Of a stretch of 62,737 bases of DNA, positions 1 to 62,737 are shown piece by piece. Source of the DNA: Bacteroidota bacterium (GTDB lineage: Bacteria; Bacteroidota; Ignavibacteria; UBA10030). Position 1 is the stretch's first letter, and every line of letters starts with the position of its first letter. The stretch spans positions 1 through 62,737 of the forward strand of contig JAKAJH010000001.1 of NCBI GenBank assembly GCA_021813905.1, in the 5' to 3' direction. The notes below the pieces were generated by a model. The model worked only from the letters and a program-made list of their open reading frames with translations. It was not told where the DNA came from and did not search any database. The position numbers and the translations under genes were made by a program.

Positions 1-204
1 CAACTTTCTTTTGTCCAGAATGTCCACCGGCTGGATGGAGACCTCGGACGCCAGCTCGGGCGTCTTGCAGAGGGTCAGGAAATCGGCCTTCGCACGGATA
101 GCGCGGTACTCGGGCAGATAGCGCCCGGCCTGGCGCATCATCCAGACCGGTGTGCGTTCAACGGGTTGACGGCGACAGGCGCGGAGGAAGAGATCATTGG
201 ACAT
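1..204 (-). CDS. hemE: Uroporphyrinogen decarboxylase, N-terminal fragment
   Basis: Only the first 68 codons are inside the window; the rest lies beyond base 1. The minus-strand reading from the ATG at 204-202 gives [20 protein letters not shown] and then the HemE signature [11 protein letters not shown], which forms the substrate-binding N-terminal region. The enzyme decarboxylates uroporphyrinogen III to coproporphyrinogen III in the cytoplasm. It is the last visible gene of the hemX-hemA-hemC-hemD-hemE run. There is no Shine-Dalgarno sequence before the ATG; the bases there belong to a heptanucleotide repeat tract (208-242). The family call is secure from the signature and the context. Confidence 0.93.
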
Positions 205-207
205 AAG

Positions 208-242
208 GAATGAAGAATTAAGAGTGATGAATGAAGAGTGTG
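208..242. repeat. Heptanucleotide repeat tract, consensus GARTGAA
   Basis: Five contiguous 7-nt units in one register (208, 215, 222, 229 and 236) follow GA[A/G]T[G/T]NN. Two of them are identical GAATGAA units. The tract fills most of the spacer between the hemE start (204) and the hemD stop (264), so it occupies the hemE leader. It belongs to the same class of imperfect 7-nt-period sequence seen at 5408-5574, 21326-21424, 33562-33596 and 50518-50552. Confidence 0.7.
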
Positions 243-263
243 GTTCGATCAGAATTCTGAGTG

Positions 264-1055
264 TCAGGGTACGGGCTTCTTGCGCGCAAACTCGATCTCG
301 AGCGCTTCCACCAATCCTTCCGCTGTCGCAGCGGAGGGGACGATCCTGACGCGGAGTCCGCAGTCGCGGGCTGCGTCGCGGGTGGTCGGGCCGATGACGG
401 CAATCGGCGTGCGCGAAAGCGCCTCGAGCCCCACAAGATCGACCGTGTTCAGGAGCGCGGAGGGACTGAAGAACGTCGCGGCGTCCACCTTACCGGCACG
501 CAGTGCCCGACGGACCGGCTCCACGTCCGTCTCCGGCGGCCGACGGTTCTCATACGCGACGACCTCGTCCACCGTTCCGCCGTGTGACCGGATGTGCCGT
601 GGGATCACGTCGCGGGCGATGTCGCTGCGCGGGAAGAGGAATCGTTTCCCCCACACGCCGTCGCGGGTGAGCAGCGCGGTCAGATCGTTCGCGGAGAAGT
701 TCCGCGGGACCGCGCTGGCCGGCATGCCGGCTTCCCGGAGCGCGGACTCGGTCTTCTCTCCCACCGCATAGATGCGCTTTCCGGCGATCACCGCCGGAGC
801 GTCGGGATCCACGGCGCGCGTGCGCTTCAGAAAGAACTCAACGGCGTTCCGGCTGGTGAAGACCAGGCCGTCGTACTGCCGGAGGGTGCGGATCGCTTCG
901 TCCAGCGCCGTGGTGGATGAAGGTTCGACCAGCTCGATGGCGGGGAGACTCAGCACCCGTGCGCCCCGGGCTTCGAGCATCTGTTGAAAGGATGGATCGG
1001 CTCCCGCAGCGCGAGTGACCAGAATGACGCGTCCGTCGAGGGAGGATGATGGCAT
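264..1055 (-). CDS. hemD: Uroporphyrinogen-III synthase
   Basis: This 263-residue protein has the usual length of HemD, which cyclises hydroxymethylbilane to uroporphyrinogen III with inversion of ring D. HemD is poorly conserved. The call rests on the two-lobed Rossmann-like pattern, the N-terminal GRVILVTRA segment, the [13 protein letters not shown] segment near residue 65, the [16 protein letters not shown] segment near residue 195, and a position directly after hemC. The ATG lies 17 bases downstream of the hemC stop, so the two are co-transcribed. I see no truncation or frameshift. Confidence 0.92.
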
Positions 1056-1072
1056 GGCGCGGATGGAGCGGT

Positions 1073-2014
1073 TCAGGGCGTCTGCCGGATTTCGTCGAGG
1101 ATTTCGTTGCCGCCCTGGCGGATGAGGTCGTGCGCCAGCTCGACCCCCACGCGGGCCGCATCGGTCCGGGGGCCGCGGTGCGTGCCGCGAAGCACGCGTG
1201 CGCCGTCCAGACTGCCGATGACGGCGGACAGTGTCAGCTGATCATCCTGCACCCGTGCGTGCGCGCCGATGGGGATCTGGCATCCGCCCTCCAGCTCGCG
1301 GAGAAATGCGCGTTCGGCCTGGACCGCCGCCGCGGTCGGCTCGTGATGCAGCCGGCGCACAACGTCGAGGATCGTCGCGTCGTCGTTGCGGATCTCCACC
1401 GTCATGGCCCCTTGTCCCACCGCCGGCAACATGAGGTCATAGGGAAGCGTCTCGGTGATGCGATCCGTCCATCCGAGGCGCACGACGCCGGCACGGGCGA
1501 GAATCATGCCGTCCCAGTCCGACTCTTCGAGACGCTTCATGCGCGTGTTCAGATTGCCGCGGATCTCGACGATCTGCAGCTCCGGCCGCGCGTTCAGCAG
1601 CTGGGAGCGTCGCCGCAGGCTGCCGGTGGCCACGACGGCATTCGGCGGAAGTTCCAGGAATCGCCGGTGGGCCTTTCGGGGATGGGCGATGAAGACGTCG
1701 CGGGCGTCCTCCCGTTCGAGGATGGCGCCGATGGTGAGCCCGCCGGGGAGCACGGTCGGCACATCCTTCAGGCTGTGCACGGCGAGATCGATGCGTCCGT
1801 CAAGCAGCGCAAGCTCCAGTTCCTTTGTGAAGAGGCCCTTATCGCCGATCTTGGAGAGCGGCGCGTCGAGGATCTTATCCCCCGTGGTCCTGATGGTGAT
1901 GATCTCGAACGTCGCGGCGGGGAAGAGTGCGGCAAGGCGCTTGCGGACGAAGTGCGTCTGCCACAGGGCCAGTTCACTGCCGCGGGTGCCGATGCGAACG
2001 ATCTCAGGCGTCAT
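1073..2014 (-). CDS. hemC: Hydroxymethylbilane synthase (porphobilinogen deaminase)
   Basis: The 313-residue protein polymerises four porphobilinogen molecules into hydroxymethylbilane. It begins with the family pattern I-G-T-R-G-S-E-L-A-L-W-Q, and contains the S-L-K-D-V-P-T loop. The dipyrromethane cofactor would attach to the cysteine near residue 245 in EGGCQIPIGAHA. Length is standard. The start overlaps the end of hemA by 11 bases, which indicates translational coupling within the heme operon. Confidence 0.97.
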   Translation of the reverse strand: MTPEIVRIGTRGSELALWQTHFVRKRLAALFPAATFEIITIRTTGDKILDAPLSKIGDKGLFTKELELALLDGRIDLAVHSLKDVPTVLPGGLTIGAILEREDARDVFIAHPRKAHRRFLELPPNAVVATGSLRRRSQLLNARPELQIVEIRGNLNTRMKRLEESDWDGMILARAGVVRLGWTDRITETLPYDLMLPAVGQGAMTVEIRNDDATILDVVRRLHHEPTAAAVQAERAFLRELEGGCQIPIGAHARVQDDQLTLSAVIGSLDGARVLRGTHRGPRTDAARVGVELAHDLIRQGGNEILDEIRQTP

Positions 2015-3293
2015 CGTCGTCGTTCCGGGTGCCGTGGGAAAGGCCGAACAGCTCTCGGATGGCGTGCATCCGCTGCAGGCGTTCGGCGACGGGACGGGAA
2101 TGTCCGTTCCGCAGATTCACGATGGGGGAGTGGAGGATCTTGTTCACGATCCGCTTCGTCACGAGTTCGGCGAGCTCGCGATCCTTCTGTTCGAACCGGT
2201 TGATATGTCTGGCCAACTCTTCGCTGCGGATGCGTTCCATCATTTCCGTCAGCGCGCCGATCGTGGGGTTCACCTCGAGCGATCCGTACCACTCGACCAG
2301 CTCTTTCAGCACTTCCCCGATGATCGATTCCACCTTGGGGATCTGCTCGCCGCGCTTCTGCAGGTTCTCGGCGACCATCTGATTGAGCGTATCGAGGTCG
2401 TAGAGGAAGACGTTCTCGAGCGACCGGATCTCCGGGTCGAGATTGCGGGGAACGCCGATATCGATGAGGAAAAGCGGTCCGTCCGTGCGGCGGATCTTCT
2501 GCAGGCGCGCGACGTCCGCGGCCATCAGCACGTACCGGCTCACCTCGACGGAGGAGATCACGATGTCGACGGCCGGCAGATGCTCCATCCATTGGTCGAA
2601 CGGGACAGCGGTGCCGCCGACATTCTGCGCCAGCGCGTTGGCCTTCTCGAATGTCCGGTTCGTGACGATGAGCTTGCCGATCTCCCGGCCCTGCAGGTGT
2701 TTGGCCGTCAGCTCGGCCGTTTCACCGGCGCCGATGACCAGCGCGGTTTTTGCGCGCAGCCCGTCGAAGATCCGTTCCGCCAGTTCGACCGCCGCATAGC
2801 TGACCGAGACGGCTCCTTCGCCGATGGTTGTCTCGGTGCGGGCCCGCTTGCCGACGCGGGAGGCCAGCTGGAACAGACGGTTCATAAAGAGCCCCGCGGT
2901 GCCCTGCTCGACGGCCGTCTGGTAGCCGACGCGGACCTGCGCGAGAATCTGGACATCGCCGAGGACCATGGAGTCGATGCCGGAGGCGACGCGGAAAAGA
3001 TGGTCGACAGCATCGGAACCGGTATGGACGAAGAGCTGTTCCGGCGGTACGGTCCCGGCGACGCCCTTCTGGGCCAGAAGGAACTGCTTCATCGGCTCCA
3101 CGGCGGCGGCGGGATCGATAGCGAGGGCGTACAGCTCGGTGCGGTTGCACGTGGAATAGAGGACAGCCTCGGTGCCAAGGGTCTGGATGGCGCGCGGCAG
3201 GGCGGTGCGGACCTCCTGATCGGAGAACCACAGCCGTTCCCGCGTCTCCAGGGGAGCGGTGTGATGCGATATGCCGACGCACACCAGATTCAT
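2004..3293 (-). CDS. hemA: Glutamyl-tRNA reductase
   Basis: This 429-residue NADPH-dependent enzyme reduces glutamyl-tRNA to glutamate-1-semialdehyde, the committed step of the C5 route to tetrapyrroles. The catalytic cysteine is C49 in YSTCNRTELYAL. The conserved GIDSMVLGDVQILAQVR stretch lies near residues 105-121, and the NADPH-binding GAGETA motif is at about 188-193. A helical dimerisation domain forms the C-terminus. The ATG at 3293 is one base away from the stop of the upstream hemX-like gene, and the 3' end overlaps hemC. It shows that this organism makes aminolevulinate by the C5 pathway. Confidence 0.97.
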   Translation of the reverse strand: MNLVCVGISHHTAPLETRERLWFSDQEVRTALPRAIQTLGTEAVLYSTCNRTELYALAIDPAAAVEPMKQFLLAQKGVAGTVPPEQLFVHTGSDAVDHLFRVASGIDSMVLGDVQILAQVRVGYQTAVEQGTAGLFMNRLFQLASRVGKRARTETTIGEGAVSVSYAAVELAERIFDGLRAKTALVIGAGETAELTAKHLQGREIGKLIVTNRTFEKANALAQNVGGTAVPFDQWMEHLPAVDIVISSVEVSRYVLMAADVARLQKIRRTDGPLFLIDIGVPRNLDPEIRSLENVFLYDLDTLNQMVAENLQKRGEQIPKVESIIGEVLKELVEWYGSLEVNPTIGALTEMMERIRSEELARHINRFEQKDRELAELVTKRIVNKILHSPIVNLRNGHSRPVAERLQRMHAIRELFGLSHGTRNDDDDA

Positions 3294-3294
3294 C

Positions 3295-4185
3295 TCAATA
3301 AAACTTGTGGAACCCGCTGAAGAAGATGTTGATGATCGTCAACGAGAAGATCGACACCGCGAATCCGACGATCGACAGCATCATCACTTTCCGTCCCTTC
3401 CAGCCGCTGGATCTCCGTGCCGCCAGGATGATGCCGTAGAGCGCCCAAATCAGTACGGTGCCGATGAGTTTGGGGTCGGCAAAATAGAGCGTGGAGAAGA
3501 CATGATACAGCCAGACAAGTCCGAACACGATGGCCGTTCCCAGCAGGACGAATGCCATGCGGGTGGCGGTCATCGTCATCCGTTCCAGAGTCTCGAGATT
3601 CGGGAGCTTCTTGTAGATCACGCCGAAGCGGCTGGCTTTCATCTCATGATAGAGCATGAGGTACAGAAAGCCGTATGCGCCGGCGATGGTTATGGCCGCG
3701 TAGCCGAGTAGGGCGGCGGTTACGTGAATGCCGAACAGGTTGCTGCGCAGGATCTCCGGCACCTGATTGATGTCGCGAATGAAGATGGACGACGCCGTCT
3801 GGAAAAAGAAGGCGATGTTGATGATGAAATACCCCGTCTCCTTGCGGTGCGATCGGACTTCGATGAAGAGGTACGTCGCTGCGACGGAGAATGCCAGCAC
3901 CGAGAAGATCTCGAAGATGGTCGTGACCGGCGGGTGGTCGAACGCGGCCGTTCGGGCGATGAGGTACACCGCGTGGAGCGTGACGGTGATGGACAGGAGC
4001 TTCGTCTTCAGCTGCTTTGCCCACAGCGCATCGGAGAAGAACGCCCTGCCATACGTCCCGACCGTGAGGAAGTAGAGGATCGGGAGAACGATGTTGAAGA
4101 TATCGACAAAAATGGCCGGATTTCCTTTGATTTCCTCTCTAATGTAGCGAAAAGTCGCGGGACTCACAACTGACACAGGTGCCAT
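3295..4185 (-). CDS. CcsA/HemX-like cytochrome c assembly membrane protein
   Basis: This is a 296-residue polytopic protein with about eight hydrophobic segments, including GIHVTAALLGYAAITIAGAYGFLYLMLYH. That segment resembles the CcsA/HemX core, where conserved histidines handle heme. It is the first gene of the heme operon, directly before hemA, which is the usual place for hemX. In Bacillus, HemX affects glutamyl-tRNA reductase levels; whether that holds here is inference. A role in heme delivery for cytochrome c maturation is the alternative. No WWD tryptophan-rich motif is obvious, which favours HemX over true CcsA. Confidence 0.82.
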   Translation of the reverse strand: MAPVSVVSPATFRYIREEIKGNPAIFVDIFNIVLPILYFLTVGTYGRAFFSDALWAKQLKTKLLSITVTLHAVYLIARTAAFDHPPVTTIFEIFSVLAFSVAATYLFIEVRSHRKETGYFIINIAFFFQTASSIFIRDINQVPEILRSNLFGIHVTAALLGYAAITIAGAYGFLYLMLYHEMKASRFGVIYKKLPNLETLERMTMTATRMAFVLLGTAIVFGLVWLYHVFSTLYFADPKLIGTVLIWALYGIILAARRSSGWKGRKVMMLSIVGFAVSIFSLTIINIFFSGFHKFY

Positions 4186-4311
4186 GCCGCCGCTTCAATG
4201 AGAACAGAATGGAAGCCAGACGGATTCCCTCGAAATCGGCGTCCCGGCTTGCGCTTCGACTGCTCATCCGCTATCATTTGATCTCGCAGGTCCGACCCGG
4301 AGCCATTTTCC

Positions 4312-4827
4312 ATGAACACAACCACGCGACTCTTTGCGCTCGCTCTCATTGCCTCCGCAGCGTCGCCGGCTCAGCCAACCGCTCTGCGGGATTCCCTCCT
4401 CGACCGTTTCGAGGGACCGTGGGTTCTGCAGGGCACGATCGACGGCAAGCAGACGACTCACGACGTTTCCGTCGGCTGGGTCATTGCTCATCAGTACTTT
4501 CAAGTCCACGAAATCTCCCGCGAGCGGAATCAGGACGGCAGTCCCGAGTACGAAGCCATCGTCTGCATCGGGCGCGATCCGACGGCCGAGGGGTACGCGT
4601 GCGAGTGGCTCGACGTGACCGGCGGCAGCGGTCTCTCCGCGCAGGCGATCGGACACGGTACACGCAGCGACGACTCCATCCACTTCGTTTTCCGGGGCGG
4701 GGATGGAAGCCTCTTTCATACGACATTCGCGTACCACCGGAGCGCGAATTCGTGGCAGTGGCTCATGGACGGGGAGCAGGCCGGAACGCGCGTGCCGCTC
4801 GCCCGGGTCATGCTTTCCCGGCCGTGA
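4312..4827 (+). CDS. Putative exported protein, DUF1579-like
   Basis: The 171-residue protein starts with a short positively charged stretch and a hydrophobic alanine-rich segment (about residues 5-20), which looks like a signal peptide. The body alternates hydrophobic and polar residues with a LLDRFEGPWVLQGTIDGK opening. This resembles small lipocalin-like DUF1579 proteins, in which a buried pocket is inferred but no reaction is known. It is divergent from the heme operon and lies 12 bases before mntP, so the two may share a message. Assignment to DUF1579 is tentative. Confidence 0.6.
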   Translation: MNTTTRLFALALIASAASPAQPTALRDSLLDRFEGPWVLQGTIDGKQTTHDVSVGWVIAHQYFQVHEISRERNQDGSPEYEAIVCIGRDPTAEGYACEWLDVTGGSGLSAQAIGHGTRSDDSIHFVFRGGDGSLFHTTFAYHRSANSWQWLMDGEQAGTRVPLARVMLSRP

Positions 4828-4839
4828 AGAGACAGCACC

Positions 4840-5403
4840 ATGCACTCGTTCGACATCATCTTTATTGCACTCGCGCTTTCCATCGACGCCTTCGCGGTGG
4901 CGCTGGCCGCATCGGCGGCGGGTCACCTCCGGACACCGCGGGCGGCGGTGCGCATCGCGTTCCACTTCGGACTCTTCCAGTTCCTCATGCCGGTGCTGGG
5001 CTGGGCAGCCGGAGCAACGCTGGCGCCGCTGATCCAATCGGTTGACCACTGGGTTGCGTTCGGATTGCTGGCGTTCGTGGGTGGACGGATGATCCACGCC
5101 GCCCGGAGGGACGACGATGTGCCGCCTTCCGATGATCCCAGTCGCGGTGTTTCGCTCGTCATGCTGTCGACCGCGGTGAGTGTGGATGCCCTCGCGGTCG
5201 GGTTGACGCTCGCGATGCTCGGCGTCGAAATCCTTCTGCCCGCGGCGGTCATCGGCATCGTCACGGCCACGATCTCGCTGATCGGCGTGTTCCTCGGGGC
5301 GAAGATGCACGTCCGATTCGGAAAGATCGCGGAAACCCTTGGCGGCGTCGTGCTCATCGTGATCGGTCTGCGCGTGGTCATATCGCACCTCTTCGGCATC
5401 TAA
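4840..5403 (+). CDS. mntP: Manganese efflux pump MntP
   Basis: The 187-residue protein has six predicted membrane helices arranged as two related halves, as in MntP. Each half carries the acidic signature: S-I-D-A-F-A-V-A-L-A near residue 15 and S-V-D-A-L-A-V-G-L-T near residue 112. The conserved aspartates are proposed to bind Mn2+. Length matches the family (about 188). It exports excess manganese across the inner membrane. The spacer to the upstream gene is too short for a yybP-ykoY riboswitch, so no RNA control is visible here. Confidence 0.95.
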   Translation: MHSFDIIFIALALSIDAFAVALAASAAGHLRTPRAAVRIAFHFGLFQFLMPVLGWAAGATLAPLIQSVDHWVAFGLLAFVGGRMIHAARRDDDVPPSDDPSRGVSLVMLSTAVSVDALAVGLTLAMLGVEILLPAAVIGIVTATISLIGVFLGAKMHVRFGKIAETLGGVVLIVIGLRVVISHLFGI

Positions 5404-5407
5404 GGGA

Positions 5408-5574
5408 AAATTCCAAAACTCAAGGACCAAATCTCAACTCGTGATGACGGAGATCTTTCCCGGCACGGCTTCGTGCTTGTCGTTTGGTCCCTGAATTCTT
5501 CATTGATTCCTGTCCCTTGTTCATTGACGTTTCTCATGGTGCTTGATACTTGATGCTTGAAGGTTGACGCTTTC
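5408..5574. repeat. Two-armed heptanucleotide repeat element
   Basis: The spacer after mntP contains two tracts with a 7-nt period. The left arm (5408-5442) has five units of AAANNYC type. The right arm runs through 13 units in one register (5482-5572) and is clearest at 5540-5567, where units follow TRCTTGA. The arms are partly complementary: 5421-5431 can pair with 5483-5493 at 10 of 11 positions. A GC-richer centre of about 40 bases separates them. No gene or Shine-Dalgarno signal lies inside. It is the longest tract in the window. Confidence 0.72.
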
Positions 5575-5627
5575 CAACCGATTTGCCCCTCGTCTCCGTC
5601 CGAAAAATTCCGTACCGTTGCTGAGTC

Positions 5628-8120
5628 GTGCATTTCCGTGATGCCGTCACCAGAGACATCATCGTGACCCCGATCCACGCCCGAAATCAATATCCATCCT
5701 CAGTCGTTGCTGCGGTCGCACTCAGCGCCCTGCTCGCGGGCATGGCAAGTTTCTCGTGCCGGCCGTCGACTCCGTCCCTCTGCTCAGTAACCTTCGTCGC
5801 ATCGGTGAAGCCCGCAGGGTGGGGAGAGCCGGTATACCTCACGGGAGACAATGCGAAGCTGGGGGACTGGGATCCTGCCGCTGTGCCCATGGAGCGCCGG
5901 TCCGATTCGGTCTTCACCGTCACGCGGCAGTTCCCGCGGGGAACGCACATCGCCTACAAGATCACCGCCGGCTCGTGGTGGGTGGAGGCGCTAAATCAAT
6001 CGGAGGCGCTGTACAGCAACTTCCATCTGACAGTCGACCGCGATATGACCGTGACCGTCGAAATCTTCGACTGGCTCAACCGCATGAAGAATGGCCGGCC
6101 CGTGTACGGCACGTTTCGTTTCGATCCCCGTCGCCCGCCGGTGACGCTCGACGGACTGTGGCGGTACCATTCCGGCGACGATCCGGCGTGGGCCGCTCCG
6201 GCGCTCGACGACAGCGCGTGGCCGGTGGTGGGCTCGTATCTCGTCTGGGAGCAACCGACGGAACCCCGGTGGAACGGGATCGGCTGGTTCCGCTTCCGGA
6301 TGTACGTCGATTCGTCGCTCTGGAATACGACGGTCGCGCTGCGGGTTTCGCAGCTTGGCGCCTCCGAGATCTACTATAATGGACGATTACTGTATTCCTG
6401 CGGGACTGTCGGAAGCGACCGGAGCGCGACGCGTCCGCAGGCGACGACGGCGTGGCAACCCCTTCGATTCGATCCTCAGCCGGAACAGCTCATCGCCGTC
6501 CGTTACGCGAACGATGATGTCGCGCGACAGAAACGACTGGGACTTTCGCCGGGATTCATTCTCACGCTGCGGGATCTGACCACCGCATTCCGGTCAGACG
6601 TCCAGGCGCGGGAAGATTCCACACGCCAGATCGGATTCACAGTCGTCGCGCTCCTGCTGTTCATCCTGCATCTCTTTCTGTACGGCTTCCTGCGGCAGCA
6701 GCGTCAACACCTGTACTACGCCGTCTGCATGCTGGGCTTCGCCGGCGTGATCTATTTCAACTATCAGCGGACCATCGTCCCGGATGTGGCGGATGTTCTG
6801 CTGTTCCTGCGACTCAACGGCGTGGCGGTCGCGGTCGCGATCTTCTTCGGTGTGCTGACGATCTTTGAAACGGCGTACGAGCGCTTCCCGAAGCGGATCT
6901 GGTTCTTCCTCGTGCTCTTTGTTCTTCTCGCCATCGGCTCGATGGCCGGCGTGAGCACGGCGATCATTTCGCGCGCGAACTACGGCTTCTTCATCCTGAC
7001 GGCGGCCGAGGGTCTCATCGCGGCATTCGCAAAGAACACGAAGAACACCGCGGGCGGCGTGATCCCGCTCGTGGGATTCGTCATCCTGAGCATCTTCGTG
7101 ACCCTGCAGATCCTCATCGACTACGCGGTGATCCCGGGCGTGTTCGGCCTGACGCAGGTGTACGTGTACGGCGTGCTGTCGTTGGCGGTCTCCATGTCCG
7201 TGTTTCTGTCGTACAACTTTGCGCGAATGAACCGGGGTCTGGAGCGGCAGTTGGTGACGGTGCGGGAATTGTCGGAGAAGACGCTGGAACAGGAACGGCA
7301 GGCGCATGCCCTGGCGCTGGAACGGCGGGTGATCGAGCTGGAGAGCGAGCGCAAGAGCCGGGAGCTCGAATCGGCGCGGCAACTGCAGCTGTCTCTCCTC
7401 CCGAAAGAGGTGCCGGCCGTCGACGGACTGGAGATCGCGGCGTTCATGAAGACGGCGACCGAGGTCGGCGGTGACTATTATGATTTCTTCTTGTCGGACG
7501 GAAGTCTGACGATCGCGATCGGCGACGCAACGGGCCATGGACTCCGTGCCGGTAACATGGTCACGGCGACCAAGGGGCTGCTCCATGCGCTGGCGCCCGG
7601 CAGCCGGGTCGATGAGATCCTGACCGCGGCCAATCGGGCGGTCAAGCAGATGGATCTCCGGATGCTGACGATGTGTCTCGCTCTGGCGCGCATCGAAGGG
7701 CGGGCACTCTCGTGGGCGTCAGCGGGCATGCCGCCGCTGCTGATTCATCGGGGATCGGACGGCTCGTGCGAGCAACTGGTGCTGAAGGCCATGCCGCTGG
7801 GCGCCGTGAGGGAGTTTCCGTTCGCCAGCCGATCCGTGCCGTTGCACGCGGGGGACGTGGTCCTTCTGGCCAGCGACGGATTGCAGGAGTATTTCAATGC
7901 GCGACGGGAAACGTACGGTGTCGAGCAGGTGATGGCCTCTCTGCATCGCCATGCCAACCGGCCTGCCGGGGAGCTGGTCGCTCAATTGTATGCGGATGCA
8001 CAACAGTGGGGTGGCGATGAACCGTTGGCCGACGATCTGACCATGGTCGTGGTAAGAATGCACGACGGCTTGCGGGAAGCGTCGACAGTGTCGGCCGCCA
8101 CCAGCGGCAACCGGACCTGA
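5628..8120 (+). CDS. CBM20-like / 7TM-DISM-like / SpoIIE-type PP2C phosphatase
   Basis: The 830-residue protein begins with a signal-like hydrophobic segment (about 25-43). A starch-binding-like domain follows (about 50-147; GDNAKLGDWDPAAVPM is the CBM20 hallmark), then a beta-sandwich ligand-binding-like region (about 175-320) with many W/Y residues. Seven hydrophobic helices cover about 335-530, and a charged coiled coil about 534-587. The C-terminal phosphatase domain (about 590-810) has EVGGDYYDFF, IGDATGHG and LASDGLQE, whose acidic residues bind Mn/Mg in SpoIIE-type PP2C enzymes. The likely role is an envelope sensor that dephosphorylates a cytoplasmic anti-anti-sigma factor; the partner is not visible. 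The GTG start at 5628 is uncertain; GTG 5664 is an alternative. Confidence 0.85.
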   Translation: MHFRDAVTRDIIVTPIHARNQYPSSVVAAVALSALLAGMASFSCRPSTPSLCSVTFVASVKPAGWGEPVYLTGDNAKLGDWDPAAVPMERRSDSVFTVTRQFPRGTHIAYKITAGSWWVEALNQSEALYSNFHLTVDRDMTVTVEIFDWLNRMKNGRPVYGTFRFDPRRPPVTLDGLWRYHSGDDPAWAAPALDDSAWPVVGSYLVWEQPTEPRWNGIGWFRFRMYVDSSLWNTTVALRVSQLGASEIYYNGRLLYSCGTVGSDRSATRPQATTAWQPLRFDPQPEQLIAVRYANDDVARQKRLGLSPGFILTLRDLTTAFRSDVQAREDSTRQIGFTVVALLLFILHLFLYGFLRQQRQHLYYAVCMLGFAGVIYFNYQRTIVPDVADVLLFLRLNGVAVAVAIFFGVLTIFETAYERFPKRIWFFLVLFVLLAIGSMAGVSTAIISRANYGFFILTAAEGLIAAFAKNTKNTAGGVIPLVGFVILSIFVTLQILIDYAVIPGVFGLTQVYVYGVLSLAVSMSVFLSYNFARMNRGLERQLVTVRELSEKTLEQERQAHALALERRVIELESERKSRELESARQLQLSLLPKEVPAVDGLEIAAFMKTATEVGGDYYDFFLSDGSLTIAIGDATGHGLRAGNMVTATKGLLHALAPGSRVDEILTAANRAVKQMDLRMLTMCLALARIEGRALSWASAGMPPLLIHRGSDGSCEQLVLKAMPLGAVREFPFASRSVPLHAGDVVLLASDGLQEYFNARRETYGVEQVMASLHRHANRPAGELVAQLYADAQQWGGDEPLADDLTMVVVRMHDGLREASTVSAATSGNRT

Positions 8121-8139
8121 GTCCGGAGGGGGGACTTTG

Positions 8140-8577
8140 ATGGACGCGTATATCTTTACTGATGCGCCAACACCGGCAAATCTGCGGAGGATCCTCGGAG
8201 GCGCCTACCGCTCCTTCCAGGCCGTGGACCTCACGGCAAAAGGCTTTCTGAAAGAGTGGAAGGACTACGGCAGGAACTATGGATGGACATATAAGGTTTG
8301 GGACAAGCGGAAGGCGCTCCTCTGGATCACGCCGCGCCCCGGATCATTCATTGTGGGAATGACACTCCGCGAGGAGGAACGGGACGCTCTCCAGGGGAAA
8401 CGGATCTCCCCTTGCATGTTGGAGCAGATCCGAACCGCCCGGGAATATTCAGAGGGCTACGCCATCCGCGTCGAGATCCGCACGAAGACGGATTGCGAGC
8501 ATCTGCTGCCGGTCATCCGCGGCGTGATCGCAATGCGGAAGAAGGCACGAACCAGCGAGAAGGCTCCGGCTGCCTGA
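8140..8577 (+). CDS. DUF3788-like cytoplasmic protein
   Basis: The 145-residue soluble protein resembles DUF3788. It has the pattern YRSFQAVDLTAKGFLKEWK near the N-terminus, then GWTYKVWDKRKALLWITPRPGSF and a closing RIEIRTKTDCE-like strand. That family is uncharacterised but structurally close to small-molecule-binding YdhG/DUF1801-type folds, so no reaction can be named. The ATG at 8140 is chosen because GGAGGGGGGA (8125-8134) precedes it. A perfect 6-bp hairpin with a CTGA loop (8111-8126) spans the stop codon of the phosphatase gene and touches this ribosome site, so coupling to the upstream gene is possible. Confidence 0.72.
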   Translation: MDAYIFTDAPTPANLRRILGGAYRSFQAVDLTAKGFLKEWKDYGRNYGWTYKVWDKRKALLWITPRPGSFIVGMTLREEERDALQGKRISPCMLEQIRTAREYSEGYAIRVEIRTKTDCEHLLPVIRGVIAMRKKARTSEKAPAA

Positions 8578-8643
8578 CCGGCACCCTCCAATCGTTTCCG
8601 ATGATCGCCGGCGCCGCGGCTGTGCGGCGCATGGGAGTGAAGA

Positions 8644-9303
8644 ATGAATGTGATCGTGTTCGGTGCAACCGGAATGGTCGGTGAAGGCGTCCTGCACACG
8701 GCCCTGCGTGATGCGCAGGTGGAACAAGTACTAGTCGTCGGACGACGATCGTGCGGCGTGCAGCATCCGAAGCTCACGGAGATCGTCCACGGCGATTTCT
8801 TCGACTTCTCCCCGGTCGCGCATCAGCTGAAGGGATACGACGCCTGCTTCTTCTGTCTGGGCGTGTCGTCCGTCGGCATGTCGGAAGCGGACTATCGGCG
8901 GACGACGTACGATCTGACGATGCACGTGGCCAACACGCTCGCCGCGCTGAATCCCGGCATGACATTCTGCTACGTCTCCGGCATGGGAACCGACAGCACC
9001 GAGCAAGGACGGCTCATGTGGGCGCGGGTCAAAGGGAAGACGGAGAACGATCTCCGAAAACTGCCGTTCCGCGCCGTGTACTGCTTCCGGCCCGGGTTCA
9101 TCCGCCCGATGGAGGGCATGCGGAATACGCTGCGCCTCGTCCGCCTGCTGGGATGGACGTATCCGCTCTGGAAGCGTGTCGCTCCGGGCAGCGTGTGCAC
9201 GCTCGAGGAGGTCGGCCGCGCCATGATCCGCGTCGTGCAGCGGGGATACGCGATGCCGATCGTCGAAAGCCGTGACATCGTGCGTCTCGCCGAAGGCGAG
9301 TGA
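8644..9303 (+). CDS. NAD(P)-binding Rossmann-fold epimerase-like protein
   Basis: The 219-residue protein opens with a short-chain/atypical SDR nucleotide-binding motif, VFGATGMVGEGVL (residues 5-17). The segment VSGMGTDSTEQGRLMWARVKGKTENDL then recalls the S...K active-site region of atypical SDR oxidoreductases; K near residue 135 follows a variant of the YxxxK spacing. It is close to the YbjT/NmrA-like group, whose substrates are mostly unknown. GGGAGTGAAGA precedes the ATG. I cannot assign a pathway. Confidence 0.78.
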   Translation: MNVIVFGATGMVGEGVLHTALRDAQVEQVLVVGRRSCGVQHPKLTEIVHGDFFDFSPVAHQLKGYDACFFCLGVSSVGMSEADYRRTTYDLTMHVANTLAALNPGMTFCYVSGMGTDSTEQGRLMWARVKGKTENDLRKLPFRAVYCFRPGFIRPMEGMRNTLRLVRLLGWTYPLWKRVAPGSVCTLEEVGRAMIRVVQRGYAMPIVESRDIVRLAEGE

Positions 9304-9372
9304 GAGATCTGAGCCGACACCGTAGTATCATCGAAGCGGTCTCATCCACATTCACAGCTGAGGAGTCTGGTC

Positions 9373-9936
9373 ATGACGGGAGTGTTCGAGCTGTGGCTTC
9401 CGATCCTGCTTTCATCGGTGATCGTGTTCATCGTCAGCTCCATCATTCACATGGCGTCGCCGTGGCACAAGAGCGACTACCCGAAGATGGCGAACGAGGA
9501 GAAGGTACTCGATGCACTCCGGCCCCTCGACATTCCACCGGGGGAGTACATGATGCCGCGTCCCTCCAGCATGCAGGAGATGCGCTCGCCGGAGTATCTC
9601 GAAAAGCGCAACAGGGGACCGGTCGTCATGATGACGGTCTGGCCGAAAGGACCGGCGTCGATGACGGGGAATATGGTGGGATGGTTCATCTATTCGGTCG
9701 TGGTCGGGATCTTCGCGGCGTACATCGCGGGACGCGCGCTGCCGCACGGAGCCGCGTACCTCGCGGTCTTCCGCTTCGCCGGCGCGACAGCCTTCGTTGG
9801 ATACACGCTGGCCCTGTGGCAGATGGCGATCTGGTACCGCCGGTCGTTGATGACGACGTTCAAGTCGACCGTTGACGGCCTGATCTACGCCCTCCTGACC
9901 GCCGGCACGTTCGGCTGGCTTTGGCCGCACCTGTAG
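9373..9936 (+). CDS. Uncharacterised integral membrane protein
   Basis: The 187-residue protein has an N-terminal helix (about residues 8-28), a polar loop rich in proline, methionine and charged residues (about 30-95), and three further helices (about 100-120, 130-155 and 165-185). I do not recognise the family beyond similarity in style to conserved hypothetical membrane proteins. It follows the SDR-like gene by 69 bases and precedes uppP by 109 bases. A purine-rich AGGAG motif at 9360-9364 supports the ATG at 9373. A CTCTCTC/GAGAGAG inverted repeat lies just downstream. Confidence 0.65.
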
Positions 9937-10045
9937 CAGATCTCCCCGACTCTCTCTCTCGGCGCCGGACGCTCCGGGAGAGAGCCGGCCATTCGATCCA
10001 CCGGGGAATGTTCCCCGCCACCAATTGTCCTGACGGAGCGTGTGC

Positions 10046-10867
10046 ATGGACCTGCTGCTGAAAGCGATCATCCTGGGCGTCGTTGAAGGTGTGACGGAAT
10101 TCCTGCCGATCAGCAGTACCGGTCATCTGATCATCGTCGGTCAGGTCGTGCGCTTCTCCGGCACCTTTGCGAAGATGTTCGATATCGTCATCCAGCTCGG
10201 TGCCATTCTCTCGGTCATCGTCTACTTCTGGAAGCGGCTCTATCCCTTCTCGCCCAAGCAGTCGGCGGAGGAAAAGCGCGCGATCTTCGGAACGTGGAAG
10301 AAGGCGATCCTCGGCGTGCTGCCCGCCATCGTGATCGGGGGACTGCTCGGTCACCGCATCGAAGAGTGGCTGTTCAATCCGCTGACGGTCACGCTGGCCC
10401 TGTTCATCGGCGGCATCCTGCTTCTCGTGGCGGAACGGCGGACGCGGACAGCGCGGATCACGGCGGTGAATGACCTGTCGAACGCCACGGTGCTCTGGAT
10501 CGGACTGTTCCAGTGCCTGGCGATGATCCCGGGAACCTCGCGGGCGGCGGCCACAATCATCGGCGCGATGCTGCTCGGCGCATCCCGATCGGTCGCGGCG
10601 GAGTACTCGTTCTTTCTTGCCATCCCGACGATGACGGCGGCCTCGGCGTACTCGCTGCTGAAGCACGGCGCGTCTTGTTCGCCGGCCGAGTGGACGGCGC
10701 TGGGCGTCGGGTTCCTGGTTTCCTTCCTCGTCGCCTGGGGCGTGATCGCCTTCTTCATGAACTACATTCGCAAACACACGTTCGATCTCTTCGCGTACTA
10801 TCGCATCGTGCTGGCGATCGTCGTGGGGGCGCTCATGATGACGGGCATGTTTCCCTCCGTCGGCTGA
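10046..10867 (+). CDS. uppP: Undecaprenyl-diphosphatase
   Basis: The protein (about 273 residues) is an integral membrane enzyme of the BacA/UppP family. It dephosphorylates undecaprenyl pyrophosphate to recycle the lipid carrier of cell-wall synthesis. The two signature regions are EGVTEFLPISSTGHL (residues 13-27), carrying the catalytic glutamate and serine, and PGTSRAAATIIGAMLLGASR near residues 160-180. I chose the ATG at 10046; a GTG two codons upstream (10040) is also open. High-level expression of this family gives bacitracin tolerance. No operon partner is obvious. Confidence 0.96.
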   Translation: MDLLLKAIILGVVEGVTEFLPISSTGHLIIVGQVVRFSGTFAKMFDIVIQLGAILSVIVYFWKRLYPFSPKQSAEEKRAIFGTWKKAILGVLPAIVIGGLLGHRIEEWLFNPLTVTLALFIGGILLLVAERRTRTARITAVNDLSNATVLWIGLFQCLAMIPGTSRAAATIIGAMLLGASRSVAAEYSFFLAIPTMTAASAYSLLKHGASCSPAEWTALGVGFLVSFLVAWGVIAFFMNYIRKHTFDLFAYYRIVLAIVVGALMMTGMFPSVG

Positions 10868-10980
10868 TCTTGTCCACGGAAAGAAATGCGTTCGAATCTT
10901 TCGTATCTTGAGTGCGGGTGGCGATGCGACGCTCCGCTCCGACCCGCCCGATCCTCTCCGCGTGTTGACATGAGGAATGA

Positions 10981-11745
10981 ATGATCCTGTATCTCGGTGT
11001 GTTCCTTGTCGGCATCCTCATCGGATTCCTTGGCGGCCTCTTTGGAAAGGGAGGAAGCGCCGTCGCGACTCCGATGCTGAGCCTCATCGGTATTCCCGGA
11101 TTCGTGGCGGTGGCCGCGCCGTTGCCGGCGACGATCCCGGGGCTGGCGATCGCTTCGGCGGAATACTGGCGGTCAAGACTGATCGACTGGCAGATCGTCC
11201 GATGGAGCATCGCCGCTGGCATTCCGGCCACCATCCTCGGTTCCTACCTGACGAACTTTACGGGATCCACGCCGTTACTCGTGGTGACGGGCATGCTCGT
11301 ACTGTCCTCGGGACTCGCGTTTCTCCTCGCGCCGCAAGAGCAACGAAACGGAGAAGACACCGGCGCGGGAGGCGTTGTGCGGCCTGCATTCTGGCGCCTC
11401 CGGCTCGTTCTCGTGGCGACGGGCGTTGGTCTGGTCTCCGGTCTTCTGGCCAACTCCGGAGGATTCTTGCTCGCGCCGGCGTACGCGAGAATCTTGCGTC
11501 AGCCGCTCAAAGCTGCCTTTGCCTCTTCGCTCGCGGTGTCGATGGTGCTTGCGGTTCCGGGAACGCTTATCCACGCGTGGTTGGGGCACATCGACTGGAT
11601 CGTGACCGTGGTGCTCGCGGCGGGATCCGTTCCCTTTTCGTGGCTCGGTGCGAGGACGGCGCTTCGCTCCCGCCCGGCGCGTCTTGAGCGGGTCTACGGG
11701 ATCGCGCTCGTGATTCTCGGGGTGTTGATGTTCTTCCATCTCTGA
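10981..11745 (+). CDS. TauE/SafE-family anion permease
   Basis: The 254-residue protein shows about eight membrane helices in two related halves of roughly 120 residues. The N-terminal GILIGFLGGLFGKGGSAVATPML and the mid-protein GLVSGLLANSGGFLLAPAY are the repeated glycine-rich helices typical of TauE/SafE (formerly DUF81) transporters. Characterised members export sulfite, sulfoacetate or related organosulfur anions; the substrate here cannot be read from the sequence. It stands alone between uppP and a methyltransferase gene. Confidence 0.85.
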   Translation: MILYLGVFLVGILIGFLGGLFGKGGSAVATPMLSLIGIPGFVAVAAPLPATIPGLAIASAEYWRSRLIDWQIVRWSIAAGIPATILGSYLTNFTGSTPLLVVTGMLVLSSGLAFLLAPQEQRNGEDTGAGGVVRPAFWRLRLVLVATGVGLVSGLLANSGGFLLAPAYARILRQPLKAAFASSLAVSMVLAVPGTLIHAWLGHIDWIVTVVLAAGSVPFSWLGARTALRSRPARLERVYGIALVILGVLMFFHL

Positions 11746-11939
11746 TGCATTGATGCCGATCCGTTGCGCCACGCGGACAGCGCACAGACAGTTTGTCGCG
11801 GAAGAGAGTTTCTCCGTTCACCTGAACCCTGCCCGAAGCCCGGGTATCCTGTCGGGAACAATCGTATATTCCTTCAGAGGGAACGCACGAAGAATGTCGA
11901 TGCGTATTCCCGTCCATCTCCACAATCATTCGCAGATCG

Positions 11940-12788
11940 ATGCTTCCGGTACTCTTCCAGCCTGTTGTCCGGACGCTGGCGCTTCGTCGTATCGCCCGCG
12001 CGGACCGATCCGATGGCGACGCCGCGCGGCTCCTGTCCGTCCTTGAACAAACCATCCGGCACGTCCGGTCGCCGGAAGAGGCGCACTGGATCGGGCGGAT
12101 CGAAGCGCTCCGCGGAGAACTGCGCGCTTCCGGAAAGCCGGTGGCCATCACCGACTACGGGGCCGGAAAGCCGGGCATGCACCTGACCGAGGAGCAGATG
12201 CGTCAGGGCCGGATCGTCCGTCGCACGGTTGGTGCGGTGTGCCGCGATTCGAGCAAGCATCCGTTCTGGGCGTTCTTCCTGTTCCGCCTCATCCGCGAAT
12301 TCAAGCCTGCGGTCTGCGTCGAGCTCGGCACCGCCCTCGGCATCTCCGGGGCGTATCAGGCGGCGGCGCTTGCACTGAACGGCACCGGCCGGCTGATCAC
12401 GCTGGAGGGAGCGGAAGCGCTTGCAACGATCGCTCGCGAGAACCTTGCACGCCTCGGGCTGGACACGGTGACGGTCGTCCCCGGACGCTTCCAGGATACG
12501 CTCGCGGGCGTGCTCGCCGGGCAGCCCACCATCGACTACGCCTTCATCGACGGTCATCACGATGAGCAGGCCACGATCGGGTACTTCGCACAAATCCTGC
12601 CGCAACTGTCACGAACCAGCGTGATGATCTTCGATGACATTGCCTGGACCGCCGGCATGAAACGGGCATGGCGCACGATCGTCGGCCATGAGCGCCTGCG
12701 GACAGTGGCGGACCTGGGAGATATCGGCGTGTGTCTGTCGGCGGACGGAACCGTCCCGAAGCATCAGTACACGATCCCGCTCGGATAG
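11940..12788 (+). CDS. Class I SAM-dependent methyltransferase (O-methyltransferase-like)
   Basis: The 282-residue protein has a long helical N-terminal region (about 1-115) followed by a Rossmann methyltransferase core. VCVELGTALGISGAYQA near residue 122 is the SAM-binding motif I, LITLEGAEAL is the acidic loop, and IDYAFIDGHHDEQATIGYF near residue 198 is the metal-type post-strand-4 motif. It fits the Methyltransf_24/O-methyltransferase group. The substrate is unknown. The 194-base upstream gap shows no clear gene; the ATG at 11940 has no strong Shine-Dalgarno sequence. Confidence 0.82.
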   Translation: MLPVLFQPVVRTLALRRIARADRSDGDAARLLSVLEQTIRHVRSPEEAHWIGRIEALRGELRASGKPVAITDYGAGKPGMHLTEEQMRQGRIVRRTVGAVCRDSSKHPFWAFFLFRLIREFKPAVCVELGTALGISGAYQAAALALNGTGRLITLEGAEALATIARENLARLGLDTVTVVPGRFQDTLAGVLAGQPTIDYAFIDGHHDEQATIGYFAQILPQLSRTSVMIFDDIAWTAGMKRAWRTIVGHERLRTVADLGDIGVCLSADGTVPKHQYTIPLG

Positions 12789-12939
12789 CCGGGCTGCGCG
12801 CGGAGACCGGAGCGGTGCCGTGCGCGAAGCGGGAGAACCGCGAACTCCGGCGACTCGTTGGGAGAACACGGGACACGTGCGGTGTGGACCATCCGCCGGT
12901 ATCGTATCATCACCGCATCAATCGGAATGGACGAAGCCT

Positions 12940-13416
12940 ATGCAAAAATCCAAACGCATCGCCCTTGTGGCGCACGACAATCGCAAAAAGGACCTCACCG
13001 AGTGGGTGGAGTGGAACTGGCGCTCTCTGCTCGATCACACCATCGTCTGCACCGGCACGACCGGAACGATGGTGGAAAAAGCACTTCTGAAGAAGATCGA
13101 CAAAGGGACGAAACATCCCGTCAGCGTCCGCAAGCTCAAATCGGGGCCGCTCGGCGGCGACCAGCAGCTCGGATCGCTGATCGCGGAAGGGGAGATCGAT
13201 CTGCTCGTATTCCTGTGGGATCCGATGGAGCCGCAGCCGCACGACGTGGATGTGAAGGCGCTGCTCCGGATCGCGGTCCTCTATAATGTGCCGACGGCGT
13301 GCAACCGGTCCACAGCCGACTTTCTGATCTCGTCCCCGCTCTTCACGCAGGAATATACCCCGATCCTCGTGGATTACTCCTCCTATATCGAGCGAAATCT
13401 GGACCGTGGGCGCTGA
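12940..13416 (+). CDS. mgsA: Methylglyoxal synthase
   Basis: The 158-residue enzyme converts dihydroxyacetone phosphate to methylglyoxal and phosphate, a bypass used when phosphate is short or sugar phosphates build up. Diagnostic segments are ALVAHDNRKKDLTEW (substrate phosphate and His site), CTGTTG, KSGPLGGDQQLGSLI and FLWDPMEPQPHDVDVKALLR, where the aspartate of DP/HD acts as general base. The start is the ATG at 12940, giving the usual N-terminus; upstream extension in frame is not supported. The 3' end overlaps the next gene by 11 bases. Confidence 0.96.
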   Translation: MQKSKRIALVAHDNRKKDLTEWVEWNWRSLLDHTIVCTGTTGTMVEKALLKKIDKGTKHPVSVRKLKSGPLGGDQQLGSLIAEGEIDLLVFLWDPMEPQPHDVDVKALLRIAVLYNVPTACNRSTADFLISSPLFTQEYTPILVDYSSYIERNLDRGR

Positions 13417-14710
13417 TGACTCCCCGGCGACCGCGCCGGATCGATCGGGCTCGTTGCGGAAGGCGATCACCCTTCGCCATGCGGTCGCAATGTACGTGAG
13501 CTCCGTCGTCGGACCGGGCATTCTCGTTCTGCCGGGTCTTGCGGCGCACATCGCCGGTCCCGCCTCGCTGGTGGCGTGGGTGGTGCTGTCGCTCGCGAGC
13601 TACGCGTTCGCCTACACGTTCGCCATGCTGTCCGCGCGAAGCCCCCGATCGGGGGGGATCTACGCGTTCGCGATGGAGGGATTCGGTCGGACGACGGCGA
13701 CCGTTACAGGGTGGCTCTTTGTCCTCTGGTTCATCACCGGCAGTCCCGCGGCCACGCTGATCGCGGCATCGTACGTGGCGTACGCCTTCCCGATGCCCCG
13801 CGATGCCGTCTTCCTGATCGCCGTCACGCTTGTCCTGACCGGATTCACGGTGAATGCCGGCGGAATTGTCCTGAGCAATCGGGTGCAGGTGATCGTGGTG
13901 GGCGCGATCCTGACACTGCTGGTGGCGGCGGTGGCGTCGTCGGGCTGGTCCGTTCATCCCGGAAGTTTTGTGCCGTTCGTTCCCGACGGGTGGATGCCGG
14001 TCGGCACCGCGGCCGCGCTGATCTTCTGGTCGTATCTTGGCTACGAGAATGTCTCGAACGTCGCGGAAGAATTCCGCGATCCGCAGCGCGACTTTCGCCG
14101 GAGCATTCTGCTGAGCGTGTGCGCCATCGGCGTGCTGTATGTCGCGACCGCCGTTGTCACCGTCGGGACGGAATCGTACCGCGCCGGCGGAAGCGTTGCT
14201 CCCTTCGCGGCGATGTTCTCGCGCATCTTCGGCAGTCACGGCGCGGCGGGGACGGCCATCCTCGCGCTGGTCATCACGCTCGGGACCGTGAACGTGTACA
14301 CGGCGGGCATGTCGCGTGTGATTCTGGCCGTGGCGCGGGACGGCGGTTTGCCGCGGGTGTTCGCCCGGGTGAGCCCGCGCACGGGTGCGCCGACCGCCAG
14401 CCTCCTGCTGCTGTCGGGGTTGTCCGTCGCGATGCTGGCGGTGTACGATGTTCTGGCTGTTGATCTGCAGACGGCGTTGCTGATTCCGAGCGGGGCCGCG
14501 GTGGTGGTGTACGTCATCGGGTCAGCCGCGGGCATCCGGTTGCTTCGGGATCGGGGATGGCGACGGTCGCTCCCGTGGATCTCGCTGGGCATGTCCGTGG
14601 CGGTGCTGCCGTTCGTCGGCTCGCTTGCCTGGGCGGCGATCCTGACGGGTACGGTGGCGATGGCGTACGGCTGGTGGAGAGGACGGAACCGGGAGGCGGA
14701 GATCGGCTGA
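13406..14710 (+). CDS. APC-family amino acid permease
   Basis: The 434-residue protein has about twelve membrane helices. It opens with LRHAVAMYVSSVVGPGILVLPGLAA, the glycine-rich helix 1 of the amino acid-polyamine-organocation superfamily that forms the substrate site. ARSPRSGGIYAFAMEGFGR near residue 75 is the second family hallmark. It is nearest in style to YjeH/YfnA-like exporters or importers; the amino acid cannot be named. A GTG start at 13406 overlaps the end of mgsA by 11 bases, suggesting coupling, although the metabolic link is unclear. Confidence 0.86.
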   Translation: MGADDSPATAPDRSGSLRKAITLRHAVAMYVSSVVGPGILVLPGLAAHIAGPASLVAWVVLSLASYAFAYTFAMLSARSPRSGGIYAFAMEGFGRTTATVTGWLFVLWFITGSPAATLIAASYVAYAFPMPRDAVFLIAVTLVLTGFTVNAGGIVLSNRVQVIVVGAILTLLVAAVASSGWSVHPGSFVPFVPDGWMPVGTAAALIFWSYLGYENVSNVAEEFRDPQRDFRRSILLSVCAIGVLYVATAVVTVGTESYRAGGSVAPFAAMFSRIFGSHGAAGTAILALVITLGTVNVYTAGMSRVILAVARDGGLPRVFARVSPRTGAPTASLLLLSGLSVAMLAVYDVLAVDLQTALLIPSGAAVVVYVIGSAAGIRLLRDRGWRRSLPWISLGMSVAVLPFVGSLAWAAILTGTVAMAYGWWRGRNREAEIG

Positions 14711-14745
14711 CGGGGGACAGCAATGCCGGCGGGGATCCGCGTCCG

Positions 14746-15288
14746 TTACACCTTCGTCATGGAACCGATCACCGGGCTCGGCGTCTCGACTTCGTAGAGC
14801 GACGTCTCGCCGAGTTTCGTCAGCACATTGTCGATCCGGTTCGCGGATTCCCGGATCAGTTCCAGCTGTTTTGTTGCGACGGCGTTTCCGGCGGCCGCGC
14901 GGCTTGCCGAGCTGACGGCCAGCGAAATGATCGCCAGCGGATTGTTGATGTGGTGCTGCAGACTCTTGATGACCTGGCGCAGTGTCTCGAGCTGGGTCTC
15001 CCGCTGACGCACGGTCTGTTCCGTGAGCAGTCGCTGCCGCTCGCTCTCGAACAGCCGCGAGCGCACCTCGATGATCTTCACCAGGCTCACGGCCAGGAAC
15101 CACATGAACGGCAGCGCGTCGAAGCTTTCGAACGCCGCGGCAAACGAGATGCCTTCGTGCTGCACCCGCAGGTAGAACCGGATGATGGTGAAGAGCAGGT
15201 AGCTGTAGAGGACGACGCCGGAGAGAAGCGCGGGGTAGCGGGTGAAGAAATCACGGATGAAGGAGAACACGAATCGGAGGCGTTTCAT
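14746..15288 (-). CDS. Membrane-anchored histidine-kinase DHp protein lacking an ATPase domain
   Basis: From the ATG at 15288 (GAGGAG lies 6-11 bases upstream) the protein has 180 residues. Two membrane helices (about 17-40 and 62-80) precede a charged coiled coil (about 82-110). An H-box-like segment follows, H-H-I-N-N-P-L-A, near residue 112, with a second helix of the DHp hairpin after it. The protein ends about 60 residues later, before any N, G1 or G2 box. It therefore has the phosphoacceptor/dimerisation part of a kinase without a catalytic domain. It may act as a phosphotransfer protein, need a kinase domain in trans, or be a relic. It is convergent with the permease gene. Confidence 0.75.
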   Translation of the reverse strand: MKRLRFVFSFIRDFFTRYPALLSGVVLYSYLLFTIIRFYLRVQHEGISFAAAFESFDALPFMWFLAVSLVKIIEVRSRLFESERQRLLTEQTVRQRETQLETLRQVIKSLQHHINNPLAIISLAVSSASRAAAGNAVATKQLELIRESANRIDNVLTKLGETSLYEVETPSPVIGSMTKV

Positions 15289-15455
15289 GGAATCTCCTCG
15301 GACGTTCGACCGCCTGATGCGTGAGAATGCTACCGGGCGTAACCTAGTCACTTTTCCACAATACTACAACCGCGGCGGAACCGCCGTTGCCTTTCGGAAG
15401 CGGGATATCTATATTCGTTGGCAAATGCTCTTCTCATGAGATGAAAGGATGTGAC

Positions 15456-16844
15456 ATGGACACGGTACTTTCGTTCATCGACAGCCAGCAAGGGCGGTAC
15501 CTCACCGAGCTGAATGAACTGCTGGCGATCCCCAGCGTCAGCTCGCAGGAATCGCACAAGCCCGACATGGCCCGGGCTGCGCAATGGCTTTCCGAGCACA
15601 TGACGCGCATCGGCATGGAGCACGTGGCGATCATGGAGACCGGCGGACATCCGCTCATCTACGGCGACTGGCTTCATGCGCCGGGGAAGCCCACCGTGCT
15701 CGTGTACGGTCACTACGACGTGCAGCCAGAAGAGCCGGTGGAACTGTGGCACTCGCCCCCGTTCACCGGAACCGTGCGCGACGGACGCCTCTACGCGCGC
15801 GGCACGGCGGACGACAAAGGACAGGTGTTCATCCATCTGAAAGCCATCGAGGCGCTGCTCCGTCAAAAGTCGGCGTTGCCGATCAACGTCAAGATGATTG
15901 TCGAAGGAGAGGAAGAGGTCGGAAGCGATCATCTGGGCGCGTTCGTCGAGGACCACAAGGATCTCCTGAAGGCGGACCTCGTGGTGATCTCGGACTCCGG
16001 CATGTTCGAGAAAGGTGTTCCCTCCCTCACCTATGGACTGCGCGGGCTGACGTACATGGAGGTGGAGCTGACGGGACCGAATTCGGATCTGCACTCCGGC
16101 TCGTACGGCGGCTCGCTGCACAATCCGATCCAGGCACTGACGGAAATGATCGCGTCCCTGCACGACCGGAACGGGAAAGTGACGGTCAAGGGATTCTACG
16201 ACGACGTGCAGGCCCTGACAGCGGTCGAACGGAAATCGTTTGCGAAGCTGCCGTGGAGCGACCGGGCGTACGCGAAACGCCTGGGACTCAAGACGCTCTA
16301 CGGGGAGAAGGGATTCACGACGCTCGAGCGGCTGTGGGCGCGTCCGACGCTGGAATGCAACGGCATCTGGGGCGGATACACGGGACAGGGCGCCAAGACT
16401 GTGTTGCCGGCCAAGGCGTTCGCCAAGATCTCGATGCGGCTGGTGCCGCATCAGTCCTCGAAGAAGATCGCGAAGCTCTTCGCGCATCACCTGAAGCGGA
16501 TCGCTCCGAAGACCGTGACCGTCGAGGTGCGTGAGCTGCATGGCGGCGAGCCGGCCATCACTCCCATCGACAGCGCGGGTGTCAAAGCGGCCATTGCGGC
16601 GCTCGAGAAGGGATTCGGGAAGAAGCCGCTCTACCAGCGCGAAGGCGGATCGATCCCCATCGTCGTGGATTTTAAGAAGCGCCTCGGGCTCGACACGGTC
16701 CTGCTCGGCTTCGGCTTGCCCGACGAGAATGCTCATGCCCCCGACGAGTTCATCGACCTGGAGAACTTTTACGGCGGCATCCGGACGGTCGTGCATTTCA
16801 TGAACGAACTGCCGGGATACTGGCCATCGTCCCGCAAACGCTGA
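15456..16844 (+). CDS. M20-family dipeptidase
   Basis: The 462-residue zinc peptidase hydrolyses dipeptides or short peptides in the cytoplasm. The metal and catalytic motifs are GHYDVQP (near residue 86), ARGTADDKGQ (near 114), IVEGEEEVGSDHL (near 148) and a C-terminal histidine in ENAHAPDEF. A dimerisation domain is inserted in the middle, with LHSGSYGGSLHNP. Length fits carnosinase/DUG1-type M20 enzymes. The ATG at 15456 is chosen for its AAAGGA site. The spacer from the divergent DHp gene (15289-15455) should hold both promoters, but I see no firm boxes. Confidence 0.93.
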   Translation: MDTVLSFIDSQQGRYLTELNELLAIPSVSSQESHKPDMARAAQWLSEHMTRIGMEHVAIMETGGHPLIYGDWLHAPGKPTVLVYGHYDVQPEEPVELWHSPPFTGTVRDGRLYARGTADDKGQVFIHLKAIEALLRQKSALPINVKMIVEGEEEVGSDHLGAFVEDHKDLLKADLVVISDSGMFEKGVPSLTYGLRGLTYMEVELTGPNSDLHSGSYGGSLHNPIQALTEMIASLHDRNGKVTVKGFYDDVQALTAVERKSFAKLPWSDRAYAKRLGLKTLYGEKGFTTLERLWARPTLECNGIWGGYTGQGAKTVLPAKAFAKISMRLVPHQSSKKIAKLFAHHLKRIAPKTVTVEVRELHGGEPAITPIDSAGVKAAIAALEKGFGKKPLYQREGGSIPIVVDFKKRLGLDTVLLGFGLPDENAHAPDEFIDLENFYGGIRTVVHFMNELPGYWPSSRKR

Positions 16845-16866
16845 ATGCAGTGATCAGTTCACGCGG

Positions 16867-16895
16867 CGGCCCCGGTCGGATGCCGGTCGGGGCCG
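16867..16895 (+). terminator. Stem-loop after the M20 dipeptidase gene
   Basis: CGGCCCCG (16867-16874) and CGGGGCCG (16888-16895) form a perfect 8-bp GC stem 22 bases after the stop codon. No T-run follows, so it is a hairpin that could stop or stabilise the 3' end rather than a textbook intrinsic terminator. Confidence 0.5.
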
Positions 16896-16986
16896 TGCTG
16901 ATCCGCCGCTGCCCGGGGAAGTCCGCACGTCTTTCATCTCACCGCGCACTTTTGTATAATCCACTCATACGGACGGAGTGCAGCGC

Positions 16987-17895
16987 GTGATTTCACTGGA
17001 ATTCCTCTCAAAGATCCCGATCTTCAAATCCCTGTCGGCCTCCGACCTGCAGGTCCTTGCCGGTTTGTGGAGGCCGCATCCGCTGCGGCAGGGAGAGACG
17101 CTCTTTCGCAAAGGCGACACGGGCACGTCGATGTTCATCGTCGAAGGCGGGATCATCGAGATCTCCGTTCCCGATGAGCATCAGAAGCGCGACATCCGGA
17201 TTTCCGTCCTCCACGAAGCGGACTTTCTGGGTGAACTCTCGCTCATCGACGGATTGCCGCGCACTGCGACCGCGATCGCCGTGGAAGACTGCCGGCTGCT
17301 CGAGATGCAGCGTGATGACTTCCTGGACTTCCTGCTCGAGCGACCGGCCGTGGCGATTTCCATGGTCAGCGAGATCGGACACCGGCTGAGGGTCACCAAC
17401 GAGCAGGTCACGTCGCTGGCATCCCGCAACGTCAATGAGGAGATTGAAGAGCAGCTGAGCTTCGGCGACCGCGTGGCCGACAAGATGGCGAAATTCGGCG
17501 GCAGCTGGGGGTTCCTCATCTTCTTCGCCGCGTTCCTGATCGCCTGGACAGCGATGAACACGCTTCAAATCCTCATCCGTCCCTTCGACGAGTATCCGTT
17601 CATCTTTCTCAACCTGATGCTCTCCTGTGTCGCGGCGGTGCAGGCGCCCATCATCATGATGAGCCAGAATCGTGCGCAGAAGAAGGACCGGCTGCGCGCT
17701 GAGCTGGACTACCAGGTGAATCTCAAGTCGGAACTGATGCTGCAGCAGCTGCACGCCAAGATGGACGAGATGCGCGCGACGGAACTGCACATGGTCGTCG
17801 AAACGCTGCAGGTGGAGTTGGCACTGATCCGGCGCCAGCTGGAAGAGATGAATCCCACGGTGTCCTCCGGCCCGGTGTCGGGGACCAACACATGA
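16987..17895 (+). CDS. Cyclic-nucleotide-binding domain / DUF1003 membrane protein
   Basis: The protein (about 302 residues) has an N-terminal cNMP-binding domain (about 8-125) with FRKGDTGTSMFIVEGG and LGELSLIDGLPRTATA; the G-E-L and R-T-A-T-A residues form the phosphate-binding cassette in this family. A DUF1003 region follows (about 150-260) with two membrane helices and the SFGDRVADKMAKFGGSWGF hallmark. The rest is a cytoplasmic coiled coil. It may report cyclic nucleotide level to a membrane process; the output is unknown. GTG at 16987 is preferred over 16978 because of the GGACGGAG spacing. A TATAAT box lies at 16955-16960. Confidence 0.85.
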   Translation: MISLEFLSKIPIFKSLSASDLQVLAGLWRPHPLRQGETLFRKGDTGTSMFIVEGGIIEISVPDEHQKRDIRISVLHEADFLGELSLIDGLPRTATAIAVEDCRLLEMQRDDFLDFLLERPAVAISMVSEIGHRLRVTNEQVTSLASRNVNEEIEEQLSFGDRVADKMAKFGGSWGFLIFFAAFLIAWTAMNTLQILIRPFDEYPFIFLNLMLSCVAAVQAPIIMMSQNRAQKKDRLRAELDYQVNLKSELMLQQLHAKMDEMRATELHMVVETLQVELALIRRQLEEMNPTVSSGPVSGTNT

Positions 17896-18443
17896 AGATC
17901 TACACGAAGACCGGAGACGGCGGCGAAACGTCGCTCCATGGCGGTGCCCGGGTCCGGAAGGACGCGCTTCGCATCGAGGCGTACGGCACTGTCGACGAGC
18001 TCAACGCGCACCTGGGCATCGTTCGCGCGCTCGCACCTCCCGCGACGCTGGATCAGGATCTCGGTCGCATCCAGGAGGATCTGTTCACGCTGGGCGCCGA
18101 CCTGGCAACGCCGGACGGCCCGGCGGCCGCAACCATCCGCCGGATCGCGGGAGCGGACAGCGAACGACTGGAGCAGCTCATCGACCGCCTGGAGTCATCC
18201 CTCGAACCATTGCAGCACTTCGTTCTTCCCGCGGGCTCACCGGTTGCCGCACAACTGCATACAGCCCGTACCGTCTGCCGGCGGGCGGAACGCCGGGTCG
18301 TGGAGTTGTCCTCGCGGGAACCGGTGAACCGCGACGCGCTTGTGTATCTCAACCGTCTCTCCGATCTCCTCTTCGTCATGGCGCGCTTTGCGAACCGCGC
18401 CGCCGGCGTCTCGGATCATCCCTGGAACAGCCGCGCCCGCTGA
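17892..18443 (+). CDS. PduO-type cob(I)alamin adenosyltransferase
   Basis: The 183-residue enzyme transfers adenosyl from ATP to cob(I)alamin to make adenosylcobalamin. The N-terminus KIYTKTGDGGETSLHGGARVRKD is the PduO ATP-binding loop. AYGTVDELNAHLG and the later RRAERRVVELSSREPVN (with the conserved R/E pair) and LNRLSDLLFVMARFAN complete the signature. The ATG overlaps the stop of the upstream gene by four bases (ATGA), so translation is coupled. It implies use of coenzyme B12, for example by a mutase elsewhere in the genome. Confidence 0.94.
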   Translation: MKIYTKTGDGGETSLHGGARVRKDALRIEAYGTVDELNAHLGIVRALAPPATLDQDLGRIQEDLFTLGADLATPDGPAAATIRRIAGADSERLEQLIDRLESSLEPLQHFVLPAGSPVAAQLHTARTVCRRAERRVVELSSREPVNRDALVYLNRLSDLLFVMARFANRAAGVSDHPWNSRAR

Positions 18444-18446
18444 GCG

Positions 18447-18491
18447 CGGAGAACGCGATCGCTTCAGTTCAAATCCTCCGTCCGTTCTCCG
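18447..18491 (+). other. Long-loop inverted repeat after the adenosyltransferase gene
   Basis: CGGAGAACG (18447-18455) and CGTTCTCCG (18483-18491) are perfectly complementary over 9 bp with a 27-base loop, starting 4 bases after the stop codon. The loop holds a TTCAAATCC segment that resembles a tRNA T-arm, but the other tRNA arms are missing. Confidence 0.45.
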
Positions 18492-18496
18492 GGACA

Positions 18497-18518
18497 CGAC
18501 CGGACCGGTCGGATTTTT
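18497..18518 (+). terminator. Weak intrinsic terminator before the nuo promoter
   Basis: A 5-bp stem CGACC/GGTCG with loop GGACC (18497-18511) is followed by GATTTTT. It separates the 16987-18443 gene pair from the nuo operon. The stem is short, so confidence is moderate. Confidence 0.5.
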
Positions 18519-18594
18519 CCCGGACGATGACGCGGTGCGTGTTCAGGCGCGCTGTCCCGCCGGGAATCGTCGTCGTCGAATTTGGGCTGTTTCC

Positions 18595-18623
18595 TTGACA
18601 ATTCTGGAAAAGCTCGTTAGATT
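18595..18623 (+). promoter_or_regulatory. Sigma-70-type promoter of the nuo operon
   Basis: TTGACA (18595-18600), a 17-bp spacer and TAGATT (18618-18623) form a near-consensus promoter 53 bases upstream of the nuoA start. It is one of the best housekeeping-type promoters in the window. Confidence 0.72.
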
Positions 18624-18676
18624 ATTGCGCATCCAATCCACACCCTCGAGTTGCTTGCACACGTCGCGATCTCTCT

Positions 18677-19120
18677 ATGCTCACTGAATTCGGCAAAGCG
18701 TTCATCTTCATCCTGCTTGGCGTGATCTTTGTTGCGGCGGGACTCATCGCCGCCTGGGTTCTGCGTCCCCACCGTCCGTACCCCGGAAAGAATGCAACCT
18801 ACGAATGCGGGGAAGAACCGATCGGGAGTGCATGGGTCCGGCTGAACATCCGCTTCTATGTCGTTGCCCTCATCTTTTTGATCTTCGATGTCGAGGTCGT
18901 CTTCCTGTTTCCATGGGCCCTGGTGTTCCGGAGTCTGGGGATGTACGCGTTCCTGGAAATGGCCGTCTTTCTGGTGATCCTGTTTGTCGGGTACGCGTAC
19001 GTGTGGGTGAAGGGTGATCTGGCGTGGGACAAGCCACAGCCGGAGATTCCGACCGTGCACCGGGCGGCGCAACCGGATCCGGTGCCGCAGCGGCCGACCG
19101 AACACCTTGTGGTATCGTAG
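18677..19120 (+). CDS. nuoA: NADH-quinone oxidoreductase subunit A
   Basis: The 147-residue membrane subunit has three helices. The conserved loop [40 protein letters not shown] (residues about 40-80), with the buried acidic residues near the quinone channel, is diagnostic for NuoA. A polar tail rich in P and Q extends past the last helix, longer than in E. coli (147 residues there too, but a different tail). It opens the nuo operon, 53 bases after the promoter. Confidence 0.96.
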
Positions 19121-19148
19121 ACTCAGCGGAATACCGGGAGAATCCTTC

Positions 19149-19640
19149 GTGGGACTTTTGGACCAGCGTTTCGAGAACGGCAACGTCTTTATCACATCCG
19201 TTGACAACCTGCTGAACTGGGCCCGCCTGTCGTCCTTGTGGCAGATGCAATTCGGACTCGCGTGCTGCGCCATCGAGATGATGGCCGCGTCGGCCTCCAG
19301 CTTCGATATTATGCGCTTCGGGGTCATCCCTCGCGCCACGCCGCGCCAGGCCGACGTGATGTTCGTTGCCGGCACTGTGACGATCAAAATGGCGTCGCGC
19401 ATCAAGCGCCTCTACGACCAGATGTCGGAACCGCGCTATGTGCTTTCGATGGGCAGCTGCGCGAACTGCGGCGGCCCGTACTGGGAGCACGGCTATCACG
19501 TGCTGAAAGGCGTGGACCGCGTGATCCCGGTGGATGTGTACATCCCCGGCTGCCCGCCCCGCCCGGAGGCGCTGCTGGAAGGCATTATCAAGCTGCAGGA
19601 AAAGATCCGGCGCGAAAGTCTGGCGAAGAAATCCGCATAA
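19149..19640 (+). CDS. nuoB: NADH-quinone oxidoreductase subunit B
   Basis: The 163-residue peripheral-arm subunit binds the terminal 4Fe-4S cluster N2 that reduces quinone. The cluster ligands are visible: the C-C pair in [10 protein letters not shown] (about residue 36), the cysteine in [11 protein letters not shown] and the cysteine in [16 protein letters not shown] chose the GTG at 19149 ([12 protein letters not shown]...) because GGGAG lies about ten bases upstream; the open frame extends further 5' but overlaps nuoA. The residues needed for electron transfer are intact. Confidence 0.96.
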
Positions 19641-19643
19641 CGT

Positions 19644-20120
19644 ATGACCGCACAAGAGATCATTGACTCCCTGACGGCCCGGTTCGGCGACGCGATCGTC
19701 GAATCGAAGCCCGACGCGATGCAGCCATGGATTCGCATCGCCCCCGACCGGATCCAGGAGGTCGGCCGCTTCCTTCACGACGACCTGGCCCTGCGCATGG
19801 ATTACCTCTCCAGCCTCAGCGGCATGGACTACAACAACGGACAGCTCGGCGTCGTGTACCACCTTCAGTCGCTGGTCCACAAGCACCGGATCGTCCTGAA
19901 GGTCTCCGTGCCGAAGGAGCAGGCGCATGTGCCGACGGTCAGCGGCGTGTGGGGCACGGCGAACTGGCATGAACGCGAGGCATTCGACCTGTTCGGCATC
20001 GTCTTTGACGGTCACCCCGATCCGCGGCGGATCCTGCTGCCCGACGACTGGGAAGGGCATCCGTTGCGCAAGGACTACCAGGTTCAGGAATTTTACCACG
20101 GGATGAAGGTCCCGTACTAA
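19644..20120 (+). CDS. nuoC: NADH-quinone oxidoreductase subunit C
   Basis: The 158-residue subunit corresponds to the 30-kDa peripheral-arm protein. The hallmark near the C-terminus is WHEREAFDLFGIVFDGHPDPRRILLPDDWEGHPLRKDYQ. In many proteobacteria NuoC and NuoD are fused; here they are separate genes 12 bases apart. NuoC packs against NuoD next to the quinone site. It follows nuoB after three bases. Confidence 0.96.
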   Translation: MTAQEIIDSLTARFGDAIVESKPDAMQPWIRIAPDRIQEVGRFLHDDLALRMDYLSSLSGMDYNNGQLGVVYHLQSLVHKHRIVLKVSVPKEQAHVPTVSGVWGTANWHEREAFDLFGIVFDGHPDPRRILLPDDWEGHPLRKDYQVQEFYHGMKVPY

Positions 20121-20132
20121 CCGACGCTTCTC

Positions 20133-21323
20133 ATGATCGAATCACTCAGTCTTCCCACCAACTACGTTACCAAGCCGGACGCGATCACGACCTCCAGCGG
20201 AAAGACCATCCGCAGCCAGGAGATGATCGTCAACATGGGTCCGCAGCATCCGTCCACGCACGGCGTGCTGCGCCTCGAGATCGTGGTGGACGGCGAGATC
20301 ATCGTGGACTGCATTCCGCACATCGGGTATCTGCACCGGTGCTTCGAGAAACATACGGAGCACATGACGAACTATCAGCAGGTGATCCCGTACACCGACC
20401 GGATGGATTACTGCTCCGCGATCACAAACGAGTGGAGCTATGCGCTGGCGGTGGAGCGGATGCTGAAGATCGAAGTGCCGGAGCGCGTCGAGTACATCCG
20501 CGTGATCATGGCGGAGCTGCAGCGGATCGCGAGCCACCTGATCGCCGTCGGCACCTACGGCATCGATTCCGGCGCGTTCACGCCCTTCCTGTACAGCTTC
20601 ATCGATCGGGAGAAGATCCTCGACCTGTTCGAGATGACCTGCGGTGCGCGCCTGCTTTATAATTACGTCTGGGTCGGCGGTGTTTCGCACGACCTGCCGC
20701 CGGGATTTGTCGAGAAGGCGAAAGAGTTCGTGACATACTTCCGTCCGCGGATCACGATGCTCAACGATCTGCTGACGTACAACGAAATCTTTGTGAAGCG
20801 TACCGCGAACGTCGGCGTGCTGCCGCGCGATGTCGCGGTGAATTACGCCTGCAGCGGACCGATGCTGCGCGGCTCCGGCGTCAACTGGGACCTGCGCCGT
20901 GACGATCCGTACTCTGTCTATCACAAGTTCGAGTGGGAGCCGCAGGTGGGCAAGGGTGAGGTGGGCACGATCGGCGACTGCTGGGACCGGCACATCGTCC
21001 GGATGCGCGAAATGGAACAGAGTCTGAACATCATCGAGCAGGCGCTGGCGGGTCTGCCGGAAGGAAACGTGCAGGCGGCCGTGCCGAAGCGGATCCGCCC
21101 GGAGCCGGGCGGCGAATACTACGGCCGCACCGAATCGCCGCGCGGCGAGCTGGGTTTCTATGTGGTCAGCGACGGCAGCGCGAGCCCCTATCGCGTCAAG
21201 GCGCGCGGACCGGCGTTTGTGAACCTGAGCGTGCTGCCGGAGATCTCCCGCGGCGCGATGATCGCCGACCTCGTGCTGATCGCCGGGAGCGTCGACATCG
21301 TCCTCGGCGAAGTGGACCGATAG
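20133..21323 (+). CDS. nuoD: NADH-quinone oxidoreductase subunit D
   Basis: The 396-residue 49-kDa subunit forms the quinone-reducing site with NuoB. It carries [21 protein letters not shown] at residues about 31-51 (the quinone-site HPSTHG loop), the [10 protein letters not shown] and [18 protein letters not shown] segments, and a C-terminal [41 protein letters not shown]. It is descended from the [NiFe] hydrogenase large subunit but lacks the metal cysteines, as expected. The next gene is nuoH, not nuoE, and a repeat element fills the junction. Confidence 0.97.
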
Positions 21324-21325
21324 AC

Positions 21326-21424
21326 GGCGAATTGTCAATTGACATTTGCCGATGCAGCATTGGTGATCACACGGGACGTCGGGTGTCACCATTCGTCATT
21401 CGTAAATCGTAATTCGAAATTCTC
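21326..21424. repeat. Two-armed heptanucleotide repeat element between nuoD and nuoH
   Basis: The left arm (21326-21367) has six 7-nt units, mostly of TGNCRAT type. The right arm (21390-21424) has five units near AATTCGT, two of them identical CATTCGT, and ends directly against the nuoH ATG. The centre can fold: 21362-21370 pairs with 21383-21390 over 8 bp with one bulged T. No Shine-Dalgarno motif precedes nuoH because repeat sequence takes its place. The element stands exactly where nuoE, nuoF and nuoG lie in a 14-gene operon. Confidence 0.72.
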
Positions 21425-22468
21425 ATGGATTCTCTCTACGCATTTCTTTCCCAGCCGCTCGTGCTGAGCGTTCTGCTCGGCGCCATTCCGCTGGTCTTCA
21501 TCATCGTGTACGCGCTCGTCGTACTCTATATGGAGATGAAGGTCGCGGCACATATCCAGGACCGTCTGGCGTATATGCGCACCGGCTGGCACGGCGTGCT
21601 TCAGCCGTTCGCGGACATGCTCAAGCTGCTTCAGAAAGAAGACGTGGTGCCCGTCCAGGCCGACCAGTTCCTGTTCCGCGTTGCGCCGTATGTGGTCTTT
21701 GCCGGCACGTACGCGGCATATGCCGTGCTTCCGTTCTCGAGCATCTACGTCGGGGCAAACCTGAACCTGGGGGTCTTCTTCCTCATCGCGGTCTCGTCGC
21801 TCGTGGTGGCCGGCATCCTGATGGCCGGATGGGCGTCCAACAACAAATGGGCGATCTTCGGCGGCCTCCGGTCGGCGGCGCAGATGATCAGCTATGAGAT
21901 CCCGACCGCGCTGTCCATCGTCGTTGCGACGATGATCGCGGGCTCGCTCAATCTGCAGGACGTGACGCGCTTTCAGGACGGCGGCATTCAGAACTGGATC
22001 GTGTTCGGCGGTACGCTGCCGCTCACACAGAAGCTGCTCATCCTCCCGTTCACGCTGATTACCTTTGTCATCCTCTTCGTCGCCTCCGTCGCCGAAGTCA
22101 ACCGGACGCCGTTCGACCTTCCCGAGGCGGAATCGGAGCTCGTGCAGGGATTCAACACCGAGTACAGCGGCATGCGGTTCGCGATGTTCTATCTGGCCGA
22201 GTACGCCAACCTGTTCCTGGTGTCCGCGGTTGCCGTGTCCCTGTTCCTGGGCGGCTGGTCGAGCCCGTTCGGCTCGTTCCTGTCCGGCCCGGTGTGGGGC
22301 ATCTTCTGGTTCGTGATGAAGGCGATGGTGTTCGTGTTCATGCAGATCTGGATCCGCTGGACGCTGCCGCGCCTGCGGGTGGACCAGCTGCTCTATACTT
22401 CCTGGAAAGTTCTGACCCCGTGGCTGTTCGCCTGCATCGTTGCGATCGGCTTCATTCTGGTGGCCTGA
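21425..22468 (+). CDS. nuoH: NADH-quinone oxidoreductase subunit H
   Basis: The 347-residue membrane subunit has eight or nine helices and lines the quinone chamber. Diagnostic segments are AYMRTGWHGVLQPFADMLKLLQKED (near residue 58), GGLRSAAQMISYEIP (near 150) and ASVAEVNRTPFDLPEAESELVQGFNTEYSGMRFAMFYLAEYAN (near 220-262), whose acidic residues start the proton path. It is complete. Its ATG abuts a heptanucleotide tract and has no recognisable ribosome-binding motif. Confidence 0.97.
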   Translation: MDSLYAFLSQPLVLSVLLGAIPLVFIIVYALVVLYMEMKVAAHIQDRLAYMRTGWHGVLQPFADMLKLLQKEDVVPVQADQFLFRVAPYVVFAGTYAAYAVLPFSSIYVGANLNLGVFFLIAVSSLVVAGILMAGWASNNKWAIFGGLRSAAQMISYEIPTALSIVVATMIAGSLNLQDVTRFQDGGIQNWIVFGGTLPLTQKLLILPFTLITFVILFVASVAEVNRTPFDLPEAESELVQGFNTEYSGMRFAMFYLAEYANLFLVSAVAVSLFLGGWSSPFGSFLSGPVWGIFWFVMKAMVFVFMQIWIRWTLPRLRVDQLLYTSWKVLTPWLFACIVAIGFILVA

Positions 22469-22491
22469 TGACCGTTATCCGATAATCGCCC

Positions 22492-23139
22492 ATGACTGCC
22501 GTCCTCGAATACTTCTCGAATATCTTTCACGCTCTCTACACGGTCGTGGTGGGCATGCGGATCACGGTGCGCCATCTCTTTACGACGTCCGTGACCATCC
22601 AGTATCCGACCGTCAAGGCGAAGATCCCCGAACGCGCCCGCAACCGGCTGTATGTCAACATCGACGACTGCATCGGCTGCGACCAGTGCTCGATGGCCTG
22701 CCCGGTGGACTGCATCACGATTGAGACGGTCAAGTCCACGCCCGATATCGACCTGGGCTTGACCTCCAAGAACACGAAGAAGCGCCTGTACGTCAGCCGG
22801 TTCGACATCGACATCGCCAAGTGCTGCTATTGCGGGCTGTGCGTCTATCCGTGTCCGACCGAGTGCATCGTGATGACGGATGTGTATGAATTCTCCGAGT
22901 TCGATCGGAACAATTTGATCTACCACTTCAGCAATATGACGGGCGACGAGATTGCGTCGGCTCGTGCGCGCCTGAAGAAATTCGATGAAGAGCAGGCCGC
23001 CAAGAAGGCCGCCGCGGCCGCAGCCGCCGCAGCGGCGAAAGCGACTGCCCCGGCGCCAGCGCCTCCGCCCCCGGCGGCACCCGCCGCTCCGGCGGTCCCG
23101 GAACGGCCGAAACCTGATCCGTCCACGCCGTCCGCGTAG
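22492..23139 (+). CDS. nuoI: NADH-quinone oxidoreductase subunit I with an Ala/Pro-rich tail
   Basis: The 215-residue ferredoxin-like subunit carries two 4Fe-4S motifs: CIGCDQCSMACPVDC (near residue 61) and CCYCGLCVYPCPTEC (near 108). They hold clusters N6a and N6b, which link the peripheral arm to NuoB. After about residue 155 the protein continues as a low-complexity tail of some 55 residues, first charged, then poly-alanine, then alternating Ala and Pro. That tail is absent from most NuoI proteins, which end near 160-180 residues. It may be a flexible linker or docking segment. Confidence 0.95.
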   Translation: MTAVLEYFSNIFHALYTVVVGMRITVRHLFTTSVTIQYPTVKAKIPERARNRLYVNIDDCIGCDQCSMACPVDCITIETVKSTPDIDLGLTSKNTKKRLYVSRFDIDIAKCCYCGLCVYPCPTECIVMTDVYEFSEFDRNNLIYHFSNMTGDEIASARARLKKFDEEQAAKKAAAAAAAAAAKATAPAPAPPPPAAPAAPAVPERPKPDPSTPSA

Positions 23140-23159
23140 GACACTGAAAGATTCTGTCC

Positions 23160-23666
23160 ATGGAACTGTATACGATCATCTTTTACGTCTTTGCGGTGAT
23201 CACGCTCGGCGCGGCGGCAATCGTGGTGTTCTCGCGGAACATCGTGCGCGCGGCCTTCGCTCTGCTGTTCGCCTTCTTCGGCGTTGCGGGCATCTACGTC
23301 TTCCTGCTCGCCGACTTTATCGCCGTCACGCAACTGCTCATCTACGTGGGCGGCATCACCGTCCTTGTGTTGTTCGGTGTGATGCTTACCAACCGGCAGG
23401 TCAGCGTCGATATCAAGACGGGCACCATGCAGACGCTTCCCGCGGTCATCCTGACGTCCGCGCTTGCCGGCACGCTCATCGGCATCTTCTGGTCCACCGA
23501 CTGGCGGGTGACGGCGCAGCCGTTGGCGTCCGAGACGACAGCGTCGGCGCTGGGCGAGCTGCTGCTCGGTCCGTACGTGCTGCCGTTTGAAGTGGCATCC
23601 ATGGTGCTGATGGTGGCCCTGGTCGGTGCGGCGATGGTCGCCCGGCGTGAAAAGAAACCGTCGTGA
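23160..23666 (+). CDS. nuoJ: NADH-quinone oxidoreductase subunit J
   Basis: The 168-residue membrane subunit has five helices, with the family pattern RNIVRAAFALLFAFFGVAGIYVFLLADFIAVTQLLIYVGGITVLVLFGVML (about residues 25-80). The helix-3 pi-bulge region lies in that stretch and changes shape during catalysis in studied complexes. Length and helix count are normal. It sits 20 bases after nuoI. Confidence 0.95.
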   Translation: MELYTIIFYVFAVITLGAAAIVVFSRNIVRAAFALLFAFFGVAGIYVFLLADFIAVTQLLIYVGGITVLVLFGVMLTNRQVSVDIKTGTMQTLPAVILTSALAGTLIGIFWSTDWRVTAQPLASETTASALGELLLGPYVLPFEVASMVLMVALVGAAMVARREKKPS

Positions 23667-23689
23667 ACCTTTGACCCGGCAAATGTCTC

Positions 23690-24022
23690 ATGAATGACCT
23701 GATCACCTGGCTTCAGCATCCCGGCCTTGCGCATTATCTCATCATCAGCGGCCTGCTGTTCTCGCTCGGCACGTACGCGATCCTCACGCGACGCAACGCG
23801 ATCATGGTGCTGATGGGTATCGAACTGGTGCTCAACGCCGCCAATATCAATTTCGTCGCCTTCTCGCGCTATGTCGCGAACAGCCTGGACGGACAGATCG
23901 TTGCCGTGTTCGTCATCATTCTGGCCGCGGCCGAAGCGGCGATCGCCCTGGCGATCATCCTGAACATCTATCAGAATTTCAACACCGTCAATGTGGATGA
24001 GTTGAACAAGCTGCGCGACTGA
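23690..24022 (+). CDS. nuoK: NADH-quinone oxidoreductase subunit K
   Basis: The 110-residue, three-helix subunit matches NuoK: GLLFSLGTYAILTRRNAIMVLMGIELVLNAANINFVAF holds the conserved glutamate in helix 2 (in GIELVLNA), and AAAEAAIALAIILNIYQ holds the second acidic residue in helix 3. These glutamates form part of the proton-transfer axis. It is complete and evenly spaced within the operon. Confidence 0.96.
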   Translation: MNDLITWLQHPGLAHYLIISGLLFSLGTYAILTRRNAIMVLMGIELVLNAANINFVAFSRYVANSLDGQIVAVFVIILAAAEAAIALAIILNIYQNFNTVNVDELNKLRD

Positions 24023-24063
24023 CGCGCGGCCCGCATGGCTCACCGCCGGACCTTGAACTGACT

Positions 24064-26325
24064 ATGTCTCCTGAAACCATCCTGACACTTGCGGCCGCCG
24101 TCCTGCTGCTTCCGCTGGCCGACTTCGTGCTGCTGATCTTCTTCAACAAGCGGCTGCCCCGGCAGGGCGACTGGCTCGGCACATCGATCCTGTTTGCCGC
24201 CCTTGCGGCTTCCGTGACGATCCTGATCGTCAAGCTCACCGCCTATCCGGAAGAAACGCTGCGGTGGACGTTCACATGGGTGGACTTCGGCACGATGCCG
24301 TTCTTTGGCCCCTTGAGCATCCAGCTCGGGCTGATGGTGGACAACGTCGCGGCGATCATGCTGGTGGTCGTGACGATCGTCAGCGCGCTGGTGCACCTGT
24401 TCTCCATAGGGTACATGGAGGGCGACGTCCGATACGGCCGGTACTACGCGTATCTCGGCCTGTTCTCGTTCTCGATGCTCGGCATCGTGCTGACGAACAA
24501 CTTCCTGATGATGTACGTATCGTGGGAACTGGTGGGACTCAGCTCATATCTGTTGATCGGTCACTGGTTCGAGAAGAAGTCGGCCTCCGATGCCGCCAAG
24601 AAGGCGTTCATCGTCAACCGCGTGGGCGATGTGGGCATGTTCACGGGCATCCTGATCCTCTTCGCCACGTTCCACACGTTTTCCTTCGATACGATTTTCG
24701 GCGCGATCCAGTCCGGGCAGGTCCCGTTCGGGAGCAATGCCTGGCTGACGGCGGCCGGCATCCTGATCTTCTGCGGCGCTGTCGGCAAGTCGGCGCAGTT
24801 CCCGTTGCACGTGTGGCTGCCCGACGCGATGGAAGGTCCCACACCGGTCAGTGCGCTGATCCATGCCGCGACGATGGTGGCGGCGGGCGTCTACCTCGTC
24901 ACGCGCACGTTCGCCATGATGACGGCAGACGCGCTGATGGTGATCGCGTATATCGGCGCCATCACCGCATTCATCTCGGCGACGATCGCCGTTGCGCAAA
25001 CGGACATCAAGAAAGTCCTGGCGTACTCCACGGTGAGCCAGCTCGGCTATATGGTCATGGGCCTCGGCGTGGGCGCCTACACGGCCGGATTTTTCCATCT
25101 GACCACACACGCCATGTTCAAAGCCGGTCTGTTCCTCGGTTCCGGCTCGGTCATCCACGCCATGCATCACGCGCTGCATCATGCCGGCGACCACCACACC
25201 GATGCGCAGGATATCCGCAATATGGGCGGTTTGCGGCGGAAGATGCCGATCACATTCTTCGCCTTCCTGATGTACACGCTGGCGATCTCGGGGGTACCGT
25301 TCACCTCCGGATTCCTGAGCAAGGATGAGATCCTGGCGGGAACTCTGGCGTTCGGCACATTGACCGGTCACTATCTCATCCCGATCGTGGGATTTTTTGT
25401 CGCGGGTCTGACGGCGTTCTACATGTTCCGACTAGTGATCCTGACCTTTTTCGGCGAACACAAAGACGCGCACCGGTTCGAGGCCGTCCACGAGTCGCCG
25501 GCGGTCATGACGATCCCGCTGGTCGTGTTCGCGGTGCTGTCGTTCTTTGCCTTCTACAGCTTCAACCCCTTCGGCGCTTCGTCCGGATGGTTCTATCATG
25601 CGGTGGAGCGTCCGGAGTCGGTGGTGCCCGTGGCGGTCGCGGCGGCGAACACGGGTGCCTTCGAAGAGGCGCTGCACCATGTGCACGGGCTGGCGATGCT
25701 CCTGTCGCTGCTGATGGCGGGACTCGGGATCCTTGCGGCGTATGCGACGTACTACTGGAAGAAGATCGACGCAGATGCCCTCGCGGCCCGGTTCAAGCCG
25801 GTCCATCAGTTCCTGCTCAACAAGTGGTATTTTGACGAGTTGTATGACGCGACCGCGGTGCGGGGAACGCTCGCGCTGGCGCGCGCCTATCGCTGGTTCG
25901 ACAATACCGTGATCGACGGATTGGTCAACGGCGTGGCCCGCTGGACCGTGGGCTTGACAACCGGAACGAAGAACACATGGGAAGAGGGAAGTCTCGGCGG
26001 CGTGTTCTACAAGGGCGTCGCGGCGCTGATTTCGGTCTACATCGGCTGGACGGCGGCGGCGGCCCTGCTCCCCCCGGCGGCGGGGATCGTGGTGATGGCG
26101 GGGTGCGGACTGGTCGGCCTTGCGGTGGCGGGACTGACGTTCTTCCTGTTCTATGCCGGTGTCGGCGGCTTCGATAACAAGATCGTGGACGGCCTGGTGA
26201 ATTTGACCGCGTACCTGGCCGGGTTCTTCGGCCTGCTGACCCGTAAGGTGCAGACGGGCAAGGTGCAGACGTACCTGGCGTTCGCGCTGTTCGGTGTTCT
26301 GGTGTTCTTCCTGTGGTTCCGATGA
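24064..26325 (+). CDS. nuoL: NADH-quinone oxidoreductase subunit L
   Basis: The 753-residue antiporter-like subunit forms the distal end of the membrane arm. MMYVSWELVGLSSYLLIGHWFEKKSA (near 150), with the key glutamate of helix 5, and GKSAQFPLHVWLPDAMEGPTPVSALIHAATMVAAGVYLV (near 245), with the lysine of helix 7, mark the proton channel. A His-rich loop (HAMHHALHHAGDHHTDAQD, near 364) is the usual NuoL loop. It is longer than the 613-residue E. coli protein, mainly through extra helices after about residue 560, which should hold the lateral helix and its anchor. Confidence 0.96.
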   Translation: MSPETILTLAAAVLLLPLADFVLLIFFNKRLPRQGDWLGTSILFAALAASVTILIVKLTAYPEETLRWTFTWVDFGTMPFFGPLSIQLGLMVDNVAAIMLVVVTIVSALVHLFSIGYMEGDVRYGRYYAYLGLFSFSMLGIVLTNNFLMMYVSWELVGLSSYLLIGHWFEKKSASDAAKKAFIVNRVGDVGMFTGILILFATFHTFSFDTIFGAIQSGQVPFGSNAWLTAAGILIFCGAVGKSAQFPLHVWLPDAMEGPTPVSALIHAATMVAAGVYLVTRTFAMMTADALMVIAYIGAITAFISATIAVAQTDIKKVLAYSTVSQLGYMVMGLGVGAYTAGFFHLTTHAMFKAGLFLGSGSVIHAMHHALHHAGDHHTDAQDIRNMGGLRRKMPITFFAFLMYTLAISGVPFTSGFLSKDEILAGTLAFGTLTGHYLIPIVGFFVAGLTAFYMFRLVILTFFGEHKDAHRFEAVHESPAVMTIPLVVFAVLSFFAFYSFNPFGASSGWFYHAVERPESVVPVAVAAANTGAFEEALHHVHGLAMLLSLLMAGLGILAAYATYYWKKIDADALAARFKPVHQFLLNKWYFDELYDATAVRGTLALARAYRWFDNTVIDGLVNGVARWTVGLTTGTKNTWEEGSLGGVFYKGVAALISVYIGWTAAAALLPPAAGIVVMAGCGLVGLAVAGLTFFLFYAGVGGFDNKIVDGLVNLTAYLAGFFGLLTRKVQTGKVQTYLAFALFGVLVFFLWFR

Positions 26326-26366
26326 TCCGGTCGCATTGAAACTGATTTCAATAGGGAGTTGAGAGA

Positions 26367-27977
26367 ATGCAACTACAGTTCCTCGGTATTGGCGTGCTGA
26401 GCTGGATCACGTTCCTGCCGGTTCTGGGCATGATCGCCGTGCTCATCATTCCGAAAGAGAACCGCACCGCCATGAAGTGGACGGCGGTGGCCGCGACGTT
26501 CCTTCAGCTCGTGCTCGCGGTCCTCATCTACATGAACTTCAACTACAGCGCCACCGGGATCAACAGCCCCGAGGGGATGCAATTCGTGGAGAAGGCGCGC
26601 TGGATCGACGTGCAGAGTGTGGCCTGGTTCGGCCATGTGCGCATTGAGTACTTCCTCGGCGTCGACGGCATCAGCGTGCCGATGGTCATCCTGACCGCGC
26701 TGATCAGCTTCATCGCGGTATTCGCCTCCTGGAACATTGAGAAAGCGCTGAAGGGCTACATGGCGATGTTGCTCCTGCTCGACACCGGCATGATGGGCGT
26801 CTTCGTGGCACTCGACTTCTTCCTGTTCTATGTGTTCTGGGAGCTGATGCTGCTGCCGATGTACTTCCTGATCGGGATCTGGGGCGGACCGCGCCGGGAG
26901 TACGCCGCGATCAAGTTCTTCCTCTATACGCTGCTCGGCAGCGTGCTGATGCTGCTCGCGATCCTGGCGCTCTACTTCAGCGTCACCATGGTCGATCCGG
27001 CCACCGGTGAGAAGCTGCACACGTTCAATATGCTGGCGATGATGAATCCGGCCAACTTCGAGCCGGGCTCGCTGCTGGCGGGTGTGGGAACGGGGATGCG
27101 AACGCTCGCGTATCTGGCCTTGTTCATCGGGTTTGCGATCAAGGTGCCGATCTTCCCGTTCCACACGTGGCTGCCCGATGCGCACGTCGAAGCGCCGACA
27201 GCGATCAGCGTGATCCTGGCGGGTGTGCTGCTGAAGATGGGCACGTACGGTCTCATCCGCATCAGCTATCCGATCTTCCCCGAGCTGGCACAAAAGTACG
27301 CGTTTGCACTGGCGATCCTCGCGCTCATCAACATCGTCTACGGCGCCCTGTGCGCCATGGCGCAGAAGGATTTCAAGAAGCTCATCGCCTACTCCAGCGT
27401 GAGCCACATGGGCATCGTGCTGCTGGGCATGGCGGCGCTCAACACGCAGGGGCTGATGGGGGCGGTGTTCCAGATGTTCAATCACGGCACGATCACCGCA
27501 ATGCTCTTCCTTATCGTGGGCGTCATCTACGATCGCGCGCATACGCGTGACCTGGATGCCTTCGGCGGACTGGCACTGACGATGCCGAAATACGCCGGCA
27601 TTATGACCGTGGCGTTCTTTGCGGCGCTGGGTCTTCCGGGCCTGAGCGGATTCGTATCGGAAGCGTTCTCGTTCCTCGGCGCCTTTCAGGTCGATCGCCT
27701 TCGTGTCGTGACGATGGTCTCGACGCTGGGCATCATTCTGACGGCGGCGTACATGCTCTGGACGCTGCAACGGGTGTTCCTTGGCAAAGCGAACGAGAAG
27801 TGGGCCTCAATGCCCGATGTGAACGGCCGCGAACTCTTCACGCTGGTACCGCTCGCGATCGTCGTGCTGGTGCTGGGCATTTATCCGTCATTCATGCTCA
27901 ATCTGATGACGACATCCGTGAACCATCTGGTGGACGTTCTGGCACGCGGAGGCGCCGCGGTGGCCATGGTGCCGTAG
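26367..27977 (+). CDS. nuoM: NADH-quinone oxidoreductase subunit M
   Basis: The 536-residue antiporter-like subunit carries FYVFWELMLLPMYFLIGIWGG (near residue 150), with the conserved glutamate, and GFAIKVPIFPFHTWLPDAHVEAPTAISVILAGVLLKMGTYGLIR (near 255-298), with the lysine of the proton channel. YSSVSHMGIVLLG follows near 345. Helix number is about fourteen. A GGGAGTTGAGAGA site precedes the ATG. Nothing is missing relative to the family. Confidence 0.96.
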   Translation: MQLQFLGIGVLSWITFLPVLGMIAVLIIPKENRTAMKWTAVAATFLQLVLAVLIYMNFNYSATGINSPEGMQFVEKARWIDVQSVAWFGHVRIEYFLGVDGISVPMVILTALISFIAVFASWNIEKALKGYMAMLLLLDTGMMGVFVALDFFLFYVFWELMLLPMYFLIGIWGGPRREYAAIKFFLYTLLGSVLMLLAILALYFSVTMVDPATGEKLHTFNMLAMMNPANFEPGSLLAGVGTGMRTLAYLALFIGFAIKVPIFPFHTWLPDAHVEAPTAISVILAGVLLKMGTYGLIRISYPIFPELAQKYAFALAILALINIVYGALCAMAQKDFKKLIAYSSVSHMGIVLLGMAALNTQGLMGAVFQMFNHGTITAMLFLIVGVIYDRAHTRDLDAFGGLALTMPKYAGIMTVAFFAALGLPGLSGFVSEAFSFLGAFQVDRLRVVTMVSTLGIILTAAYMLWTLQRVFLGKANEKWASMPDVNGRELFTLVPLAIVVLVLGIYPSFMLNLMTTSVNHLVDVLARGGAAVAMVP

Positions 27978-28022
27978 GATCCGTCACTGGATCCGCGCTG
28001 AACTCTGACTCGTGTATCGCCT

Positions 28023-29522
28023 ATGATGCTGACATCCATTCTTGAGAGTATCGCAACATTCGTCCCCGAGACGGTGCTCGTCGCCACCTTCTGTGTGACG
28101 CTGGTGAGCGGCCTGATCGCCCGGCGCAAGCCCGCCGTGCCGGCAGCGCTCGCGTTTGTCGGCATGCTGGTGACGCTCTGGGCGGTGTTGCAGCAGGCCG
28201 GCACGGACCGGACTATCTTTTCGGGCCTCCTTGCGGTCGATCCGTTCGCGGTCTTCTTCAAGGGGATCGTGACCGTCACGACGCTCTTCATTCTGCTGTT
28301 CTCGTACTTCTCCACGGAAGTGCAGACCAGCGTGCGCCGGTTGGCGGAGTATTACGCGCTGATCACGGCCATGGCCCTCGGCATGTTCCTGATGGCCGGC
28401 GCCAACAACATGCTGATGATGGTCCTGGGCATGGAACTCACGTCGCTTTCGTCCTACATCCTGGCGGGATTCACCAAGGAGGCGTCCGATTCGAGTGAAG
28501 CGTCGCTGAAGTACATCATCTACGGCGCGCTGTCATCCGGGCTGATGCTCTACGGTATCTCGATCCTGTTCGGTCTGACGGGCACCCTGGGCTTCGCGGA
28601 TCTGAACCACGCGATCGCCAACGCAGTGCCGAACTACTTCGCGCTGCTTGTGGCGACGATCCTGATCATCGCCGGATTCGGCTACAAGATCTCCGCGGTG
28701 CCGTTCCATTTCTGGACGCCGGACGTGTACGAGGGTGCCCCGGTGACGATCACCGCCTTCCTGTCGGTGGCGTCCAAGGCGGCGGGATTCGCAATGCTGA
28801 TGCGGTTCTTCAAGGTGGTCTTCATCGACACGAGCGTGCTGGCGCTGCCCGCGGGGATGTGGGCCTCGCTCTACGGGTTCGAATGGAACAAGCTGCTCGC
28901 CGTGCTGTCCGTGCTGACGATGACGCTCGGCAATCTCGTGGCGGTCTGGCAGAACAATCTGAAGCGCCTGCTGGCCTACTCGAGCATCGCGCACGCCGGC
29001 TACATGCTGATGGGAATCGTCGTCCTCAGCGATAAAGGACTGGCGGCGGTGTTGCTCTATTTCATCGTCTACCTGTTCATGAATCTCGGCGCCTTTTACG
29101 TCGTCATGCTCGTGGCGGACCGGACCGGAAGCGAAGACATCGATTCGTACAAGGGTCTCGGCTACCGGGCGCCGCTGCTGGGTGTCGCCATGGCGATCTT
29201 TCTGGTCTCGCTGACCGGACTGCCGCCGACGGCGGGATTCATCGGAAAGCTTTATCTGTTCGCGGCGCTGCTGGATGCGCGGTGGATCTGGCTGGCGATT
29301 GTGGGGGCCATCAACAGCGTGATCTCGCTGTACTATTACGCACGCGTCTTCCGCAACATGTTCCTCCGCGATCCGGAAGGGCAGGCGACGCCGGTATCGA
29401 TCGGTCGGGCACAGACGGTGCTGCTCCTGGTTCTGCTGGTTCCGACGCTGCTGTTCGGGCTCTACTTCTCGCCGCTGGTCGATCTCGCGAATGCGTCGCT
29501 GGTGATGGTGGGTGTGCGGTAA
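28023..29522 (+). CDS. nuoN: NADH-quinone oxidoreductase subunit N
   Basis: The 499-residue antiporter-like subunit has about fourteen helices. LMMVLGMELTSLSSYILAGF (near residue 135) holds the conserved glutamate, and GYKISAVPFHFWTPDVYEGAPVTITAFLSVASKAAGFA (near 219-256) holds the channel lysines. YSSIAHAGYMLMG lies near 318. It closes the operon and is followed within 30 bases by a clear terminator. Confidence 0.96.
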   Translation: MMLTSILESIATFVPETVLVATFCVTLVSGLIARRKPAVPAALAFVGMLVTLWAVLQQAGTDRTIFSGLLAVDPFAVFFKGIVTVTTLFILLFSYFSTEVQTSVRRLAEYYALITAMALGMFLMAGANNMLMMVLGMELTSLSSYILAGFTKEASDSSEASLKYIIYGALSSGLMLYGISILFGLTGTLGFADLNHAIANAVPNYFALLVATILIIAGFGYKISAVPFHFWTPDVYEGAPVTITAFLSVASKAAGFAMLMRFFKVVFIDTSVLALPAGMWASLYGFEWNKLLAVLSVLTMTLGNLVAVWQNNLKRLLAYSSIAHAGYMLMGIVVLSDKGLAAVLLYFIVYLFMNLGAFYVVMLVADRTGSEDIDSYKGLGYRAPLLGVAMAIFLVSLTGLPPTAGFIGKLYLFAALLDARWIWLAIVGAINSVISLYYYARVFRNMFLRDPEGQATPVSIGRAQTVLLLVLLVPTLLFGLYFSPLVDLANASLVMVGVR

Positions 29523-29551
29523 GAGGGGAAAAGAAGTGGCAGATGTTCACA

Positions 29552-29580
29552 GGCCCCGCGCAATGCGGGGCTTTGTGTTT
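29552..29580 (+). terminator. Intrinsic terminator of the nuo operon
   Basis: GCCCCGC (29553-29559) and GCGGGGC (29565-29571) form a 7-bp GC stem with a 5-base loop, followed by the T-rich TTTGTGTTT. It lies 30 bases after the nuoN stop and between convergent nuoN and coaX. The rest of the spacer to 29697 shows nothing else. Confidence 0.82.
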
Positions 29581-29697
29581 CTTGGGGGGATGCGATGAGC
29601 GGATCGACTCTGATTCCCCGAAGAACGCCGGTCAGTCGGGGGCGACAGACAGTCTTCCTGCCGTTGCTTCAATCTCGCGGCAATGCGCGCTGAATCC

Positions 29698-30507
29698 TCA
29701 CCGTCTCTTCTTCCCCCGTTCCGTCCGTTCGGAGATCAGGCGGATGCCTTCCAGCACCAGTGTCGGCTCCACGTGAGCGATGGTGTTCGAGTTGCGGCTC
29801 ACGAAGGTCGAGAATCCGCCGGTGGCGATAACCGTGGCGCGTGTTCCTTCCTTCTTTACCACAACCTGCTGGATCCGCTTGATCATTCCTTCCATTGAAT
29901 CCACGGCGCCCCACAGGATGCCCGCCTGCATGCTGCTGACGGTATCCGTTCCGATGATTGTTGCCGGAAGCTGCAGTCCGATCTTCGGGAGTTTGGCGGC
30001 GCGCCGATGCAGATCGGCCGCGGATGTCTCGATACCCGGAGCGATCACGCCGCCGAGGTAATCTCCGTTCTCCGCAATGACGTCGTACGTCGTTGCCGTG
30101 CCGAAATCAATGATGATCAACGGACCGCCGTACTTCTCGTACCCCGCGACGGCATCGCAGAGCCGGTCCGCCCCGACGGCTTTGGGGTCTTCATAGAGGA
30201 TCCGGAATCCCAGGTCCAGATCCGATCCGACGATGAGGGGCTCGACACGGAAGTGCGTCCGCACCATCGTCCGGTACACATCCGTGAGGTCGGGGACGAC
30301 GGATGAAATGCCCACGCCGGCGATGGACTTCGGCGCGACCCCGGCCATGGAAAGGAACTGCAGCACCGGCACGCTGATCTCGTCCGCCGTTCGCTGCAAC
30401 GCGCTGGTGAGCCGCCAGTCGGCGATCAGCCGCGTGGCCCTGAAGATGCCCAGCACCGTGTGGGTGTTTCCAATGTCGATGGCCAGGAAAAGCTTCGATT
30501 GAGCCAT
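29698..30507 (-). CDS. coaX: Type III pantothenate kinase
   Basis: The 269-residue enzyme phosphorylates pantothenate in the first step of coenzyme A synthesis. It has the ASKHA-fold motifs of CoaX: FLAIDIGNTHTVLGIF at the N-terminus (phosphate 1), VGADRLCDAVAGYEKYGG near residue 108, and IIDFGTATTYDVIAENGDYLGGVIAPGI near 128-155 (phosphate 2 and the catalytic aspartate). Type III kinases need a monovalent cation and resist CoA feedback. It lies 14 bases after birA in the same direction, a frequent pairing. Confidence 0.96.
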   Translation of the reverse strand: MAQSKLFLAIDIGNTHTVLGIFRATRLIADWRLTSALQRTADEISVPVLQFLSMAGVAPKSIAGVGISSVVPDLTDVYRTMVRTHFRVEPLIVGSDLDLGFRILYEDPKAVGADRLCDAVAGYEKYGGPLIIIDFGTATTYDVIAENGDYLGGVIAPGIETSAADLHRRAAKLPKIGLQLPATIIGTDTVSSMQAGILWGAVDSMEGMIKRIQQVVVKKEGTRATVIATGGFSTFVSRNSNTIAHVEPTLVLEGIRLISERTERGKKRR

Positions 30508-30521
30508 GAGAAAAGAGTCCT

Positions 30522-31298
30522 TCAGGAGACAGTTGTGACATCCGCTGCGTAGACGGTTTCCGTGCGGCTGCCGTGGTCGACCACGAGACCGCCGTCATCC
30601 GCGAGACGCAGAACAGTCACCGGGTGTTTCCGTCCGCCCTGATCCACGACCGCGGGGCGGCCGAACATGCGGCATCGGGCCCGCCATGCGTTCAGCACGG
30701 CGCCGGCGTCGCCTTGTTGCAGCGAAGCGTACCAGCGGTCAAGCGAACCAAGCGCGGATCGCAGGAGCGTGATGCGATCCACCGGCGCGCCGGTCACCAT
30801 CCGCAACGAAGTGGCGGGAAGGCGCAAACCGTCGGGCATGCTCGTCTGGTTCACATTGATCCCGATGCCGACAATGACCGAGCCGGTTTGGGCACGGCCG
30901 AGTGTGCCTTCCAGCAGGATGCCGCAGAATTTGAGTCCGCCGAGCAGCAGATCGTTCGGCCATTTGGTCTCGGGTGGCCGCCTGGTCACTCTCTCAACCG
31001 CCTCCGCGACGGCCGTTGCCGCCGCAAATGTCAGAAGCACGCGTTGATCAGGAGGAAGCGACGGGCGCAACAGCACCGAGAACAGCAGGCTGGTCCCGGG
31101 CTCGCTTCGCCAGGAGCGCCCCTGGCGTCCTCGTCCCGCCGTCTGCTGATCCGCCACAATGACGGTGCCCTCCGGTGTGCCCTGATCGGCGAGTTCCCGC
31201 GCCCGCAGATTCGTCGAGTCGGTGCTGTCCAGGCAGACCACCCGGCTGCCGACCACGCCCGTCGTCAGCCCCTGCGTGATGTCATCGGCGGAGAACAT
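30522..31298 (-). CDS. birA: Biotin-[acetyl-CoA-carboxylase] ligase, no DNA-binding domain
   Basis: The 258-residue enzyme activates biotin with ATP and attaches it to the carrier lysine of biotin-dependent carboxylases. GRGRQGRSWRSEPGTSLLFSVLLRP (near residue 53) is the biotinyl-AMP loop and KWPNDLLLGGLKFCGILLEG (near 112) contains the catalytic lysine region. The N-terminal winged helix of E. coli BirA is absent, so this is a monofunctional ligase and cannot repress biotin genes. The start is directly next to the stop of the upstream peptidase gene. Confidence 0.94.
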   Translation of the reverse strand: MFSADDITQGLTTGVVGSRVVCLDSTDSTNLRARELADQGTPEGTVIVADQQTAGRGRQGRSWRSEPGTSLLFSVLLRPSLPPDQRVLLTFAAATAVAEAVERVTRRPPETKWPNDLLLGGLKFCGILLEGTLGRAQTGSVIVGIGINVNQTSMPDGLRLPATSLRMVTGAPVDRITLLRSALGSLDRWYASLQQGDAGAVLNAWRARCRMFGRPAVVDQGGRKHPVTVLRLADDGGLVVDHGSRTETVYAADVTTVS

Positions 31299-32870
31299 TC
31301 ACTGTGCCGGTCCGCCAGGCTTTCGGTCAAGCTGGCGCGGAAAGTCGGCGACTTTCCAGCCGGTCGCATAGATCACCCGGCCGATGCTCAGCATGCGGTC
31401 GTACAGAATCTTGTCCGGCGTATCCGTCGGTTGATGGTAGTCGGCATGGAGACCGGTGAAGAAGAAGGACACCGGAACCCCCTTGCTGGCGAAATTGTAG
31501 TGATCGCTCCGGCGATACAGCTGTTCCGGATCGGATTCGTCATTGTACTTGTAGTCGAAGTCAAGCCGCTCGGTTTGTGCGTTTGCCGCCCGAAGCAAGC
31601 TGTCAAGCTCGGGGCTGATCTTGTCTGAACCGATCACATACACATACTGCGTTTCGCCTTTCTGCTCGTGCGGCGGATCGACCCGGCCGATCATGTCAAT
31701 GTTCAGGTCGGCCACCGTCCGGTCAAGCGGTATCACCGGATGGGTGGTGTAGTACTTTGATCCGAGCAGGCCTTTCTCCTCGCCGACAACGGTGAGAAAG
31801 AGCAGGGTCCGCTTCGGGCGCACGGGATTCGTTGCGAAAGCCCGGGCCAGTTCCAGAATCGTGGATGTTCCGGATGCATCATCATCCGCACCGCGATAGA
31901 TCCGTCCGTCCGTGCCGATACCGAGATGATCATAGTGAGCGGAGAAGACGACGACCTGATCCTTCAGGAGCGGATCGCTTCCTTCGATCGTGCCGATGAC
32001 ATTCTCCGTCGAACGGTCTTCCTGAAGCATATGACTGTCAAGCGTGACACTCACGCCGGGAAGGGTGATGGGAGCGAACGTCGGTGAGCTCTGCGCGGAC
32101 GTGCGTGCCTCTTCGAGCGTCAGACCGGCCGCGCGAAGCAGGGACGTCGCCAGGGACGGTGAAATGAAGATTCGTGGTGCCGACGTCATGCGGCTGCGGG
32201 ATTCTTCGCCGACAAGCGACATGCGTCCGCGGACCGGCGGGAAGTCCCGGATGATCTTCGAGACCGCGTCGAAAGACGCAGCGCCCTCGGCATCCGTGAT
32301 GACGAGCGTTGCCCTGATGCCGCGGTCCCTGCGCTGCGCGAACAGCCGGCGCATGGACTGCATGCGGGACGTGTCGGGTGCCGCCGTGCGGCTGCCGGCG
32401 AAGATCAGGATGATCTTGCCGTCGAGCACACCATCCTCGGTTGGCACTTTTGAATCGGCGAAGCCGGCGAAAACCACCGGCCCCTGAAGCGTCGTATCGC
32501 GTGCGCCGTCGGTCATGAACTCATCCCCCCAGCGATACCTGGTTGATGCGTCACCCGCCCGGACCGCAAGCGAAGATGCCGGATCGACCTTTCGCAGGAT
32601 GACGTCGAAATGCTGAAGATACGTGCCATCATCACCCATCGGTTTCAGCCCGAAGGAGCGGAACTCGTCGGCGATGTACGTGGCGGCGCGCTTTTGGCCG
32701 GGGTACGACGTCTCACGCCCTTCGAGCGAATCCGCCGTCAGCACCGCTTCATATCCGCGTAAGTCGTCCGAGTTCATCGACTTGTACCCGGGCATTTCAT
32801 CAGAGGGAATATCCTGCGCGGCGATTCGGACAGCCGCAAGCATCATCAATCCAACGATCATACGTCTCAT
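31299..32870 (-). CDS. Secreted M28-family aminopeptidase with a PA-like domain
   Basis: From the ATG at 32870 the protein has 523 residues. The N-terminal MRRMIVGLMMLAAVRIAAQ is a signal peptide. The M28 zinc-peptidase motifs are VFSAHYDHLG (first metal His and Asp), GADDDASGTSTILELARAF (bridging Asp), VGEEKGLLGSKYY (general base and metal Glu), DLNIDMIGR (metal Asp) and RSDHYNFASKGVPVSFFFTG (last His). The insert between about residues 130 and 290 looks like a protease-associated domain. It should cleave N-terminal residues of peptides in the periplasm or outside. The frame stays open upstream of 32870, but that extension lacks a signal peptide. Confidence 0.9.
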   Translation of the reverse strand: MRRMIVGLMMLAAVRIAAQDIPSDEMPGYKSMNSDDLRGYEAVLTADSLEGRETSYPGQKRAATYIADEFRSFGLKPMGDDGTYLQHFDVILRKVDPASSLAVRAGDASTRYRWGDEFMTDGARDTTLQGPVVFAGFADSKVPTEDGVLDGKIILIFAGSRTAAPDTSRMQSMRRLFAQRRDRGIRATLVITDAEGAASFDAVSKIIRDFPPVRGRMSLVGEESRSRMTSAPRIFISPSLATSLLRAAGLTLEEARTSAQSSPTFAPITLPGVSVTLDSHMLQEDRSTENVIGTIEGSDPLLKDQVVVFSAHYDHLGIGTDGRIYRGADDDASGTSTILELARAFATNPVRPKRTLLFLTVVGEEKGLLGSKYYTTHPVIPLDRTVADLNIDMIGRVDPPHEQKGETQYVYVIGSDKISPELDSLLRAANAQTERLDFDYKYNDESDPEQLYRRSDHYNFASKGVPVSFFFTGLHADYHQPTDTPDKILYDRMLSIGRVIYATGWKVADFPRQLDRKPGGPAQ

Positions 32871-33079
32871 TGTAACTTCAGTGCTCCTTAATGTGGCCGA
32901 ATGCGCATGACTGTACCCAAAAACCCCAATAAATGCAAGACGAAACACGCCTGAAATATTTTCAGGCCCATCTGCCGATTTGCCGGTGGGTCGTTGACAG
33001 CTCGTCAGGCGGCATGACAGAAGGTGGTGAGGTGCTTTGCGAGTCGACGGAATCTGCGCTGAAATCGAATTGCTGCGGA

Positions 33080-33095
33080 TGGCACACGGCTTGCA
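33080..33095 (+). promoter_or_regulatory. Sigma-54-type (-24/-12) promoter of the hsp20 operon
   Basis: TGGCAC, five bases, then TTGC, with the required GG-N10-GC spacing (GG at 33081-33082, GC at 33093-33094). Ten of ten core bases of TGGCAC/TTGC match. The expected transcript start is about 33106, giving a leader of roughly 40 bases before the first hsp20 ATG (33148). The rest of the 277-base spacer from 32871 shows no gene. Confidence 0.7.
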
Positions 33096-33147
33096 GGATG
33101 AGGTGCAGTCATCAATCACGAACCAAACTATTCAGGAGGTTGCTGCA

Positions 33148-33555
33148 ATGCTGATGCGATTTGATCTTCCCCGAACCTATGACAGTCTGCTTGACGACGT
33201 GATGCGTTGGGATGTGCGGCCGACGACGCGGTCGTTCTCTCCGGCGGTGGACGTGGCCGAGCAGGAAAACGAAATGGTCGTCCGGATGGAACTCCCCGGC
33301 GTGAAGAAGGAAGACGTAAAGATCGTGTTCGAAAACGACGTGCTCACGATCAGCGGCGAACGCAAGCCGTACGAGATCCCGGACGATGCAAAGGTGCTGC
33401 TGAACGAGATGCGCGTCCGGCAGTTCTCACGGTCGATCGAATTCGGCCCGGATATCGATGCGGCGCGGATCTCGGCCGGGATGGACAACGGCATCCTGCG
33501 AGTCATCCTTCCCAAGGCGGAAGCAGCCCGTCCGCGAACGATTGAGGTGAAGTAA
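33148..33555 (+). CDS. Small heat shock protein (Hsp20), copy 1
   Basis: The 135-residue chaperone has an alpha-crystallin domain: PAVDVAEQENEMVVRMELPGVKKEDVKIVFENDVLTISGERK (about residues 32-73), and the closing GILRVILPKAEAARPRTIEVK in which I-L-P-K is the usual I-x-I/V-like anchor region. Such proteins hold unfolding proteins as oligomers without ATP. CAGGAGGT sits eight bases before the ATG at 33148. It is the first of three hsp20 genes, downstream of a sigma-54-type promoter. Confidence 0.94.
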   Translation: MLMRFDLPRTYDSLLDDVMRWDVRPTTRSFSPAVDVAEQENEMVVRMELPGVKKEDVKIVFENDVLTISGERKPYEIPDDAKVLLNEMRVRQFSRSIEFGPDIDAARISAGMDNGILRVILPKAEAARPRTIEVK

Positions 33556-33561
33556 GGCGCC

Positions 33562-33596
33562 GGAGGGATGGGTGATGGAAGACGGGAAACAGGATG
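33562..33596. repeat. Heptanucleotide repeat tract, NGGGNNA type, entering hsp20 copy 2
   Basis: Five 7-nt units in one register (33562, 33569, 33576, 33583 and 33590) share a G-rich positions 2-4 core. The first unit supplies the GGAGGG ribosome site and the later units encode the first residues of the next gene. It is shorter and more degenerate than the tracts at 5408-5574 and 21326-21424, so the case rests partly on their presence. Confidence 0.5.
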
Positions 33597-33973
33597 CCTT
33601 GATGCGAAGGCCGGAGGATGCTCTGCAGCGCGTTCCCGTGCCGCCCGAGCGAATCGTGACGCCGGTGGCGGATCTCTTCGAGACCGGCGACGCGTTCATC
33701 ATGAAGCTCGATATGCCGGGCACCGCGAAAGAATGCATCCATCTGAGCATTGAATCCGACCGTCTGGCCATCCGCGCCTCGGTCGCGGTCCCGCATCCGG
33801 CATCGGCGCACGTATTGTTCAGTGAAATCGGTCACAAGAAATACCTCCGGGAATTCAACCTCGGGGACGGCATCGATCGGGACAAGATCGACGCGCTGTA
33901 TGAAGACGGCGTCCTGACCATCCTGCTGCCGAAAACCGAGGCTCTGCGACCCCGGACGATTCCGATTCGGTAA
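33575..33973 (+). CDS. Divergent Hsp20-family protein, copy 2
   Basis: The 132-residue protein has a recognisable but drifted alpha-crystallin fold: PVADLFETGDAFIMKLDMPGTAKE (about 29-52), then IHLSIESDRLAIRAS, and the closing LYEDGVLTILLPKTEALRPRTIPIR. The middle region lacks the usual SGERK-like loop and has shortened strands. It may form mixed oligomers with its neighbours. ATG 33575 is preferred over the adjacent GTG at 33572; GGAGGG lies at 33562-33567. The N-terminal codons coincide with a heptanucleotide tract. Confidence 0.8.
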   Translation: MEDGKQDALMRRPEDALQRVPVPPERIVTPVADLFETGDAFIMKLDMPGTAKECIHLSIESDRLAIRASVAVPHPASAHVLFSEIGHKKYLREFNLGDGIDRDKIDALYEDGVLTILLPKTEALRPRTIPIR

Positions 33974-34010
33974 CAGAACATCAGTTCGCATTGTGAAAGG
34001 AGAACAGATC

Positions 34011-34478
34011 ATGGCACTCATTCGATGGAACCACACACGCGACCTTCCGTCGTGGCCCTCGGAGGTCTTCGGACTTCAGAGGGATGTCAATCGCATGTTC
34101 GACAATTTCTTCCGCGGCGGTCTGCAGGACGACAGCACAGAGCTTTCGGCCTGGACACCGGCCGTGGATATCGCCGAGCAGAAGGACGCCTATCTCGTGA
34201 AGGTGGAACTCCCCGGCGTCCGCAAGGAGGACGTGAAGATCACGCTCGAATCCAGCATCCTCACGATCCGCGGAGAGAAGAAGCAGGATACGGAAACCGC
34301 GACGGAGAACTACCATCGCGTCGAGCGGTGCTACGGATCCTTCCAGCGTTCCTTCACGCTGCCGACCACGGTAAAGGCCGATCGCATCGAAGCGGTCTAC
34401 AAGGACGGTATCCTCAATATCACGCTGCCGAAGGCCGAGGAAGCGAAGCCGAAACAGATCGAAGTGAAGGTGAAGTGA
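34011..34478 (+). CDS. Small heat shock protein (Hsp20), copy 3
   Basis: The 155-residue protein is the most typical of the three: MALIRWNHTRDLPSWPSEVFGLQRDVNRMFDNFF as the N-terminal arm, WTPAVDIAEQKDAYLVKVELPGVRKEDVKITLESSILTIRGEKK as the first half of the alpha-crystallin domain, RSFTLPTTVKADRIEAVYKDGILNITLPKAEEAKPKQIEVK as the second half. AAAGGAGA precedes the ATG at 34011. It ends the hsp20 operon and is followed by a stable hairpin. Confidence 0.96.
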   Translation: MALIRWNHTRDLPSWPSEVFGLQRDVNRMFDNFFRGGLQDDSTELSAWTPAVDIAEQKDAYLVKVELPGVRKEDVKITLESSILTIRGEKKQDTETATENYHRVERCYGSFQRSFTLPTTVKADRIEAVYKDGILNITLPKAEEAKPKQIEVKVK

Positions 34479-34530
34479 TCCTGTCCGATGCCCGGAACCG
34501 GAATTGTCTGTTCAGGATGATGTCCGGTAG

Positions 34531-34561
34531 CGGTCGGGTCTGCGGTGGGCGGACCCGACCG
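34531..34561 (+). terminator. Stem-loop terminator after the hsp20 operon
   Basis: CGGTCGGGTC (34531-34540) and GACCCGACCG (34552-34561) form a perfect 10-bp stem; the following TCGTTGTTGTC is only moderately T-rich. It separates hsp20 from dnaK. Confidence 0.65.
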
Positions 34562-34626
34562 TCGTTGTTGTCGAGCGCGTGAACACCGACATCGCCGTCC
34601 GCACGCGTGGCGGACGGGAATGTCTG

Positions 34627-34654
34627 TTGTCATGCAACGAGTATGAAGTACAAT
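34627..34654 (+). promoter_or_regulatory. Probable promoter of dnaK
   Basis: TTGTCA (34627-34632), a 16-bp spacer and TACAAT (34649-34654) precede dnaK by about 50 bases. No CIRCE-like inverted repeat is visible between it and the start codon, so HrcA control is not supported here. Confidence 0.5.
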
Positions 34655-34703
34655 CTCAGTCGCGGCCGCGGGCCGCACGCTGTGCACGAAAGGAGACAGT
34701 GTC

Positions 34704-36656
34704 ATGTCAAAGAATACAGGAAAGATCATCGGCATCGATCTCGGCACGACCAATTCAGTGGTCGCGGTTATGGAAGGGAACGACCCGGTCGTGATTGCCA
34801 ATGCGGAAGGGGCCCGGACGACTCCGTCGGTGGTCGGTTTTGCGAAATCGGGCGAGCGGCTGGTCGGCGCCGCAGCCAAGCGCCAAGCCGTGACAAATTC
34901 CCAGAACACGGTGTACTCGATCAAGCGATTCATGGGACGCTTCTATAATGAAGTGAACGAAGAAATGAAGCTCGTGCCCTACAAAGTGGTGCACGGGGAC
35001 AACAACACGGCGCGCGTGGAGATCGGCGATCGGGTGTATTCACCCCCGGAGATTTCCGCGATGATCCTGCAGAAGATGAAGCAGACGGCGGAGGACTACC
35101 TGGGGACGAAAATCACCGAGGCGGTCATCACGGTGCCGGCGTATTTCAATGACGCGCAACGCCAGGCCACGAAGGAAGCGGGCGAGATCGCGGGCCTCAC
35201 GGTCCGCCGGATCATCAATGAACCGACGGCGGCGGCGCTGGCCTACGGTCTCGACAAGAAGAACAAGGATCTGAAGGTCGCGGTCTTCGACTTGGGCGGC
35301 GGGACGTTCGATATCTCCGTCCTTGAGCTGGGCGACGGCGTGTTCGAGGTGAAGTCCACCAACGGCGACACGCACCTCGGCGGCGATAACTTCGACATGC
35401 GCGTCCTCGAATACATCGCGGATGAATTCAAGAAGCAGGAAGGCATCGATCTCCGCAAGGATCCAATGGCGCTCCAACGGCTCCGCGAAGCGGCCGAAAA
35501 GGCCAAGATGGAGCTTTCGCAGCTGATGCAGACGGAGATCAATCTCCCCTTCATCACCGCGACGGCCGAAGGACCGAAGCACCTGAATATGACGCTCACC
35601 CGCACGAAGTTCGAACAGCTGGTCGACGACCTCATCCAGCGCTGCGTACCGCCGGTCGAGAGGGCGCTGAAGGACGCCGGCCTTTCGCCGAGTCAGATCG
35701 ATGAGGTCATCCTCGTCGGCGGTATGACCCGGGTCCCGCGGGTTCAGCAGCTGGTGAAGGATGTCTTCGGCAAGGAAGGGCACAAAGGCGTGAACCCGGA
35801 CGAGGTTGTGGCGGTCGGCGCGGCCATCCAGGGCGGCGTGCTTTCGGGCGATGTCACCGATGTCCTGCTGCTCGACGTCACGCCGCTGACGCTCGGCATC
35901 GAGACGCTGGGCGGCGTCATGACGCAGATGATCCAGGCCAACACGACGATCCCGACAAAGAAGAGCGAGATCTTCTCCACGGCGTCGGACAGTCAGCCCT
36001 CGGTGGAGATCCACATCCTGCAGGGCGAGCGCCCGATGGCGGTGGACAACCGCACGCTGGGCCGGTTCCATCTCGACGGCATTCCGCCCTCGCCGCGCGG
36101 CGTTCCGCAGATTGAAGTGACGTTCGATATCGACGCCAACGGCATTCTGCACGTGGCCGCAAAGGACAAGGCGACGAACAAGGAACAGTCGATCCGCATC
36201 ACCTCTTCGAGCGGTCTGACGAAGGAAGAGATCGACAAGATGAAGCAGGATGCGCAGGCGCATTCCGCGGAAGACAAGAAGCGGAAGGAAGAGATCGAGC
36301 TGCGCAACCAGGCCGACAGTCTGGTGTTCCAGACGCGCAAGCAACTCACCGATCTGGGCGACAAGATGTCAGCGGACGACAAGACCAAGGTCGAAGCGGC
36401 CGCCGCGGCCCTCGAAGAGGCGATCAAGGCCGGCAACGCGTCCGAGATCAAGGTGAAGATGGATGCGCTGAACTCGGCGTGGAACGACGTCTCCTCGAAG
36501 ATGTACGAGGCCACGCGGTCGCAGCAGGCGGGTCCCCAGCAGGGTCCGGCCGGCGGACCGCAGGCGGGCCCCCAACCCGAGCCACAGCAGCCGGCGGGCG
36601 ACCAGGGTGGCAAGAAGGTGGAGAACGCCGACTTCGAGGTGATGGACGATAAGTAA
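34704..36656 (+). CDS. dnaK: Molecular chaperone DnaK (Hsp70)
   Basis: The 650-residue chaperone has an ATPase domain (about 1-385) opening with [18 protein letters not shown], the [21 protein letters not shown] signature near residue 195 and [17 protein letters not shown] near 337. The peptide-binding domain (about 390-510) has [18 protein letters not shown]. The helical lid and a Gln/Pro/Gly-rich tail end in [11 protein letters not shown], the usual acidic DnaK terminus. GAAAGGAGACAG precedes the ATG. No grpE or dnaJ lies next to it; clpB follows downstream, which fits joint disaggregation work. Confidence 0.98.
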
Positions 36657-36705
36657 TCGATCTCGCCGATCGGCGGTCATCGTCCGCGACCATTGAACGA
36701 ACATG

Positions 36706-36733
36706 AAAGGCGAGGCAACCCCTCGCCTTTTGT
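36706..36733 (+). terminator. Intrinsic terminator of dnaK
   Basis: AAAGGCGAGG (36706-36715) and CCTCGCCTTT (36721-36730) form a perfect 10-bp stem with a 5-base loop, running into TTTTGTGT. It is the cleanest terminator in the window. Confidence 0.9.
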
Positions 36734-36757
36734 GTCACAACACTGATGGAGGCGATC

Positions 36758-36997
36758 ATGTGGCCCGGACTGCTGATCAGTCTGGCGGTGCTCGTGGTGT
36801 TGCTCGCAGGTATCGTGCAACTGATCCGCTCGCGGTCGGCACGCCGCGTGAACGGCATCGCGATGATGACCGCGTTCCACGACTTCCAGCCCGCCGACAA
36901 GCAGCGGGCAATCGAGACCGTGATTGAGATGCATGCGGGGAAGACGCAGCAGCCGGAGCAGGGTGCCGGAGAAGGAAAGGAAACGAAGAAGCCATGA
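36758..36997 (+). CDS. Small single-helix membrane protein before clpB
   Basis: The 79-residue protein has one N-terminal membrane helix ([22 protein letters not shown]), a basic stretch RSRSARR that would face the cytoplasm, and a polar tail of about 50 residues. I do not recognise a family. ATG 36758 is chosen over 36746 because TGGAGGCG then sits at a suitable distance. The stop overlaps the clpB start (ATGA), so it is probably translated with clpB. It could link the disaggregase to the membrane, but that is inference from position only. Confidence 0.65.
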
Positions 36998-39636
36998 ATT
37001 TCAACAAGTTCACGATCAAATCGCAGGAAGCGGTGCAGCAGTCGCAGGAGATCGCCGCCAGCTACGGCAATCCGGCGATCGAACCGGAGCATCTGCTGGC
37101 CGCACTCATCCAGGATGCGGAAGGCATTGTCGTTCCGCTGCTCCAGAAGCAGGGCGCGAATGTCAACTACCTGAAGATCAAGATCAATGAAGCCATTCAG
37201 CGACTGCCGAAGACGGAAGGGTCGGGCATCAGCGATCAGCGTGCATCGCAGGTCCTCGGCCAGGTGTTCGAAGCCGCCCAGAAGGAAGCCCAACAGCTGA
37301 AAGACGAGTACGTCAGCACGGAGCATCTGCTGCTTGCACTGATCGGTGCCAAGGGTTCCGCGGCGGCCACGCTGCTTCAGGATCAGGGCGTCACCACGGA
37401 CGGCATCTACAAGGCCCTGAAGGATGTGCGCGGCACCCAGCGCGTGACCGACCAGACGCCGGAAGACAAGTACCGGTCGCTGGAACGGTACGGCCGGGAT
37501 CTGAATGAACTTGCCCGTCGCGGTAAACTCGATCCCGTCATCGGCCGGGAGGATGAAATCCGCCGCGTCCTGCAGGTGCTCTCGCGCCGCACGAAGAACA
37601 ATCCGGTCCTCATCGGCGACCCGGGCGTCGGCAAGACCGCTATCGCCGAAGGGATCGCGCATCGCATCGTCCAGGGCGACGTCCCCGAGAATCTGAAGAC
37701 GAAACGCATCATCGGGCTCGACATGGGGGCCCTCGTGGCCGGCACAAGCTTTCGCGGTCAATTCGAGGAGCGGCTCAAAGCCGTCCTGAAAGAAGTGTCC
37801 GAATCCAACGGTGAGATCATCCTCTTCATCGACGAGCTGCACACGCTCGTCGGAGCAGGATCAGCGCAAGGCTCCGTGGACGCCGCCAACATGCTCAAAC
37901 CGGCGCTGGCACGCGGCGATCTGCGGGCGATCGGCGCCACGACCATCGACGAGTACCGCAAGCACATCGAGAAGGACCCGGCGCTGGAACGCCGTTTCCA
38001 GCCCGTTCTCGTGGATGAGCCGAGTGTTGAGGATACGATCTCAATTCTTCGCGGGCTGAAGGAGCGGTACGAAGTCCATCACGGCGTCCGCATCACCGAC
38101 GGAGCGATCGTGGCAGCGGCACAGCTGAGTCATCGGTACATTGCCGACCGGTTCCTTCCCGACAAGGCCATCGATCTGGTGGATGAGGCCGCGTCGAAGC
38201 TGCGCATCGAGATCGACTCCATGCCGGAGGAACTCGACGGTGTCGAGCGGCGCATCAAGCAGCTTGAGATCGAGCGCGAAGCCGTCCGGCGAGAGAAGGA
38301 TGACGAATCCAAAGAGCGTCTGGCGGAGATCGAAAGGGATCTGGCCGAACTGCGCGAGACGCGATCGGAGCTGCGTGCGCACTGGCAGATGGAGAAGGCG
38401 CTGATCCAGTCCATCCGCGGGATGAAAGGAGAGATCGAACAGGCGCGCACCGAAGCGGAGCAGCGGGAGCGGGAGGGCAATCTCGGCCGCGTCGCGGAAC
38501 TGCGTTACGGCGTCATTGCGGGACTCGAGAAGAAGCTGAAGGAGGCCTCCGCCCGGCTCGGCGAAATCCAGAAAGAGCGGAAAATGCTCAAGGAAGAAGT
38601 GGATGCCGAGGACATCGCCGAGATCGTTGCGAAATGGACCGGCATTCCGGTCCAACGGATGCTCGAGAGCGAACGGGCGAAGCTGCTCCATCTCGAAGAC
38701 CGTATCCACGAGCGGCTGGTCGATCAGGAGGATGCGGTCAAGGCGGTATCGGACGCGATCCGGCGCAGTCGCGCGGGACTCCAGGATGAGCGGAAGCCCA
38801 TCGGCTCGTTCATCTTCCTCGGGAGCACCGGTGTCGGCAAGACGGAGCTGGCGAAGGCGCTTGCGGGGTTCCTCTTCAACGATGAGAACGCGGTGGTGCG
38901 CATTGACATGAGCGAGTACATGGAGAAGTTCTCCGTCTCGCGGCTGATCGGGGCACCGCCGGGATACGTCGGCTACGAGGAAGGCGGGCAGCTGACCGAA
39001 GCCATCCGGCGCAAGCCGTATTCGGTCGTTCTGCTCGATGAGATCGAGAAGGCGCATCCGGAGGTGTTCAACGTCCTGCTTCAGCTGCTCGATGAGGGAC
39101 GCCTGACCGACAGCAAGGGACGGACGGTCAATTTCAAGAACACGATCGTCATCATGACCTCGAACCTGGGTTCGCATCTGATCCAGGAGAAGATGGAAGA
39201 GCTGACGGACGAGAATCGCGAAGATCTGATGGGTGACCTGCGCGTGCAGCTGTTCGAGATGCTCAAGCAGACGATCCGGCCGGAGTTCCTGAACCGGATC
39301 GACGAGATCATCTTCTTCAAGCCGCTGTCGAAGATCGAGCTGGCGAAGATCGTCGAGCTGCAGCTGCGCAAAGTGCAGGAGCTCGTGGCGGGAAAGAACA
39401 TCACCCTGACGTTCACCCCCGAAGCGAAAGCCCGCCTGGCGACGATCGGCTACGACCCGAGCTTCGGGGCGCGGCCGCTGAAGCGGGTGGTGCAAAAATA
39501 TGTGATCAATCCGCTGTCGGAGAAGATCCTCGAGGGGTCCATTACCGACGGCGACGCGGTCACGGTCAGTACGGACCACCGGGGCATGATCGAATTCATT
39601 CCGACGGTCCGGCCGGAACCGGTGGCGAACGCATAA
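36994..39636 (+). CDS. clpB: ATP-dependent disaggregase ClpB (Hsp100)
   Basis: The 880-residue AAA+ protein has an N-terminal repeat domain (about 1-150), a first ATPase module with [13 protein letters not shown] (near 210) and [15 protein letters not shown] (near 277), a long coiled-coil middle domain (about 405-535) and a second ATPase module with [14 protein letters not shown] (near 610) and [14 protein letters not shown] (near 677). The middle domain is what separates ClpB from ClpC/ClpA; there is no ClpP-binding loop. It resolves aggregates with DnaK. Its ATG overlaps the preceding small gene. Confidence 0.97.
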
Positions 39637-39654
39637 TCGGTCCGGAATTTCATC

Positions 39655-39696
39655 ACGGAGATGGCGCAGCGGTTGTCCGTTGCGCCATTTCTCCGT
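39655..39696 (+). other. Stem-loop between clpB and rsmB
   Basis: ACGGAGATGGCGCA and TGCGCCATTTCTCCGT pair over two blocks: 8 bp (39661-39668 with 39681-39688) and, past a two-base bulge, 6 bp (39655-39660 with 39691-39696). It ends 10 bases before the rsmB ATG. There is no T-run, so it may act as a weak terminator for clpB or fold over the rsmB ribosome site. Confidence 0.6.
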
Positions 39697-39706
39697 ACCT
39701 TCCAGT

Positions 39707-41038
39707 ATGCAACTCAGCTCCCTCCTCGGTCACACCCAGGAAATCCTCACCTCCATCCTCGGCTTCGAGAAGCCTGCGGATGCGTTGCTGGACTCCTTTT
39801 TTCGTTCCCGGCGGTATCTGGGCTCGCACGATCGGCGGTTCATTGCGGAGACCGCCTACGGCGTGCTCCGCCACCGTCGCCGCGTCGGCGCAATTCTGGA
39901 TCGCTCACTCCGCCCCGGCGAGTCGGAACTGTTCGACGACGACCGGCTCCTGCTGACGATCGCCACATACGTGCTGATGACCCCCGGCATGACGCCGCTG
40001 ACCGCGGCCGACCTCTCGGTACGGATCCGCAGCACGCGGCTGAAGTCGCAAATCGAGACGATCTTCCCACGGCTGGCGGCGAACACGACGGCGAATCTGT
40101 CTGCCGAAGAATCGATCGGCATCCGCGAATCGGTTCCGGACTGGATGGTGGACCGCCTGTCCAGGGAATATCCCGCCGACGACGTGGAACGGATGCTGCA
40201 TTCCATGAACGAGCCGGCCCCGATCACGCTCCGGGTCAACACCCTCAAAACAGACGTGGAGGAATGCCGGAAGGTGCTCAGGTCGGAAGGTGTGGAAACC
40301 GAGCGAACGGCGCTTTCGCCGGTCGGCCTTGTGATCCGCAAACGGGTGAATGCGTTCGCGCTGAAGTCGTTCCAGGAGGGATACTTCGAAGTTCAGGACG
40401 AGGGAAGCCAGATTCTTCCATTGCTCATCGATCCGAAGCCGACGTGGAAGGTTCTCGACGCCTGTGCCGGGGCGGGCGGGAAGACGCTGGAATTTGCCGC
40501 GATCATGAAGAATCGGGGCGAGATCGTCGCGGCGGATGTGAACGCGTTTCGACTGGAAGAACTGAAGAAGAGGAGCCGTCGCGCCGGTGCGTCCAACATC
40601 CGCATCCGTGAGGTGGACGCGCTTGGCGATCTCGATGGCGCGCACCGCGGACCGTTCGACGTGGTCTTCGTGGATGCGCCGTGCTCCGGCATCGGCACCG
40701 TGCGTCGCAATCCCGGCATGAAATGGAGCGTCACGCCGTCCACTGTCGACGAAATCTCCCGGAAGCAGTCCGACATCCTGGCATCGGTCGCTCCGTTCGT
40801 AAAACCGGGTGGACGGCTGGTGTACGCGACATGCACCGTGTTCCGGCAGGAGAATGAAGATGTGGTGGAGGCGTTTCTGGCGGCGCATCCCGACTTTCAG
40901 CCGCTGGATCCCGCGCCGGCGCTCGCGAAGGTGCCGATCCCGGATGCCATCTCCGGCAATGCCGTCAAACTGGTCACACATCGGCACGGCACGGACGGTT
41001 TCTTCTGTGCGATCCTCGAGCGGAAGAAGCCGAATTGA
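39707..41038 (+). CDS. rsmB: 16S rRNA (cytosine-967-C5)-methyltransferase
   Basis: The 443-residue enzyme has an N-terminal NusB-like RNA-binding domain (about 1-140) and a SAM-dependent m5C methyltransferase domain. Motifs are VLDACAGAGGKTLEFA (SAM site, near 250), VFVDAPCSGIGTVRRNPGMKW (catalytic P-C-S-G, near 317) and YATCTVFRQENEDVV (second cysteine in T-C, near 370). Both catalytic cysteines are present. Other RsmB/RsmF-type targets are possible, but the NusB domain favours RsmB. ATG 39707 is chosen; a TTG further upstream is in frame but lies inside the hairpin. Confidence 0.9.
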   Translation: MQLSSLLGHTQEILTSILGFEKPADALLDSFFRSRRYLGSHDRRFIAETAYGVLRHRRRVGAILDRSLRPGESELFDDDRLLLTIATYVLMTPGMTPLTAADLSVRIRSTRLKSQIETIFPRLAANTTANLSAEESIGIRESVPDWMVDRLSREYPADDVERMLHSMNEPAPITLRVNTLKTDVEECRKVLRSEGVETERTALSPVGLVIRKRVNAFALKSFQEGYFEVQDEGSQILPLLIDPKPTWKVLDACAGAGGKTLEFAAIMKNRGEIVAADVNAFRLEELKKRSRRAGASNIRIREVDALGDLDGAHRGPFDVVFVDAPCSGIGTVRRNPGMKWSVTPSTVDEISRKQSDILASVAPFVKPGGRLVYATCTVFRQENEDVVEAFLAAHPDFQPLDPAPALAKVPIPDAISGNAVKLVTHRHGTDGFFCAILERKKPN

Positions 41039-41101
41039 TTCTGCAGGCATGTTTTGATACGTTAAGCACAATACGAGAATCGCGAACAAGGAAATTCAGG
41101 A

Positions 41102-41626
41102 ATGGAGAAGATGAACTTGCGCCACCTGCTCGTGCTGCTGGCCGGAGTGATCGTGCTCTCCGGCTGCTCCAAAGCGACGAAGGAAGATCTCTGGAATGAT
41201 GCCGTCGAGGCTCAGAAGAAGGGCGACTACGCGGAGTCGGTTGAGGGATATGAAAAGCTCCTGAAGGAGTACCCGACGAGCGACCGGGCACCGGAGGCAA
41301 TGTATGCCATCGGCACCATCTGCCAGAGTCATACGCATGAACCGTACAAAGCGATCGAATACTACCGCAAGGTGATCGCCCAGTACCCGTCTCATCCCAC
41401 CGCACCGAGCGCGGCGTTTCTCATCGGATTCATTTATAATAACGACCTCAAGAAGTCCGATTCGGCAAAGATTGCCTACGAAGAATTCCTCGCGAAATTT
41501 CCCGGCAATCCCATGGTCGAATCTGCGCAGTTCGAACTGAAGACGCTCGGGAAGGACGCGGGGCAGATCCTGAACGAACAGGCGTCCGCCGCCCCGAAAC
41601 CAGCCGGAAAGAAACCGCGCCGGTGA
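41102..41626 (+). CDS. TPR-containing lipoprotein, BamD/YbgF-like
   Basis: The 174-residue protein has a lipoprotein signal with lipobox L-S-G-C (cysteine near residue 23), so it should be lipid-anchored in the envelope. About three tetratricopeptide repeats follow (about 35-150), with patterns such as GDYAESVEGYEKLLKEYPTS and KAIEYYRKVIAQYPSHPTAPSAAFLIG. A basic Pro/Ala/Lys-rich tail ends it. It may support outer-membrane assembly or protein complexes; no direct partner can be read. The start is 41102 or the ATG at 41111. The stop overlaps the DUF58 start by four bases. Confidence 0.8.
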   Translation: MEKMNLRHLLVLLAGVIVLSGCSKATKEDLWNDAVEAQKKGDYAESVEGYEKLLKEYPTSDRAPEAMYAIGTICQSHTHEPYKAIEYYRKVIAQYPSHPTAPSAAFLIGFIYNNDLKKSDSAKIAYEEFLAKFPGNPMVESAQFELKTLGKDAGQILNEQASAAPKPAGKKPRR

Positions 41627-42525
41627 GCGATCAGGAACCACTCCGATATCTTGAACCGCACGTCGTCGCGCAGCTCGCCACCATGGAGCTGCGCGCGCGT
41701 TCTGTGGTGGAGGGATTCATCACGGGACTGCACCGGAGCCCGTACCACGGTTTCAGTGTGGAATTTACGGAGCACCGGCCGTACCAGCCGGGCGATGAGA
41801 TCCGCCGCATCGACTGGAAGGCGTACGGCAAAACGGACCGGTTCTATGTGAAGGAGTACGAAGAGGAGACGAACCTCAAAGCGACCGTGGTGCTGGATGC
41901 CAGCCGCTCCATGGCGTTTGCCTCGGAAGGAGGCCTCAGCAAGTTTGCGTACGCCTCGTATCTCACCGCCGCACTGTCCTATCTGATGGTGGAGCAGCGC
42001 GACGCGGTGGGGCTGACGCTCTTCGATGCCGCCATCCGGACGGCCATTCCACCCCGGGCGACACGGACGAATCTGACGGCGATCCTGGCGGCCTTGGAGC
42101 ATGCGGAGCCGGCCAGCACCACCGGGGCCGCCGAAACGCTTCACCGGGTTGCCGAGCAGCTCAAGCGGCGCGGGCTCGTCATCGTCCTGAGCGACCTGTT
42201 CGACGAGCCGGGTGCGGTGCTCTCCGCGTTCAAACATTTCCGGCACAAGGGAAATGAGGTCATTGTGATGCAGGTGCTCGATCCGCTGGAGCGCAGCTTC
42301 GCGTTCGGTCGTGACGCGGTATTCAGGGATATGGAAACGGGGGAAGAGATGATGACGCAGCCGTGGCACATTCAACAGGCGTACCGCGATTCCCTGCGTG
42401 AGTTCCTCGGACGGTACCGGAAGGAGTGCGGCGAGAACGGCATTGACTATGTGTTGCTCGATACGTCGACGCCGTACGACCGGGCGCTGACGGAGTATCT
42501 CCACAAGCGCCGGCGGCTGCACTGA
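41623..42525 (+). CDS. DUF58-family protein with a von Willebrand A-like fold
   Basis: The 300-residue cytoplasmic protein carries the DUF58 core [38 protein letters not shown] (about residues 46-84) and a vWA-like metal site, [11 protein letters not shown] near residue 91. DUF58 genes usually stand next to a MoxR AAA+ ATPase and batA/batB genes; none of those is in this window, which is unusual. The GTG start overlaps the stop of the TPR lipoprotein (GTGA), so the two are coupled. Function in the family is unproven. Confidence 0.88.
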
Positions 42526-42563
42526 CGGGACGGATCTGTGATGAAGGAAGGGCGGTCCAGGCG

Positions 42564-45446
42564 GTGAATGACACTGACCGGCAACTGGTGGTCCGCGGCG
42601 CGCGGGTCCACAATCTGAAGAACATCGATGTGGCGATCCCCCGCGATGCGCTGACCGTCATTACCGGGCTGTCGGGATCGGGCAAGTCGAGCCTGGCGTT
42701 CGACACGATCTACGCGGAAGGCCAGCGCCGGTACGTCGAAAGTCTCTCCGCATACGCGCGACAGTTCCTCGGCGTGATGGAGCGCCCCGACGTCGATTAC
42801 ATCGAAGGCCTCAGCCCCTCCATTTCCATCGAACAGAAGACGGTCAGCACCAATCCCCGCTCGACCGTCGGCACCGTCACCGAGATCTACGACTATCTGC
42901 GCCTGCTGTTCGCACGGGCCGGCACGCAGTTCTGCACGAGCTGCGGGCGCAAGGTCCAGCGTCAGTCGGTGGACCAGATCATCGACGCCATCCTCGCGTA
43001 TCCCGCCGGCAGCAAGCTGCAGATCCTCGCCCCCGTCATCCGGGCTCGTAAGGGACATTACCGCGAGCTGTTCGAGCGATTCCAGAAAGACGGCTTCCTG
43101 CGCGTGCGCGTCGACGGCGAGATCCGGACGATCGAAAAGGGAATGAAGCTCGACCGGTACAAGGTGCATACGATCGAGATCGTCGTCGACCGGATCGTGA
43201 TGAAGAAGGAAATGCGTCCGCGCGTGGCGGACTCGGTGGAGCTCGCGTTGCGGTACGGCGATGGCGTGCTTACGGTATTCGACGGTTCGCAGGACCAGCT
43301 GTTCAGTCAGAGCTATGCCTGCCATGTGTGCGGCATCAGCTATGAAGAGCCGGCGCCGAATTCGTTCTCCTTCAACACGCCAATGGGCTACTGCCCCCAC
43401 TGTGAAGGCCTTGGCGAGCTCCGGACGTTCGATCTTTCCCTCATCCTTCCCGACGAATCGCTCTCGATCAACCAGGAAGGCCTTGCGCCGATGGGCAAGC
43501 CGCGGCCGACGTGGATGTTCAGCCAGATCCGGGCGGTCGCGAAGAAATACGGCTTCGATTTTGACACGCCCATCCGCACAATCCCGCCGGCTGCGCGGGA
43601 TGTGCTGCTCTACGGATCGAAGGGGGAAAAGCTCGAGATCGAGTATGCGCACGAATCCGGACGCGTGCAGATCTACCGTCACCGGTTCGAGGGATTGATG
43701 AAGATGCTGCAGCGCTGGTACGACGAAACCAGCTCGAACCAGGTCCGGGAATGGGTCGAATCGTTCATGACGTCGCGGCCCTGCGAAGAGTGCAAGGGCG
43801 GACGGCTGAAGAAGGAGAGTCTTGCCATCCGGCTGGAGGATGCCAAGACCGGCGAGCAGTGGAATATCCACGATGTCGTCCGGCTGCCCATCGACCGGAC
43901 AGCGGCCATGATCGCGGGACTCACGCTGGTGCCGCGTCAGGCGGAGATCGCACGGCAGGTGCTGAAGGAAATCGGCCAACGTCTCGACTTCCTGAAGAAT
44001 GTGGGGCTGACATATCTCTCGCTCGATCGTCCCGCTCGGACGCTGTCGGGCGGCGAAGGACAGCGCATCCGCCTCGCGACGCAGATCGGCACGCAGCTGG
44101 TGGGCGTCCTGTACATCCTCGACGAGCCGAGCATCGGGCTGCACCAGCGAGACAATATCAAGCTCATCGATTCGCTGAAGTCGCTCCGTGATCTTGGCAA
44201 CACCGTGATCGTCGTGGAGCACGACAAGGAGATGATCCGGAGTGCGGACTTTGTGGTGGACTTGGGGCCCGGCGCCGGAGAACACGGCGTGATGGTGGTC
44301 CGGACCGGACATCCCGACACGCTCATCGCGAAGCCGAAACGGAGCGTCTCGGGCGGCAATGGGACCGCGGAGTCGCTGACCGCGAAGTACCTCTCGGGTC
44401 TGCACCGGATCGAGATCCCGTCGGAGCGCCGGAAGGGCAACGGCCTCACGCTGACCGTGACGGGCGCCCGGGGGAATAACCTGAAGAACGTGACCCTCCG
44501 AATTCCGCTCGGCACGTTCGTGTGCATCACCGGAGTCAGCGGTTCGGGAAAATCGTCGCTGATCAATGAGACGTTGTTCCCGATCCTGTCGAAGCATTTC
44601 TCGCAGTCGAAAGTGGCTCCGCTTCCGCACGCCGGCGTGGACGGCTTGAAGCATATCGACAAAGTCATCGATATCGACCAGTCGCCCATCGGGCGGACAC
44701 CGCGGTCCAATCCGGCGACGTACACCGGTGTGTTCACGCTCATCCGGGACCTGTTCACGCAGCTCCCGGAATCGCAGATCCGCGGGTACAAGGCGGGGCG
44801 GTTCAGCTTCAACGTGAAGGGCGGACGGTGTGAGGCGTGCGAAGGCGACGGGGTGAAGAAGATCGAGATGAATTTCCTGCCGGACGTGTATGTCCTCTGC
44901 GACACGTGCGGTGGGCGCCGATATAACCGCGAGACGCTGGAAGTTCTGTACAAAGGAAAGTCGATCGCGGACGTGCTGAACATGCCGGTCGAGGAGGCAA
45001 TGGAACTGTTCAGCGAGCTCCCGCGCATCCAGCGGCATCTCAAGACGCTGAACGATGTGGGGTTGGGATACATCCGGCTCGGTCAGCAGGCGACCACACT
45101 CTCGGGCGGCGAGGCGCAGCGCGTGAAGCTGTCGACGGAATTGTCGAAGATCGGGACAGGCAAGACGCTGTATATTCTCGACGAGCCGACCACGGGGTTG
45201 CATTTTGAAGACATCCGCATGCTGCTCTCGGTGTTGAACAAGCTGGTGGACAAGGGGAATACGGTGGTGGTCATCGAGCACAATCTGGACGTGATCAAGA
45301 CCGCCGACTGGATTGTTGATCTGGGACCGGAAGGGGGGGATGCCGGCGGGGAGATCGTTGTCGAAGGGATGCCGGAGGATGTCGTGAAGAATCGACGGTC
45401 TTACACGGCGGCGTATCTGAAGAAGGAGTTGGACGGGAATGTGTGA
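42564..45446 (+). CDS. uvrA: Excinuclease ABC subunit A
   Basis: The 960-residue DNA-damage sensor starts nucleotide excision repair with UvrB. Two ABC ATPase modules are present: [35 protein letters not shown] near residue 34, with the first signature [16 protein letters not shown] near 495, and [17 protein letters not shown] near 657 with [15 protein letters not shown] near 848. Zinc-binding cysteine pairs lie in CHVCG...CPHCEG and CEACEGDG...[12 protein letters not shown] start at 42564 is used. It is a complete class I UvrA. Confidence 0.97.
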
Positions 45447-45462
45447 TGGATGACTGCTGGTG

Positions 45463-45481
45463 CGGGAATCTCACATTCCCG
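45463..45481 (+). terminator. Short stem-loop after uvrA
   Basis: CGGGAAT (45463-45469) and ATTCCCG (45475-45481) form a perfect 7-bp stem with loop CTCAC, 17 bases after the uvrA stop. No T-run follows. From 45465 to about 45576 the spacer also shows a weak 7-nt period, but units are too degenerate to define. Between there and 45805 I see only a GAAGGAGA ribosome site. Confidence 0.45.
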
Positions 45482-45805
45482 ATCTCTGCAACTCGAACTT
45501 CCTTCGTGTGCGGTTCTGCACATTTCGGATTTCCCCTTGTCCCCCGTCACGTTGATTCCTTGCTTCCCGGGCATTCCTTCTGTACCGTACAATTGACCGT
45601 TGCAGGCCGTTCGTGTGCCGCGGTCGGAGTGTTTCGCGATCCCGGTGGGTTGTGGGGCGAGGAAGAGTGCGGTCGTGTCGGTGAAACGGCCTTCCGAGGA
45701 TGCGCGTGCGTCCCTGGGAGGCCGTTTTGCGTTTCAGGGTTGTCGATCAGACAGAGCGCTTGGCACGCGCTCTCCCATCTCTTCCTCTACTGAAGGAGAC
45801 TTTCC

Positions 45806-47221
45806 GTGGTTACGAGCCGTAGTATCCGAATCAGTCTCATTGCCGTCCTGCTCCTGGCAGCTTCCCGTGTGGGAGCGCAGGAGTTTCCGATCGCGGTCGG
45901 GAGTGACAGTACCTTTTCCGGCGGCGCGGTATATGGCGGAGGGAACGGCATTGTCGGCATTTGCGGCGATGCGTTGAGTCAGTACAGCATCACAGCCCAG
46001 ATCGTGGGGCCCGGGGGCACCCTGGTGGGATCGCGCATCGCGCTTGGAGCGTTCGGTCCCCCGCCGGGCGCCGTGCCGCTTTTCGACGGCACCAACTACT
46101 TCCTCGTCTGGATGGACTTCACCGGCACGCTCCGAGGACAATTGCTCAGCACTGCCGGCACGCTGGTGGGATCGGCCTTCGACATCGCGACAGGACTGAA
46201 CACGCAGCGCATGCCGACGGCCAAGCTGGCACTGAGCGACACGACGGTCCTGGTGGCCTTCCTCAAGTCCGACGGCTATCTGTACGGACAACGGGTCGGG
46301 AGATCCGGCGGCCTGGTGGGAAATCAGTTCCAGATCAGTTCCAGCCTTGCCCGGGATTTTTCCATCGCGTATGACGGAACGAACTTTCTTGTCGCGTGGG
46401 TAATCGTCATTCAGGATACGGACAAGGATATCGCCGGCCAGTTCGTGAGCAAGACCGGAACGCTTGTTGGAAGCAACTTCGTCATCGATAACGGCCCGAA
46501 CTACAGTGACAATCCGACGTCGCTGGCATTCGGCGGCGGGCACTACCTGCTGGCGTATCATGAGCAGCAACCGGGTGCAAGCCGGTGGACAATGGTCGGA
46601 CGGTTCATTTCCACCGCAGGAGCATTGCAGGATTCCATTCTGATTTGCGACACGACCAAATCGCCGGGCTTTGCCTCGGCGGCCTTTGACGGCGCGAATT
46701 TTCTTGTCACCTGGTCTCAACGTTCGAACATGTCGATGATGGGACAGTTCTATGCGGCCGCGGGGACAGCCATTGACACTCCGTTCACGATCTTCGGCCC
46801 CAAGCCCAACAAGATTCCATACGGGGGCGTTGGCTTCGGGGGCGGCCAGTACCTTGCCGTGGTCACGCAGCTCGATTCGAATATGACGAACGGCGACGTG
46901 TACGGCCGGTTCATTCAGCCGTTGACCGGTGTCGCAGACCGGCCGGATCCCATCCCCGGCACATTCGCCCTTCTGCCGAACTACCCGAATCCCTTCAATC
47001 CCTCCACGGAGATCCGCTATCAGCTGCCGGTGGGCTCGGAGGTGACGTTGAAAGTGTTCGATCTGCTGGGTCGCGAAGTGCGGACGCTGGTGGACCAGCG
47101 TCAGAGCGCGGGAACGCACGCGGTGCGATTCGAAGCGGGAAATCTCCCGAGCGGCGTGTATGTCTGTTCGCTCGCGGCGGGCAACTATCGTGAGACGAGG
47201 AAGATCCTGTTGATGAAGTAG
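45806..47221 (+). CDS. Secreted beta-propeller-like protein with a type IX secretion sorting domain
   Basis: The 471-residue protein has a signal peptide (about residues 1-27, ending near VGAQ). It then shows about six repeats of roughly 55 residues, recognisable by AYDGTNFLVAW followed by GQFVSKTGTLVGSNFVI-type strands; these look like beta-propeller blades. The last 85 residues are a sorting domain: LPNYPNPFNPSTEIRYQLP, then LKVFDLLGREVRTLVDQ and GVYVCSLAAGNYRETRKILLMK. Such domains direct export by the type IX system. Cargo function is unknown. The GTG start follows GAAGGAGA. Confidence 0.85.
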   Translation: MVTSRSIRISLIAVLLLAASRVGAQEFPIAVGSDSTFSGGAVYGGGNGIVGICGDALSQYSITAQIVGPGGTLVGSRIALGAFGPPPGAVPLFDGTNYFLVWMDFTGTLRGQLLSTAGTLVGSAFDIATGLNTQRMPTAKLALSDTTVLVAFLKSDGYLYGQRVGRSGGLVGNQFQISSSLARDFSIAYDGTNFLVAWVIVIQDTDKDIAGQFVSKTGTLVGSNFVIDNGPNYSDNPTSLAFGGGHYLLAYHEQQPGASRWTMVGRFISTAGALQDSILICDTTKSPGFASAAFDGANFLVTWSQRSNMSMMGQFYAAAGTAIDTPFTIFGPKPNKIPYGGVGFGGGQYLAVVTQLDSNMTNGDVYGRFIQPLTGVADRPDPIPGTFALLPNYPNPFNPSTEIRYQLPVGSEVTLKVFDLLGREVRTLVDQRQSAGTHAVRFEAGNLPSGVYVCSLAAGNYRETRKILLMK

Positions 47222-47240
47222 ACGGAATCGTGAGTGACCG

Positions 47241-47271
47241 GATCCTCCCCTCTGAGAAGGAGGGGAGGATC
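47241..47271 (+). terminator. Strong stem-loop after the type IX cargo gene
   Basis: GATCCTCCCCTC (47241-47252) and GAGGGGAGGATC (47260-47271) form a perfect 12-bp stem with a 7-base loop. Only TGTTCT follows, so it is a stable 3' hairpin rather than a classical T-tailed terminator. The remaining 260 bases up to 47531 hold no convincing gene or promoter. Confidence 0.68.
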
Positions 47272-47531
47272 TGTTCTGGATGACCGCGCTGTCTGATTGC
47301 TTTTGCGGGGGACGGTGAGGACTCATTGTGTGGATTCACCTCTCCCGGATCAGGCTGCGCTGACGAGGGGCCAATGCTCGGATCGGGATTACGGGTCATG
47401 TGCGCCCGGGTGACCGACTTCGCAGAGAGTTGCGCGCAATGATTGGACCGGTCCACTGGCGGGTGTCCAACGGCGACCGACGACCCGCGTCGCGAACCGA
47501 CAAATCCTCTCACCATTTACCGCCCACGCCG

Positions 47532-48239
47532 ATGAAACCCATTCTCACCCTTGCTCTTGCGGCGATCCTGTGCTCTGTCTCCGCGATCGCGCAGGACACC
47601 ACGCTGACCTCGAAGATCGATACGGTGCTTCAGAACCAGCGGACGATGCTGCAGATGCAGCAGCAGATCCTCGGGGCAGTGGAACCTCCTCCGCCGTTGG
47701 CGGGCAAGACCGTCGGCATCGAACTCAATCTTGCCCGGCTGCTCGTCAGCACTGTGAGCGACTACTTCACCCTCTCCGGTACGTTCTCACTGTTCTCGGT
47801 TCTTCGAAGCGGAGAGATCGCGTTTCCGTTCTTCTACCAGAGCGGCACGGGAAAGAGGAAGGACAGCTTCAACGGCACGCAGTTCGAGGTGCCGTTGACA
47901 CTTCTGAACCTGGATGTCACCTACCGGCACTTTCTTGGGAAGTATCAGGACGGGTTCTACTTCTCTGTCGGCGCCCGGTACACCTACATCAAGGGAGTGG
48001 AGGGGGCGGATCTGTTCGTCTTCACCATGAATCAGGGCGGACCGGAATCCAGCACGCAGCGACTTGGCGCGTACTTTGGAATCGGCTATCGCTACTTCAC
48101 GCAATCCGGATTCTACTGGGGGACGAGTCTGATCTACGGCCGGTACTTCGGCGGCGATCGGGACTACCAGGACGTACTGTGGGATGACGGCAAGATCATC
48201 CTCGACGTCGAGCTGCTGAAGTTCGGATACGCGTTCTAG
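47532..48239 (+). CDS. Probable outer-membrane beta-barrel protein
   Basis: From the ATG at 47532 the 235-residue protein has a signal peptide (MKPILTLALAAILCSVSAIAQ), a short Gln/Met-rich helix (about 30-52, possibly a coiled-coil trimeriser), a PPPPL hinge and then eight or more amphipathic strands such as GFYFSVGARYTYIKGV and LGAYFGIGYRYFTQSGFYWGTSLIYGRYF. It ends in phenylalanine (KFGYAF), as barrel proteins inserted by BamA usually do. I cannot assign a substrate. It lies between a type IX cargo gene and two inner-membrane proteins. Confidence 0.75.
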   Translation: MKPILTLALAAILCSVSAIAQDTTLTSKIDTVLQNQRTMLQMQQQILGAVEPPPPLAGKTVGIELNLARLLVSTVSDYFTLSGTFSLFSVLRSGEIAFPFFYQSGTGKRKDSFNGTQFEVPLTLLNLDVTYRHFLGKYQDGFYFSVGARYTYIKGVEGADLFVFTMNQGGPESSTQRLGAYFGIGYRYFTQSGFYWGTSLIYGRYFGGDRDYQDVLWDDGKIILDVELLKFGYAF

Positions 48240-48308
48240 CGGACATCGCGAAGGGTCCAGTGATGCGGTCAGTTCGAACCTCTCGGACAAGTGTTCCACT
48301 CATCTGTC

Positions 48309-49142
48309 ATGGAAAGGCCATTCCAACTCTGGAGCGCGTCAATGGGTGACAACCTTCGTCTGAGCAAAATCTTTTGGAGCATCACCGCGGTCGTCGCATT
48401 CCTTTCGGCGCTTCCCGGCGTGGTGGACAGGACCATCTACACCAACCTCTTTCCGTCAGAGTTCCTGCCCGGCGCGTTCCCGCAGGATGTTTTGACGCTG
48501 CTTGTGTGCGGCGTGCTCTTTGTGCTCATCGCCACCACGCACGCGGGCGATGTGAAAAAGCAGGTGGTGATCGTCGGTCTGATCGGCTCATTCTTCTATT
48601 TGTACGGCATCTTCACCATCGAGCGAGTGTACAATTCGTACTATCTGCTCTACGCGGCCACATTTGCATCCTCGTTCTGGTCGCTGATCTACAGCCTGGC
48701 GGGATTCCGTGCGGACGACTATGCCGGCCTGGAACTGGCCGCCGGAATGCGCAGGACGACCGCGATCTCGTCGATCGTCATCGCTGTTCTCTTCACAGCG
48801 CTCTGGACGGCAGCGCTCATTCCACTCATGCGCGAGCATGATCGCATCGAATTCCTGTATTCAATCTACATCCTCGACCTGTGTTTCGTCATGCCGGCGT
48901 TCGTGATGACAGCCATCATGGCCCTGCGGCGGCAGCCGTTCGGTATCCTGATGGCCCCCGCCATGATGATCATGGGATTCTTCGTCATCTTCCCGCTCGG
49001 TCTCAACGAACTGGCCAAGCCGTCGGCCGGCATGACAATGGCCATGGGGCCCATGATCGTCTCGTTTGTCTTCGCGGCCTTCATGCTGGCGCTGGCCGTG
49101 TCGCAGTTGCGGATGATTCGACCGGCGGGTTCGATGAGATGA
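48309..49142 (+). CDS. Polytopic membrane protein of unknown function
   Basis: The 277-residue protein has about eight hydrophobic helices beginning near residue 20, with short loops and few conserved-looking charged residues. I do not recognise the family. Possible starts are the ATG at 48309 or the ATG at 48342; GTTGTG-like starts further upstream are weaker. It lies 61 bases before another multi-helix protein, and the two may form one transcript. Confidence 0.62.
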   Translation: MERPFQLWSASMGDNLRLSKIFWSITAVVAFLSALPGVVDRTIYTNLFPSEFLPGAFPQDVLTLLVCGVLFVLIATTHAGDVKKQVVIVGLIGSFFYLYGIFTIERVYNSYYLLYAATFASSFWSLIYSLAGFRADDYAGLELAAGMRRTTAISSIVIAVLFTALWTAALIPLMREHDRIEFLYSIYILDLCFVMPAFVMTAIMALRRQPFGILMAPAMMIMGFFVIFPLGLNELAKPSAGMTMAMGPMIVSFVFAAFMLALAVSQLRMIRPAGSMR

Positions 49143-49203
49143 TTGTGCGGCGGGCAGGAAATCACGGCGGTTCTCAGACCTTCAACAACGACAGGAAGGC
49201 GTC

Positions 49204-49932
49204 ATGACAGATACGCTGCGTTCGACCGAATCTCTTCGTCCGATCTATCTTCTTGCCGGCATCTGCGCCTTTCTTGCGATGGCGACGAATCTTCTGGATC
49301 TCGCGTTCGGCTTCGGCGAAACCGAGGTGGCGGTGTACGGATCGTGGTCGGCGCAGAAATGGCTCGATCTCTTCAGCCAGAACTGGTTCCGTGGGATCTA
49401 TACGCTTGGCATTTTCAACATCGTGTACATGACGCTGATGGTCCCGGTCTTTGTCGGGTTGCTGGCCGCGCACCGGGAGACGTACGCGGTTTCCTCGGCC
49501 GCGGTACTCGGGATTGCAGTGCTTGCGTTGGCGATCTATGTGGCGACAAATGCGGCGGTGCCCATGCTCGTTCTTTCCGGCAAGTATGCAGCAGCGGCGC
49601 CACCGGAGCGGGGAATATTCATCGCGGCAGCGGAGGCCGTCCTGGCACGCGGCGAGGACTTCACGCCGGGGGCTTTCTATGGGCAGTTCGCGGGCGGCAT
49701 CGGGGCGATCGCAGCCGCTGTCATCATGCTTCGGGGCGGGGTGTTCGGAAAGATCCACGCATGGTGCGGCATCGTCGGGTTCACATTCCTCTCAGCGTTC
49801 ACATTCCTTGCGACGTTCGTCCCGGCGTGGTACATGTTCGCGTATTACTTCCTCGGTTCGATTGGCGGGATTCTGGCGCTGGCGTGGTTCTTTCTGACCG
49901 GCATGCGGTTCATCAGGCTTTGCAAGGCGTGA
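49204..49932 (+). CDS. DUF4386-like integral membrane protein
   Basis: The 242-residue protein has about six membrane helices, with an opening RPIYLLAGICAFLAMATNLLDLAFGF and a later FAYYFLGSIGGILALAWFFLTGMRFIRL. The pattern resembles DUF4386/uncharacterised bacterial membrane proteins, for which no activity is known. GACAGGAAGG precedes the ATG. It follows the 48309-49142 gene and is convergent with mpg. Confidence 0.6.
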   Translation: MTDTLRSTESLRPIYLLAGICAFLAMATNLLDLAFGFGETEVAVYGSWSAQKWLDLFSQNWFRGIYTLGIFNIVYMTLMVPVFVGLLAAHRETYAVSSAAVLGIAVLALAIYVATNAAVPMLVLSGKYAAAAPPERGIFIAAAEAVLARGEDFTPGAFYGQFAGGIGAIAAAVIMLRGGVFGKIHAWCGIVGFTFLSAFTFLATFVPAWYMFAYYFLGSIGGILALAWFFLTGMRFIRLCKA

Positions 49933-49964
49933 AGGCACGGAACCATGAAGGCTTTCTCAGTGTA

Positions 49965-50576
49965 CTACCGTGACACCCACGCGTTTCCCCGGAGGTAGAA
50001 CCGCCACCGCTTCTCCGTAGCGACGGTGATCCCGATGCGCGGCGACCGGGCGATCTGCGAACGGGGTACGTCAGGAGCGTCGGCGATGAACAAGTCATCA
50101 GCGAGCAGACTCCGGCCGTTTTCCTCCCGGCCGATGCCGTACGCCTGACACAACTTCGCCGGACCGTTTGTCAGGTTCGCGCCTTCAACGGGCCGGTTCT
50201 TTCGGAAGAGCGCCACGCCTTCTACCGGTTCCACGGCGCGAAGCAGCACCGCTTCTCCGTGTCCTTCCGGTCCGGTGACGACGTTCGAGCAGAAGTGCAT
50301 GCCGTACGTGAAGTACACGTAGATGTGTCCGCCCGGTCCGAACATCACTTCGTTGCGCTTCGTCCGCCCGCGATACGAATGCGAAGCGGGATCTTCCTGC
50401 CGATACGCTTCCGTCTCGACGATCCGGCCCACCATGCGTCTGCGGCCGACGACTCGGACGAGGTACTTTCCCAGCAGATCGGGGGCGACCGTGAGCGACG
50501 GGCGAAGGTAGAATGATTGAGAAAGAGGGGAAAGGGGAGAGGAGAAAGGGGAATGCGGGGATCGGACGTGCTTCAT
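49965..50576 (-). CDS. 3-Methyladenine DNA glycosylase, AAG/Mpg family
   Basis: The protein (about 203 residues) removes alkylated purines from DNA. Family motifs are FYLRPSLTVAPDLLGKYLVR (about 22-41), GRIVETEAYRQEDPASHSYRGRTKRNEVMFGPGGHIYVYFTYGMHFCSNVVTG (about 46-98; Glu and Tyr-Arg line the lesion pocket) and LTNGPAKLCQAYGI near 140. The homologous part begins near residue 20. The ATG at 50576 puts a Ser/Pro-rich stretch before it that is encoded by a heptanucleotide tract, so the native start may lie further in. A short GAAGGC-type 7-nt pattern also follows the stop (49932-49952). Confidence 0.9.
   Translation of the reverse strand: MKHVRSPHSPFSSPLSPLSQSFYLRPSLTVAPDLLGKYLVRVVGRRRMVGRIVETEAYRQEDPASHSYRGRTKRNEVMFGPGGHIYVYFTYGMHFCSNVVTGPEGHGEAVLLRAVEPVEGVALFRKNRPVEGANLTNGPAKLCQAYGIGREENGRSLLADDLFIADAPDVPRSQIARSPRIGITVATEKRWRFYLRGNAWVSR
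50518..50552. repeat. Heptanucleotide repeat tract, RAGGGGA type, in the mpg 5' region
   Basis: Five 7-nt units in one register (50518, 50525, 50532, 50539 and 50546) share a purine core close to AAGGGGA; two units are identical AAGGGGA. Read on the minus strand it encodes a Ser/Pro-rich segment of about 11 residues at the start of the glycosylase frame. It is the purine-rich member of the repeat class described at 5408-5574. Confidence 0.65.
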
Positions 50577-50615
50577 GGGCGTTGAATCTAGCGCAATATC
50601 TCTCGACATTCAATC

Positions 50616-51377
50616 ATGAGCAATCTCCTGTCACGATACCATGTGGACGTCCTGCTGGACGATGATGCACTGCTTGCGGTGAGCAAACCGGCCGGGCTCC
50701 TGGTGATCCCCGACCGGTACAACAAGAAACTTCCGTCGCTCTCCGGTCTGCTCCGGCATGCGTACGGCGAGATCTTCGTTGTGCACCGGATCGACCGCGA
50801 CACAAGCGGCCTCGTGCTGTTCGCCAAAACGGCGGAGGCGCACCGTGCGCTGAACGATCAATTCGAGCACCGAAAAGTCACGAAGGCCTATCTGGCACTC
50901 GTGCACGGGAATCCGCCCGCCGACACGTGGACAGTCGATCTGGGATTGAAAGAACATCCGACGATTCGCGGCAAGATGATCGTGGACCGCGGGCGCGGAA
51001 AGGAAGCGGTCACGGACTTCGGCATCGTCGAGCCGTTCGACGGCTATGCGCTCGTCGGTGCGCATCCGAGAACCGGCCGGACCCACCAGATCCGTGTGCA
51101 TCTGGCCAGCGGGGGAACGCCGATCGTCGCCGACCCGATCTACGGCGATGGAAAGCCGTTCCTGCTCTCGGCGGTCAAGCGCGGATACCGGGAAAAGGAA
51201 GAAGGTGAGCGTCCGCTCCTGTCGCGCACGGCGTTGCATGCGGCATCGCTCCGGTTCCATCATCCCGTGAACGGCGCAACCGTAGAAATGGACGCGCCCA
51301 TGCCCAAGGATCTTGAGGCGGTGCTGCGCAATCTGCGGAAGTACCGGCACGCGGGTCCGGCGCCGGCCATCGAGTGA
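50616..51377 (+). CDS. RluA-family rRNA/tRNA pseudouridine synthase
   Basis: The 253-residue enzyme isomerises uridine to pseudouridine. The catalytic aspartate lies in VVHRIDRDTSGLVLFAKT (near residue 60), and PRTGRTHQIRVHLASGGTPIVADPIYG near 150 is the second conserved block. No N-terminal S4 domain is present, so it is RluA/TruC-like rather than RluC/RluD-like. The exact target uridine cannot be told. It is divergent from mpg, with a 39-base spacer. Confidence 0.93.
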   Translation: MSNLLSRYHVDVLLDDDALLAVSKPAGLLVIPDRYNKKLPSLSGLLRHAYGEIFVVHRIDRDTSGLVLFAKTAEAHRALNDQFEHRKVTKAYLALVHGNPPADTWTVDLGLKEHPTIRGKMIVDRGRGKEAVTDFGIVEPFDGYALVGAHPRTGRTHQIRVHLASGGTPIVADPIYGDGKPFLLSAVKRGYREKEEGERPLLSRTALHAASLRFHHPVNGATVEMDAPMPKDLEAVLRNLRKYRHAGPAPAIE

Positions 51378-51380
51378 TCG

Positions 51381-52439
51381 CTACCGGTTGTCGAATTCCA
51401 GGGGGGCCTGCCCGCCGTTGTTCTGGTGGGAAGGTGTCTTGCCGAGGTAGGCGAACGCCTGCGCGGTGGCCTCGCGGCCCCGCGGTGTGCGGTTGATGAA
51501 TCCTTCCTGAATCAGATACGGCTCGTACACTTCTTCCAGCGTTCCCGCTTCTTCACCTACCGCCACCGCCAGCGTCGAGACCCCCACGGGACCGCCCCGG
51601 AATTTCTCGACCAGGGCCTGCAGGATCCGCTTGTCCATCTCGTCGAATCCGTGCTCGTCGACCTCCAGCGCCTCAAGGCTGAAACGGGCCACTTCGTGCG
51701 TCACGGTGCCGCCGTGCTTCTTCATGCGGACATCCGCCTGCGCAAAATCCCGGCAGCGCTTGAGCAGTCGGTTGGCGATACGCGGCGTGCCTCGGGAGCG
51801 CCGGGCGATATCAGCCGCTGCGTCGGCTTCGAGACTGATGCCGAGAATCCGGGCCGACCGGCGAATGATGCTCTCCAGCTGGCCGGCCGAGTAGTAGTCC
51901 AGTCGGTTGGCGATGCCGAAGCGTGAGCGGAGCGGTGAACTGAGCAATCCCGCCCGCGTGGTGGCGCCCACGAGCGTGAACGGCTCGAGGCCGAGCTGGA
52001 TCGTCTTTGCCCCCGGCCCGCTGTCGATGACGATATCCACCCGAAAGTCCTCCATGGCGGAATACAGGTATTCTTCGATCCTGGGAGGAACGCGGTGGAT
52101 CTCGTCAATGAAGAGAACTTCGCCGCGGGTCAGCGAGGTCAGGATGCCCGCCAGGTCGCCCGGTTTGTCCAGCGCCGGTCCGGAGGTCGTTTTGATGCCG
52201 CTGCCCATTTCATGGGCGATGATATACGCGAGAGTGGTCTTGCCGAGGCCCGGCGGACCGGTCAGGAGCACGTGATCGAGCGCTTCACCGCGCTGGCGGG
52301 CGGCGGCGACGAACACACGGATATTCTCGACGATCTTCTCCTGTCCCACGAAGTCGCCGAGCGCAGCCGGTCGGAGCGTCTGGTCGAGCTCCGATTCTTG
52401 GTCAAGACGGTCGGGACGGGTCACATCGGACTTGCGCAT
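51381..52439 (-). CDS. ruvB: Holliday junction branch-migration helicase RuvB
   Basis: The 352-residue AAA+ motor drives branch migration with RuvA. Walker A is [22 protein letters not shown] (near residue 58), Walker B is [21 protein letters not shown] (near 108), and sensor-like segments [19 protein letters not shown] follow. A winged-helix domain ends near [16 protein letters not shown]. Length matches the family with a slightly extended tail. It is the last gene of the yebC-ruvC-ruvA-ruvB operon, 50 bases after ruvA. Confidence 0.97.
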
Positions 52440-52489
52440 CGCAGGTCAACTTAGCACATGGGGGAGTGAATTGCAAGACAGCCGGTGCG

Positions 52490-53098
52490 TCAGCGGTCGG
52501 TGACGTGACGCAGCGCGAGCTTGATGAGCTCTTCCACGGTCAGCGCGTTCGTGCCGGCATCGTGCAGCGCGGCGCGGATCGCTTTCTCGGCCGCCGGTCG
52601 ACCGTATCCCAGCGATGTCAGCGCGGAGAGTGTCTCGCTGCGAACGGCGGTCGATGTGGCGACCGGTTCTCCGGCGAACGGATGTTCGCCCGTCGCTTTG
52701 GCCACCTTCTCACGGAGTTCCAGCACGATGCGCTCCGCTGTCTTCCGGCCGACGTTGGGGATCGCGGTGAGCGGCGTGGTTCGACCGGCCGCGATATGCT
52801 GACGCAGTTCTTCGGCGCTCATGCCGGACAGCATCGCCTGGGCGATTTTCGGCCCGATGCCGGTGACGGAGATGAGCAGCCGGAACAGCTCACGCTCCTC
52901 CGTCGTCGCGAAGCCGAACAGCTGCATCGCGTCTTCACGGACGTGGAGGTGTGTGAAGAGGGAGACGGTCGATGCCACCGGTCCGAGTGTCTGGAATGTG
53001 GAAAGAGGGATGAGCACGGCGTATCCGACGCCGTGAACGTCCACCGTGATCTCTGTGGGCGACTTGGATGTCAGCGTGCCGGTGAGGGAGGCGATCAT
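52490..53098 (-). CDS. ruvA: Holliday junction-binding protein RuvA
   Basis: The 202-residue protein forms the tetramer that clamps a Holliday junction. It has an OB-fold N-terminus (MIASLTGTLTSKSPTEITVDVHGVGYAV), tandem helix-hairpin-helix motifs (LISVTGIGPKIAQAML near 76 and TTPLTAIPNVGRKTAERIVLEL near 105) and the small C-terminal domain that contacts RuvB (LTSLGYGRPAAEKAIRAAL). Its ATG overlaps the ruvC stop by four bases. Confidence 0.97.
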   Translation of the reverse strand: MIASLTGTLTSKSPTEITVDVHGVGYAVLIPLSTFQTLGPVASTVSLFTHLHVREDAMQLFGFATTEERELFRLLISVTGIGPKIAQAMLSGMSAEELRQHIAAGRTTPLTAIPNVGRKTAERIVLELREKVAKATGEHPFAGEPVATSTAVRSETLSALTSLGYGRPAAEKAIRAALHDAGTNALTVEELIKLALRHVTDR

Positions 53099-53664
53099 GC
53101 GTGTCGGGCGATCTTGTGAGGGTTGGCGGCGATGTACTCGGTCCAGCCGGCGGCAGCGCGCTTCGGCCGACGGGAAGCAACGACCCGAGGTGAACCACCG
53201 CGCTGGTACCAGTGGCAGAGCGCGACAGCAAGCGCATCGGACGCGTCGTAAACCTGCGGCTTCTGCTTGAGGCGGAGCACGGACAGGACCATGAACTGCA
53301 CCTGCTCCTTGGACGCGCCCCCGTTCCCGGTGACCGCCTTCTTGACTTCGCGCGGCGCGTACTCGGCCGTCGGGATCTCACGGTTGACCGCGGCGAGGAT
53401 GGAAACGCCGCGGGCATGGCCGATCTTCAGCGCGGACTGGGCGTTCTTGCCGTAAAATGCGGTTTCAATGGCGAATTCGTCCGGGTGATACGCTTCGATG
53501 ACCTCGCACAGACGGTCGTAGATCGTCTTGAGGCGGACAGGCATCGTGTTCGTGGATCTGTTGCGGACGACGTCCACGTGAAGCACGGTGGCCTGATGGC
53601 CCGACGTCTCGATGACACCGTAGCCGGTAATCAGGGTCCCGGGATCCACGCCGAGGATGATCAT
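53095..53664 (-). CDS. ruvC: Holliday junction resolvase RuvC
   Basis: The 189-residue RNase H-fold nuclease cuts Holliday junctions. The acidic metal ligands sit in ILGVDPGTLITGYGVIE (Asp near residue 6), EFAIETAFYGKNAQSALKIGHARG (Glu near 68) and the late DASDALAVALCH motif near 145. GNGGASKEQVQFMV is the conserved DNA-binding loop. It ends with a basic tail longer than usual. The start overlaps the yebC stop (ATGA). Confidence 0.96.
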   Translation of the reverse strand: MIILGVDPGTLITGYGVIETSGHQATVLHVDVVRNRSTNTMPVRLKTIYDRLCEVIEAYHPDEFAIETAFYGKNAQSALKIGHARGVSILAAVNREIPTAEYAPREVKKAVTGNGGASKEQVQFMVLSVLRLKQKPQVYDASDALAVALCHWYQRGGSPRVVASRRPKRAAAGWTEYIAANPHKIARHA

Positions 53665-54419
53665 GACGGCGAGGCGCTCAGCTGCGCCAGTTCCTTGTCG
53701 TCGATCTCGAAGTTCGAATGTACCTTCTGCACGTCGTCATGCTCTTCGAGCAGCTCCATCAGCTTCAGAAGGTTCTCGGCATCCTTCCCCTCCACGCGCA
53801 CGGTGTTGTCGGCCATCAGCACGATTTCCGCCGAATCCATGTGCACCTTCCTGTCGTCGAGCGCTTTGCGAACGGGCTCGAACGCTTCGGGGGGCGTGAT
53901 GACGGTGTGCTCGTTCTCGTCGGACTTGACGTCGTCGGCGCCCGCGTCGAGGGCGAGGCCCAGAAGATCATCTTCCGCGACGGCACTGCGCGGAATGGCG
54001 ATGATGCCCTTCTTGTGGAACTGGAACGCCACGGAGCCGGTGGTCGCGAGCTTTCCGTGATTGCGCTCCAGCACGTGCCGGATCTCGGAGACCGTCCGGT
54101 TCTTGTTGTCGGTGACCGTGTCGATGATGATGGCCACGCCGCCGGGGCCGTACGCTTCGTACGAGGCGTCCTCGTAGCTGGTTCCGGGCAACTCGCCGGT
54201 TCCCTTCATGATCGCGCGTTTGATATTGTCGGCGGGCATGTTCCCGGTTCGCGCCTTCTCAATGGCGATGCGCAGGCGGGAGTTTCCCTCAGGATTGCCA
54301 CCTCCCATCTTCGCGGCGACAGTAATCTCTTTGATGACCTGGCCGAAGAAGCGGCCGCGGCTCTGGTCCGTGACCGCCTTCTTCCGCTTGATCTTCGCCC
54401 ATTTATTGTGGCCTGACAT
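53661..54419 (-). CDS. yebC: YebC/PmpR-family protein (TACO1-like)
   Basis: From the ATG at 54419 (MSGHNKWAKIKRKKAVTDQSRG, the family N-terminus) the protein has 252 residues. Conserved segments are ARTGNMPADNIKRAIMKGTGE and YEAYGPGGVAIIIDTVTDNKNRTVSEIRHVL. The family was long called a transcriptional regulator; recent work on YebC and TACO1 points to help with translation of difficult proline stretches. Gene order yebC-ruvC-ruvA-ruvB is common in bacteria and supports the call. The longer open frame to 54482 lacks the family N-terminus. Confidence 0.96.
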   Translation of the reverse strand: MSGHNKWAKIKRKKAVTDQSRGRFFGQVIKEITVAAKMGGGNPEGNSRLRIAIEKARTGNMPADNIKRAIMKGTGELPGTSYEDASYEAYGPGGVAIIIDTVTDNKNRTVSEIRHVLERNHGKLATTGSVAFQFHKKGIIAIPRSAVAEDDLLGLALDAGADDVKSDENEHTVITPPEAFEPVRKALDDRKVHMDSAEIVLMADNTVRVEGKDAENLLKLMELLEEHDDVQKVHSNFEIDDKELAQLSASPS

Positions 54420-54506
54420 GGGGTGTCTTCCTTCCGGGGGTGTGATACAACGGTACTCAGAATTGAGCAAAGGCGAAAGCAACCCCGCGCAGCACGCGCG
54501 GGGATC

Positions 54507-56252
54507 CTACAACGCCTTGATATCGCGAATCTTGAGTTGGGGGACCGTCTCCCCCGCATATTCTCCCTCGTCGAGCGAAAAGGCCACGTCCACACGGCGC
54601 CCCGGCTGCACCCGTCCGATGAGTCCGCCCAGGTTGAATCCGATGGCGTCGAGGACGTGTCCGTTGCTCCGGACCTTGAATCGCAGGTGGTTCTTGCCGA
54701 CGATGCGCGGTGTGCCAAGCACCTCGACGTTCCGCGTCGCGAAGACCGGCCGCATGTTGTCCGGTCCGAATGGCGCGAACTGGCCGAGTACGCGCACGAA
54801 CTTCGGCGTCAACTCGCTCAGCGCAACCTCGGCGTCGATCCGGATCTCCGGCGTTCGGAGCTCCTCCGTCAGCAGCTCGTCGGCGACCTCCTTGAACGCC
54901 TTGGCGAACTCATCGACGCGTTCCACCTCTACCGTCAGACCGGCGGCGTACTTGTGCCCGCCGAACTGGATGATCTTGTCCTCGCACCGTTTCAGCGCTT
55001 CGAAGATGTTGAATCCCGACACGCTCCGCGCGGAACCTTTGGCTACGCCGTCCACGGTGGTCATAAGAATCGTGGGACGATAGTAGCGTTCGACGAGGCG
55101 GGAGGCCACAATGCCGATGACGCCGGGGTGCCATTGCTCCTGATGCAACACGATGGCGCTGTCGTTGTCTCCCTGCAGCAGTTGCTCGACGATCTCCTGC
55201 GCCTGCGCGAACGTCTCCTCGTCGATCTTGCGGCGCTGCAGGTTCTCGTCCTCCATGATGCGCGCAAGCTCGAGGGCGCGCTCGTACGAATCGGCGGTGA
55301 GCAGCTCGACGGCACGTCCCGCATCCCCGAGGCGGCCGACCGCGTTGATGCGCGGCGCCAGTACAAAGACGATCTGGCCCGATGAGATGCGTCCCCGCGT
55401 GAGTCCCGACGTTTCCGTCAGTGCGCGGATGCCGGGCAGCGGATCGAAGTTGATGAGTTCGAGGCCCAGCTTGACGAGCGTTCGGTTCTCGCCGCTGAGC
55501 GAGACAATATCCGCGGTGGTGGCGAGCGTGACATACTGCAGGTACTGGAACAGCTGCTGGTCGATGGCGTCTCCGCGGCGCGCCCGGATCTCGTCCTCGG
55601 AGGCAAGTGCCTGCACCAGCTTGTAGCCGACGCCGCACCCGCAGAGGTGCTTGAAGGGATACGGGCATCCGGGCTTTAGCGGATCCAGGACCGCAACGGC
55701 GGGAGGGAGGGACTCGCCGGGCTCGTGGTGGTCGCAGACGACGACATCGATGCCGAGCGTGCCTGCGTATGCGATCTGGTCGACCGCGGTGATGCCGCAA
55801 TCGACCGACACGATCAGCGTCGCGCCGAGTGCATGCGCCCGGTCGACACCGGCCTGGGAGAGTCCGTAGCCGTCCTTGAGTCGTTCGGGGATGATGGAGT
55901 CGACGGTGGCACCGACCGACTTGAGGAATGCCCAGACCATGGCTGTGCCGTCAGTCCCGTCGACGTCGTAATCGCCGTAGACGACCAGATGCTCGCCGGC
56001 GCGGAGCGCCCGGAGAATCCGGTCGACCGCCGTGCGCATGCCATCCATCAGGAACGGATCGACAAGGTCTTCCAGCGCCGGCCGGAAGTATGCGCGGGCT
56101 TTCTGAAAGGTGTCGATACCACGACTGACAAGGATCTCGGTGAGCACAGGTGAAACGCCGAGCTCATCGGCAAGTTTCTTGACCGCCGCCTGCGCATCGA
56201 TTCCCTCGACGGCCGGGCGGACGGTCCAGCGATATTCGCGAACAGGAGACAC
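54507..56252 (-). CDS. recJ: Single-stranded-DNA-specific exonuclease RecJ
   Basis: The 581-residue 5'-3' exonuclease works in recombination and mismatch repair. The DHH catalytic motifs are VVYGDYDVDGTDGTAMVW (near residue 92), SVDCGITAVDQIAYA (near 150), VVVCDHHEPGE (DHH near 171) and a DHHA1 region with KYAAGLTVEVER near 432. The metal-binding aspartates and histidines are intact; the usual T-S-T after VDGT reads D-G-T. A GTG start at 56252 is used. It lies downstream of the RNase P RNA gene on the same strand. Confidence 0.93.
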   Translation of the reverse strand: MSPVREYRWTVRPAVEGIDAQAAVKKLADELGVSPVLTEILVSRGIDTFQKARAYFRPALEDLVDPFLMDGMRTAVDRILRALRAGEHLVVYGDYDVDGTDGTAMVWAFLKSVGATVDSIIPERLKDGYGLSQAGVDRAHALGATLIVSVDCGITAVDQIAYAGTLGIDVVVCDHHEPGESLPPAVAVLDPLKPGCPYPFKHLCGCGVGYKLVQALASEDEIRARRGDAIDQQLFQYLQYVTLATTADIVSLSGENRTLVKLGLELINFDPLPGIRALTETSGLTRGRISSGQIVFVLAPRINAVGRLGDAGRAVELLTADSYERALELARIMEDENLQRRKIDEETFAQAQEIVEQLLQGDNDSAIVLHQEQWHPGVIGIVASRLVERYYRPTILMTTVDGVAKGSARSVSGFNIFEALKRCEDKIIQFGGHKYAAGLTVEVERVDEFAKAFKEVADELLTEELRTPEIRIDAEVALSELTPKFVRVLGQFAPFGPDNMRPVFATRNVEVLGTPRIVGKNHLRFKVRSNGHVLDAIGFNLGGLIGRVQPGRRVDVAFSLDEGEYAGETVPQLKIRDIKAL

Positions 56253-56321
56253 GTCGACCTCCGCAACATGAACGATTCGTCGTGGGAGTGAAAGCGAGGG
56301 GTGACACCTGCAGCGCCAAAA

Positions 56322-56803
56322 CCGAGAGGCCGGTCGGCCGATAAGCCGAATTCTGTCTTTCTCCGTTGAAGCGGAGAGAGGCAGCCATTTCTCTGTTGCG
56401 ACCTACCCATCCCGTACCCGCCGAAGCGGGGTTGAGCGGGCAACTCTTCTCCCGTCACGCGATGCGCGACGGAACACGGGATCTATGTGGTCTTGCACCG
56501 AGTGGGGTTTCTCACGTCCCGGCACCCGAAGGCGCCGGGATCCCGTACGGGACCGCCGTCATTACTGACGGCGCGGTGGTCTCTTACACCACCTTTTCAC
56601 CTGTTTCTTCCCGACCCCGTGAGGGATCAGGAGGATGTGTGTTTTCTGTGATACGTTCCGTTTCGGCGGGATGTGGCCCGCCGAACCCTCGCTTTCCCGT
56701 CCGGAGGACGGCACGCGAGGCACCCTGCCCTGCGGTGTTCGGACTTTCCTCCCCGGATGGCCGAAACCACCCGGAGCGGCTGCCTGACAGACCGGCCTCT
56801 CGT
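56322..56803 (-). ncRNA. rnpB: RNase P RNA, bacterial class A
   Basis: On the minus strand the core helix P1 pairs 56790-56801 with 56324-56335 over 12 perfect bases. GAGGAAAGTCCG (56751-56740) is the universal 5' core (P4 and J3/4), followed by ACACCGCAGGG. ACAGAATTCGGCTTAT (56356-56341) is the universal 3' core just before the closing of P1. The length of about 480 nt is in the upper part of the class A range, owing to long GC hairpins in between. The RNA is the catalytic part of RNase P, which trims tRNA 5' ends. It sits between an RNase H gene and recJ, in the same direction. Confidence 0.95.
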
Positions 56804-56829
56804 TCCGGCTGTTCTGACGCTGGGGGCTT

Positions 56830-57285
56830 TCACTTCACATTCAGTTGAAGCCGGGCGGCATCATGCCACTCGACCTTCACGGGACGCCGCAGATCGATGC
56901 CTTCATTGGCGAGGGCATCCGCTTCGGCGTTCTCTTCGCGCACCACATGCCGGATCTCGAACCGGAACGGCGCCCGGGCCAGGATCTCGCGCACAGTCTG
57001 GACCGATTTCTTCAGTTGCGCGTCCCGTACTTTATACTGTCCGTTCAATTGACGGACCATCAATTCGCTGTCGGAATGAACCGTCAGGTGCCGGCACGGA
57101 AGCTGCTCCACGGCCCGCAGGCATTCGAGAAGCGCCCGGTACTCGGCCTGATTGTTCGTGGTCATGCCGATATAGCCGCTGATCGATGCCAGGTCCTGAC
57201 CATCGGCGCTCCGCAACACCACGCCGATGCCGCTGTCGCCGGGATTACCCCGGGAGGCGCCGTCGGTATGTGCCAGGACCATCAT
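56830..57285 (-). CDS. Ribonuclease HI-family protein
   Basis: From the ATG at 57285 the protein has 151 residues. The RNase H metal site is visible: Asp in AHTDGASRGNPGDSGIGVVL (near residue 8), Glu in TTNNQAEYRALLECLRAVE (near 47), Asp in HSDSELMVRQLNGQYKVRD (near 71) and a final Asp in REENAEADALANEGID (near 128). This short form without a basic handle is the archaeal/Bacillus YpdQ-like type I enzyme, which degrades RNA in RNA-DNA hybrids. Its ATG overlaps the stop of the zinc-ribbon gene by four bases. The gene symbol rnhA is likely but other paralogues may exist. Confidence 0.92.
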   Translation of the reverse strand: MMVLAHTDGASRGNPGDSGIGVVLRSADGQDLASISGYIGMTTNNQAEYRALLECLRAVEQLPCRHLTVHSDSELMVRQLNGQYKVRDAQLKKSVQTVREILARAPFRFEIRHVVREENAEADALANEGIDLRRPVKVEWHDAARLQLNVK

Positions 57286-58034
57286 CGGGCGTTCGTGGCG
57301 GTCTCGACGATCTCGTCCGAAACGAGGATCCGGCCGCAGCGCTCGCACGTGATCAGTGCATCATTCTTCCGAAGCTCCAGGATCTTCTGGGGCGGGACGC
57401 GATTGAAGCATCCGCCGCAGGAGCTGCGCTTGACCGGTACGACGGCGCGCCCGTCCTTCGCCTTGCGAATCCGCTCGTAGAGCTGGTAATCCGACTTGGA
57501 CAGTTTGGCTACATGCTTCTCGCGTTCGTGGCGCAGCTTCAGCTCTTCCGCTTCGTGCTCCTTCGTGACCGCGTTGAGCTCCTTCTGTCGTTCCGCCAGT
57601 TCCGCTTCGAGCTCATCGATCTCGGGCTTCAGCTGTTCCGCGTCCTTTGCGGCGATCGCGGCCTTTCCTTCGAGCGCTTCGAGTTCCTTGCCCAGCTTCG
57701 TGATGCGATCCTGGGACTGGTCGATCTCGCGCGCCAGCGCATCGTACTGCTTGTTCGTCTTGACCTGGAACTGCTGCGTCTTGTACTTCTCCAGCCGTTC
57801 CTTGATGGTCATGATCTCCACATCGGTCTCGTCGCGGGAAACAGTCGCCTGTTTGATCAGGCTCTCCAGTTCACTCTGCGTCGTCCGTCTTTCGCCCAGC
57901 GATTCCTGAAGCGTCTTGACCGTGGCCGGAAGATCTCCTTTCAACTCTTCCAGTTCTGCGAGACCGGCGTCCACCAGTTGCAGTGAAAACAGCAAGCGTA
58001 AACGGTTCTCCAAATGCGGCTCCTTTCGACCCAC
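57282..58034 (-). CDS. C4-type zinc-ribbon coiled-coil protein
   Basis: The 250-residue protein is mostly one long coiled coil (about 15-190) rich in E, K, L and Q, followed by a zinc ribbon with two CxxC pairs: C-G-G-C near residue 203 and C-E-R-C near 225. This is the zf-RING_7/DUF164 group, related to chlamydial CT398 and Helicobacter HP0958, which bind nucleic acids or sigma-54/export proteins in studied cases. The exact role here is unknown. It is translationally coupled to the RNase H gene and follows Nif3, a common neighbour. Confidence 0.88.
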   Translation of the reverse strand: MGRKEPHLENRLRLLFSLQLVDAGLAELEELKGDLPATVKTLQESLGERRTTQSELESLIKQATVSRDETDVEIMTIKERLEKYKTQQFQVKTNKQYDALAREIDQSQDRITKLGKELEALEGKAAIAAKDAEQLKPEIDELEAELAERQKELNAVTKEHEAEELKLRHEREKHVAKLSKSDYQLYERIRKAKDGRAVVPVKRSSCGGCFNRVPPQKILELRKNDALITCERCGRILVSDEIVETATNAR

Positions 58035-58042
58035 GAAGCCCG

Positions 58043-59149
58043 TCAGAGGCTTCGGACAGGATTGGTAATCAGTTCAGTATGAAAGACCGAGAGGGAGGCA
58101 CGCTGCTGTCGTGCCATCGCCTGCAAATGTTGTACGATCACCGGGACGATCACCTGTTCCGTCTCCCAGTGACCCGCGTCGATCAGGGTCAAGCCGGGGG
58201 GCAGATGGTGCCAGGTGTGATACCGCACGTCTGCGGTGACAAAGACATCGGCGCCGGCGCGGGAAGCTTCGGCGATCAGATCACTTCCGCTGCCGCCGCA
58301 GACCGCCACCCGTCGGACACGACGTGTCCCGGTGCCGGCCATCCGCAGAAGGCGGGTGTCCAGCCGGCTCTTGACGCGGCGCGCAAAGGCGGACGGGGAC
58401 TCGGCACGCGCGAGCGTCCCGATCACTCCCATGCCCGCGTTCGGATCACGGTTCTGCACGTCGTAGATGTCGACGGCGACCTCTTCATACGGATGCACGT
58501 CCCGCAGGGCGCGCACCACATGGTCGACACGAGCGCGCGGACAAATCATCTCCAGTCGTACTTCCTCGGCGGACTCCAGCCGCCCGGGTGTACCGGTGAA
58601 CGGTGCCGCATCCGGTCCGGGCCGGAAACTGCCGCTGCCGGAAGATGTGAACGCGCAATTCTCGTAGGCGCCGATCACGCCGGCACCGGCGGCCGCCATG
58701 GCATCGCGGACACGTTCCGTATGGCCGGCGGGTACGAACACCACGATCTTGGCAAGGGTGGTGCGCAGCGGCGCAAGGAACCGAAGATCCGTGAGGTCCA
58801 GACGTCGGGCGAGCGCGAAGCTGACGCCATCCCGCGCCGCATCGAGATTCGTATGCGCGGAAAAGAGCGCGATCTGCCGCTCGGCCAGCCGCAGTACCAG
58901 CCGGCTCACCGGATCCGCTCCGGTGACCGAAGAAAGCGGACGGAAGATCAGCGGATGGTGGGAGACAATCAGGTCCGCCCGGCGGCTGATCGCCTCGTCG
59001 ACCACGTCATCGGTGACGTCCAGGGTGACGCGCACCCGCCGCCCCGGGTGGTCCGCACGGCCGACCTGGAGTCCGACGTTGTCCCGCTCCCACGCGGTCC
59101 AACGGGGGGCCCAGTCGTCCATGCTCCGTATGATGTCCTGTATGATCAA
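58043..59149 (-). CDS. Nif3-like dinuclear metal-centre protein (YqfO type)
   Basis: The 368-residue protein has two Nif3 halves with metal-binding residues: LIVSHHPLIFRPL (His pair near 63), FSAHTNLDAA (His and Asp near 96) and, at the C-terminus, TLIDAGHWETEQVIVPVI (His and Glu). A PII-like insert of about 100 residues lies in the middle, as in Bacillus YqfO. The biochemical role is debated (GTP cyclohydrolase-like fold). The family-like N-terminus IIQDIIRSMDDWAP requires the TTG start at 59149, which stands directly after a terminator-like hairpin; the ATG at 59122 would drop nine conserved residues. Confidence 0.88.
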   Translation of the reverse strand: MIIQDIIRSMDDWAPRWTAWERDNVGLQVGRADHPGRRVRVTLDVTDDVVDEAISRRADLIVSHHPLIFRPLSSVTGADPVSRLVLRLAERQIALFSAHTNLDAARDGVSFALARRLDLTDLRFLAPLRTTLAKIVVFVPAGHTERVRDAMAAAGAGVIGAYENCAFTSSGSGSFRPGPDAAPFTGTPGRLESAEEVRLEMICPRARVDHVVRALRDVHPYEEVAVDIYDVQNRDPNAGMGVIGTLARAESPSAFARRVKSRLDTRLLRMAGTGTRRVRRVAVCGGSGSDLIAEASRAGADVFVTADVRYHTWHHLPPGLTLIDAGHWETEQVIVPVIVQHLQAMARQQRASLSVFHTELITNPVRSL

Positions 59150-59185
59150 GAAAAAAAAAGTGTCCCGCCTTGGGGGCGGGACACT
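59150..59185 (-). terminator. Terminator-like hairpin touching the nif3 start codon
   Basis: On the minus strand an 11-bp perfect stem (59185-59175 with 59169-59159, loop of 5) is followed by a run of nine T (59158-59150). It has the form of a strong intrinsic terminator for the receiver-DHp gene upstream, yet the nif3 frame starts at the next base but none in between. The rest of the spacer (59186-59343) contains no gene I can support. Confidence 0.85.
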
Positions 59186-59343
59186 CTGGAATTCTTACGT
59201 CCGGGGTGAAACCTGGATTTTCTTGTGGCGGCTCCGAATCCCTTCCTTTACAACTGCGCACGAAATCGGACCGCGTTCCCTGAGCAGAGCAATCATTATT
59301 CTTAGTATACGAAAAATCCCGATCAGCCGCAACGCCGGTGTGT

Positions 59344-60030
59344 TCACACGGCGGAATTTCCCTCCCCGGCGCCGTGGAAATCGATCCGCTCGAAATTGAG
59401 GTCGCGCAGCCGGCGGATCTCCAGCTCGATGCGGCGGAAATGCCGGCTCAGTTCATCCATCAGCCGGCGTTCCTCAGGGCTCTGGATGCTGCGGTCGATG
59501 AGGTCGGCGCTGATCTTGACCGCGGCAAGCGGATTGTTGAATTCGTGGCAGACGGTGACCACAAGCTCCCGAATCGCCTGGGCCCGATTCTCGGCCATGG
59601 CCATGCGTTTTTCCACAGCCTGCAATTGCCGGCGCATCAGGACCAGATCGACGATCTTCGCGATCGTGCGGGGAAGATCGGACTTTTCGAGGTTTTCCTT
59701 GAAGAGCACATCTTCCACCCCCAGTTTCATGGCCTCGACGGCCAACTTGAAATCCCGGGTGCCGGTGAGGAAAACAATGGGGATCTGCCTGTTCATCTGG
59801 TTCAATCGAAGGCAGAATTCGAGCCCGTTTGAGCGGGAGAACGTATAGTCGGTGACGATTACGTCAAAGGCGATTTCGCCTTCGAGTTCAAGCAGCGCAT
59901 CTTCGACGGAATTCTTCCAGTGGAGCTTGAAGGCGAAACCCTCTGCCGTCTCCAACTGCCTCCGGACGCTGTTGGCGAAGTCCGCACTTTCGTCAACGAG
60001 CAGAACCGTGATGGTTTTACTCTCTTTCAT
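59344..60030 (-). CDS. Receiver-DHp fusion protein without an ATPase domain
   Basis: The 228-residue protein has a CheY-like receiver (about 8-125): acidic pair in LLVDES, phospho-acceptor Asp in VIVTDYTFSRSNG (near 60), Thr in VFLTGT and Lys in VLFKEN, all present. A helical linker leads to a DHp domain (about 140-205) with H-box V-C-H-E-F-N-N-P-L-A-A (His near 165). The protein stops about 64 residues after the His, before an ATP-binding domain. It could move phosphate between a receiver Asp and a DHp His, or act with a separate kinase domain. It is divergent from the lone receiver gene. Confidence 0.8.
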   Translation of the reverse strand: MKESKTITVLLVDESADFANSVRRQLETAEGFAFKLHWKNSVEDALLELEGEIAFDVIVTDYTFSRSNGLEFCLRLNQMNRQIPIVFLTGTRDFKLAVEAMKLGVEDVLFKENLEKSDLPRTIAKIVDLVLMRRQLQAVEKRMAMAENRAQAIRELVVTVCHEFNNPLAAVKISADLIDRSIQSPEERRLMDELSRHFRRIELEIRRLRDLNFERIDFHGAGEGNSAV

Positions 60031-60121
60031 GCAAGGAGTGTACGATATCTTTTATATTATTTCAACGAATGTGGGCGTTCTCCGGGGCCGTCCGAGGGTC
60101 CGCAGCAGCCGGATGCTCTGT

Positions 60122-60150
60122 TTGCATTTGGAGGGGAATCTTCCTATTAT
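60122..60150 (+). promoter_or_regulatory. Probable promoter of the receiver/NtrC gene pair
   Basis: TTGCAT (60122-60127), a 17-bp spacer and TATTAT (60145-60150) lie 74 bases before the receiver start. This is the divergent region shared with the receiver-DHp gene. Confidence 0.55.
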
Positions 60151-60223
60151 CGCATGGATTTCTGCCGGTAAAAATCACCTGACAACGCGGTCCCTTCTAC
60201 GAAAGTCCACGAGGAGCAACACT

Positions 60224-60595
60224 ATGCCGACGAAGAACCGAATCCTTGTCGTCGATGATGAGGAGGCGCTCCGAATCGTTCTCAGCGCAGAGCTGGAAGG
60301 GGAAGGATACCAGGTGACGAATGCCGGAGACGGTCAGGAAGCCATCAATATCCTCGCGACGAATGAATTCGACCTGATCCTCCTCGACATCAAGATGCCG
60401 AATGTGGACGGATTCGAAGTGCTGAAGTACGTGAAGGAGCACAGCCCGAAGACAAAGGTGGTGATGCTGACGGGCTTTGCGGACCTGAAGAACGCGATCG
60501 AATCGAAAAAGCTCGGCGCCGAGGATTTCGTCAGCAAACCGTATGATCTGGTTGATCTGCTGACGACGGTGGAACGGGTGCTCACCGGGGCCTGA
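60224..60595 (+). CDS. Stand-alone response-regulator receiver protein
   Basis: The 123-residue protein is a single CheY-like receiver: acidic pair in LVVDDEEA, phospho-acceptor Asp in LILLDIKMPNVDG (near 54), Thr in MLTGFAD and Lys in FVSKPYD. No output domain follows. GAGGAG lies nine bases before the ATG at 60224. It is close in sequence to the receiver of the next protein, so one may have arisen from the other. It could act as a phosphate shuttle for the NtrC-type regulator. Confidence 0.92.
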   Translation: MPTKNRILVVDDEEALRIVLSAELEGEGYQVTNAGDGQEAINILATNEFDLILLDIKMPNVDGFEVLKYVKEHSPKTKVVMLTGFADLKNAIESKKLGAEDFVSKPYDLVDLLTTVERVLTGA

Positions 60596-60618
60596 CCCCG
60601 CCACGGGATTCACGCCGC

Positions 60619-61980
60619 ATGTCCAAGAAACACCGGATTCTCGTCGTCGACGACGAAGAGTCTATTACCTTCCTCCTGAAAACCGAACTCGACGACCTCA
60701 CGGAGTTTGAAACCGACACCGCGCTGAACGGCGCGGATGCCATCAATCTCCTCCAGTCCAACGTCTATGATGTGGTGTTGTTGGACGTCAAGATGCCGCG
60801 CGTCAGCGGGCTTGAAGTGCTGAAACAGGTGAAAGAGCTCGCCCCCGCCACACAAGTCATCATGCTGACGAATCTTGTCGACGTGAAGACGGCGATCGAG
60901 ACGACGAAGTTGGGCGCGTACGATTTCATCAGCAAGCCGTACGACATCGACCAGCTGCTGGTCACCGTGCGTCGGGCCGTCGAGCATCGCCAGCTGGTCA
61001 TCAGCCGGGAGGTGAGCCTCATCAGCAAGAGCGTGGAGCTGGTGGGCCAGACGCCGGTGTTTCGGGAAGCGATCCAGAACGCGCTCAAGCTCGCCGCGAG
61101 TGAGGCCTTCGTGCTCATTCAGGGAGCGAGCGGCACGGGAAAAGAACTGTTCGCGCAGCTCATTCACAACAACAGCGCGCGACGGGATCAGCCCTTCATC
61201 GCGGTCAATTGCGCCGCGATGCCGGACCAGCTGCTGGAGAGCGAGCTGTTCGGGCATGAGAAGGGATCCTTCACCAGTGCCGTGAAGACGAAAGAAGGAC
61301 TGGTGGAAGTGGCGAACGGGGGAACGCTGTTCCTGGACGAAGTGGGTGACATCAGTCCGATGGTCCAGCCGAAGATGCTTCGATTCCTGGAGATGGGCGA
61401 GTTCCGGCGCGTTGGCGGTACGACCACGCGCAAGGTCGATGTGCGTGTCATCTCGGCGACGAATAAGAACCTCCAGGAGGAGGTCACGGCGGGACGGTTC
61501 CGCGCGGATCTGCTGTACCGGCTGAACGTGGTCAATCTTCATCTTCCGTCGCTTCGCGAACGCCCCGAGGACATCGCGTCGCTGGTCGAACACTTCCTTT
61601 CCAAGAAGTCCAAGGCCAAGCGCATCAGTCCGGAGGCGATGCACGTGCTGCAGACCTATCACTGGCCCGGCAACGTGCGCGAGTTGAAGCATATCATTGA
61701 AGGGGCGGTGGCGGTCGCTTCCGGCGATCTGATTGAGCCGAAAGATCTTTGGATGAATGCCGCGCTCAACCAGCAGGCGGTCGCGCAACTTCCTCCGGCA
61801 CCGTCGCTTCCCGCCGGTACGCCCATCTCGCTTGAGTCCATGGAGCGTCTGCACATCGAGCACGCGCTCAAGCACTTCGGATGGAATCGGGCGAAGACCG
61901 CCCTGGCCCTGGGCATCACCCCAAAGACACTCTATCTGAAGATCAAGCGCTACCGCATCGCCATCCCCTCGGAGTCGTGA
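60619..61980 (+). CDS. NtrC-type sigma-54 response regulator with a GSFTSA loop
   Basis: The 453-residue protein has a receiver (about 1-122; phospho-Asp in VVLLDVKMPRVSG), an AAA+ domain (about 145-370) with Walker A GASGTGKELFAQ and Walker B GGTLFLDEVGDIS, and a Fis-type helix-turn-helix (about 415-448; WNRAKTALALGITPKTLYLKIKRYRI). The sigma-54-contacting loop reads E-K-G-S-F-T-S-A where nearly all relatives have E-K-G-A-F-T-G-A. The arginine finger region (FRADLLYRLNVV) is normal. It probably activates sigma-54 promoters on phosphorylation. It follows the lone receiver by 23 bases. Confidence 0.94.
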   Translation: MSKKHRILVVDDEESITFLLKTELDDLTEFETDTALNGADAINLLQSNVYDVVLLDVKMPRVSGLEVLKQVKELAPATQVIMLTNLVDVKTAIETTKLGAYDFISKPYDIDQLLVTVRRAVEHRQLVISREVSLISKSVELVGQTPVFREAIQNALKLAASEAFVLIQGASGTGKELFAQLIHNNSARRDQPFIAVNCAAMPDQLLESELFGHEKGSFTSAVKTKEGLVEVANGGTLFLDEVGDISPMVQPKMLRFLEMGEFRRVGGTTTRKVDVRVISATNKNLQEEVTAGRFRADLLYRLNVVNLHLPSLRERPEDIASLVEHFLSKKSKAKRISPEAMHVLQTYHWPGNVRELKHIIEGAVAVASGDLIEPKDLWMNAALNQQAVAQLPPAPSLPAGTPISLESMERLHIEHALKHFGWNRAKTALALGITPKTLYLKIKRYRIAIPSES

Positions 61981-62280
61981 CGTTCAGCGCGTTCCGTCCG
62001 CACGATTTCCTGCAGGAAAATAGTCCGAATCTCTCCGCAACTTTTTCTCCGTCGCGCAGTATAATCTTCTGGGAACAGAAACCTCCTTTCCCACATCTCC
62101 TTCTTGTGGAGCCAGCAATCGGTCGCTCGTGGTGGGGTGGCTGAGAAGCTGGCTCTTCATTTTCGCCCCCTCCGGTGTCCATTTCTTGACTTTCCATCGA
62201 TATTTGGCTACCATGATTCAAAATTCAGCGTTTTTTGTCATTCGGTGTCGCAAATTGTGGACACCTACCGACAGGTAGCT
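61981..62280 (+). other. 300-base spacer before the acyl-CoA dehydrogenase gene
   Basis: No gene is supported here. CTACC-GACA-GGTAG (62265-62278) is a small hairpin ending two bases before the ATG at 62281 and covering its only Shine-Dalgarno-like AGGT. TTGACT near 62185 followed by TACCAT is a weak promoter candidate. A GCTGAGA motif near 62140 resembles one TPP riboswitch block, but the rest of that riboswitch is missing. Confidence 0.4.
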
Positions 62281-62737
62281 ATGGCTGATTTTCAGGGCGT
62301 CGACTACTTCAACCTCGATGGACTGCTCTCCGAGGATGAGCGGATGGTGCGGGAAACCGTCCGGAATTTTGTCGATGCCGAAGTTTTGCCGATCATCGAA
62401 CGCCACTACCAGGCCGGCACCTTCCCCGTGACCCTTCTGCCGAAGATGGCCGAACTCGGTCTCTTCGGCGCCACATTCCCCGCCAAGTACGGATGCGCCG
62501 AGATGAACAATGTCGCCTACGGGCTCGTGATGCAGGAGCTCGAGCGGGGCGACAGCGGCCTCCGGAGCTTTACGTCCGTCCAAAGCGGGCTGGTCATGTA
62601 TCCCATCTTTACGTTCGGATCGGAAGAGCAAAAGGACCGGTGGCTTCCCCGGCTTGCGGATGGCTCGGCCATCGGCTGCTTCGGACTGACGGAACCGGAC
62701 TTCGGCTCGAACCCCGGCGGCATGATCACGCGGGCGG
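62281..62737 (+). CDS. Acyl-CoA dehydrogenase, glutaryl-CoA dehydrogenase-like, N-terminal part
   Basis: Only the first 152 codons are present; the gene runs off the window. The helical N-terminal domain reads LLSEDERMVRETVRNFVDAEVLPIIE, then AELGLFGATFPAKYGCAEMNNVAYGLVMQELERGDSGLRSF, and the FAD-contacting CFGLTEPDFGSNPGGM begins near residue 138. The G-L-T-E-P-x-x-G-S pattern and the R-S segment are closest to glutaryl-CoA dehydrogenases, which use FAD to oxidise and decarboxylate glutaryl-CoA; the catalytic glutamate lies beyond the window, so substrate is not certain. Confidence 0.9.
   Translation, partial: MADFQGVDYFNLDGLLSEDERMVRETVRNFVDAEVLPIIERHYQAGTFPVTLLPKMAELGLFGATFPAKYGCAEMNNVAYGLVMQELERGDSGLRSFTSVQSGLVMYPIFTFGSEEQKDRWLPRLADGSAIGCFGLTEPDFGSNPGGMITRA

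Follow-up and report, generated by a model that had tools for sequence, protein, structure and literature searches.

The window analysed here is a stretch of 62,737 nucleotides from contig JAKAJH010000001.1 of a Bacteroidota bacterium. On its minus strand, positions 59344-60030 encode a 228-residue protein, here called A, in which a receiver is joined to a DHp domain and no ATPase domain follows, as judged from the open reading frame, the Pfam matches and orthologues throughout the order. A plus-strand reading of the same interval contains a stop and was rejected. The receiver occupies residues 9-113 (59692-60006, minus strand; Pfam PF00072, Response_reg, 60.2 bits, and conservation) and the HisKA/DHp hairpin residues 154-211 (59398-59571, minus strand; PF00512, 29.5 bits), both matches being over the Pfam cut-offs. 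The earlier note on this DNA had read the receiver residues and the H-box histidine as intact, and indeed the acidic pair D13/E14, the phospho-acceptor D61 (codon 59848-59850, minus strand), T89 and K111 are all present, as is H162 (codon 59545-59547, minus strand) in the H-box TVCHEFNNPLAAVKIS. The lack of an ATPase domain, which it had also pointed out, is likewise confirmed: HATPase (PF02518) is absent from A according to Pfam, and profile matches over the genome place none near the gene. HPt (PF01627) is not among the Pfam matches of A at 0.001, the match being to HisKA. The C-terminus lies about 67 residues past the histidine, with the last residues modelled at low confidence, and the stop codon is followed after 195 bp by the next gene, a NIF3 homologue; with no HATPase match nearby either, a broken ATPase domain would not fit in here.

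Divergently from A, on the plus strand, lie a single-domain response regulator (60224-60595; PF00072, 112 bits) and an NtrC-type activator built, by Pfam, from a receiver, a sigma-54 AAA+ domain and a Fis-type HTH (60619-61980), the same two neighbours that the earlier note had described. The lone receiver is 52% identical to the receiver of the activator. The activator has the loop motif GSFTSA in place of GAFTGA, and rpoN is present in the genome; across the examined orthologues of the activator, the sigma-54 loop reads G[AS]FT[NSD]A. In 57 of the 65 loci with enough flank, A is divergently adjoined by both genes of the pair, lone receiver and NtrC-type activator; in the other eight (8/65) it stands apart from them. 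In family f3 and in genome G002, where A is away from the pair, the genomes examined still carry the pair at another place. Genome G035 has retained the pair and is missing A, whose place is taken by what we presume, from reading its sequence by eye, to be an IspE-like gene. Families f10 and f61 have a second arrangement, in which, at 11/11 loci, the gene of a receiver-DHp protein with the H-box motif SHE[LIV]NNPLAA is followed at a distance of -3 to +7 nt by that of an NtrC-type activator, with no lone receiver at the locus; in the tree, the f10 activators group with the NtrC clade of the A loci with modest support (87/69). Both arrangements, divergent trio and direct gene pair, thus link this architecture with an activator of the NtrC type, and the gene neighbourhoods of the wider set of loci support the link that had been suspected from the window sequence. 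The A loci examined have no conserved HATPase or kinase gene next to A.

Further features were seen around these and related genes. In f10 (L196-L198, L251, L252) the receiver-DHp/NtrC pair follows ftsZ, in a cell-division cluster, and in L251 and L252 an ftsA-like gene also precedes it. In f3 (L083, L084, L087, L096) a GAF-GAF-GGDEF protein, whose N-terminus is hydrophobic and whose domains were assigned by Pfam on L084 only, is divergent from A instead of the pair. Elsewhere in the window's own genome (contig C84, locus L227), a complete receiver-DHp-ATPase kinase (289-1473) stands directly upstream of an NtrC-type activator (1483-2862) related to the one in the window. Another ATPase-less DHp of this genome is found in the window itself at 14746-15351 (minus strand), in a protein of 201 residues in which hydrophobic and probably membrane-spanning stretches precede the DHp (SLQHHINNPLAII). 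At locus L132, a HisKA-only open reading frame of 98 residues (1456-1752, minus strand; ALSHELRTPLTSIIGF) lies beside an NtrC-type activator.

The short architecture is shared by the orthologues. A match to A at 1e-15, paralogues included, is present in 57 of 61 related genomes, and the full-length orthologues are of about equal length and end some 53-67 residues after the histidine. Members of the family are present in the order of this bacterium and in families f58, f10 and f61, which share its class; a search of 395 genomes sampled across the phylum found it, at 1e-30, in that class only. When 84,980 species were scanned with peptide patterns, an approach insensitive to divergent relatives, the hits were this clade and one remote protein of 396 residues (L081). 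The earlier note had proposed a search for the same architecture in related genomes and had named two findings that would speak against its reading, a frameshifted ATPase domain beside the gene and a mutated H-box histidine in most homologues. Short orthologues prove to be spread across the order and into neighbouring families, an ATPase domain is missing from all of those examined, and the A clade keeps its histidine throughout.

Among the 60 sequences assigned to the A clade by score, H162, E163 (H+1), F164, N165, N166 (H+4), P167 and L168 are each found in 60/60; in the tree, a supported branch separates each of A, B, F10 and C from the rest, with A represented by a subset of 30 sequences. 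As the locus set had been drawn partly with an H-box peptide pattern, the histidine was recounted on sequences found otherwise, and there it is present in 43/43. A further set of 66 A sequences was sorted by the motif HEFNNP, which makes it circular for the histidine (66/66), and only its receiver counts are used below. Mean entropy in A is 0.28 bits over residues 156-176 and 1.56 over the receiver. In paralogue B, which is found in the same genome and in most relatives, the architecture is the same and the receiver is intact, but the H-box has dissolved: mean entropy is 2.03 in the H-box region and 1.32 in the receiver, and a histidine stands at the H-box position in two closely related B sequences (L104, L110). 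B serves as a built-in control, since the loss of the histidine from most of its members means that the architecture by itself does not preserve it, and the invariance in A of the series H/E/F/N/N/P/L, most of which varies freely in B, points to chemistry at the A site. The comparison supports the view that the histidine of A is selectively kept despite the missing kinase domain. N166 also gives A the Asn/Thr at H+4 that is a feature of bifunctional HisKA phosphatases.

Paralogue B, with its receiver and mostly His-less DHp, was seen at L002 (1468-2178, plus strand), L102, L118, L255 and other loci. At 11 of 25 testable loci, the gene immediately upstream of it resembles the PAS/GAF-HisKA-HATPase kinase of L102, while the B gene of the window's own genome instead adjoins LemA-like and NAD-synthase-like genes. 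L120 and L121 carry a third receiver-DHp type (C, motif HELNNPMA) in tandem copies.

The fused receiver has been kept less strictly. Its phospho-acceptor aspartate, intact in the window protein, is present in 61 of the 66 A sequences and is replaced by glutamate in L063, by asparagine in L090 and L258 and by serine in L036, while L254 has lost the whole receiver active site (Asp, Thr and Lys); the H-box is intact in all five. The aspartate-less sequences belong to different families or genera, which suggests about four separate losses; draft-genome errors are possible for the single sequences, the asparagine, however, being found in two genomes. The aspartate is kept in the lone receiver (64/64), in the NtrC receiver (60/60) and in the receiver-DHp proteins of f10 and f61 (11/11). 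Its presence in 61/66 A sequences implies that phosphorylation of the fused receiver usually matters; to judge from the residues lost, however, the receiver is dispensable as an Asp carrier in some lineages.

An AlphaFold2 model of A (53 sequences; mean pLDDT 88, pTM 0.69) predicts that the last receiver helix runs unbroken into the DHp, so that receiver alpha5, signalling helix and DHp alpha1 would form one helix over residues 118-179 (59494-59679, minus strand), followed by a second at 185-209. His162 lies about 44 residues from the start of the long helix and, as estimated from helical rise rather than from model coordinates, about 60 Å along it from the receiver. The spacing between K111 and H162 is 51 in 60/60 A sequences, compared with 47 in B and 48 in C, and this fixed spacing together with the predicted continuous helix makes for a likeness to receiver-controlled kinases. 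A test for hydrophobic heptads along the linker of A is not significant (3306 of 10000 shuffles were as high). The fold comparison lists hold mostly receiver matches (model residues 4-136), with the DHp part barely covered.

On balance, we lean towards A being a receiver-gated, ATP-independent DHp enzyme that would transfer phosphate between the neighbouring receivers and/or remove it from them. The points on which this interpretation builds are established at the level of sequence and comparison: the architecture, the absence of the ATPase domain, the invariance of H, E and N, the genomic pairing and the dispensability of the receiver aspartate in some lineages. We picture A as a presumed dimer, resembling a receiver-controlled NtrB-class kinase stripped of its ATPase domain, with the His162 face docking on the lone receiver and the NtrC-type activator encoded next door. 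Phosphoryl groups would be exchanged between these two, presumably from Asp to His to Asp, and/or Asn166 would strip phosphate from NtrC~P. The receiver of A itself would be mainly a regulatory input, phosphorylated by a putative upstream kinase, and its phosphorylation would shift the continuous signalling helix and so gate the DHp, as in LvrB. Even with no ATPase domain, a DHp is able to accept phosphate from a receiver, to donate it to one or to hydrolyse it. A bifunctional enzyme is favoured because A keeps both the H+4 asparagine and the H+1 acid. In CrdS, the H+4 asparagine is needed for phosphatase activity and not for phosphotransfer, and the H+1 acid for autophosphorylation and not for phosphatase activity (PMC3510030). 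By the role of that CrdS glutamate, a pure phosphatase would leave the invariance of E163 in A unexplained. Against the proposal count also the eight loci in which A is away from the pair, genome G035 with its pair and no A, the aspartate kept by most fused receivers, the heptad result and one later study, in which the isolated EnvZ DHp had no phosphatase activity in mammalian cells (PMC8971529). A wider generalisation, which we offer tentatively as a possibility, is that in several families of a class a receiver-gated, ATP-free DHp of the A type may take over from the sensor kinase in partnering an NtrC-type activator, and that here the receiver can decay and the histidine site cannot, with the reverse in the sister paralogue.

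The main rival, which we consider unlikely although it deserves attention, is an internal relay resembling a Spo0F-Spo0B fusion, in which an upstream kinase would phosphorylate the receiver aspartate of A, which would pass the phosphate to His162 of the same dimer and on to NtrC and/or the lone receiver. The intact receiver active site of the window protein and the retention of the aspartate in most A sequences and in all of those from f10 and f61 agree with it, and in f10 and f61, whose loci have no lone receiver, the fused receiver is the sole obvious donor. An obligatory Asp-His step within the protein is hard to reconcile, however, with the loss of the aspartate in about four lineages whose H-box is untouched, and the continuous helix and the roughly 44 residues to the histidine make transfer within a dimer look sterically hard in the model, transfer between dimers being possible. 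The relay put forward in the earlier note is therefore supported as far as the link to the neighbours goes (57/65 and 11/11) and is not supported as a general rule for its internal step; working in the manner of Spo0B or ChpT, which the note had also suggested, is the likely mode for A.

A split kinase, in which either an ATPase domain on a protein of its own or a full kinase would phosphorylate His162 in trans or through a mixed dimer, seems improbable to us. CheA3 and CheA4 are a precedent for such trans phosphorylation. Some HATPase matches in the window's own genome have no HisKA match beside them, and the H+1 glutamate that CrdS requires for autophosphorylation (PMC3510030) is invariant in A. 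On the other side, the neighbourhood of A has no conserved gene for a HATPase or kinase. The acidic residue at H+1 is also found in Spo0B and ChpT, which do not use ATP.

Slightly less probable still is a non-catalytic adaptor, whose DHp would be a platform for dimerisation and docking with an idle histidine. Paralogue B, which has kept its receiver and mostly lost its histidine within the same architecture, would fit such a role, and dimerisation and protein-protein interaction were suggested by Galperin et al. for archaeal receiver-HisKA proteins without HATPase (PMC5847659); an idle site, however, sits poorly with seven residues that are invariant in A and mostly free to vary in B. That A is a kinase cut short by truncation or a frameshift, or else an artefact of assembly, for which the missing domain is itself the only support, we regard as virtually ruled out by the shared length and end of the orthologues across the order and neighbouring families, by the absence of an ATPase domain from every one examined and by the lack of space before the next gene.

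The receiver-gated DHp enzyme that we favour belongs to a kind of protein already on record in archaea, namely a receiver-HisKA without HATPase, whereas Spo0B, ChpT and PhyT have no fused receiver. The archaeal response regulators of the AF_1472 type combine receiver and HisKA in one protein without HATPase, as A does, and are experimentally unstudied and without known partners (PMC5847659). They additionally carry PAS and/or GAF domains, while A has neither, belongs to a conserved bacterial family and has partners indicated by its gene neighbourhood. Literature searches found no experimental study of the exact bacterial architecture, which is no proof that none exists. With its candidate partners, a conserved locus, a sister that has mostly lost the histidine and natural variants whose receiver is dead, the A family makes the question of relay, dephosphorylation or docking in receiver-HisKA proteins directly testable.

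Spo0B and ChpT each have a DHp-type histidine and no kinase activity and pass phosphate between receivers, which by analogy is what we propose for A. Spo0B carries a C-terminal degenerate ATPase-like domain. ChpT has such a domain too, and serves both the DNA-binding regulator CtrA and the single receiver CpdR (PMC9981736). Neither has a receiver, while A has one fused in front and no such domain behind. PhyT, acting with SdrG and PhyR, may be likened to A as a phosphotransferase that derives from a kinase, connects a single-domain receiver with an output regulator and has a negative role besides; unlike A, it is membrane-bound, has a suspected degenerated catalytic domain and a different output, and is described without a fused receiver (PMC5898713). 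The DHp half of NtrB resembles A in being a HisKA with Asn/Thr at H+4 that acts on NtrC, but is a piece of a complete kinase.

A further likeness in domain order is to LvrB (PMC13269768; PDB 8vc9), in which receiver, signalling helix and a HEINNPL-type DHp follow one another as in A, and which aligns to A over residues 14-213 with the histidine in register. The N-terminal receiver joined to the DHp by a continuous helix, as in LvrB, is also what the model of A predicts, and the Lys-to-His spacing is about 55 in LvrB (counted in the alignment) versus 51 in A. On receiver phosphorylation the LvrB helix forms a coiled coil and the ATPase domain is freed (PMC13269768); LvrB has an ATPase domain and autophosphorylates, whereas A has no such domain.
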